32,109 nt of DNA, from contig CALFBM010000070.1 of the NCBI GenBank assembly GCA_937951645.1, forward strand, positions 1-32,109, given 5' to 3'. Below are positions 1 through 32,109 of the stretch, piece after piece. The notes beneath the pieces were generated by a model. That model searched no databases and was not told where the DNA came from. It worked only from the letters and a program-made list of their open reading frames with translations. Within the stretch, counting starts at the first letter, position 1; the number at the start of each line of letters is the position of its first letter. The stretch comes from an uncultured Rhizobiaceae group bacterium (GTDB lineage: Bacteria > Pseudomonadota > Alphaproteobacteria > Rhizobiales > Rhizobiaceae). A program made the translations under genes and the position numbers.

Positions 1-329
1 TAACTGCCCTTGATCAATTCAATCTGGACGTTTTGTCCCTGATGCGTAAAACCGCAGGTGTCACGATTATAATTTTCAAGTGCCTGGCGTAGTCGCCCTG
101 CCATGACACGCACTGATGGATCGACTTGAGGATCAAAGTCATCAGGGCGGCCAAGTGCATCTACGCCAATCGTATAGCCCTTGATGTCACGTTCTTTTTC
201 ATCGAGTGTTTTATGAACGATAAATGATAAAAAACTGGAAAGCTGGCTTGAATTTACAAAGCCCGGTGAGCCAAGAATATCTTGCAGCGCTAGTCGTATT
301 AGCTTTTTTTCAGCGTAGAGATAGGACAC
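1..329 (-). CDS. N-terminal part of TPR/adenylate-cyclase-type regulator (partial)
   Basis: The reading frame runs off the left edge, so only about 109 N-terminal residues are visible. It starts at a GTG (327-329) with GGAGG 11 bases upstream; no ATG lies between this GTG and the upstream in-frame stop. The visible protein carries the motifs FLSFIVHKTLD, KGYTIGVDALGRPDDFDPQ and DPSVRVMAGRLRQAL, followed by VQIELIKGSY. This is the conserved N-terminal domain that, in many Hyphomicrobiales proteins, precedes TolB-like, TPR or adenylate/guanylate cyclase regions (established family knowledge). The C-terminal part that would decide the class is outside the window. It is divergent from the alcohol dehydrogenase gene across 188 bases. 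Family assignment of the domain is good; full-length function is unknown. Confidence 0.75.
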   Translation of the reverse strand, partial: MSYLYAEKKLIRLALQDILGSPGFVNSSQLSSFLSFIVHKTLDEKERDIKGYTIGVDALGRPDDFDPQVDPSVRVMAGRLRQALENYNRDTCGFTHQGQNVQIELIKGS

Positions 330-453
330 TAATTGTATTTCCTCCGATTCAGAATACCCTGAAAAATACCCCCCTTAATTACTGGATTATTTCAAATTCC
401 TGAGAAAATACAAGAGTTTCATCATTAAATGTACTAATATAGCATTTAAGTGA

Positions 454-483
454 TTGACGTTTTCGTGATGGTGATAATAGTTA
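454..483 (+). promoter_or_regulatory. Candidate sigma-70-like promoter for the alcohol dehydrogenase
   Basis: TTGACG (454-459) and TAGTTA (478-483) are separated by 18 bases, 34 bases before the ATG of the downstream gene. The -35 match is good and the -10 match weak; GATAAT at 473-478 is a better -10 but is only 13 bases away. Prediction only. Confidence 0.28.
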
Positions 484-517
484 TCGGTTTAGAAAATTTC
501 ATTCTGGAGTATCATGT

Positions 518-1600
518 ATGAGAGCAGCAGTTTGCAGAGAGTTTGGAAAACCTTTGGTTATTGAAGAGGTTAAACTCTCGGAACCCAATGATAATGACGT
601 CAGGATAAAATTAAAAGCGTGTTCGATTTGCCATTCAGATGTTTCATTTGCTGATGGTATCTGGGGCGGTCAACTGCCTGCTGTTTATGGTCATGAAGGT
701 GCGGGAATTGTGGAGGCTGTCGGTGCTGGCGTTACAGACTATGCAATTGGTGATCATGTTATTGTGACACTTGTTCGACATTGTGGAGAATGCCATTTTT
801 GTAGTGATGATGTTGAGGTTCTTTGCGAAGGGGAGTTTGATCTGTCGCGCAAAGGACCCATTACAAATGCATCAGGTGAAAGTCTTGAACAGGCAATGAA
901 TTGCGGTGCTTTTGCCGAAGAAGTTCTGGTTCACGAAAGCCAATTACAAAAAGCACCCAAAGACATGCCGTTTGATGTTGCTTCACTTTTGGCGTGCGGT
1001 GTTATTACCGGTTATGGTGCTGTCGCGCATGCGTCCCAATTGCGTGAAGGGCAACATGCTGTTGTGATCGGATGCGGTGGGGTTGGTCTAAACGCACTTC
1101 AAGGTGCAAGCCTCAAAGGTGCGGGGTCCGTAATTGCAATGGATCTTGAAGCTGACAAGCGCAAGCTTGCGTTAGAGTTCGGTGCAACGCATGCGATTGA
1201 TCCGCGAGATGGCGATGTTGTTGATCAAGTCATGCAAATTACAGATGGGCGAGGCGCTGATTATGTTTTTGTAACCGTTGGTGCAAAGTCGGCAATTGAT
1301 AGCGCACAAAATTATATTACCAAGAATGGCACAGTTGTGATTGTCGGGATGCCTTCAAGTGATACGCGCGGGGATTATGACCCTGGCACTATGGCTGCGT
1401 GGGGTCAGAAAATTATTGGTACCAAGATGGGGAACTCTGTTATTGCTGTCGATATACCGCAATTGCTGCAATTATATACATCTGGCAAATACAAACTGGA
1501 TGAGTTGATTTCTGGTCGTTTCAAGCTTGAAGAGATTAATCAGGCACTGGATGAAGTGCGTTCTGGCAAGGCTATCAAGAACGTTATTGTTTTTGACTAG
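518..1600 (+). CDS. Zinc-dependent alcohol dehydrogenase (MDR family)
   Basis: A 360-residue medium-chain dehydrogenase, predicted cytosolic, that oxidises an alcohol with NAD(P)+. The catalytic zinc ligands are visible: C38 in CSICHSD, H59-E60 in GHEGAG, and C160 in LLACGVITGYGA. The structural zinc site is complete (C89, C92, C95, C103). The Rossmann motif GCGGVG is at 185-190. The ATG at 518 is preceded by TGGAG at a suitable distance; an ATG four bases upstream is out of frame. The next gene, 112 bases downstream on the same strand, is an enolase-superfamily sugar-acid dehydratase-like protein, so the natural substrate may be a sugar or polyol derivative. Family assignment is secure; substrate is not. 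A role as a general or glutathione-dependent alcohol dehydrogenase cannot be excluded. Confidence 0.9.
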   Translation: MRAAVCREFGKPLVIEEVKLSEPNDNDVRIKLKACSICHSDVSFADGIWGGQLPAVYGHEGAGIVEAVGAGVTDYAIGDHVIVTLVRHCGECHFCSDDVEVLCEGEFDLSRKGPITNASGESLEQAMNCGAFAEEVLVHESQLQKAPKDMPFDVASLLACGVITGYGAVAHASQLREGQHAVVIGCGGVGLNALQGASLKGAGSVIAMDLEADKRKLALEFGATHAIDPRDGDVVDQVMQITDGRGADYVFVTVGAKSAIDSAQNYITKNGTVVIVGMPSSDTRGDYDPGTMAAWGQKIIGTKMGNSVIAVDIPQLLQLYTSGKYKLDELISGRFKLEEINQALDEVRSGKAIKNVIVFD

Positions 1601-1712
1601 GATATAACAGCAAGAATATATTGTTTTGGTTCTGGCCAGCTTTTAATTGTTGCTTGACAGGGTTTTGACTTTCTTCATTGTAAGTTCAACTGGTTTTCAA
1701 GTGAGGGTCAAC

Positions 1713-2948
1713 ATGCAAGTCAAAGAGCTCAAAACATTTGTCGTAGGAAATCCGCCACCTCACACGGGTGGCCGGTATTTTATATTTGTAAAACTGACTA
1801 CAGATTCTGGCGTGGTGGGTTACGGCGAATGCTACGCTGCCACGTTTAGTCCTGATGTCATGGTCAAATGTATCGAGGATTGTTTTGGCCGCTATCTGGA
1901 AAACGAAGATCCGCATCACATAGAAAAGTTTTGGCGCCGTAGCTATTCGTCCGGTTTTACCCAGCGTCCTGACCCAACCATGATGGGTTGTGTCTCGGCG
2001 TTGGAGATGGCGTGTTGGGATATCATAGGCAAAGAAGCTGGCAAGCCTGTCTATGAATTGATGGGTGGTTTGGTACATGAAAAACTGCGCTCATATACAT
2101 ACCTGTATCCGGAAGACGATGAAAGCGTATATCCTGCTGATCGCGAAGAGGGTGCCAAGACTGTTTATAATGACCCTGACATGGCAGCCGCTGTTGCGCT
2201 CAAGGCTGTGGAAGAAGGGTTTACGGCTGTAAAGTTTGACCCGGCCGGACCTTATACGGTTTATGATGGCCATATGCCCCGCCTGATTGATATTGATTTG
2301 TCTGCACGAATGTGCGCTGCGGTGCGCGAGGCGATTGGCACACGAGCAGATATCCTTTTTGGTACGCACGGGCAATTCTCGCCTGCTGGTGCGGTGCGCC
2401 TTGCAAAGGCTGTTGAGCCTTATGACCCACTTTGGTTTGAAGAACCTGTTCCACCTGACATGCCTGAGGCCATGAGTACCGTTGCTGGCAAGACAAGTAT
2501 TCCGGTTGCAACAGGTGAGCGGCTATGTACGCGTTATGAATTTGCCCGTATCTTGCAAACAGGCGCTGCTTCTATTCTGCAGCTTGATTTGGGACGTTCA
2601 GGTGGTTTGCTGGATGGCAAGAAGATTGCATCCATGGCAGAAACCTATCATGCACATATTGCGCCGCACTGTTATTGTGGACCAATTGTAGGTGCTGCGA
2701 ACGCTCAGCTTTCAGCCTGTAGCCCAAATTTTCTGGTTCTTGAATCCATCAAGAAATGGGATGGATTTCATGGTGAATTATTGAAGAAGCCCATTCAGTG
2801 GGAAGAAGGCTATGTCATTCCATCCAAAGAGCCGGGACTTGGTGTCGAGCTTGATGAAGCGGTTGCCGAAGCTCATCCCTGGGACCCTCGCGGGCCACTC
2901 CATTTGGAGATGAAGCCTGATGTGCTCGGTTGGGATGAGCCTGTTTAA
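1713..2948 (+). CDS. Mandelate racemase/muconate lactonizing enzyme family protein (sugar-acid dehydratase-like)
   Basis: A 411-residue enolase-superfamily protein. I chose the ATG at 1713 because TGAGGG lies just upstream and MQVKELKTFVV is a typical first strand; the frame is open further upstream (1647) without such support. Visible features are a capping domain (1-125), KFD at 174-176, FEEP at 242-245 (E243), GER at 268-270 (E269), D292 in LDLGRSGG and a catalytic-type His in PHCYCGPI (H319). The pattern THGQ...EPYDPLWFEEP resembles the galactonate/gluconate/mannonate dehydratase branch, which removes water from acid sugars using Mg2+ (family knowledge). Oddly, the Asp expected as first metal ligand aligns with Gly217. 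The neighbouring dehydrogenase and the RpiR regulator suggest sugar-acid use. Exact substrate unknown. Confidence 0.82.
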   Translation: MQVKELKTFVVGNPPPHTGGRYFIFVKLTTDSGVVGYGECYAATFSPDVMVKCIEDCFGRYLENEDPHHIEKFWRRSYSSGFTQRPDPTMMGCVSALEMACWDIIGKEAGKPVYELMGGLVHEKLRSYTYLYPEDDESVYPADREEGAKTVYNDPDMAAAVALKAVEEGFTAVKFDPAGPYTVYDGHMPRLIDIDLSARMCAAVREAIGTRADILFGTHGQFSPAGAVRLAKAVEPYDPLWFEEPVPPDMPEAMSTVAGKTSIPVATGERLCTRYEFARILQTGAASILQLDLGRSGGLLDGKKIASMAETYHAHIAPHCYCGPIVGAANAQLSACSPNFLVLESIKKWDGFHGELLKKPIQWEEGYVIPSKEPGLGVELDEAVAEAHPWDPRGPLHLEMKPDVLGWDEPV

Positions 2949-2953
2949 TAATC

Positions 2954-2987
2954 GAGCGGGAATTTGACTTAAATCAAATTCCCGCTC
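2954..2987. terminator. Perfect 14-bp hairpin after the dehydratase gene
   Basis: GAGCGGGAATTTGA (2954-2967) and its exact complement (2974-2987) flank a six-base loop, five bases after the stop codon of the preceding gene. No T-run follows directly on either strand, so it is terminator-like or an mRNA 3'-end stabiliser rather than a classical intrinsic terminator. Confidence 0.55.
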
Positions 2988-3105
2988 TAACCGGGAAAAT
3001 TGTAAGTTTTTGTTTTCTCTTAAACTTCAATAATGCGGAAGTCGAAGAGTGCCCCAAACTATAAACCTACAATCCTGCCCCCAGTGTTTATATTCTAAAT
3101 AAATT

Positions 3106-3134
3106 TTTAATCGGCATTAGTTTTTTTGTATAAT
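3106..3134 (+). promoter_or_regulatory. Candidate promoter for the RpiR regulator gene
   Basis: A consensus TATAAT (3129-3134) follows a T-run, with TTTAAT (3106-3111) 17 bases upstream as a weak -35. It lies 84 bases before the predicted start at 3219. The surrounding 200 bases are strongly AT-rich, so chance is possible. Confidence 0.4.
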
Positions 3135-3218
3135 AATTTACAGACATAAGCAAAGCTTAAATATTTTTACATTTAATTTCAAGTGACATATAAATCCGTA
3201 AGGGGTATTTATGTAGGT

Positions 3219-4079
3219 ATGGTTATTGAAACGATTCCCAAGAAGCTTAGCCAACTTTCAGAGAACCTGACGAAATCTGAACGCAAAATTGCAGATATTA
3301 TATTAGAAAATTATCCAATTTCTGGCTTGGGCGCGATTACAAATCTTGCAAATAAAGCTGGTGTCTCGACACCAACCATAACGCGTTTGGTCAATAAGCT
3401 TGGTTTTGATGGCTTTTCGCAATTCCAGGAGAGTTTGAGACAAGAGCTTGATTTTGTCTTGTCCAATGACGTACGTCAGGTCAATCCATGGTCTCCAAAG
3501 ATTCCTGAGGCACATGTTCTCAATCGCATCACAGAATCCGTTGTCGGTAATGTAAAGCAATCCCTTGATGATGTTGATGTTGCTGATTTTGAAGGAATGT
3601 GTGATGCGCTAGCTGATCCTAAAAGATCTTTATTTATTGTAGGAGGCAGGATTACAAAATCACTGGCAGGTTTTTTTTATCAGTTCATGCAGGTTATCAG
3701 ACCCAACATTCATTTTATCAATAACCTGGAAAACAGTTGGCATTACAATATGATCAATATCAAGAAGGATGATATCTTCCTGATCTATGATATTCGCCGC
3801 TATGAAGCCAGCCTGCTCTCGATGGCAAAATGTGCTTCGGAGCTTGGTGCAGAAATTATTTTGATTACAGATCAGTGGAAATCTCCGATCAATAAATTTA
3901 GCAAGCATTGTTTGAATTGCAGGACTGCCATGCCAACCGGACGCGATTCCATGGTTAGCTTGATGTTGTTGAATGAAGTTATTATTGCTCAAGTTCAACA
4001 TGAATTGGGTAGCCTAGCAAAACAACGTACTGCAGATTTGGAAAAGATTTTTAAAGAGACCAAATTTTTTCAAAAATAG
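3219..4079 (+). CDS. RpiR/MurR-family transcriptional regulator (HTH + SIS domain)
   Basis: A 286-residue cytosolic DNA-binding regulator. The N-terminal helix-turn-helix (about 1-75) contains LTKSERKIADIILEN and AGVSTPTITRLVNKLGF, typical of the RpiR class. A SIS sugar-phosphate-binding domain follows (about 115-250), with FIVGGRITKSLAGFF and IFLIYDIRRYEASL. Family members sense phosphorylated sugars and control sugar catabolism (established). The upstream dehydratase and dehydrogenase genes are plausible targets (inference). I prefer the ATG at 3219; a GTG at 3183 would add 12 residues but has no ribosome site. The AAGGGG at 3200-3205 is spaced for an ATG-TAG start-stop at 3211-3216 rather than for 3219, which is odd. 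Confidence 0.88.
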   Translation: MVIETIPKKLSQLSENLTKSERKIADIILENYPISGLGAITNLANKAGVSTPTITRLVNKLGFDGFSQFQESLRQELDFVLSNDVRQVNPWSPKIPEAHVLNRITESVVGNVKQSLDDVDVADFEGMCDALADPKRSLFIVGGRITKSLAGFFYQFMQVIRPNIHFINNLENSWHYNMINIKKDDIFLIYDIRRYEASLLSMAKCASELGAEIILITDQWKSPINKFSKHCLNCRTAMPTGRDSMVSLMLLNEVIIAQVQHELGSLAKQRTADLEKIFKETKFFQK

Positions 4080-4214
4080 GCCCGCGTTTTTCAGGGGTTC
4101 TTGTGTTTGGTTTTTTGTTCATGGCACGTTCAGCTTGTGCTGGATAAAATTTTCATCAAATGTTAATATTATAATTGACTTTCGGGCTGGGCAGGCGAAG
4201 CGAAAGGAAACAAG

Positions 4215-4559
4215 ATGACTTATACAAAAAGCTTTCTAAGATCTATTATGGCAGTAGCTATAGCCTTGCCTGTAGCAATGAGCGCTAATTTATCAAGTGC
4301 ACAAGCTGGGCATAAAAATTTCAAACGAGGCGCCATAATTGCTGGTGCGATTATTGGTGGTGCAATTCTTTATAAACATCATAAGCGCAAAAAGTACCAT
4401 CGCAGCCATCGCCGCAGTTATTACGGACGTAGCTATTACCACCCAGGGCATCGCTATAACAGGTATGGTTATAGACATGGACACCGTCACCATGGATATC
4501 GTCATCACCACAGACATAACGGCCATTACAGTTATCGCCAGCGCTGGGGTGGCAGGTAA
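4215..4559 (+). CDS. Secreted His/Arg/Tyr-rich small protein with glycine-zipper segment
   Basis: A 114-residue protein with an AGGA ribosome site upstream. Residues 1-31 form a signal peptide ending in SAQA before G32. Residues 39-53 (GAIIAGAIIGGAILY) are a glycine-zipper-like hydrophobic stretch. The remaining 61 residues hold about 15 His, 14 Arg and 11 Tyr, with runs such as HRHHGYRHHHRH. No enzymatic motif is seen. The composition suggests an envelope-located protein that binds metal or an acidic polymer (inference). Similar short His/Tyr-rich exported proteins are common in alphaproteobacteria but mostly uncharacterised. It is single, with a strong terminator after it. Alternative frames look like translation artefacts because only this one has a clean signal peptide. 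Confidence 0.72.
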   Translation: MTYTKSFLRSIMAVAIALPVAMSANLSSAQAGHKNFKRGAIIAGAIIGGAILYKHHKRKKYHRSHRRSYYGRSYYHPGHRYNRYGYRHGHRHHGYRHHHRHNGHYSYRQRWGGR

Positions 4560-4587
4560 GTCGAGCAGTTAACTGATTTCAAATTAG

Positions 4588-4613
4588 CACCCATTTTCTA
4601 GTGGGTGTTTTTT
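4588..4613 (+). terminator. Intrinsic terminator of the His-rich protein gene
   Basis: CACCCA (4588-4593) pairs with TGGGTG (4602-4607) across an eight-base loop and is followed by six T. The T-run overlaps the stop codon of the convergent transporter gene (4612-4614). Confidence 0.8.
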
Positions 4614-5532
4614 ATTCAGCAGGCTTTGCTTCTGCCTTTTTGGGCATAAGTTCCACCATCAGGATTGCAGCGAATATCAAACCGCAACCAATATATCCCA
4701 ATTGTTGCAGGCGTTCGCCAAGGAAGATAGCGCCAAACATTGCAGCAAACAGGCTTTCTGTTGAGATCAAAACTGCAGCAGCGCTCTCTGATGTGTATCT
4801 TTGACCCACTGCTTGCAATGTAAAACCAAGTCCGCCTGCAAATAACCCTGCGTACAAAACTTCAGGTAACGCGCCAATAAGCTGCGCTGATGAAGGCAGG
4901 CTTTCGCCAAGTCCAAAAATGCTGGCTGCACCAAAGCTGATGAAGGCAAGAGCTGAGGTTACAAAAAACTGAAGCGTTGCCATGGTGACAGGAAGGTCTG
5001 TTTTTTGTCCGATACGGCCTGTTAAAATAACATGTGCAGCCCAGAAAAGTGCGCAGATGATGATCAATATATCGCCACCATTAAGGCTGGCCAGATTACC
5101 GCCACTTAGAAGATAAATACCGGCAAGAGCAAGGATGGAGGCTGGCCAAATGATCATCTGTTGGGCAACACGCAAGACAGTTACCATGATAATGGGAACC
5201 ATGATCACATAAAGCGCGGTCAAAAACCCTGCGTTCGTGACACTTGTTTCTATGAGGCCTACTTGTTGGAAAGACATGCCCAGGAAGAAAGCAAGCCCGA
5301 CCAAAAAGAACGAACCTTTAAAGCGCATGATTTCACCTGACATGGATGTTATTTTTTTCCGCTTCATTTCTGCATAGGCAAAGGGTGTAACAGCAATGCC
5401 AGCCAGTAAAAACCGCATTGCTATAAAGAGCATGGGGCCAATATCATCCATTGCAGTTTGTTGGGCAACAAAGCCCATGCCCCAAATAGCACCTGCAAGT
5501 AGCAGTAATAGGTTAGCAGTTGTACGTGACAT
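4612..5532 (-). CDS. EamA/DMT-family transporter
   Basis: A 306-residue inner-membrane protein with about ten hydrophobic helices arranged as two EamA repeats (roughly 5-145 and 155-292). LLLLLAGAIWGMGFVAQQTAMDDIGP is the usual first-helix pattern of drug/metabolite transporters. The second repeat begins near GDILIIICALFWAAHVILTGR and ends in GAIFLGERLQQLGYIGCGLIF, the conserved 'E-R' helix region. The C-terminus (MPKKAEAKPAE) is charged and cytosolic. Family members export amino acids, metabolites or toxic compounds; the substrate cannot be read from the sequence. It lies 77 bases downstream of the AruI-like gene on the same strand, and may share its transcript. No convincing Shine-Dalgarno precedes the ATG, which agrees with translation from a longer message. 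Confidence 0.88.
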   Translation of the reverse strand: MSRTTANLLLLLAGAIWGMGFVAQQTAMDDIGPMLFIAMRFLLAGIAVTPFAYAEMKRKKITSMSGEIMRFKGSFFLVGLAFFLGMSFQQVGLIETSVTNAGFLTALYVIMVPIIMVTVLRVAQQMIIWPASILALAGIYLLSGGNLASLNGGDILIIICALFWAAHVILTGRIGQKTDLPVTMATLQFFVTSALAFISFGAASIFGLGESLPSSAQLIGALPEVLYAGLFAGGLGFTLQAVGQRYTSESAAAVLISTESLFAAMFGAIFLGERLQQLGYIGCGLIFAAILMVELMPKKAEAKPAE

Positions 5533-5609
5533 GAAAATTACCCAGAGAAATTATACTTCAAGCGGTAACAAACTGTCTTGTCCTTGCCAAGCATAAATAC
5601 GTTACGAAT

Positions 5610-7208
5610 TTAATCTAACCAGTCACTGTCTTCGCGTACAAGGATAATGGTTGGTCGATCTGCACTTAGTGCTGCAGTTACTGCTTCGCCCAACTCATCC
5701 ATGGATCCTGGCTGAACAGCGTTGCAGTGCATGGCTTTGGTGAGGGCCATATAGTCCGGGGACAGACCGTCTACTGCTATGCGTGGGACGTTTGCCTCTC
5801 GCATGTCGTCGCGGATTTGTTTGTAACCATCATTGTGCCAAAGAATTAAGGGAAGGGGCAGTTTCAATTCTGCGGCTGTTACAAATTCCTGGACAGTGAA
5901 CATTGTGCCGCCATCACCTGCTATTGCAATGACAGGTGTATCAGGGTGGGCAAGTTTTGCTCCGATTGCATTTGGAAAGGCAAAGCCTAATGCACAATAT
6001 CCTGCTGCATAATGCCAGCACCTTGGTTTATCGACTGGCAGACCGAAGGATGCAGTATAACTCATCTGCGTTGCGTCACCCATAAAGATTGTGTTTGAGG
6101 GAAGAGCATCGCGCAGCTTGCCCAGTATCCTGAAGTGTTTTTCCTCTGATGTATTCAAGGCATTATTGATATCGCTCTTGATTTTGGCAATGGCGGTTTG
6201 CTTTTTTGAAGTATCAGGTTTTGTTCCTTCAAGCAGCGTATTGAGCGTCTCTACAGCAGGTGCTGCATCACCTAAAACGGGTAGTGAAGCCTGGTGAAGG
6301 TCGTTTATTTTTGCAGGGTCGATATCAATGCGGATGAGTGGGCAATTAAACTCAAGCTTGCCAATATAGTTATCAGTTTCTGAAAGTTCGGTTCCAACTG
6401 CAAGTATCAGGTCTGCGTCTTTTAGGAGGGTTTGTGACTCTGGTCTGCATATGGAGCCGCCAAGGCTAAGCGGATGGCTTTCAAGCATGATGCCTTTGCC
6501 AGCGTTTGACGAGATTACGATGGCGCCAGTATGTTCTGCCAGTGTTTTAATGTCTGCGCCATAAGCGCCTCCACCAACAAGGATAAACGGATTTTCTGCC
6601 TTGCTGATCAGAGAAGCGGCTTGTGCAAGTAATTGCGGATCAGCTTGTGGGCGAGGGGGTGGTGTGACAGTTTTCCAGTCATATTCAATATGGGTGGCAA
6701 GGATATCAATCGGGATTGATATGTGAACAGGCCTTGGTCTTTGGGATGCGAAGACAGAGAATGCTTGGGCAAGCAGTTCAGGAATATCATCTGGCTTTCG
6801 AGCACACTCACTTAATGCACATAAAGGTCGTGTTACGGCGTTAAGATCAGTGACTTCGTGTAAAGTTCCGTGGCCTTTTCCCAGCGTATCTGATCGGGCT
6901 TCTGCCGAGATTAAAAGAAGCGGGATAGAATCTGCATAAGCTTGCCCAAGTGGTGTCGTGGCATTGGTAACGCCCGGACCAGAGATCGTGAGACATACAC
7001 CTGGTTTGCCGCTTGCTCTGGCGTAACCATCTGCCATGAAGCCCGCACCCATTTCGTTCCTGGCATGGATGTGTCTGATTTTGGAATCATCGCCAAGCCC
7101 ACGACAAAAATCCAGCGTATGAACACCCGGAATGCCAAAGATTGTATCAACGCCATACTGGCTTAATAATTTAAGCGTTGCTTCGCCTACGCTGATTGTT
7201 GAGCACAC
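5610..7208 (-). CDS. aruI: Thiamine-diphosphate decarboxylase, AruI-like (5-guanidino-2-oxopentanoate decarboxylase family)
   Basis: A 532-residue ThDP enzyme of the acetolactate-synthase fold. The N-terminal Pyr domain has FGIPGVHTLDF and the catalytic Glu (E52 in HARNEMGAGFMADGYARASG). A central Rossmann-like domain follows (about 190-330), and the PP domain carries GDG at 431-433 with N459 closing the Mg/ThDP motif. GIPGVHT together with GKGHGTLHE is characteristic of AruI, which decarboxylates 2-ketoarginine in the arginine transaminase pathway (family knowledge). Other 2-oxo acids, or general acetolactate-synthase-like activity, remain possible. The start is a GTG with GGAG eight bases upstream; an ATG-TAG start-stop overlaps it. 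It follows a SulP transporter gene by 42 bases. No arginine transaminase of the AruH type was recognised beside it. Confidence 0.75.
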   Translation of the reverse strand: MCSTISVGEATLKLLSQYGVDTIFGIPGVHTLDFCRGLGDDSKIRHIHARNEMGAGFMADGYARASGKPGVCLTISGPGVTNATTPLGQAYADSIPLLLISAEARSDTLGKGHGTLHEVTDLNAVTRPLCALSECARKPDDIPELLAQAFSVFASQRPRPVHISIPIDILATHIEYDWKTVTPPPRPQADPQLLAQAASLISKAENPFILVGGGAYGADIKTLAEHTGAIVISSNAGKGIMLESHPLSLGGSICRPESQTLLKDADLILAVGTELSETDNYIGKLEFNCPLIRIDIDPAKINDLHQASLPVLGDAAPAVETLNTLLEGTKPDTSKKQTAIAKIKSDINNALNTSEEKHFRILGKLRDALPSNTIFMGDATQMSYTASFGLPVDKPRCWHYAAGYCALGFAFPNAIGAKLAHPDTPVIAIAGDGGTMFTVQEFVTAAELKLPLPLILWHNDGYKQIRDDMREANVPRIAVDGLSPDYMALTKAMHCNAVQPGSMDELGEAVTAALSADRPTIILVREDSDWLD

Positions 7209-7250
7209 TACATTGTCTCCAGCTTTTGAATTTGTTTGAGCCTCAATATA

Positions 7251-8861
7251 TCAGTGACTACCCCCAAAAGAACCTGTACGAACAGAATAATCCACGACCA
7301 GTTCGTAATCCGGATCATCATCTGAATCTACGATCAACTGGCCTGCGCGATTGAGCAGGTTATGGCAATCATGGCTCAGGTGACGCAACTGGATTTCCTT
7401 GCCTTCAGCTTCATATTTGGTTGCCAGATCTTCAATTGCCTGAAGCGCTGACTGGTCAACGACACGGCTTTGCATGAAGTCAATGATGACGAGTTTTGGG
7501 TCGCCCTTGATGTCAAAGAGTTCAGAAAAGCCATCGGTTGAACCAAAAAAGAGTGGGCCTTCGATTTCATAAACCTTGGTGCCTTCATCTGTTGTTTTTG
7601 CAACTGCGTGGATGCGTTTTGATGCGTTCCAGCTATAGGCGAGGGCAGAAACAATGACGCCAACAACCACTGCAACTGCAAGATCGCTCATCACGGTTAC
7701 AACGGTTACCAATATCATGACCAGTGCATCTGTTAATGGGATGCGGCGCAGGATGGTGAGGGACTGCCAGGCGAAAGTGCCGATCACAACCATGAACATG
7801 ACGCCGACAAGGGCTGCCAAGGGGATTTGTTCAATAAGGCTTGAGGCAAACATGATAAAGACCAGCAGGAAGAGCGCTGCTGAAATGCCAGAGAGGCGTG
7901 TGCGGCCACCCGATTTTACGTTAATCATCGACTGGCCAATCATTGCACAGCCCCCCATGCCACCGAAGAAACCTGTCACGGTATTTGAAACACCTTGTGC
8001 AATACATTCCTGCGAAGCACCGCCACGCCTGCCAGTGATTTCACCCACTAGATTAAGTGTCAACAGGCTTTCAATCAGACCAATGGCTGCCAAGATTAAT
8101 GCGTAAGGGAAAATGATTTTTAGTGTTTCAAACGTTAATGGAACCATCGGAATGTGCCAGGTTGGCAGGCCGCCCTCAATGGAAGCCAGATCACCGACAA
8201 CAGGCACATTAATGCCAAAGACAATCACCATGCCTGCAACAATGCCGATACCTGCAAGAGGGGCAGGTACTATGTTGGTTATTTTAGGAAAAACCCAAAT
8301 AATACTCATCGTCAAACAAACAAGTGCAAGGGTGAGAACAAGCGGGATACCGTCCATCCAGACCTGTGTCCCGTCTGGTCCTGCTGTTTTAAATTGTGAA
8401 AGTTGAGCCAGAAAAATCACGATTGCAAGGCCATTTACAAAACCAAGCATCACGGGATGAGGAACAAGTCTGATAAACTTCCCCAGCTTGAAGATGCCTG
8501 CCAGAATTTGCATGATGCCCATTAAAACAACGGTTGCAAAAAGATATTCAACGCCGTGCAGTGCCACAAGTGAGACCATGACCACTGCAAGCGCACCTGT
8601 TGCACCGGAAATCATGCCCGGGCGACCGCCGAATATGGCTGTAATTAATCCAACAATAAACGCTGCATAAAGCCCGACCAATGGCTCTACCCCTGCAACA
8701 AATGCAAAAGCTACTGCCTCTGGCACAAGTGCAAGCGCTACAGTCAGGCCAGACAGAATTTCTATCTTGATACGGTTTGGCGTAAAGGTTTCAACCGCCG
8801 CACGACGGCTCTCGCCAATAGACAAGCGTTCAGCAAATGCTGCAAAGGTGGATTTTACCAT
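7251..8861 (-). CDS. SulP-family inorganic anion transporter with STAS domain
   Basis: A 536-residue inner-membrane permease. Residues 1-420 hold a dozen or so hydrophobic helices, with the SulP signature near the start ([23 protein letters not shown]) and the conserved [29 protein letters not shown] region. Residues 429-520 form a cytosolic STAS domain ([23 protein letters not shown]). SulP proteins take up sulfate, bicarbonate or related anions (established); the substrate is not decided here. It is the first gene of a likely minus-strand run with the ThDP decarboxylase and the EamA transporter. Why an anion permease should be linked to a 2-oxo-acid decarboxylase is unclear; bicarbonate/CO2 handling is one thought. 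Confidence 0.9.
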
Positions 8862-8926
8862 TGTGGTCTTTCAAGGATATTTAGTTCATTCGTTATGCCA
8901 ATAAAGAGGTTTGGTCATTTTGGCTA

Positions 8927-8950
8927 GGGGGGATTTTAAGTATGCCCCCC
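8927..8950. repeat. G6/C6 inverted repeat in the sulP upstream region
   Basis: Six G (8927-8932) and six C (8945-8950) are separated by 12 bases in the 240-base gap between the SulP start and the end of the sugar dehydrogenase gene. It could fold as a short GC hairpin in the SulP leader or act in termination of the upstream gene, but there is no T-run. Nothing else convincing is seen in this gap. Confidence 0.3.
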
Positions 8951-9101
8951 AATTCTGTTTTCTGCCTCCCTGCAAATAAGGGGTAATTTGTTGGAGAAAG
9001 AAATTTAATTGGGGAAAGAATGAATTGTTACGGTAAAGACCAAAAGCAAAAACAACAGTTTTTGTTACTGTCAATGTATAGTTTCATTTAGAGCTACGCT
9101 T

Positions 9102-10244
9102 CTATTCACTCGTTACTCGCAACAGCTTACCCTCGCTATCGTCTGTTAATAGCCAGAGGGCTCCGTCAGGAAAGCTGCGAACATCACGAATTCTTCCATA
9201 TTCGCCTTCCAGTATTTGTTCTTCATGAATCACTTTGCCATCCCTGATTTCCAGTCTTGATAATAGTTGGTCTTTCAGGGCACCTGCAAAGAGGTTGCCT
9301 TTCCATTCAGGGATCAGATCACCTGAATAAAAGTCAAGACCTGATGGTGCGATGGATGGATCCCAGTAATAGACGGGTTGTTCAAGCCCTGGTGCAGAGG
9401 TGCCTTTGCCGATTTTTCCGCCAGAATAATGTCTGCCATATGAGATAATTGGCCAGCCGTAGTTTTTGCCAGCTTGGGGGATGTTTATTTCATCGCCACC
9501 TCTTGCGCCATGAGAGAGTGTCCAAAGCTCGCCTGTTTCCTTGTTTAGCGTTGCGCCTTGGGGGTTTCTGTGACCCAGAGACCAGATTTGTGGAAGTGCT
9601 GATTTTCCATCCGCGAAAGGATTGTCGGTTGGTATGCTCCCGTCCTTGCCAATGCGCAGCACTTTGCCTGCTGAATCAAACGGGTCTTGGGCACGAGGTC
9701 TGCCACCACGATCTCCTGTTGTGATAAAGATGTTTCCACTTGGTCCAAAGACAATGCGTGAACCAAAGTGTCTTGTGTTGCTGGTTGTTTTATCCATTGA
9801 AAACAAGGTTTTGACTTTGCTTAAATGCAGGCGGGGGTTTTCTTCGAATGTAGCTGATGCAATTGCTGTTCCTGCACCACCCAAAAAGGCAGGGTCCGAG
9901 AATGTGAAAAATATGGTGTTGTCTGCATCAAAATCCGGGCTTGCTGCAATGTCCAGCAATCCACCCTGTCCATTGGCCCAGACTTTTGGTACGCCATCCA
10001 CTTTTTTGATTTCGCTTGTTTTCGGGTTTACCAATTTCAAGGTTCCGCCACGTTCCGTGACTAAAATATTCCCGCTTGGAAGCATGGTCATGCCCCATGG
10101 ATGTACCAGTCCGCTTGCAATGCTTTCTACTTTAATCGTTGTTTTTTCAGTCTTGAAGTTTTGAATCCTCGTTTCAGCAAGACTTGCTGAGGACATATAT
10201 TTCATTAACATGATGAATGTAATGAAGCATGAAAACTTGCGCAT
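9102..10244 (-). CDS. Periplasmic PQQ-dependent aldose sugar dehydrogenase-like protein
   Basis: A 380-residue exported protein. Residues 1-23 are a signal peptide (cleavage after SASLA). The rest matches the soluble glucose/sorbosone dehydrogenase beta-propeller: LVHPWGMTMLPSGNILVTERGG (around residues 46-67), GQGGLLDIAASPDF, TRHFGSRIVFGPSGNIFITTGDRGG, SLGHRNPQG and GEYGRIRDVRSFPDGALWLLTDD. Family members such as E. coli YliI/Asd bind PQQ and oxidise aldoses in the periplasm (established). AAGGAG lies seven bases before the ATG. It is transcribed alone, divergent from the PH-domain protein gene across 57 bases. PQQ synthesis genes are not in the window, so the cofactor must be made elsewhere or taken up. 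Confidence 0.87.
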   Translation of the reverse strand: MRKFSCFITFIMLMKYMSSASLAETRIQNFKTEKTTIKVESIASGLVHPWGMTMLPSGNILVTERGGTLKLVNPKTSEIKKVDGVPKVWANGQGGLLDIAASPDFDADNTIFFTFSDPAFLGGAGTAIASATFEENPRLHLSKVKTLFSMDKTTSNTRHFGSRIVFGPSGNIFITTGDRGGRPRAQDPFDSAGKVLRIGKDGSIPTDNPFADGKSALPQIWSLGHRNPQGATLNKETGELWTLSHGARGGDEINIPQAGKNYGWPIISYGRHYSGGKIGKGTSAPGLEQPVYYWDPSIAPSGLDFYSGDLIPEWKGNLFAGALKDQLLSRLEIRDGKVIHEEQILEGEYGRIRDVRSFPDGALWLLTDDSEGKLLRVTSE

Positions 10245-10301
10245 GATGGTCTCCTTGGCTTAAACTCGGGGAATCATTGTCAAAATGATATAGGGCGCGT
10301 G

Positions 10302-10814
10302 ATGAATGACACAAATGCCAATTTAGTGTTTGAAGCCGATAGTGGCTTGATACTGGAAAAAAATGAAGCTCAAAATCAAGGAGTTCCCTTGTTTTCAGCG
10401 CATTGGCATATTTTTGCGCCAACCATTATTATTTTGGTTGCTTATTCGCTCTCCTGGTTGCTGCTTGCGCTGGCTGACATGAGCGCCAGTAATTTGGCAA
10501 GGCTCTTTATCGTTGTGATGTCTGTGTTTGTTCCTCTCCTGGCAGCCCATGCTTTTCTTAGATATCAAACCATTCGTTTACAGGTAAATGATGATTGTCT
10601 TTTTTGTCATCCTGGTTGGCCAAAAGACTTGCCAATTGAGATTCCGATCTCAATGATCAAAAAAATTGTTGTCAAGCGTGGTCTTTCCGGGAGGCTTTTT
10701 GGTGGCGGTACAATTGTTTTGCATGTTGCAGCTGAAAATAAAATTGTTATTGCGGACCTGGCAGAGCCTGATGCTGCAAAGCAGGCAATTACTGATGCAA
10801 TGTCAAAAAGCTGA
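10302..10814 (+). CDS. Membrane protein with bacterial PH-like domain
   Basis: A 170-residue protein of unknown function. Two hydrophobic helices (about residues 32-57 and 65-86; IFAPTIIILVAYSLSWLLLAL and LARLFIVVMSVFVPLLAAHAFL) are followed by a soluble part of about 80 residues. The pattern IRLQVNDDCLFC, IPISMIKKIVVKRGLSGRLFGGGTIVLHVA and IVIADLAEPDAAKQAI resembles DUF304/bPH-type membrane domains, in which beta strands read out a 'lives next to the membrane' signal. The start could also be a GTG at 10299; AGGG at 10292-10295 is better spaced for the ATG at 10302. No partner gene is adjacent. PH-like assignment is by pattern only. Confidence 0.6.
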   Translation: MNDTNANLVFEADSGLILEKNEAQNQGVPLFSAHWHIFAPTIIILVAYSLSWLLLALADMSASNLARLFIVVMSVFVPLLAAHAFLRYQTIRLQVNDDCLFCHPGWPKDLPIEIPISMIKKIVVKRGLSGRLFGGGTIVLHVAAENKIVIADLAEPDAAKQAITDAMSKS

Positions 10815-10874
10815 TTTTTATGGGGGGCGAGCGATAGGAGCATTTGCCTCAGATAGCCTTGCCCCTATCGCCCT

Positions 10875-10901
10875 TAGCCTGAGTAAACCCGGGCTATTTT
10901 T
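10875..10901 (+). terminator. Probable terminator after the PH-domain gene
   Basis: TAGCC (10875-10879) and GGCTA (10892-10896) are followed by five T. Just upstream an eight-base inverted repeat (GCGATAGG 10831-10838, CCTATCGC 10864-10871) adds more structure, so the 3' end of this message is strongly folded. The short stem makes the call moderate. Confidence 0.45.
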
Positions 10902-10906
10902 GTAAG

Positions 10907-11083
10907 TCAGATCACGGACTGACTTGTACTCATGGTTGTTTGCCAGATTGCGAAGCCTGTTGAGAGAAAGGCGATCACAATAACAGCAGATATGGCAAAC
11001 AAATTTCCCCATCGCTTTTTCAAGGCAATGTTATGTACTGAATATGTCATCCAGATATTTCGATTATGGTGTTGTTGCCGCAA
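10907..11083 (-). CDS. Possible 58-residue single-span membrane protein
   Basis: A small ORF that begins with TTG (11081-11083), preceded four bases upstream by a near-perfect GGAGGGG ribosome site. An alternative ATG at 11050 (47 residues) has no ribosome site. The product has a basic N-terminal part (...ALKKRWGN) and one strong transmembrane helix (LFAISAVIVIAFLSTGFAIW, residues about 29-48), then a short polar tail, as expected for N-in small membrane proteins. No family recognised. It lies in the 529-base space between two plus-strand genes and is transcribed opposite to them, 32 bases after another small minus-strand ORF. Confidence 0.45.
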   Translation of the reverse strand: MRQQHHNRNIWMTYSVHNIALKKRWGNLFAISAVIVIAFLSTGFAIWQTTMSTSQSVI

Positions 11084-11115
11084 CTTACCCCTCCAATCCT
11101 TTATGCTGCCGCGTT

Positions 11116-11313
11116 CTAAGCCCAATGTAATTCGGCCAGCATTGATTTGGTAGGTTCAGTATCTGGAAATTTAAGGCAGAGTTTTGGAAGTAAAAAGGAT
11201 AAAACGAGGTTATCTTGTGGCTGAATTGAGGCTTTTGCTGCCTTTAAGTAAACTAAAAAATGATGGATAATAAGGCTTTGTGAGTATTCTATTTTACTTT
11301 TACCTTGCTTCAT
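11116..11313 (-). CDS. Possible 65-residue protein of unknown function
   Basis: An ATG-started ORF with codon use similar to the real genes around it. It is predicted to be largely helical (YSQSLIIHHFLVYLKAAKAS, then VLSFLLPKLCLKFP). No ribosome site is visible before the ATG, and no family is recognised. It ends 32 bases before the TTG of the 58-residue ORF, so the two could form a small operon divergent from the D-Ala-D-Ala carboxypeptidase gene. It could equally be chance open frame. Confidence 0.3.
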   Translation of the reverse strand: MKQGKSKIEYSQSLIIHHFLVYLKAAKASIQPQDNLVLSFLLPKLCLKFPDTEPTKSMLAELHWA

Positions 11314-11343
11314 TATGATATAAAATGAACTTGAGCATGGGCA

Positions 11344-13987
<2,644 letters not shown>

Positions 13988-14010
13988 CGGCTCACAGTAT
14001 GAATTTTGAG

Positions 14011-14041
14011 AACCCGCCCGGCTCTGCTCGGCGGGTTTTTT
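14011..14041 (+). terminator. Strong intrinsic terminator after aatA
   Basis: AACCCGCC (14011-14018) pairs with GGCGGGTT (14030-14037) across an 11-base loop and runs into a T-tract ending at 14041. It lies 23 bases after the stop codon. Confidence 0.9.
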
Positions 14042-14182
14042 ATTATTGTCTTCTGCCTTGGGTAAAAAGTAATTAGTCTCAACCCAACTAGTGCTTAATG
14101 AATTTATCCATGATTGAGTTAGCTGTGCCCGCCCTAGTTTGATATAAGATTGCCAAAGCAAGTATTTGGGAATTAAGCAGGA

Positions 14183-15424
14183 ATGGCAATTGAACATGTG
14201 AATACCCTTGTGGTGGGTGGTGGTCAGGCTGGTCTTGCCATGAGTGAGCATCTGGGCAAGCTTGATGTTGAACACCTGATTTTGGAGCGTGACCGGATTG
14301 CTGAACGCTGGCGCACAGCAAGGTGGGATTCTTTGGTTGCCAATGGTCCTGCGTGGCATGATCGTTTTCCAACGAAAGAATTTGCGGATACAAGTCCTGA
14401 CGGGTTTCCCACTAAAAATGGTGTTGTTTCTTATTTTGAGGAATTTGCAGAACAGATCAATGCGCCTGTCCGGTGTGGCGTTAGCGTTAATTCCGTTCAC
14501 CAAAAACCGGATGGTTCTGGTTTTGAAGTTGAAACATCACAAGGTTTGGTTGTAGCCAGAAATGTAGTTGCTGCAACGGGGCCTTTTCAAACTCCGGTTA
14601 TCCCATCCATCATCCCTGAAGAAGCCAACGTAACGCAAATTCACTCCACAGGCTATCGTAACCCGAAGCAAATAACCGAAGGTGCTGTTTTGGTTGTGGG
14701 AGCAGGTTCGTCCGGTTCCCAGATTGCGGATGAACTGCTGCGCGCCGGACGAGAGGTTTATCTTTCCGTTGGTCCGCATGATCGCCCACCAAGAAGTTAT
14801 CGTGGCAAGGACTTTGTCTGGTGGCTTGGTGTGCTTGGCAAATGGCAAATGAAAACGCCTCCTGCAGGACGAGAGCATGTAACCATTGCCGTTAGTGGTG
14901 CGCATGGAGGAAGTACGGTTGATTTTCGGGAGTTTGCATCACGAGGAATGACGCTTGTAGGAATGACGCAAGACTGTAAAGATGGTTTGCTTTCCTTTGC
15001 ACCGGACCTGGCTGGAAACATTGCAGAAGGAGACGCAAATTATCTATCTGTTCTTGAAGAAGGCGATGTATATATAGAAAAAAACAAACTTGATATGCCT
15101 CTTGAAGAGGAAGCCAAAGTTATTGGCCCTGACCCTGAATGCGTTACTAATCCCATTCTTGAGCTGGATTTGGGCAAGGCTGGGATTAAAACAATTATCT
15201 GGGCAACCGGTTTTGTGCAGGATTTTAGCTGGCTGAAGGTTGATACATTTGATGAGAACGGTAAACCGCAACATGAGCGTGGGGTATCAAATGTTCCGGG
15301 AATTTATTTTCTTGGATTGCCGTGGTTATCCATGCGAGGATCGTCTTTTATATGGGGTGTTTGGGAAGATGCCAAATTCCTGGCAAACCATATTGCTACC
15401 CCCAAGGCCTGGCCCAAGGATTGA
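14183..15424 (+). CDS. FAD/NAD(P)-dependent flavin monooxygenase-like oxidoreductase (CzcO/FMO type)
   Basis: A 413-residue class-B flavoprotein. GGGQAG at 12-17 binds FAD, GAGSSG at 173-178 binds NAD(P)H, and ATGPF at 131-135 is the usual motif after the FAD domain. ERWRTARWDSLVANGPAW (about 41-58) is typical of CzcO-like and FMO/Baeyer-Villiger-like enzymes that add oxygen to N, S or carbonyl groups (family knowledge). It is followed after six bases by an ArgE-type deacylase and faces the Rieske/RidA/DUF1028 operon. I infer it oxygenates an intermediate of the same pathway. The ATG has AGGA almost adjacent, a tight ribosome-site spacing; a GTG five codons in is a less likely alternative. 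Confidence 0.82.
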   Translation: MAIEHVNTLVVGGGQAGLAMSEHLGKLDVEHLILERDRIAERWRTARWDSLVANGPAWHDRFPTKEFADTSPDGFPTKNGVVSYFEEFAEQINAPVRCGVSVNSVHQKPDGSGFEVETSQGLVVARNVVAATGPFQTPVIPSIIPEEANVTQIHSTGYRNPKQITEGAVLVVGAGSSGSQIADELLRAGREVYLSVGPHDRPPRSYRGKDFVWWLGVLGKWQMKTPPAGREHVTIAVSGAHGGSTVDFREFASRGMTLVGMTQDCKDGLLSFAPDLAGNIAEGDANYLSVLEEGDVYIEKNKLDMPLEEEAKVIGPDPECVTNPILELDLGKAGIKTIIWATGFVQDFSWLKVDTFDENGKPQHERGVSNVPGIYFLGLPWLSMRGSSFIWGVWEDAKFLANHIATPKAWPKD

Positions 15425-15430
15425 ACCCTT

Positions 15431-16585
15431 ATGAAGACTCAAGACCTGCTGAGAGATTTGATTGCATTTCCAACGGTTAGTGCAAACCCGAACCGGGCGT
15501 TGATTGATTATTGTGCGACCCTTTTAAAAGATGCGGGTGCAGACGTTACAATCATCGAGGACAAGGTTGAGAATAAAGCCAATCTTTATGCAACGGTTGG
15601 CCCCTTGGATATCCCCGGCGTTTTGTTGTCAGGGCATACTGATGTTGTGCCTGTTGAAGGTCAGGAATGGACTGTTCCACCCTTTGAGATGAGTGAAGCG
15701 GATGGTAAATTGTTTGGGCGTGGTACGACGGACATGAAGGGCTTTGTTGCAAGTGCATTGTCAGCAGCGCTTAGAGCTGGTGAAATGAACCTGACAACGC
15801 CCTTGCATCTTGCACTTTCCTATGATGAGGAAATTGGCTGTATTGGCGTTCGTTCCATGATTGACATGCTGGCTAATGCGCCTTTTCGCCCACGGTTTTG
15901 TATCGTGGGTGAGCCAACGCTGATGTCTGTCGCAACGGGGCATAAGGGTAAAACTGCTTGTCATGTAACTTGCACTGGGCGAGAAGCGCATACTGCACTT
16001 GCACCTAATGCCTTGAATGCCATTCATCTTGTTTGTGACATGATTTCATTTATTCGGGAGTTGCAGGAAGAAATTGTTGCCACTTCAACGCACGATAATG
16101 ACTATGATATTCCTTACACAACACTTCATGTTGCTAAAATTGAGGGTGGTATAGCCGCTAATATCGTACCCAATCATGCCGGTTTTCGTTTTGAAATCAG
16201 AAACATGTTTGAAGACAATCCTGAACTTCTGCTTGGTAAAATTAAGGAGCATGCGGAGAAATTGCTTGCACCTCTTCGAGAACAATTCCCTGAAGCATCC
16301 ATAGATATTGCGATTACAAATACCTATCCGCCCTTGAGTACGGCCAAAGATTCTGACGTGGTCGGTTTCGTTAAATCGCTTACAGGATCAAATGCCACCA
16401 TTAAGGTGGCCTTTGGAACGGAAGGTGGTTTGTTTTCATCTCAACTGGGTATTCCGACCGTTGTATGTGGGCCTGGCTCAATGGAGCAGGGGCACAAGCC
16501 TGATGAATTTGTGAGTGTGGACCAACTGGCCAAATGCGATGCAATGCTTGACGCCCTGCTGAACAGGCTTGTGGCTGGCATCTAG
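15431..16585 (+). CDS. argE: M20-family deacylase, acetylornithine deacetylase type
   Basis: A 384-residue di-zinc amidohydrolase. The metal and catalytic residues are visible: H69 and D71 (LSGHTDVVPV), D101 (GRGTTDMKGF), the general base E133-E134 (YDEEIGCIGV), and VGEPT further on. The dimerisation domain lies in the middle (about 175-285). The best family match is ArgE, which releases acetate from N-acetylornithine. Because it is coupled to a flavin monooxygenase and opposes a Rieske operon, it may instead hydrolyse an N-acyl or N-formyl catabolic intermediate. Its stop codon overlaps that of the convergent lysR gene in a shared CTAG (16582-16585). Confidence 0.8.
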   Translation: MKTQDLLRDLIAFPTVSANPNRALIDYCATLLKDAGADVTIIEDKVENKANLYATVGPLDIPGVLLSGHTDVVPVEGQEWTVPPFEMSEADGKLFGRGTTDMKGFVASALSAALRAGEMNLTTPLHLALSYDEEIGCIGVRSMIDMLANAPFRPRFCIVGEPTLMSVATGHKGKTACHVTCTGREAHTALAPNALNAIHLVCDMISFIRELQEEIVATSTHDNDYDIPYTTLHVAKIEGGIAANIVPNHAGFRFEIRNMFEDNPELLLGKIKEHAEKLLAPLREQFPEASIDIAITNTYPPLSTAKDSDVVGFVKSLTGSNATIKVAFGTEGGLFSSQLGIPTVVCGPGSMEQGHKPDEFVSVDQLAKCDAMLDALLNRLVAGI

Positions 16586-17514
16586 TCAGGCAGGATTACA
16601 CCGGGCAGTCCATTTTTTTCTACATGCTGTTTTACGTGTTCAAAGAAGGCCTCAACAATACGGGAACGATGATCTACCTGTTTTGTGACAAGGCCAAGAA
16701 CGAGTGGGCGGATGCTGTCGGTTAGTGGCAGAAATACAAGCTTCTCTCCATCTGGCGCAAACTCTGATATGGTTCGCATGTTTACGAGACTAAATCCGTA
16801 TTGATTGGCAACAAGACTGCGAACGACTGATAAATCAGATGTGCGCTCTGTGACATTAGGACGAACCTTGCAGGAATGAAAAACAGATAGGAAATATTCA
16901 CGGCTTATGGGTAAATCAAGCAAGACCATGGGTTCTTGCTCCAACTCTTTTAGACAGATGGAACCCTTTTTTGCCAATGAATGATTTGCAGGTAACATGA
17001 CATAAGGCGGCAGGGAAATAATCTTGTCAAAGGCAATATCTTTTGGAATTTCCATGTCATAGGTAATTGCAATATCAATTTCTGCACGCCCCAACATGTT
17101 AAAGAGATCTGCCTGATTTGCTTCATGCAAGGTAATATTTGCGTCCGGATATCTGGTCTCAAATGACCTGCGTATTGCTGCACTGACCAAGGGAGCAACG
17201 GTTGTCAGTGTACCAATGGAGATCGGCCCGCGTGGCTTGTTGGAAATATCACCTGCCAGATTATTTAACGCTGCCGCATCATCCAAAATGCGTTTTGCCT
17301 CGTTAAAGATGCGTCTTCCGCCGGGCGTCAGGGACAGGCCCTGGGCGTGATGGCGTACAAATATCTGAATGCCAAATTCAGCTTCCAACTGGCTGATTGC
17401 TGCAGATATTGAAGGAGAGGAAACGTTTACACGTTCAGAGGCAAGCGCGATGGTTCCTGCCTCTCCTACCGCAACGAGGTATTCCAATTGTCTGAATGTA
17501 AAGCGTAAGGGCAT
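16582..17514 (-). CDS. LysR-family transcriptional regulator (Rieske operon)
   Basis: A 310-residue regulator. The N-terminal winged helix (1-60) reads FTFRQLEYLVAVGEAGTIALASERVNVSSPSISAAISQLEAEFG. The periplasmic-binding-like effector domain covers about 90-300. AGGTGA lies nine bases before the ATG. It is the last gene of the minus-strand run, 46 bases after the second Rieske gene, so it is probably co-transcribed with the enzymes it controls. The effector would be the pathway substrate or an intermediate (inference). It sits between the operon and the convergent FMO-argE pair and could govern both. Confidence 0.9.
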   Translation of the reverse strand: MPLRFTFRQLEYLVAVGEAGTIALASERVNVSSPSISAAISQLEAEFGIQIFVRHHAQGLSLTPGGRRIFNEAKRILDDAAALNNLAGDISNKPRGPISIGTLTTVAPLVSAAIRRSFETRYPDANITLHEANQADLFNMLGRAEIDIAITYDMEIPKDIAFDKIISLPPYVMLPANHSLAKKGSICLKELEQEPMVLLDLPISREYFLSVFHSCKVRPNVTERTSDLSVVRSLVANQYGFSLVNMRTISEFAPDGEKLVFLPLTDSIRPLVLGLVTKQVDHRSRIVEAFFEHVKQHVEKNGLPGVILPD

Positions 17515-17560
17515 GCAAATTTATCACCTGTCTATATTCACAAATCAAGCAAAGAAAAGT

Positions 17561-18709
17561 TTAATTTGAATGGCTATCTTGTTTGGCGAGCCAGAGCAGA
17601 AAATCATGAACGGTTCCTTCGTAATCAGGACCGGCCAGTGGCCCACCTATTGCATGAATTGAGCGAAATGAAGATTGCATGATTTCAAGCTTTTCACGAT
17701 CTTCGCGGTTCACATCTTCCCATAAAGCAATGCGCTGATTGATTGTATCTTCATCCAGTTCATTGCCGTAGGCAGACATGGTCCAGCGTACTTCAATTGT
17801 CTCTGCTGTCAGGGGACGTATCATCAGTGTTACCAAAAGCGATGATGCAATGCTTGTGACCTGACACGGAAATATGGAAAATAATGTTGAGCGATGTCTT
17901 GCTTTGTCGGTTAGGCCCGGTGCGCCTTTCCCGCGATAAGGAATATCCTTGGGGTAATTCGCGTAATAGCTGGTGAACCCATCGCCAGACGCTGCTTTCT
18001 CGCTCAATCCTGTAGGTGTATAGCCATGAAGTGTTTCAGGGTGGACAACTGAAAGATGGTACCCTTCCATAAAATTCTCAACCAGACACTTCCAATTGGT
18101 TTTCCAGATTTCACTTGCTGAATGCACGATACGATAATTTTCCGGCTCATAAGCACCAATCAGCTTTTCAAGTCCTGTTAGTTCTTTGTCGAGGTCATGG
18201 GGTGTGTCATTTAAACAAACATATATGAACCCATAACGTGTCTGACATGCGAACTCACCAAGTTTGCAGGTTTTTGGATCAAAGCCCTTGTTGTTCATGC
18301 GGGCTGCACGCAACAAAGTGCCATCAGTGCTGTACATCCACGCGTGATATGGGCAGGTAAAACGCCTGGTGTTTCCAGAACCTTCAGCCAACCGCATTCC
18401 ACGGTGGCGGCAAACGTTGGATAGGGCTTTAATACCGGATTGATCGTGAACAATAATCAAGGGTTCGCCAAGTAAACTGAGTGTAATGTAATCCCCAATG
18501 CCGGCAAGTTCATCAACGCGTCCGACACAATGCCAGCCAGATTTCAAAACAGTTGCGCATTCATATTCAAAGTATGGCTGGTCAGTATAGAAGTAACCTG
18601 GAAGGCCTCTGGTTGCGTCTTGTGGCGCTGATGCAATCAGGGCAAGTTCCTGCCTCATTGCTTCGACACGTGGTGTCATTAAAGTTGAATGATTTACCTG
18701 TTCATTCAT
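17561..18709 (-). CDS. Rieske non-haem iron oxygenase, alpha subunit (first copy)
   Basis: A 382-residue oxygenase component. The Rieske 2Fe-2S ligands are C100, H102, C119 and H122 (CRHRG, CPYHAW). The mononuclear iron histidines are H218 and H223 in ENFMEGYHLSVVH. E215 stands where most Rieske oxygenases have the bridging Asp, as in CntA/YeaW carnitine monooxygenase. Such enzymes hydroxylate or N-dealkylate betaines (family knowledge). I chose the ATG at 18707-18709, which overlaps the end of the DUF1028 gene by eight bases and has GGAG nine bases upstream; the frame is open 54 bases further. No dedicated reductase gene is in the window. Substrate unknown; probably a quaternary or methylated amine. 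Confidence 0.88.
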   Translation of the reverse strand: MNEQVNHSTLMTPRVEAMRQELALIASAPQDATRGLPGYFYTDQPYFEYECATVLKSGWHCVGRVDELAGIGDYITLSLLGEPLIIVHDQSGIKALSNVCRHRGMRLAEGSGNTRRFTCPYHAWMYSTDGTLLRAARMNNKGFDPKTCKLGEFACQTRYGFIYVCLNDTPHDLDKELTGLEKLIGAYEPENYRIVHSASEIWKTNWKCLVENFMEGYHLSVVHPETLHGYTPTGLSEKAASGDGFTSYYANYPKDIPYRGKGAPGLTDKARHRSTLFSIFPCQVTSIASSLLVTLMIRPLTAETIEVRWTMSAYGNELDEDTINQRIALWEDVNREDREKLEIMQSSFRSIHAIGGPLAGPDYEGTVHDFLLWLAKQDSHSN

Positions 18710-19376
18710 CACCCGGCACTCCATAAGAAGGCGCCTCTCTAGGATCGAGCGCGCGTTGCACATAAGCCTCTACTTGTGGTTTGTAGACTTCCCAGGCCTT
18801 TGTAACTGACATGATCGGGCAGTCTTCGCTCCAGTCACAACGAAGATCAACGATTGGCCAGGAGGTTTTGTCGCAAACCTGCATGCCTGCTGAATGAACC
18901 GAACCTGCTTCACCGCCAGCCAAGAGGCCTGAGTGCAGGGCAGCAATCAAGCGGTCTCCCAAATGTCCTGTTGTTGTTTCAAATCCATCAACAATTGCCT
19001 GAGGTACGTTTTCATTGGCTAAAAGATTTCCTGCAGAAATTACATCTTTACCCTTGGCATCTGTCCATATGCCAAGTGAATTTGAGCCTGAATGGATAGC
19101 TGTTTCACCTTTTTTGTCGATTGCCAGCACCTGGCGGTAATTGATGTATTTGCCTTCTTTTTTTATTTCAGCAATCGCTTCTTCTGCTGACTTGTCAGAT
19201 TGCATGAGATCCAGTGTCATGGGGCCTAGTGTGGGGTCAGTAATATTTTGGCTGGCAACGGCTCCAATGCCGGACCGTGTATAAGAACATCGCGCGGCGA
19301 CCGCTGGGGATGATGATGAGATGGCAACACCAAACATGCCTGTTTCAGCACAGCGGGCAACGAGCGAAAACGTCAT
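18702..19376 (-). CDS. DUF1028 family protein (Ntn-hydrolase-like)
   Basis: A 224-residue protein that starts MTFSLVARC and continues GMFGVAISSSSPAVAARC, the DUF1028 signature. The family belongs to the N-terminal-nucleophile hydrolase fold; Thr2, exposed after removal of Met, is the expected nucleophile. A short C-terminal part (about 185-224) carries the charged LRCDWSEDCP region. The biochemical role of most members is not known; amide or cyclic-amide hydrolysis fits the operon. It overlaps ridA by four bases (ATGA) and the next Rieske gene by eight, which signals translational coupling and a common pathway. Confidence 0.85.
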   Translation of the reverse strand: MTFSLVARCAETGMFGVAISSSSPAVAARCSYTRSGIGAVASQNITDPTLGPMTLDLMQSDKSAEEAIAEIKKEGKYINYRQVLAIDKKGETAIHSGSNSLGIWTDAKGKDVISAGNLLANENVPQAIVDGFETTTGHLGDRLIAALHSGLLAGGEAGSVHSAGMQVCDKTSWPIVDLRCDWSEDCPIMSVTKAWEVYKPQVEAYVQRALDPREAPSYGVPGDE

Positions 19377-19789
19377 AGCGGAATAACGGCCGTACCGTCA
19401 ATTTCTACCAGCCACTCTGGTCGCGCCAAAGCCTGCACCACAAGGCCTGTTGAAACGGGATGCACCCCTTTTAGATATTCGCCCATGGTGCGGTAGATGG
19501 CTTCTCTATGCCTGACATCTGTAATATAAACCACAATTTTCACCAGATGTTCCATCTCACCGCCAGCTTCCTCGATGAGTTGCTTGATGTTTTGCATGAC
19601 CTTGTGGGTTTGCTCTACCGGATCGTGGCTATCAATGTTCTGCGCGTCATCCAGATTTTGGGGGCATTGGCCACGCAACCAAACTGTCTTGCCGCCATGG
19701 GTTACAACGGCCTGACATAAATCATTATCGAGAGCCTGTTCCGGATAGGTATCCCTGGTATTGAATTTTCGGATGCGCGTATGAGCCAA
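19373..19789 (-). CDS. RidA/YjgF family protein (imine/enamine deaminase-like)
   Basis: A 138-residue protein of the YjgF/YER057c/UK114 fold. LRGQCPQNLDD, HKVMQNIKQLIEEAGGEMEHLVKIVVYITD and HPVSTGLVVQALARPEWLVEIDGTAVIP are the expected segments. Many catabolic RidA-like proteins hydrolyse reactive imine or enamine intermediates (family knowledge). The conserved Arg at the active site is probably that of LARPEWLVEID, though its neighbourhood differs from canonical RidA. The start is TTG (19787-19789) with AGGA seven bases upstream. It lies between the second Rieske gene (41 bases upstream) and DUF1028 (four-base overlap). Confidence 0.85.
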   Translation of the reverse strand: MAHTRIRKFNTRDTYPEQALDNDLCQAVVTHGGKTVWLRGQCPQNLDDAQNIDSHDPVEQTHKVMQNIKQLIEEAGGEMEHLVKIVVYITDVRHREAIYRTMGEYLKGVHPVSTGLVVQALARPEWLVEIDGTAVIPL

Positions 19790-19830
19790 AGTTTTATCCT
19801 GTGCTTGTATCTGTTTAATGCATCCGGAGT

Positions 19831-20955
19831 TTATCCTGCCCCTTGCATTCTATTATTAATGTAACTTGCAAAATCATAATTGGGGCGTTCTAAATGAGAC
19901 AGATGTCCCGGTTTAGCGACTTGTGAGCATAGCCCGCGATAAACCTTCTCTGTACAGCCCTTGTCTTCCACATTTACTTCATCAAGAAGCGTTTTAAGTT
20001 TTGTGAAGTTTGCTTGTGCATCCGGATCATTTACATACTCTTGCGACATGCCACCGCCAAAGCCGATTTCAACCTGCCCCACACCGTGCGGGTGCAGGGT
20101 TAGGTACCAGAAATATCCGGGCGTTAATGTAATCAGCAGGCTGGGATAAATCGCAAGCAGGTATGTCATCCGTCGACGATCACCTTCAAGGCGTTTATTA
20201 TTGGGGTGAGCAAGGGCAATTTTCAGGGAATCATCTTTGAGAATCGTATGATAATTGAATGCATCTTCTCCCGGAGGGCAGATCATTTCCTCCAGTTTTG
20301 AAAGACCACCAATTGTGCCTGCGTGGCATACTGGCAAGTGATAACTTTCCATGAAATTTTCGGCAAGCACTTTCCAGTTGGTATCCCAAATATGAGTTTC
20401 AAAGAAAGTTTGCGTATATGAGCCCATGTCATAATCACCTACAAGTTCTTCAACCTTTGAGAGCTCTTGTGAGACTGGTTTTGGTTCAGCATTCAGTGTT
20501 ACGAAAACCCAGCCCAGCCATTCCTCACATCGTATCTGGGGCAGTTTGTAGTCTTTTTTGCAAAAACCGGTATTGAGCGTCATGGCAGGTGCACCGCGCA
20601 AAGTGCCATCAAGGTTATAGGTCCATGAATGGTAAGGACACACAATGCTACGGGTATTGCCAGAACCTTCAAGCAGGGTGGACATGCGGTGCAGGCAAAC
20701 ATTAGACATTGCCTTTAACTGACCCTCTTTGTCCCGAAGAACGATAATCGGCTGCCCTGCCAGATTAAGCGTTACATAGTCGCCTTTATTTGCCAAAGAA
20801 GTGGCGCGGCCTACGCAGAACCAGTCCCTGGAAAAAATGTCTTTAAGTTCGCGTTCAAGGAAATCTTGTGAAGTATAAACAGAAGGCGGCATTGCGTGCG
20901 CCTGCTCAAAGGGAACCGAGACGTTTTCTTTAAGTTCTGCAACAGCGTCTGACAT
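19831..20955 (-). CDS. Rieske non-haem iron oxygenase, alpha subunit (second copy, first gene of operon)
   Basis: A 374-residue oxygenase paralogous to the other Rieske protein. Rieske ligands are C87, H89, C106 and H109 (CLHRM, CPYHSW). Iron ligands H206 and H211 lie in ENFMESYHLPVCH, again with Glu (E203) at the bridging position. The ATG at 20953-20955 has GGAG seven bases upstream; a TTG four codons earlier lacks such support. The two oxygenases differ clearly in their C-terminal catalytic domains, so they probably act on successive intermediates or different positions of the same molecule. It opens the operon; its promoter must lie in the 375-base space upstream. Confidence 0.88.
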   Translation of the reverse strand: MSDAVAELKENVSVPFEQAHAMPPSVYTSQDFLERELKDIFSRDWFCVGRATSLANKGDYVTLNLAGQPIIVLRDKEGQLKAMSNVCLHRMSTLLEGSGNTRSIVCPYHSWTYNLDGTLRGAPAMTLNTGFCKKDYKLPQIRCEEWLGWVFVTLNAEPKPVSQELSKVEELVGDYDMGSYTQTFFETHIWDTNWKVLAENFMESYHLPVCHAGTIGGLSKLEEMICPPGEDAFNYHTILKDDSLKIALAHPNNKRLEGDRRRMTYLLAIYPSLLITLTPGYFWYLTLHPHGVGQVEIGFGGGMSQEYVNDPDAQANFTKLKTLLDEVNVEDKGCTEKVYRGLCSQVAKPGHLSHLERPNYDFASYINNRMQGAG

Positions 20956-21330
20956 ATTATTCTCCAACCATCATACTGTTTATAGCATATAAAATATATA
21001 AACTTTAAACACGTTGCCAGAAACTAATTGCATATGAAGCAAGCAATTCCACATGCCTGCTTCGGCGCAGACTAATCAGTTTTGGGTAAGCTTTTATGGC
21101 TGACATTGTGGTATCTTAACTGAGAGTTTTATTTGTTGATTAGCTGAGGCTTGTGCAAGTAACAGTTGAGGCTGTCCTTATAGTTATTGCAAAAATGACA
21201 CGCCTGTGGGAAAAAGTGGGCGTTAACCATAAACAGTGCGAAATTTACTTGAAAACTGTGTTAAGGGTTGCACAACAAGTGTTTATTGCACGATAATAAT
21301 ATATGAATTTATGCCAGACAGGTGGGTGAA
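20956..21330. other. 375-base divergent intergenic region
   Basis: No credible ORF is seen here. It separates the Rieske operon (minus) from an exported protein gene (plus), so it must hold promoters for both. Notable structure: an imperfect nine-base inverted repeat, GAAGCAAGC (21036-21044) with GCCTGCTTC (21055-21063), one mismatch and a ten-base spacer. The stretch near the Rieske start is very AT-rich. The LysR operator probably lies here, but no certain T-N11-A site could be assigned. Confidence 0.5.
21268..21297 (+). promoter_or_regulatory. Candidate promoter of the exported barrel-like protein
   Basis: TTGCAC (21268-21273) and GATAAT (21292-21297) are spaced by 18 bases, 33 bases before the predicted start. 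TTGCAC occurs a second time within the spacer. Good but unproven sigma-70-like match. Confidence 0.42.
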
Positions 21331-22245
21331 TTGAACAGGTTTTTAAAAGCAGCTTTAGTAGCCGTTGGTTTTCTTTCATGCGGTTCTTTTGCAAATGCAG
21401 CCGATCTTATACTTGATCCTACTCCTGTTGCTGAGCAACCAGCGCCTTCACAACCTGCTGTAGCAGTTGATTCGCTCAATTTTGAACTAAGCCTTTTGGG
21501 TGGTGCCTATCAGCGCAATGTGCTGGGCAGTGCATCAAATGCCATGTTTACCGCTTCGGTTGCAACGCCTTTGCCTATATTCCATAACTTTGGTGCGCAG
21601 ATTGATGCAGCTGTCGGTATTTACGATGGTGATTTCACAAGCTCTGCTGCGGGTCTTCATTTGTTTTGGCGTGATTCCGAGAGAGGCATGATTGGTATCT
21701 ATGGTGACTGGGCTTATACAGACCCGGAACATGGTGGCCGTGTTGGTGTTGAGCTTTCATCCTACAAGGATCGTTGGTCCGTTGATGCGCTTCTTGGTTT
21801 TCAATTTGGTCAACACTTTGAAACCGAATTTATCGACGAAGTTGACTTGTCTTATTATTACACAGACGACTTTCGTGTTTCTGTTGGCCATCGCCTGACT
21901 TCTCGTGGTCATGTTGGTAACTTGTCATTTGAGCATTTGCTTACGGATCAAGGGTTTGAGGGCGTTAGCGTCTTTGGTGAAATTGAAGCGGGTGAAGACA
22001 GTTACGTTGGCGGTTTTGGCGGTGTTCGTTATGCCTTTGGCAGCAATTCCAACACATTGATTGATCGTGATCGTCGTTCAAGTGTTCAGGTTCGTATTCC
22101 GCGTAATCTTTCCAGTGTAACCCAGTGTGGTGATCTTGATGTGCCTCGTCCGGAAACATCGCTTCGCGGTGAGCAGACGAACCTTTGTGCGTCAGAAGAC
22201 GATATTAATGATGTTTCATCAACTGGCATCACCAAGAAACAATAA
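21331..22245 (+). CDS. Exported beta-barrel-like protein of unknown function
   Basis: A 304-residue protein. The signal peptide spans residues 1-23 (MNRFLKAALVAVGFLSCGSF, cleavage after ANA). I chose TTG at 21331, which has AGGTGG five bases upstream; GTG at 21322 is the alternative and adds three residues. After a Pro-rich linker (about 28-44) the sequence shows alternating aromatic strands (LNFELSLLGGAYQ, GLHLFWRDSERGMIGIYGDWAY, DRWSVDALLGFQFGQHF, VSVFGEIEAGEDSYVGGFGGVRYAFG), as in outer-membrane barrels. The last 60 residues are polar with two Cys. No family is recognised. The position before msrP, a periplasmic repair enzyme, may or may not be meaningful. Confidence 0.75.
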   Translation: MNRFLKAALVAVGFLSCGSFANAADLILDPTPVAEQPAPSQPAVAVDSLNFELSLLGGAYQRNVLGSASNAMFTASVATPLPIFHNFGAQIDAAVGIYDGDFTSSAAGLHLFWRDSERGMIGIYGDWAYTDPEHGGRVGVELSSYKDRWSVDALLGFQFGQHFETEFIDEVDLSYYYTDDFRVSVGHRLTSRGHVGNLSFEHLLTDQGFEGVSVFGEIEAGEDSYVGGFGGVRYAFGSNSNTLIDRDRRSSVQVRIPRNLSSVTQCGDLDVPRPETSLRGEQTNLCASEDDINDVSSTGITKKQ

Positions 22246-22364
22246 TTTTCTATCACAATCGTGTTTTGTCTGACAGATTTGTGAGATTATGTTTCTTGCA
22301 TTTTAAGGGTTTTGCCCCATATTTCCTTTAAATACGATGTTTGAAGGGTACAAAGGCTTAAACC

Positions 22365-23342
22365 ATGTCAAAACGCAATTTTATCAAACCATCATGGAAT
22401 GTACCTGAATCAAGGGCAACTTCCGAGGCTGTTTTCCTTAATCGACGGGAGTTGATCAAGGGCCTTGGCATGGGCGGTCTGCTGGCTGCTACCAGCATGA
22501 CTTACGCAAGCCATCAAGCACAGGCCGCAGAAGATCCCAGTGCAGGGCTTTACAAGGATATCGTGCGTAATGAAAAATATACGCTTGATCGTCCGATTAC
22601 GCCTGAACAATTAAATCTTACCTATAATAATTTTTATGAATTTGGTTCTCACAAGCAAATTCACGAAGCAGCACAGGCTTTAAAGATACGTCCTTGGGAA
22701 ATTGCCATTGATGGCGAAGTTGAAAAGCCCATGACGCTTGGTATTGACGATCTTTTGAAAAAGATGCCGCTTGAAGAACGCCTCTATCGCCATCGTTGTG
22801 TTGAAGCCTGGTCGATGACCGTTCCGTGGTCCGGTTTTGAATTGTCAAAACTCATTGAATTGGCCAAGCCCACCAATGACGCAAAATATATGCGTTTTGA
22901 AACCTTTGAAGATAAATCCGTAGCACCAGGGCAAAAGCAGTTCTGGTATCCCTGGCCTTATGTTGAGGGCATCACAATGGAAGAAGCCATGAATGAAATG
23001 GCCTTTATGGTAACGGGTGCTTACGGAAAACCGGTTTCGAAGCAAATGGGCGCACCACTGCGCCTGGCCTTGCCATGGAAATATGGCTTCAAGCATATTA
23101 AATCAATCAAGAAAATCAGCTTTACAAAAGAACGCCCGGTAAGTTTCTGGGAAGAGCTTGGTCCAACTGAATATGGCTTTTGGGCTAATGTAAATCCGGA
23201 AATTGACCATGCACGTTGGTCGCAGGCTACGGAGCGTGATCTTGAAACAGGCGAACGTATTCCAACAAAGCTGTTTAATGGTTACGGTGAGCAGGTTGCG
23301 CATCTTTACAAGGATTTGCAAAGCGAGCAATTATATAAATAA
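22365..23342 (+). CDS. msrP: Protein-methionine-sulfoxide reductase catalytic subunit MsrP
   Basis: A 325-residue molybdopterin enzyme that reduces methionine sulfoxide in periplasmic proteins. The twin-arginine signal (FLNRRELIKGLGMGG, R27-R28, cleavage near QAQA at residue 54) matches that of E. coli MsrP closely. C145 in YRHRCVEAWSMTVPWSGFEL is the molybdenum ligand. GYGKPV-type and LPWKYGFKHIKSIKKI segments complete the sulfite-oxidase fold. Length equals that of the family. The haem membrane partner MsrQ, usually adjacent, is absent here; the next gene is on the other strand. Confidence 0.95.
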   Translation: MSKRNFIKPSWNVPESRATSEAVFLNRRELIKGLGMGGLLAATSMTYASHQAQAAEDPSAGLYKDIVRNEKYTLDRPITPEQLNLTYNNFYEFGSHKQIHEAAQALKIRPWEIAIDGEVEKPMTLGIDDLLKKMPLEERLYRHRCVEAWSMTVPWSGFELSKLIELAKPTNDAKYMRFETFEDKSVAPGQKQFWYPWPYVEGITMEEAMNEMAFMVTGAYGKPVSKQMGAPLRLALPWKYGFKHIKSIKKISFTKERPVSFWEELGPTEYGFWANVNPEIDHARWSQATERDLETGERIPTKLFNGYGEQVAHLYKDLQSEQLYK

Positions 23343-23349
23343 TGATCAG

Positions 23350-23379
23350 AAAAAAGCCGGGCTTTTTAAATAGCCCGGC
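23350..23379 (-). terminator. Terminator between msrP and the OCD gene, active on the minus strand
   Basis: GCCGGGCT (23356-23363) pairs with AGCCCGGC (23372-23379) around an eight-base loop. The six A at 23350-23355 give a T-run on the minus strand, so it best serves the trxB-lysR-ocd transcript; it may also stop msrP. The 220 bases between it and the OCD stop hold no ORF, but contain a seven-base hairpin with a three-base loop (ACAGAAG 23423-23429, CTTCTGT 23433-23439). Confidence 0.65.
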
Positions 23380-23605
23380 AAAGTAACAAGAAGGTATATT
23401 CACTCTTACCTTCAAGAGGGTAACAGAAGGCTCTTCTGTATTTGTCGGGAGGAGAATAACAAATCGAATCACCTACTGTGGTTTCAATAATGCTCTCGAT
23501 GTGTTTCAAAACAATACAGTTTTTGATGAAAGTGGCATAAAATGCCAAAAGAGCGCTTTAATATGAGCTTGTTGTTGTATTTTTATCACGATTTAAGCTA
23601 AAATA

Positions 23606-24535
23606 TTACGTAACGTAACTTTTGATGGTTTTATAAATTTCAAGGCTTGTCATAAGATCCAGATGAGCCCCACCACCATTTTTAAAAACAGTAATTGCAG
23701 CTTGTGTGCTTCGATTGATATGTCCTGCGCATAGATCATAATAATCACCAAGGATATCTTTTTGTGTGATTGTGCCTTCTTCAAGCGGTATTTTGATTTC
23801 ACCAATGTGTTCGATTGTTGTTTCTCTTGAGTCCACGAAAATTTCTGATTTTTTCAAAAGTGTGTTGTCTGCTTCGCGCATGTCAGGTTTAAAGGCACCT
23901 ATAAGATCTACATGCGTTCCTGGTGCTACCCAGTCACCTTTTATGATGGGTTCAATCGTCATGGTGGCACTGGTGATAATGTTTGCATTGTGACATGCGG
24001 ATTGCAAATTACTTGCCACTTCTATTCCTGGAACCCTGGGACTCAACTGTTTGGCAAGTTCATGGGCTTTTTGCTCTGTTCGGTTATAGATGATGAAGCG
24101 TTTTATTGATGGAAAGACCTCGTGGTAAGCTTCCAGGATTGATGCTGCTACCGTGCCTGCTCCTACCATTAGATGTGTCCCGGGTTCAGGATTGGCAAGC
24201 AATCGTGCTCCCAAAACGGAATCACCGGCCGTCTTCCATTTTGTAACCAGAATGCCATCAATGACTGCCTTTAGGCTTCCGTCTTTATCGTCAAAAACCA
24301 GTACGCCGCCTTGAATGGATGGCAGTTCATTATTTTCAGGAAAGACGCTCATGGATTTCATCGCCATACCCAAGCCGTTAATCCATGCGCCCCTGCTTAG
24401 AAGGGCATTGGGTGCTTCTTGCAAAAGAAGATCACCGATTTGAGCCTTTGGTAAAAGGTGGCCTGCATGAATTGCATTGGCAATCGCTGTCCAATTCAGA
24501 TGTGGGTCTGCTTCTTCAAACGAAATTGTACGCAT
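23606..24535 (-). CDS. Ornithine cyclodeaminase/mu-crystallin family protein
   Basis: A 309-residue NAD(P)-binding protein. MAMKSMSVFPEN contains the substrate-binding Lys, GTHLMVGAGTVAASILEAY is the dinucleotide-binding loop (VGAGTVA, about 126-132), and LIGAFKPDMREAD supplies the conserved Asp. Members convert ornithine to proline with loss of ammonia, or reduce cyclic imino acids such as pyrroline-2-carboxylate (family knowledge). Which applies is not clear. It follows the lysR gene by five bases and may be regulated by it. Links with the ArgE-type and AruI-like genes elsewhere in the window (arginine/ornithine metabolism) are possible but loose. Confidence 0.85.
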   Translation of the reverse strand: MRTISFEEADPHLNWTAIANAIHAGHLLPKAQIGDLLLQEAPNALLSRGAWINGLGMAMKSMSVFPENNELPSIQGGVLVFDDKDGSLKAVIDGILVTKWKTAGDSVLGARLLANPEPGTHLMVGAGTVAASILEAYHEVFPSIKRFIIYNRTEQKAHELAKQLSPRVPGIEVASNLQSACHNANIITSATMTIEPIIKGDWVAPGTHVDLIGAFKPDMREADNTLLKKSEIFVDSRETTIEHIGEIKIPLEEGTITQKDILGDYYDLCAGHINRSTQAAITVFKNGGGAHLDLMTSLEIYKTIKSYVT

Positions 24536-24540
24536 TTGAG

Positions 24541-25431
24541 TTAGTATTTCCAGTGCCTGGCTTTTGAAATAAGAAAATCACGGAAGACTTTTAATTTGGC
24601 TGAGGAACGCATTTCTGCCGGATAGCAGAAATATGTATCAAATTCTGGTACTTCGACATCTGGCAATAGCTGGACGAGGGCGTGTCGATCTTCAACAATA
24701 TAGTCTGGAAGTACGGCAATGCCTGTGCCTTCTTCGCAAACACGGCGAAGCGCGCGAAGGTTGTTTACCTGAAAAGTGGCCTCGCGTTTCTTGTGTCCTT
24801 CCATGCCGGCGTATAAAAGCCAGTTTACCTCTGCCAAATACCCGGGGGCATTTTCTCCATAGGCGATAATTCTATGATTTTTCAGATCTTCCATGCTGGT
24901 TGGCTGTCCAAATTTCTTTAAATAACTTGGTGCAGCATAAACATGAAGGTGTACGGTGAAGAGCTTGCGCTGAATTAGATCAGGGTTTTTGGGTTGTCTA
25001 AGTCTGATAGCGCAATCAGCCGCTCTGGTTACAAGATCCAGTTCTTCATCTGCAAGGATCATTTCAAGATGAACATCAGGATAAAGATTAATGAACTCAT
25101 GAATACGTGTGGTAAGCCAACCTGTTCCAAGGCCAACTGTTGTTGTAACTTTCAAATTGCCTTCAGGTCGTTCAGTTGAATCGACCAGCTTTGATTGGAC
25201 AGCATCAAGTTTTAGCAGAACATCATGTGCTGTTGCGTAAAGTGTTTCGCCCTGATCTGTCATCACCAGCCCACGTGCATGTCGATGGAATAAAGGGACC
25301 TTCAAGTCACCTTCCAGGCTGCTTACTTGGCGTGAAATTGCAGATTGACTTAGATTTAGCTTGTCAGCCGCATGGGTAAAGCTGCCAGCTTCTGCCACCG
25401 CATGAAAAATCCGCAGCTTGTCCCAGTCCAT
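24541..25431 (-). CDS. LysR-family transcriptional regulator (between trxB and ocd)
   Basis: A 296-residue regulator whose winged helix (MDWDKLRIFHAVAEAGSFTHAADKLNLSQSAISRQVSSLE) is of the type common downstream of trxB in alphaproteobacteria. The effector domain covers about 88-290. A very strong GGGAGGG lies four bases before the ATG. It is 32 bases after trxB and five before the OCD gene, so all three appear co-transcribed. Target genes cannot be read from sequence; the ocd gene is the nearest candidate. Redox control of trxB is an alternative. Confidence 0.92.
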   Translation of the reverse strand: MDWDKLRIFHAVAEAGSFTHAADKLNLSQSAISRQVSSLEGDLKVPLFHRHARGLVMTDQGETLYATAHDVLLKLDAVQSKLVDSTERPEGNLKVTTTVGLGTGWLTTRIHEFINLYPDVHLEMILADEELDLVTRAADCAIRLRQPKNPDLIQRKLFTVHLHVYAAPSYLKKFGQPTSMEDLKNHRIIAYGENAPGYLAEVNWLLYAGMEGHKKREATFQVNNLRALRRVCEEGTGIAVLPDYIVEDRHALVQLLPDVEVPEFDTYFCYPAEMRSSAKLKVFRDFLISKARHWKY

Positions 25432-25463
25432 TCAACCCTCCCGTATCATGGCCTTCTCGATTA

Positions 25464-26429
25464 TTATTCAGCAGCTTCGCTTACGCTTTCCATTTCTGCA
25501 AGGTATTTTTCAGCTTCCAGTGCGGCCATACAGCCCATGCCGGCAGCAGTTACTGCCTGGCGATAAATATCGTCGGTGATGTCGCCTGCTGCATAAACAC
25601 CGGGAATTTCTGTAGAAGTTGAATCCGGTGCTGTCCAAAGATAGCCAGAATCCTTCTTTTTGAGCTTGCCTTCAAAGAGCTCTGTTTGCGGTGCATGGCC
25701 AATGGCAATGAAGACACCGTCTGTCTTGTGGTCGGTTACTTCGCCTGTATTGCGGTTTTTGATTTTGACACCTGTTACAGAAGGTGGAATGCTTTCCTCA
25801 CCCGTAATTTCAGCAAGTTCGCTATTCCAAATGACTTCGATGTTTTCTTTCTTGAAAACACGTTCCTGCAAGATACGTTCAGCACGAAATTCATCACGGC
25901 GATGAAGGATTGTAATTTTTGATGCAAGGTTTGAAAGATAAAGCGCTTCTTCAATCGCTGTGTTGCCGCCGCCAACAACTACAACTTCCTTGCCGCGATA
26001 AAAGAACCCGTCGCATGTTGCGCAGGCTGAGACACCAAAGCCCATGAACTTGTCTTCAGATGGAAGACCAAGCCACTTTGCTTTTGCTCCTGTACAAATT
26101 ATGATTGTGTCTGCGGTGTAAATTGTCCCGCTATCACCTATCGCCTTAAAAGGGCGAACATCAAGATCAACTTCCATGATGTGATCATTGATGACGTTGG
26201 TTCCGACATTTTTTGCCTGTTCAAGCATTTGTTCCATCATCCACGGCCCCTGAACAGCTTCCGCGTAGCCAGGATAATTTTCAACCTCGGTTGTAATCAT
26301 CAACTGCCCACCTTGCTCAAGACCTGCCACAAGTGTTGGTTCCAGCATGGCGCGTGCACCATAAATTGCTGCTGTATAACCAGCAGGACCGGAACCAATA
26401 ATGAGCATTTTTGTGTGATGTGTAGACAT
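25464..26429 (-). CDS. trxB: Thioredoxin-disulfide reductase
   Basis: A 321-residue flavoenzyme that reduces thioredoxin with NADPH in the cytosol. GSGPAG at 12-17 binds FAD, CATC at 136-139 is the redox-active disulfide, and GGGNTA at 153-158 followed by HRRDEFRAE binds NADPH. The C-terminal FAD motif GVYAAGDITDDIYRQAVTAAGMGCMAAL is complete. The length equals that of the bacterial low-molecular-weight enzyme. First gene of the trxB-lysR-ocd run. The leader contains a seven-base inverted repeat ten bases before the ATG, and no clear Shine-Dalgarno. Confidence 0.97.
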   Translation of the reverse strand: MSTHHTKMLIIGSGPAGYTAAIYGARAMLEPTLVAGLEQGGQLMITTEVENYPGYAEAVQGPWMMEQMLEQAKNVGTNVINDHIMEVDLDVRPFKAIGDSGTIYTADTIIICTGAKAKWLGLPSEDKFMGFGVSACATCDGFFYRGKEVVVVGGGNTAIEEALYLSNLASKITILHRRDEFRAERILQERVFKKENIEVIWNSELAEITGEESIPPSVTGVKIKNRNTGEVTDHKTDGVFIAIGHAPQTELFEGKLKKKDSGYLWTAPDSTSTEIPGVYAAGDITDDIYRQAVTAAGMGCMAALEAEKYLAEMESVSEAAE

Positions 26430-26439
26430 GATTTCAACC

Positions 26440-26465
26440 GTTATCTGTTTCTTGACCTAGATAAC
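26440..26465 (-). promoter_or_regulatory. Inverted repeat in the trxB leader
   Basis: GTTATCT (26440-26446) and AGATAAC (26459-26465) are perfect inverted copies 12 bases apart, just before the trxB start codon. It could be a protein operator or an RNA hairpin that limits access to the ribosome site. Confidence 0.4.
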
Positions 26466-26642
26466 AATCGAGCAGGGGGGATTACAAGGGCAAACAGGCC
26501 TGCACACACAGGTTTGAACAAGATGGAGGAACCCAATTTATCGCCCTGATAATATTATGGATTGCGCCTCATGTGTTTGCAGGAACAATATTTTGATGCT
26601 ACCAGACGTTTGATATCCTTTTCATGCAGAAATAGTCCTATA

Positions 26643-27428
26643 ATGAGTGTTGCCAATATTGTTTGTATAAAGTGGGGCGATAAATTTCCACCATATTATG
26701 TCAATCGCCTCTATGCCGGGGTTAAACGCAATTTAAACAGACCTTTCAGGTTCATTTGTTTTACTGAAAATCCGGAAGGTATTCGTGATGAGGTCGAAGT
26801 TCATCCGCTGCCTGTAGTTCCTTTTGAAGATAAAATGGTTACGGCCATGACGACGGGCAAACGCAGAGGTGCGTGGCGAAAAGTCACCATGATGAAACCA
26901 AATGAAGTGGGTCTTGAAGGACCCACTTTGGTGATGGACCTTGATGTTGTGGTGTCGGGGCCGATGGACGGTTTTTTTGACCACGCACCTGGTAAAATTT
27001 GTATGGGTAGAGATTGGTTGGAGCGTCGCCGCCGCCGGGTAGGTGGCCATGGTTCAGTTTACCGGTTTGATCCAGGCAAACATGATTTTCTGTATACAGA
27101 ATTTGCTGATGATATAGAGACTTCGATCGCCTTTAAGGGTGAGCAGCGATATATCTCTTTAACTGCACATAAATACAAGCAACTTGAATATTTTCCTGAT
27201 GGCTGGATATGTTCTTTCAAGCGTCAGGCGATACCCATATTGCCCTTGAATTTTGTAATTGAGCCAAAGTTGCCTGATACTTGCCGGGTAATGTGTTTTC
27301 ATGGCGATCCCAAAATGGAAGAGGCAATTGTAGGTGTAGGAACAAAGCTCCGCTATAAGACAAGACCTGCAAAATGGTTGCGTGAGCTTTGGCTGGATAG
27401 TCACGAACGTGATTGGATGCCATCATGA
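26643..27428 (+). CDS. Glycosyltransferase-like protein with DxD motif
   Basis: A 261-residue protein beginning MSVANIVCIKWGDKFPPYYVNRLYAGVKRNL. The core LVMDLDVVVSGPMD (DLD at 99-101) resembles the nucleotide-sugar/metal site of GT-A-fold transferases such as GT8-like proteins. RFICFTENPEGI and VMCFHGDPK are further typical segments; the final His-Gly could bind metal. I chose the ATG at 26643 because family members start at this motif; the frame is open 81 bases upstream from a TTG, and no good ribosome site is seen for either. It overlaps the next gene by ATGA, so the two are translationally coupled. It probably acts in cell-surface glycan synthesis. Confidence 0.72.
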   Translation: MSVANIVCIKWGDKFPPYYVNRLYAGVKRNLNRPFRFICFTENPEGIRDEVEVHPLPVVPFEDKMVTAMTTGKRRGAWRKVTMMKPNEVGLEGPTLVMDLDVVVSGPMDGFFDHAPGKICMGRDWLERRRRRVGGHGSVYRFDPGKHDFLYTEFADDIETSIAFKGEQRYISLTAHKYKQLEYFPDGWICSFKRQAIPILPLNFVIEPKLPDTCRVMCFHGDPKMEEAIVGVGTKLRYKTRPAKWLRELWLDSHERDWMPS

Positions 27429-28888
27429 CCATACGTTTGTTATGTGTATCAACTGCAGATAATACAGACCGTATCCTGAATGCCCTGGTCGAGAGTTCTG
27501 ATGACATAGAGCTTCGTTTGCATTTTGGTAATGATATGGCCGATTTCAAGGCCTCATCGCTTTCACGGATGGATACCCGCAAGGGGCAACGCGGACATTT
27601 GATGCGTGAGCAATATTATGCCGGTGAAAATTATGAGCTGCTTTCTTCGCCCATCTTCAAGGAAAGCATGGAGCGCACTGTTGACCAGCTTTTCAGGTAT
27701 TCAGATGGATATCGGTATCGCTCTCACAATTTGAAAAACCTTCAGGACTATCTGGATTATTTTTATATTCTGAGTGACACCTTGGCCCGGCAGATTAAAG
27801 AGGAAAAGATTACGCATGCGCTTTTCTTTAATGTACCGCACCTGGTTTGTGATACGATTTTATATGATCTTTGCAAATGCCTTGGCATTAAAACAGTCGT
27901 TGTAACGCAGTCGATTTTTCCAGGTAAATATTTCTCAATGCAGAGTGTCGAGGACTATGGGTTTTTTGATGGGAAGAAATCAAAAGCTGCTCCCATGATT
28001 ATTGATCAAGAGCAAAACCTTGACTTGTTTTACATGAAGGCTATAGGCCAGGCACCTGACAAGGGTGGCAGCCTGTCTTCCAAAGGCTTGCTCAATGTAC
28101 TGGCTTATATTTTGCTGAAAAAGCCGGGGATGTTTTTACGTCCAATCCAGTTCATGAAAATGCTTAAACGGGTTCGGAAAATTTATGCCGGTTTTCCGAA
28201 ATGGAGAGACCCGTTTTCAAGATTTTTCCATGAAAATGAAATGGCATATTTTGAACATTTGATGGAATTTGAAAACCAGCAAATTGATATTGAGCAGCGC
28301 TTTATATATTTCCCATTACAGTTGCAGCCGGAAATGACGACATCATCACTTGGCGGCATGTTTCGCGACCAATTATTGGCGATCGAGAAGCTTTCCGGAA
28401 TTTTGCCCAGTGATGTGAAAATCTACGTGAAAGAAAACCCAAAACAAGGTGCATATTCCAGAGGCCCGTTTTTCTTTCACCGATTAAACCGTATACCCAA
28501 TGTGGTTTTCATGCCGTCATTTGCAAACACCAATACATTGATCGCGCATTGCGAGGCTGTGGCAACCATAACAGGGACGGTTGGGTGGGAAGCCATTCGC
28601 AAGGGCAAAAAAGCAATCGTTTTTGGCAATACCTGGTACTCCAGTTTTCCAGGTATTTTACGGTGGTCGGAAAAGCTCAAGTATTCAGATGTGGAAAAAA
28701 CCAAAATCAGGCACGCACAGCTCGAAAAAATTGCAGGTGCATTAGTAAATGCTTGTCACGACGGTGTTGTTGAGCGTCATTATGTGGATATTGATGAAGG
28801 CCATGATGTAGAGAAAAATATTGTATCTGTAGCTACGGTTATTCGTGGTATTTTAACAAGTGAAATGAGTCCTGTATTTTCGAAATAA
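27425..28888 (+). CDS. Capsule-polysaccharide-synthesis-like protein (KpsC/KpsS-related), paralogue 1
   Basis: A 487-residue predicted cytosolic protein. The C-terminal half has YFPLQLQPEMTTSSLGG, DQLLAIEKLSGILP, IYVKENPKQ and ATITGTVGWEAIRKGKKAIVFG, the pattern of the Capsule_synth family whose characterised members KpsC and KpsS transfer Kdo in capsule linkers. The N-terminal half (about 1-200) includes HALFFNVPHLVCDTILYDLCK and QSIFPGKYF, shared with the convergent paralogue. The ATG at 27425 overlaps the preceding gene. Because pseF and pseG lie close by, a nonulosonate (pseudaminate) donor is plausible, Kdo and pseudaminate both being CMP-activated nine/eight-carbon ulosonates (inference). 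Confidence 0.7.
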   Translation: MTIRLLCVSTADNTDRILNALVESSDDIELRLHFGNDMADFKASSLSRMDTRKGQRGHLMREQYYAGENYELLSSPIFKESMERTVDQLFRYSDGYRYRSHNLKNLQDYLDYFYILSDTLARQIKEEKITHALFFNVPHLVCDTILYDLCKCLGIKTVVVTQSIFPGKYFSMQSVEDYGFFDGKKSKAAPMIIDQEQNLDLFYMKAIGQAPDKGGSLSSKGLLNVLAYILLKKPGMFLRPIQFMKMLKRVRKIYAGFPKWRDPFSRFFHENEMAYFEHLMEFENQQIDIEQRFIYFPLQLQPEMTTSSLGGMFRDQLLAIEKLSGILPSDVKIYVKENPKQGAYSRGPFFFHRLNRIPNVVFMPSFANTNTLIAHCEAVATITGTVGWEAIRKGKKAIVFGNTWYSSFPGILRWSEKLKYSDVEKTKIRHAQLEKIAGALVNACHDGVVERHYVDIDEGHDVEKNIVSVATVIRGILTSEMSPVFSK

Positions 28889-28894
28889 AAAACC

Positions 28895-30268
28895 TTACCT
28901 GATACTTTCATGTAAAATCCTTGTCAGTTTTAAAGCATTTTCGTGTTCATCATAATCCTTGACCATTACGGAGTATTCAATGTCGCAAATTCCATCATGG
29001 GCAAACCTGCTTAATTCGTTTACTGCTGATTGAAGTTGTTTCTTGTCAAAGACAAATTCTGAAACGGATTTCCATTTTAATTCTTTTGAAAACCTGAATG
29101 CTCCTGGTAAATTGTTCCAATAAACATTCCCGAATACAATGGCAGGCTTTTTCATTCGAATAGCTTCCCACCCTGCTGTTCCTGTTATGGTTGCTACTGC
29201 TTTTGAATTTTTTATAAGCTCAAAGCTTGGTGTTGATTTGTCCAGAAACTTTGCATTTCTCAGTTTCGAGAGCCTTTCAAAGAAAGTTTCGCTACGAAAA
29301 AGCCCGGTTTGTTTTGGATTTTCCTTTATATAAATTGCTACCTTGTCAGGCATGATTTCCCGTAGATGTTCCAGAGCCAGAAGCTGGTCTGCATATTTGC
29401 CGCCCAAAACATCTGTTGTCATTTCTGGTTGAAGATGAAGCGGAAAATAAATGTAATCCTCGGCTTGTGGGAGATCGCAGAAAACACCCTTTGCCCGTTT
29501 GTAATAGTATGAGCTTTCCACTGCATTTTGCCATCGACGGGAATTGATATGAAAATTTCTTTTACGCTCTTCAGCTTTAAATCCATTTAACCCTAAAGTG
29601 ACCAAGCTACGTGCACGTATTTGCTTGGCAATATTACGAATGATCAGGTTTTGGTTCCCTTTTACATTCTTCATATAAAATGGTTGTGCAGATGGTTCAT
29701 TTATGTCGATGTGAAACCTGGAAGAAGTTTTGGAAGTTTCAAATTTTCCTATATCTGTCCAGTCTTCAACTATCCAGCTTTTACCTGGGAATGGGCTTTG
29801 TAAAAAGATGTATGTTTTTATTCCCAATGCTTTTGCAACTGCAAATTGGCTGATTGCAATGCCTTGGTGAGGTACATTTGAAAAAAACAGGCATTCAATC
29901 TGATGTTTTTTTATCCAGCCATAAGCGTAATCACATGCCACCTTGAAAAGGTTGTTGTAATCGCCCCAGTTTTTAATGAATGACGCTGACCATGGCCAGC
30001 GGTCTGTCGTCGAAATGAATTCATCAAAGTATTTTTCTTTTGCTGCTTCGATTATTTCTGCTGGAGAATTAATGGATACGGCATCCCTGAAATTATACTC
30101 TTTCCAGTCATGAAAGTTTTGACAACTGTCGTCTGAATTGATGCGTTTTTTCTTGTTTTTATGGTTGGAATAAATATGCGCAGTAATATTTAAATTCTGT
30201 TCCCTGAACACCTTTGCCGTTTCAGTGCTAAAACCTATCAGGCCTATTTTCCTGGTTGTTTGAACCAT
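28895..30268 (-). CDS. Capsule-polysaccharide-synthesis-like protein (KpsC/KpsS-related), paralogue 2
   Basis: A 457-residue protein clearly homologous to its convergent neighbour: CLFFSNVPHQGIAISQFAVAKALGIKT, QSPFPGK, YFPLHLQPEMTTDVLGGKYADQLLALE, IYIKENPKQ and ATITGTAGWEAIRMKKPAIVFG line up along the length. The two genes end six bases apart. This copy starts five bases after pseF, with AAGGACC just before the ATG, so it is translated with the CMP-pseudaminate synthetase. That makes it the better candidate for a transferase using the PseF product. No transmembrane segment is apparent. Its codon use is somewhat more AT-rich than that of central genes, as is common in glycan loci. Confidence 0.7.
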   Translation of the reverse strand: MVQTTRKIGLIGFSTETAKVFREQNLNITAHIYSNHKNKKKRINSDDSCQNFHDWKEYNFRDAVSINSPAEIIEAAKEKYFDEFISTTDRWPWSASFIKNWGDYNNLFKVACDYAYGWIKKHQIECLFFSNVPHQGIAISQFAVAKALGIKTYIFLQSPFPGKSWIVEDWTDIGKFETSKTSSRFHIDINEPSAQPFYMKNVKGNQNLIIRNIAKQIRARSLVTLGLNGFKAEERKRNFHINSRRWQNAVESSYYYKRAKGVFCDLPQAEDYIYFPLHLQPEMTTDVLGGKYADQLLALEHLREIMPDKVAIYIKENPKQTGLFRSETFFERLSKLRNAKFLDKSTPSFELIKNSKAVATITGTAGWEAIRMKKPAIVFGNVYWNNLPGAFRFSKELKWKSVSEFVFDKKQLQSAVNELSRFAHDGICDIEYSVMVKDYDEHENALKLTRILHESIR

Positions 30269-30273
30269 GGTCC

Positions 30274-30960
30274 TTATGCTCGTATCAACTGTTTATGCAG
30301 TAATTCTGCAAGCTTGAAGTCTTCTGGTGTATCAATATCAACTGCGCGGTCACGCTCTATTTGATAACCAATTGTTTTTTTCATCACCAGTTTTTCCTGC
30401 TTTAAAAATGATGTGGTATTGAAAAAGTAAAAAGCGCCGGCATCATGGAGAAGTTCGGGCAAGTCCTGCGAGCGTGTCAGGGCAAATTCCTGCCATTTAA
30501 AATCAATGTTGCCTTCTTGGTTTTGTTCAAAAGCGCGTAGCGGATGAAAGTCGAATTCAGTGACGGAGATTATGCTGTCTGCATTTTTTCCAGCCAATTT
30601 TGAATATGCCTTTTGAAAATCATCAGGTCTTAACAAGGGGGCTGTCGGATAAAGACAGCATGCATAATCTGAAGGATCAATTTTTGAAAGCGTGTCCAGC
30701 AAGACTTCGGCAGTTGTTGCAAAATCATCTGCCAGTTTTGCTGACCGCATGAATGGCACTTCTGCACCATGGTGTTGGGCTATTTTAGCTATTTCTGTGT
30801 CATCTGTGGAAACCATGACTTTGGAAAATACGTTGCTTTTTATGGCGTTTTCAATTGACCATGCGATTAGTGGCTTGCCATTAAAGGAAAGTACATTCTT
30901 GCGGGGAATGCGCTTGCTGCCGCCGCGGGCCGGTATGATGCAAATCGGTTTTGAGGACAT
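30274..30960 (-). CDS. pseF: Pseudaminic acid cytidylyltransferase
   Basis: A 228-residue CMP-nonulosonate synthetase. CIIPARGGSKRIPRKNV at the N-terminus is the CTP-binding signature; STDDTEIAKIAQHHGAEVPFMRS and YPTAPLLRPDDF follow, and DRAVDIDTPEDFKLAE closes the fold. It activates a nonulosonic acid with CTP to give the CMP-sugar. PseF rather than NeuA or LegF is chosen because of overall length and the adjacent pseG gene. It is divergent from pseG across 121 bases, and leads a two-gene run with the capsule-like paralogue. Product may modify flagellin, LPS or capsule. Confidence 0.85.
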   Translation of the reverse strand: MSSKPICIIPARGGSKRIPRKNVLSFNGKPLIAWSIENAIKSNVFSKVMVSTDDTEIAKIAQHHGAEVPFMRSAKLADDFATTAEVLLDTLSKIDPSDYACCLYPTAPLLRPDDFQKAYSKLAGKNADSIISVTEFDFHPLRAFEQNQEGNIDFKWQEFALTRSQDLPELLHDAGAFYFFNTTSFLKQEKLVMKKTIGYQIERDRAVDIDTPEDFKLAELLHKQLIRA

Positions 30961-31014
30961 GGGAATCGATTCGGGTTTTCCAGATAATAATAGCTATTAA
31001 GATACTTTCTCTTA

Positions 31015-31040
31015 TTGGCAGAGTGTGTCACAAATGCCAA
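31015..31040. promoter_or_regulatory. Inverted repeat between pseF and pseG
   Basis: TTGGCA (31015-31020) and TGCCAA (31035-31040) are perfect inverted half-sites 14 bases apart in the 121-base divergent space. They could be an operator that controls both nonulosonate genes. No firm promoter boxes were assigned. Confidence 0.3.
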
Positions 31041-31081
31041 GAGGTAGCGGTTTTTATGTTGTTAAGTAGGACTTGAAATTT

Positions 31082-32109
31082 ATGCGTTTTGCTTTTCGTG
31101 TTGATAGCTCGCCAAAAATTGGCATGGGTCATATCATGCGTTGTTTGACGCTTGCAAATGGCCTTAGAAAAAGTGGTTTTGAGTGTTATTTCATCTGCCG
31201 GGATTTTGCAGGAAATGGTGTCAGACACGTTAAGGACAGCGGTTTTCAACTTGAATTGTTAAGTAATGAGGGGGCGATATTAAATTCAACCTGGCTTGGG
31301 GTGCCTCTTCAGCACGATGTAAACGATACATTGTGTGCTCTGTCTGCAAAGCCTGTTGATTGGCTTGTTGTCGATCACTACGACATTGACAAGCAGTGGG
31401 AAGCGCAGGTTCGGTCCGGATTTCCTGCCGTGAAGGTTTTGGTTATTGATGATCTGGCAGACCGGGCACATGACTGTGATGTTTTGGTTGACCAAACATA
31501 CGGGCGAGGGAGCCAAGAATATCAGGGGCTTGTTCCGCAGGACGCAAAATTTTGTCTGGGCACTGATTTTGCCCTGTTACGCCCGCAGTTCAAGGAACTT
31601 AAAGAGCGATATGCCGAACAAGAAAAATCAAGAGATAGCATATGTCATATTCTGGTCACTCTGGGGGGAGGCGATAATTGCCAGCCTGTTCAGGTCATTG
31701 GCAAGGCTTTAAAAAAACTTGCTCAGGATCAATCGTTTTCAGTAACAGTTATTACGGGCAATACACCGGAAAAGTTATTGGCGGATTACAAAGACCTCAC
31801 CGGAAATGTGGAATTTATAAGGTTTTCAAGTGATGTTGAAAATGAGATGGCAAAAGCGGATTTTGTGATTGGTGCAGGCGGTGGCACAAGCTGGGAAAGG
31901 TGTTGTATGGGTCTTCCAACAGTCGTGTTAACAATCGCAGATAATCAAATTGAAATTGCCAGGATATTAAATGACAAACGGGCTGGTATTTCTGTTGATA
32001 CAAATGTTGATGAAATCGCATCTGCTGCAAAAACCCTGCTTGTCGATCACTCTCTGCGTCTGGAAATGAGCAAGAATGCTGCACGTTTATGTGATGGAAA
32101 CGGAGTTGC
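31082..32109 (+). CDS. pseG: UDP-2,4-diacetamido-2,4,6-trideoxy-beta-L-altropyranose hydrolase (partial)
   Basis: The first 342 residues are visible; the gene continues past the right edge. FRVDSSPKIGMGHIMRCLTLA is the N-terminal PseG/SpsG signature with the catalytic-type His in GMGHIMRC. WLVVDHYDID, ILVTLGGGDN and VIGAGGGTSWERCCMGLPTV complete the GT-B-like fold, whose last motif binds the UDP part. PseG removes UDP to give 2,4-diacetamido-trideoxy-altrose, the fourth step of pseudaminic acid synthesis (established). Fused C-terminal acetyltransferase domains (PseH) occur in some species and cannot be excluded. AGG lies 11 bases before the ATG. The remaining pse genes probably follow outside the window. 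Confidence 0.9.
   Translation, partial: MRFAFRVDSSPKIGMGHIMRCLTLANGLRKSGFECYFICRDFAGNGVRHVKDSGFQLELLSNEGAILNSTWLGVPLQHDVNDTLCALSAKPVDWLVVDHYDIDKQWEAQVRSGFPAVKVLVIDDLADRAHDCDVLVDQTYGRGSQEYQGLVPQDAKFCLGTDFALLRPQFKELKERYAEQEKSRDSICHILVTLGGGDNCQPVQVIGKALKKLAQDQSFSVTVITGNTPEKLLADYKDLTGNVEFIRFSSDVENEMAKADFVIGAGGGTSWERCCMGLPTVVLTIADNQIEIARILNDKRAGISVDTNVDEIASAAKTLLVDHSLRLEMSKNAARLCDGNGV

Follow-up and report, generated by a model that had tools for sequence, protein, structure and literature searches.

A divergent pair of putative KpsS1-related pseudaminyltransferases encoded beside pseudaminate genes in an uncultured Rhizobiaceae bacterium

Gene layout at the locus

The window (the whole stretch of DNA that was analyzed, 32,109 nucleotides) ends in a group of genes in which two related proteins, here called A and B, are encoded between a DxD glycosyltransferase-like gene and genes for pseudaminic acid (Pse) synthesis:

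26643..27428, plus strand: DxD glycosyltransferase-like gene, putative GT-A-like (ORF 26562-27428, likely ATG at 26643)
27413..28888, plus strand: protein A, putative pseudaminyltransferase, KpsS1-like (PF05159), clade A (alternative start at 27425)
28331..28333, plus strand: codon of A Glu307 (QLQPE; numbering from 27413), proposed nucleophile, position computed from the ORF start
28895..30268, minus strand: protein B, putative pseudaminyltransferase, KpsS1-like (PF05159), clade B
29423..29425, minus strand: codon of B Glu282 (HLQPE), proposed nucleophile, position computed from the ORF start
30274..30960, minus strand: pseF, pseudaminic acid cytidylyltransferase, the CMP-Pse maker (TIGR03584 PseF, 1e-81, over cut-off)
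about 31073..32109, plus strand: pseG, UDP-sugar hydrolase of the pseudaminate pathway (TIGR03590, 3.4e-83, over cut-off), incomplete because the contig end cuts the gene

The first-pass annotation had described A and B as convergent paralogues, one coupled to pseF and the other to the DxD gene, and the sequence confirmed this arrangement. The stop codons of A (28886-28888) and B (28895-28897, minus strand) are six bases apart, five bases lie between the pseF stop and the B start, and the stop codon of the DxD gene overlaps, as ATGA, an ATG at 27425 that is in frame with A. Judging from the nucleotide sequence, this ATG may be the true start of A instead of the TTG at 27413. The two proteins share 33% identity and 51% positives over 407 aa (E 4e-67).

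Relationship of A and B to KpsS1, KpsC and KpsS

Both proteins matched Pfam PF05159 (A 8e-9, B 2.7e-9; 35.8 and 37.4 bits against a curated cut-off of 20), and they were the only PF05159 proteins found in the window's genome, which is about 82% complete. PF05159 is Capsule_synth, the family of KpsC and KpsS. KpsC (GT107) and KpsS are beta-Kdo transferases of group 2 capsules, and the WbbB GT99 and KrkA GT140 modules are retaining beta-Kdo transferases. KpsS1 of Acinetobacter baumannii, on the other hand, was reportedly identified as a retaining Pse5Ac7Ac transferase by Walklett et al. in 2024. PMC12887879 discusses this KpsC/KpsS homologue as a retaining Pse5Ac7Ac transferase of CAZy family GT118, so that the earlier statement that known family members use CMP-Kdo is outdated.

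Relatedness to KpsC/KpsS, also claimed in that annotation, stands at the level of PF05159 membership and of a profile match to KpsC (2.8e-8), and needs refinement in one respect: the similarity of B to KpsS (6e-5) and to KpsC (0.8) is local only, whereas that to KpsS1, the founding enzyme of GT118, is significant and extends over most of the length. B aligns with KpsS1 at 23% identity over 463 aa (E about 1e-16), and for A the figure is 22% over 344 aa (E about 3e-11). Identity to KpsS1, the sole characterised close relative, is nevertheless low (B 19-23%, A 17-22%). In a quick, midpoint-rooted tree, KpsS1 grouped with Klebsiella and Mesorhizobium rows on a branch of its own (branch value 100), with A and B in two others; as far as these sequences can tell, A and B are members of two anciently diverged clades, apart from the KpsS1 branch. 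A search of a phage collection with B gave no match, and a PDB sequence search with B alone gave nothing useful.

Predicted fold and proposed nucleophile

The structure prediction that had been suggested as a check placed A and B in the fold of retaining Kdo transferases. The models were confident (pLDDT 91.2 and 90.3), and the best structural matches of both (top VIA-align rows) were KpsC and WbbB, at Z about 12-13; KrkA followed at Z 11.2 for B and 10.0 for A, tied with sugar epimerases. KpsC has two modules, while A and B have one each.

For the motif analysis, loci were selected by the motifs YFPL[HQ]LQP and [IV]Y[VI]KENPK, and the best 80 of 130 were used. The window's own loci (L001-L003) had been excluded earlier; L041 and L042 repeat the genes of L004 and L005, two loci that formed part of the search query. 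The family alignment went from 126 to 117 rows, A and B included, on removal of six fragments of at most 350 aa (two each from L074 and L078, one each from L100 and L108) and of the duplicates L004, L005 and L121.

The donor motif of KpsC/KpsS could be aligned with the family, with Glu in place of the Asp nucleophile. KpsC Asp160 fell on B Glu282 without a gap in a profile alignment (prob. 97%, E 5e-11) made with a three-row KpsC-N/KpsC-C/KpsS profile; MAFFT placed the two residues in one column as well. A Glu307 occupies the same column and is invariant in alignment A3 (48 sequences). The Glu forms part of a Pro-Glu dyad in 117/117 family rows, KpsS1 included, where KpsC and KpsS have Asn-Asp or Asp-Asp. 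Since the selection motifs bias the KENP and QP counts, the Pro-Glu count was repeated on 33 rows gathered without a motif pattern, and all 33 carried the dyad. With single sequences in place of the three-row profile, local hhalign runs of alignment A2 against KpsC-N or KpsS did not reach the nucleophile motif, and the local run against KpsC-C set His278 opposite Gln and then opened a gap across Pro-Glu; globally, Glu282 again stood opposite Asp160 of KpsC-N, but after a gap. Global alignments of A2 with KpsC-C and with KpsS were meaningless and were rejected.

Other motifs set A and B apart from the Kdo enzymes and from KpsS1. QxxxD, given in PMC12887879 as the nucleophile motif of the WbbB/KrkA retaining beta-Kdo transferases, is with its Asp nucleophile a hallmark of KpsC/KpsS and is missing here (A has QLQPE, B has HLQPE). 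The HP CMP-binding motif is likewise missing, with Asn-Pro (KENP) in both proteins; of the 117 rows, 89 have N in this column and 23 have H, counts that are in part skewed towards KENP because of the motif used in the search. The column of the Gln that binds the Kdo carboxylate holds Gln in A and His in B. For KpsS1, PMC12887879 names Glu132, in a YE motif, as the proposed general base, and the reference protein has it at precisely that position; the column holds Ser in B, Phe in A and Glu in 5/117 rows. KENP and NVPH in A and B also replace the KDHK and ENIS of KpsS1, although the Pro-Glu dyad is common to all three. Because KpsC Asp160 aligns with Glu in every family row, the alignment suggests a retaining double displacement with Glu as the nucleophile.

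Co-occurrence with nonulosonate genes

As in the case of KpsS1, the genes for A and B adjoin pse genes. The first-pass annotation had reasoned that it would speak against a Pse donor if homologues co-occurred chiefly with kps/kds genes and a nonulosonate pathway was absent. Our survey did not show this pattern: two or more pse steps were present in 47 of the best 80 of 130 loci and NeuC in six more, while a kds-like gene (E 1e-20 or better) was present in one, all labels being best hits to reference proteins and not curated calls. A weaker KdsB-like best hit occurred in two further loci (L039 and L089). Among the 21 loci (of the best 80 of 130) that had none of the counted genes, PseI over the cut-off was encoded elsewhere in the genome for 18. 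PseI is also on another contig in the window's genome.

At genome level, PseI exceeded the curated cut-off in 60 of the 80 clade genomes (best 80 of 130) and in 51/289 genomes drawn from the window's class, two sets that are taxonomically unmatched. The remaining 20 of these 80 included four just below the cut-off (L101, L105, L111 and L113). Within the class draw, PseI over the cut-off was found in 17/30 family-positive against 34/259 family-negative genomes (p 3e-7); for PseI-family matches of any strength, the figures were 29/30 and 101/259 (p 2e-10). Both p values come from Fisher tests that assume independent genomes, which these are not. The window's narrow clade accounts for just three of the 30 family-positive genomes (G000, G040 and G052). 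Among control genomes, the PseI searches gave matches in 8/14, one of them over the cut-off.

These associations bear on the reading that A and B transfer Kdo, as KpsC/KpsS do, with pse neighbors by chance or with Pse and Kdo alternating in one glycan. The family membership, the KpsC and WbbB folds and the KpsC profile match all agree with it, and the genome encodes a WaaA-type (PF04413) protein, which makes a supply of CMP-Kdo probable. Against this stand the replacement of the Kdo-enzyme Asp throughout the family, the closer similarity of A and B to KpsS1, the near absence of kps/kds linkage and the association of the family with PseI, and we regard a Kdo donor as very unlikely.

In five loci (L054, L056, L061, L083 and L104), a clade member was accompanied by NeuC over the cut-off and by a synthase nearer NeuB than PseI, and their genomes had no PseI over the cut-off; for this reason, some clade members may use a donor other than Pse. 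One of the five, L056, has as its neighbour in the tree a member from a Pse locus (L059). It could further be supposed that the clade comprises general nonulosonate users and that A and B each take a different sugar (for example, Pse and one of legionaminate or neuraminate type) and not Pse twice, with which the Gln/His difference at the carboxylate-binding column would fit. In the island of L037, a near relative, however, best hits were exclusively to Pse steps, and the window's own genome, about 82% complete, yielded a single PseI-family synthase, which makes two different donors at this locus improbable. PseG in L037 is a 501-aa form whose C-terminus, read by eye, is GNAT (PseH-like) in appearance.

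Locus position and possible acceptor

The greA-lpsB-lpsCDE segment is described in PMC3788101 as a rhizobial LPS-core locus. In the near relatives L037 and L038, the island is flanked by greA and trxB; this same greA-side slot contains the pse genes together with B, A and the DxD gene, whereas in five other relatives it is occupied by an LpsB-type transferase gene. An LpsB-type orthologue was found in 6/17 near genomes and A/B in 7/19 (all seven among the 17), with both together in none. Incomplete genomes are common in the genus, that of the window being one of them, and greA lies outside the window. No LpsB orthologue was found among the genomes examined of the island's lineage, several of which are incomplete. 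Because the island in relatives takes the place of an LpsB-type gene, the LPS core is the likeliest acceptor of A and B, a synteny-based assignment to which we give roughly even chances.

The DxD gene may provide the product that serves as acceptor. Its D100-L101-D102 is invariant across seven aligned sequences, the window's among them; the protein had no match in Pfam (E 1), NCBIfam (0.1) or PDB sequences (10), nor did the seven-member alignment in Pfam at E 10. The gene also occupies the trxB-side slot in G375 and G377, both without an A/B match.

Pse is often found on flagellin (e.g., PMC3426422), and the target of A and B might thus be a protein. Neither Flagellin_N nor PF01973 (Maf-type) was matched in the window's genome (about 82% complete), the PF01973 search giving matches in archaeal controls only, and the island sits in an LPS-core slot in relatives; a protein target therefore seems most improbable.

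A and B could also act together in making a polymer with Pse in it, such as a capsule or K-antigen, and not decorate the LPS core. Two linkages made by two clades are compatible with alternation, paralogues recur at one locus (L062, L063, L068 and L081), and a poly-Pse K-antigen of Sinorhizobium fredii is mentioned in PMC3788101. Set against this, no export or polymerase gene was recognised by eye in the L037 island, no separate KpsC/KpsS pair was found in the window's genome, and each paralogue also occurs singly (only B in the L039 genome, only A in the L047 genome). A cultured relative, Pseudovibrio ascidiaceicola DSM 16392 (L040), likewise has a single clade-B gene at its locus. As lone clade members are also located in nearly complete pse islands, the pair is not an obligate polymerase, and we consider joint polymer synthesis unlikely.

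Proposed mechanism and significance

Pseudaminic acid is a sialic-acid-like sugar that decorates many bacterial surfaces, and to our knowledge few pseudaminic acid transferases have been described. From the computed homology, fold match, motif alignment, Pse-gene co-occurrence and position in relatives at a locus otherwise held by an LpsB-type gene, we infer donor, retention, nucleophile, acceptor and order. A and B are probably retaining glycosyltransferases with a GT-B-like fold that belong to the PF05159 superfamily related to KpsS1 (GT118) and use CMP-Pse, which would be made by the adjoining PseF. Glu282 of B and Glu307 of A, replacing the Asp of KpsC, WbbB and KrkA, would attack the anomeric carbon to form a covalent sugar-enzyme adduct, and an acceptor hydroxyl would resolve this adduct with net retention. 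With KrkA, WbbB and KpsC, Kdo adducts have been trapped and observed by mass spectrometry. The membership of A and B in different clades, and the coupling of one of them to the DxD gene, make the following order the likeliest: the DxD enzyme would extend the acceptor, A would add a first Pse, and B would add a second Pse or the same sugar at another position.

A broader reading is tentative. Taken jointly, the Pro-Glu superfamily might be a nonulosonate-specific branch of the retaining Kdo-transferase fold with a Glu nucleophile, with switches of donor from pseudaminate to equatorial-C5 sugars of the legionaminate or neuraminate type or the reverse, and with A and B forming a Pse-Pse or Pse-branched cap that replaced an LpsB-type LPS core in one genus. 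On donor switching, PMC12887879 suggests that the retaining Kdo-transferase fold may not readily evolve the use of equatorial-C5 donors.

The earlier idea of a CMP-Pse donor is supported in that a nonulosonate, most likely CMP-Pse, is indicated; its "new type" of pseudaminyltransferase falls away, since KpsS1 (GT118) precedes. A and B would thus not be the first pseudaminyltransferases of KpsC/KpsS kinship, and represent a separate, widespread branch of putative function. Pro-Glu in place of the Kdo-enzyme Asp, together with the strong Pse-gene linkage, offers a signature that could serve to find such enzymes in genomes from several phyla and indicates the residue to mutate first. The divergent A/B pair in a swapped LPS-core locus would be a compact system for studying how linkage is chosen, and should legionaminate or sialate be the donor of the members at NeuB/NeuC loci, these would be retaining enzymes with donors unexpected for this fold.

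Two paralogous family genes beside pse genes

At the right end of the window, the first-pass annotation had described two convergent paralogues of the KpsC/KpsS family, A and B, next to pseudaminic acid (Pse) genes. This observation was correct in detail. A and B share 33% identity (407 aa, E 4e-67), and both proteins score over the cut-off for PF05159. The genes are arranged as follows:

25464-26429, minus strand: trxB (named by eye)
26643-27428, plus strand: DxD gene (glycosyltransferase-like), next to trxB
27413 or 27425-28888, plus strand: protein A
28895-30268, minus strand: protein B
30274-30960, minus strand: pseF
From about 31073 to contig end, plus strand: pseG

The window corresponds to contig 70 in a genome of 2.8 Mb and 208 contigs, estimated to be ~82% complete. 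The pseI of this genome lies on a different contig from pseF and pseG, namely contig 54 (L123, 9631-10704), beside clpP and clpX (neighbours read by eye).

We placed the pair in a tree of 117 rows, built quickly and rooted at the midpoint; A fell within a group of 36 (support 99) and B within a group of 10 (support 98), each including members from pse islands. On this tree, A and B are placed as two old clades rather than as a recent duplication. The convergent B-A-DxD order was also found in loci L037 and L038, to which A is 83% and 78% identical and B 54% and 53%, making A the better conserved. The genome of L039 gave a match to B and none to A, while that of L047 gave a match to A and none to B, with about 180 bases from A to a truncated pseF. 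A and B seem to be separate specificities that have come together, rather than an obligate complex. In L047, where B is absent between A and pseF, the pse genes, trxB and lysR seem to be broken by frameshifts, perhaps through assembly error. Paralogue pairs recur on the same strand of a single locus in Rickettsiales, Alphaproteobacteria, Campylobacterales and Selenomonas (L062, L063, L068 and L081).

KpsS1 as the nearest characterised relative

In sequence comparisons, the closest CHARACTERISED relative of A and B is a known pseudaminyltransferase, KpsS1. The A. baumannii enzyme is described as a retaining Pse5Ac7Ac transferase, a KpsC/KpsS homologue and the founder of GT118 (PMC12887879), and KpsS1 to KpsS5 are presented as glycosyltransferases of Acinetobacter capsule loci (PMC9676051). 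A tblastn search of a plasmid collection with B matched 8 records; in two of these, from A. baumannii, the matching gene stands after pseBCFGHI and a flippase-like gene (flippase identified by eye). We took this A. baumannii protein to be KpsS1 because it carries Glu at position 132 within a YE motif, in agreement with the published description. Identity to KpsS1 is low, at 23% over 463 matched aa for B (E about 1e-16) and 22% over 344 aa for A (E 3e-11); local similarity to KpsS gave E 6e-5 with B and 1.1 with A, and to KpsC 0.8 with B and 0.002 with A. In all 6 of the 8 records that we examined, a pse or other nonulosonate cluster surrounds the KpsS1-like protein. On a 34-kb Klebsiella plasmid (L035, NZ_CP055164.1), the pse cluster and KpsS1-like protein lie between two IS110-family transposase genes whose products bear the same protein accession. 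The A. baumannii records L033 and L121 (NZ_CP077849.1 and NZ_CP104448.1), filed as plasmids, are probably mislabelled chromosomes, given their sizes (3.66 and 4.09 Mb) and capsule-type loci.

Predicted fold and catalytic residues

AlphaFold2 models of both proteins were confident (B, pLDDT 91.2, pTM 0.90; A, pLDDT 90.3, pTM 0.89). Their top structural matches were the Kdo transferases KpsC and WbbB (Z about 12-13). Sugar epimerases and further GT-B proteins ranked lower, and KrkA, another Kdo transferase, was level with these epimerases (Z 11.2 for B, 10.0 for A). Profile-profile alignment placed Glu282 of B on KpsC Asp160 and His278 on Gln156, ungapped (probability 97%, E 5e-11), and in the KpsC QxxxD motif these residues are reported to be the nucleophile and the carboxylate-binding Gln, respectively (PMC12887879). 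A Pro281-Glu282 dyad (B numbering) occurs in 117/117 family rows, among them KpsS1, A and B, and in 33/33 rows gathered without a motif pattern; in its place, Asn-Asp or Asp-Asp is found in KpsS and in both KpsC domains (N and C). From the ungapped alignment and the dyad, we infer a retaining double displacement in which Glu would act as nucleophile. The general base of KpsS1, Glu132 (YE), is not retained in A or B, so the second half-reaction would have to rely on another residue. Position 278, which is His in 10/10 clade-B rows and Gln (27), His (5) or Pro (4) in the 36 clade-A rows, may underlie a difference in how the donor is bound.

Linkage to nonulosonate genes

A profile scan of genome contigs with a four-protein alignment yielded 130 relatives. 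We retained the best 80 loci, which come from nine named phyla of bacteria, a bacterium with no phylum assigned and an archaeon. The archaeal member is on a Methanophagales MAG contig (L116) with nonulosonate-like genes. Locus genes were labelled by best match to reference proteins at E 1e-20. A survey of co-occurrence with pse and neu genes, proposed in the first pass, linked the family to nonulosonate pathways: among these best 80 of 130, at least two distinct pse steps were present in 47 loci and one step in 6, NeuC in 6, and neither a pse step nor NeuC in 21. All of pseB, C, F and I were present in 24/80, and a nonulosonate gene lay at most 200 bases from the family gene in 44/80. A kds-like neighbour was seen in one of the 80 (L109, which also bears a pse set), with weaker KdsB-like best matches in L039 and L089. 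Minimal islands (L041 from UR115, L112 and L114) consist of a complete or near-complete pse set and one clade member.

At the genome level, PseI was over the curated cut-off in 60 of the best 80 (37/50 and 23/30), including 18 of the 21 whose loci lack pse and NeuC genes. L048, L080 and L107 make up the other three, and in L107 a NeuB-like gene lies at a distance of 1.4 kb. In a comparison draw of 289 genomes from the window's class, 51 had PseI over the cut-off and 30 had a relative of B. PseI was over the cut-off in 17/30 genomes with a B relative versus 34/259 without (p 3e-7), and any PseI-family match was found in 29/30 versus 101/259 (p 2e-10).

Locus context and likely acceptor

The whole island, greA-pseB-pseC-pseG-pseF-B-A-DxD-GGDEF-trxB, is seen in L037 and L038; in the window the DxD gene adjoins trxB, and the contig stops short of greA. 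The LPS-core transferase genes lpsB and lpsCDE are reported to follow greA in S. fredii and S. meliloti (PMC3788101). We examined the trxB-side interval in 17 genomes. An LpsB-type protein, so named from synteny and similarity, lies between greA and trxB in five (G372, G380, G381, G382 and G383), and is GT4-type in the 3/3 scanned. A and the DxD gene occur in G374, G376 and G379 (with B as well in the latter two), and B and the DxD gene in G371; in G375 and G377 the DxD gene is accompanied by neither A nor B. No A, B or DxD gene was found in this interval in G386, G387, G390, G391, G396 or G398, nor was an LpsB-type orthologue found in G386, the one among those six searched. In three other genus members (L159, 12315-13751; L160, 6403-7791; L161, 9389-10732), the DxD gene is accompanied in this slot by a protein of 447-478 aa that has a 'WI..PIEV' stretch close to its N-terminus.

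An LpsB-type orthologue was detected in 6/17 genomes searched (E 8e-84 or better; in G373 on a different contig from trxB), the remaining 11 giving partial matches of 27-33%, and A or B in 7/19 searched with A; no genome in these searches (17 with LpsB-type, 19 with A) had both. The window's own genome contains a WaaA-type protein, and neither a flagellin nor a PF01973 match was found in its ~82% complete assembly. Based on the synteny of the greA/trxB slot with LpsB-type genes, the LPS core would be the likeliest acceptor, a proposal that we hold with evenly balanced confidence.

Possible variation in donor sugar

We found no published description of the clade in the open-access literature searched, and it may already be described elsewhere or included in CAZy GT118. 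L056 and L059 are near neighbours in the tree, yet have different sugar pathways at their loci. In 20 of the 80 genomes holding the best loci, PseI was not over the cut-off, four falling just below. Five loci (L054, L056, L061, L083 and L104) from genomes without PseI over the cut-off have NeuC over its cut-off, with the clade member beside NeuC and NeuB-like genes; their synthases score better as NeuB than as PseI, exceeding the NeuB cut-off in L056 only. On these results, the donor sugar may vary within the clade, for which Pse is the putative donor.
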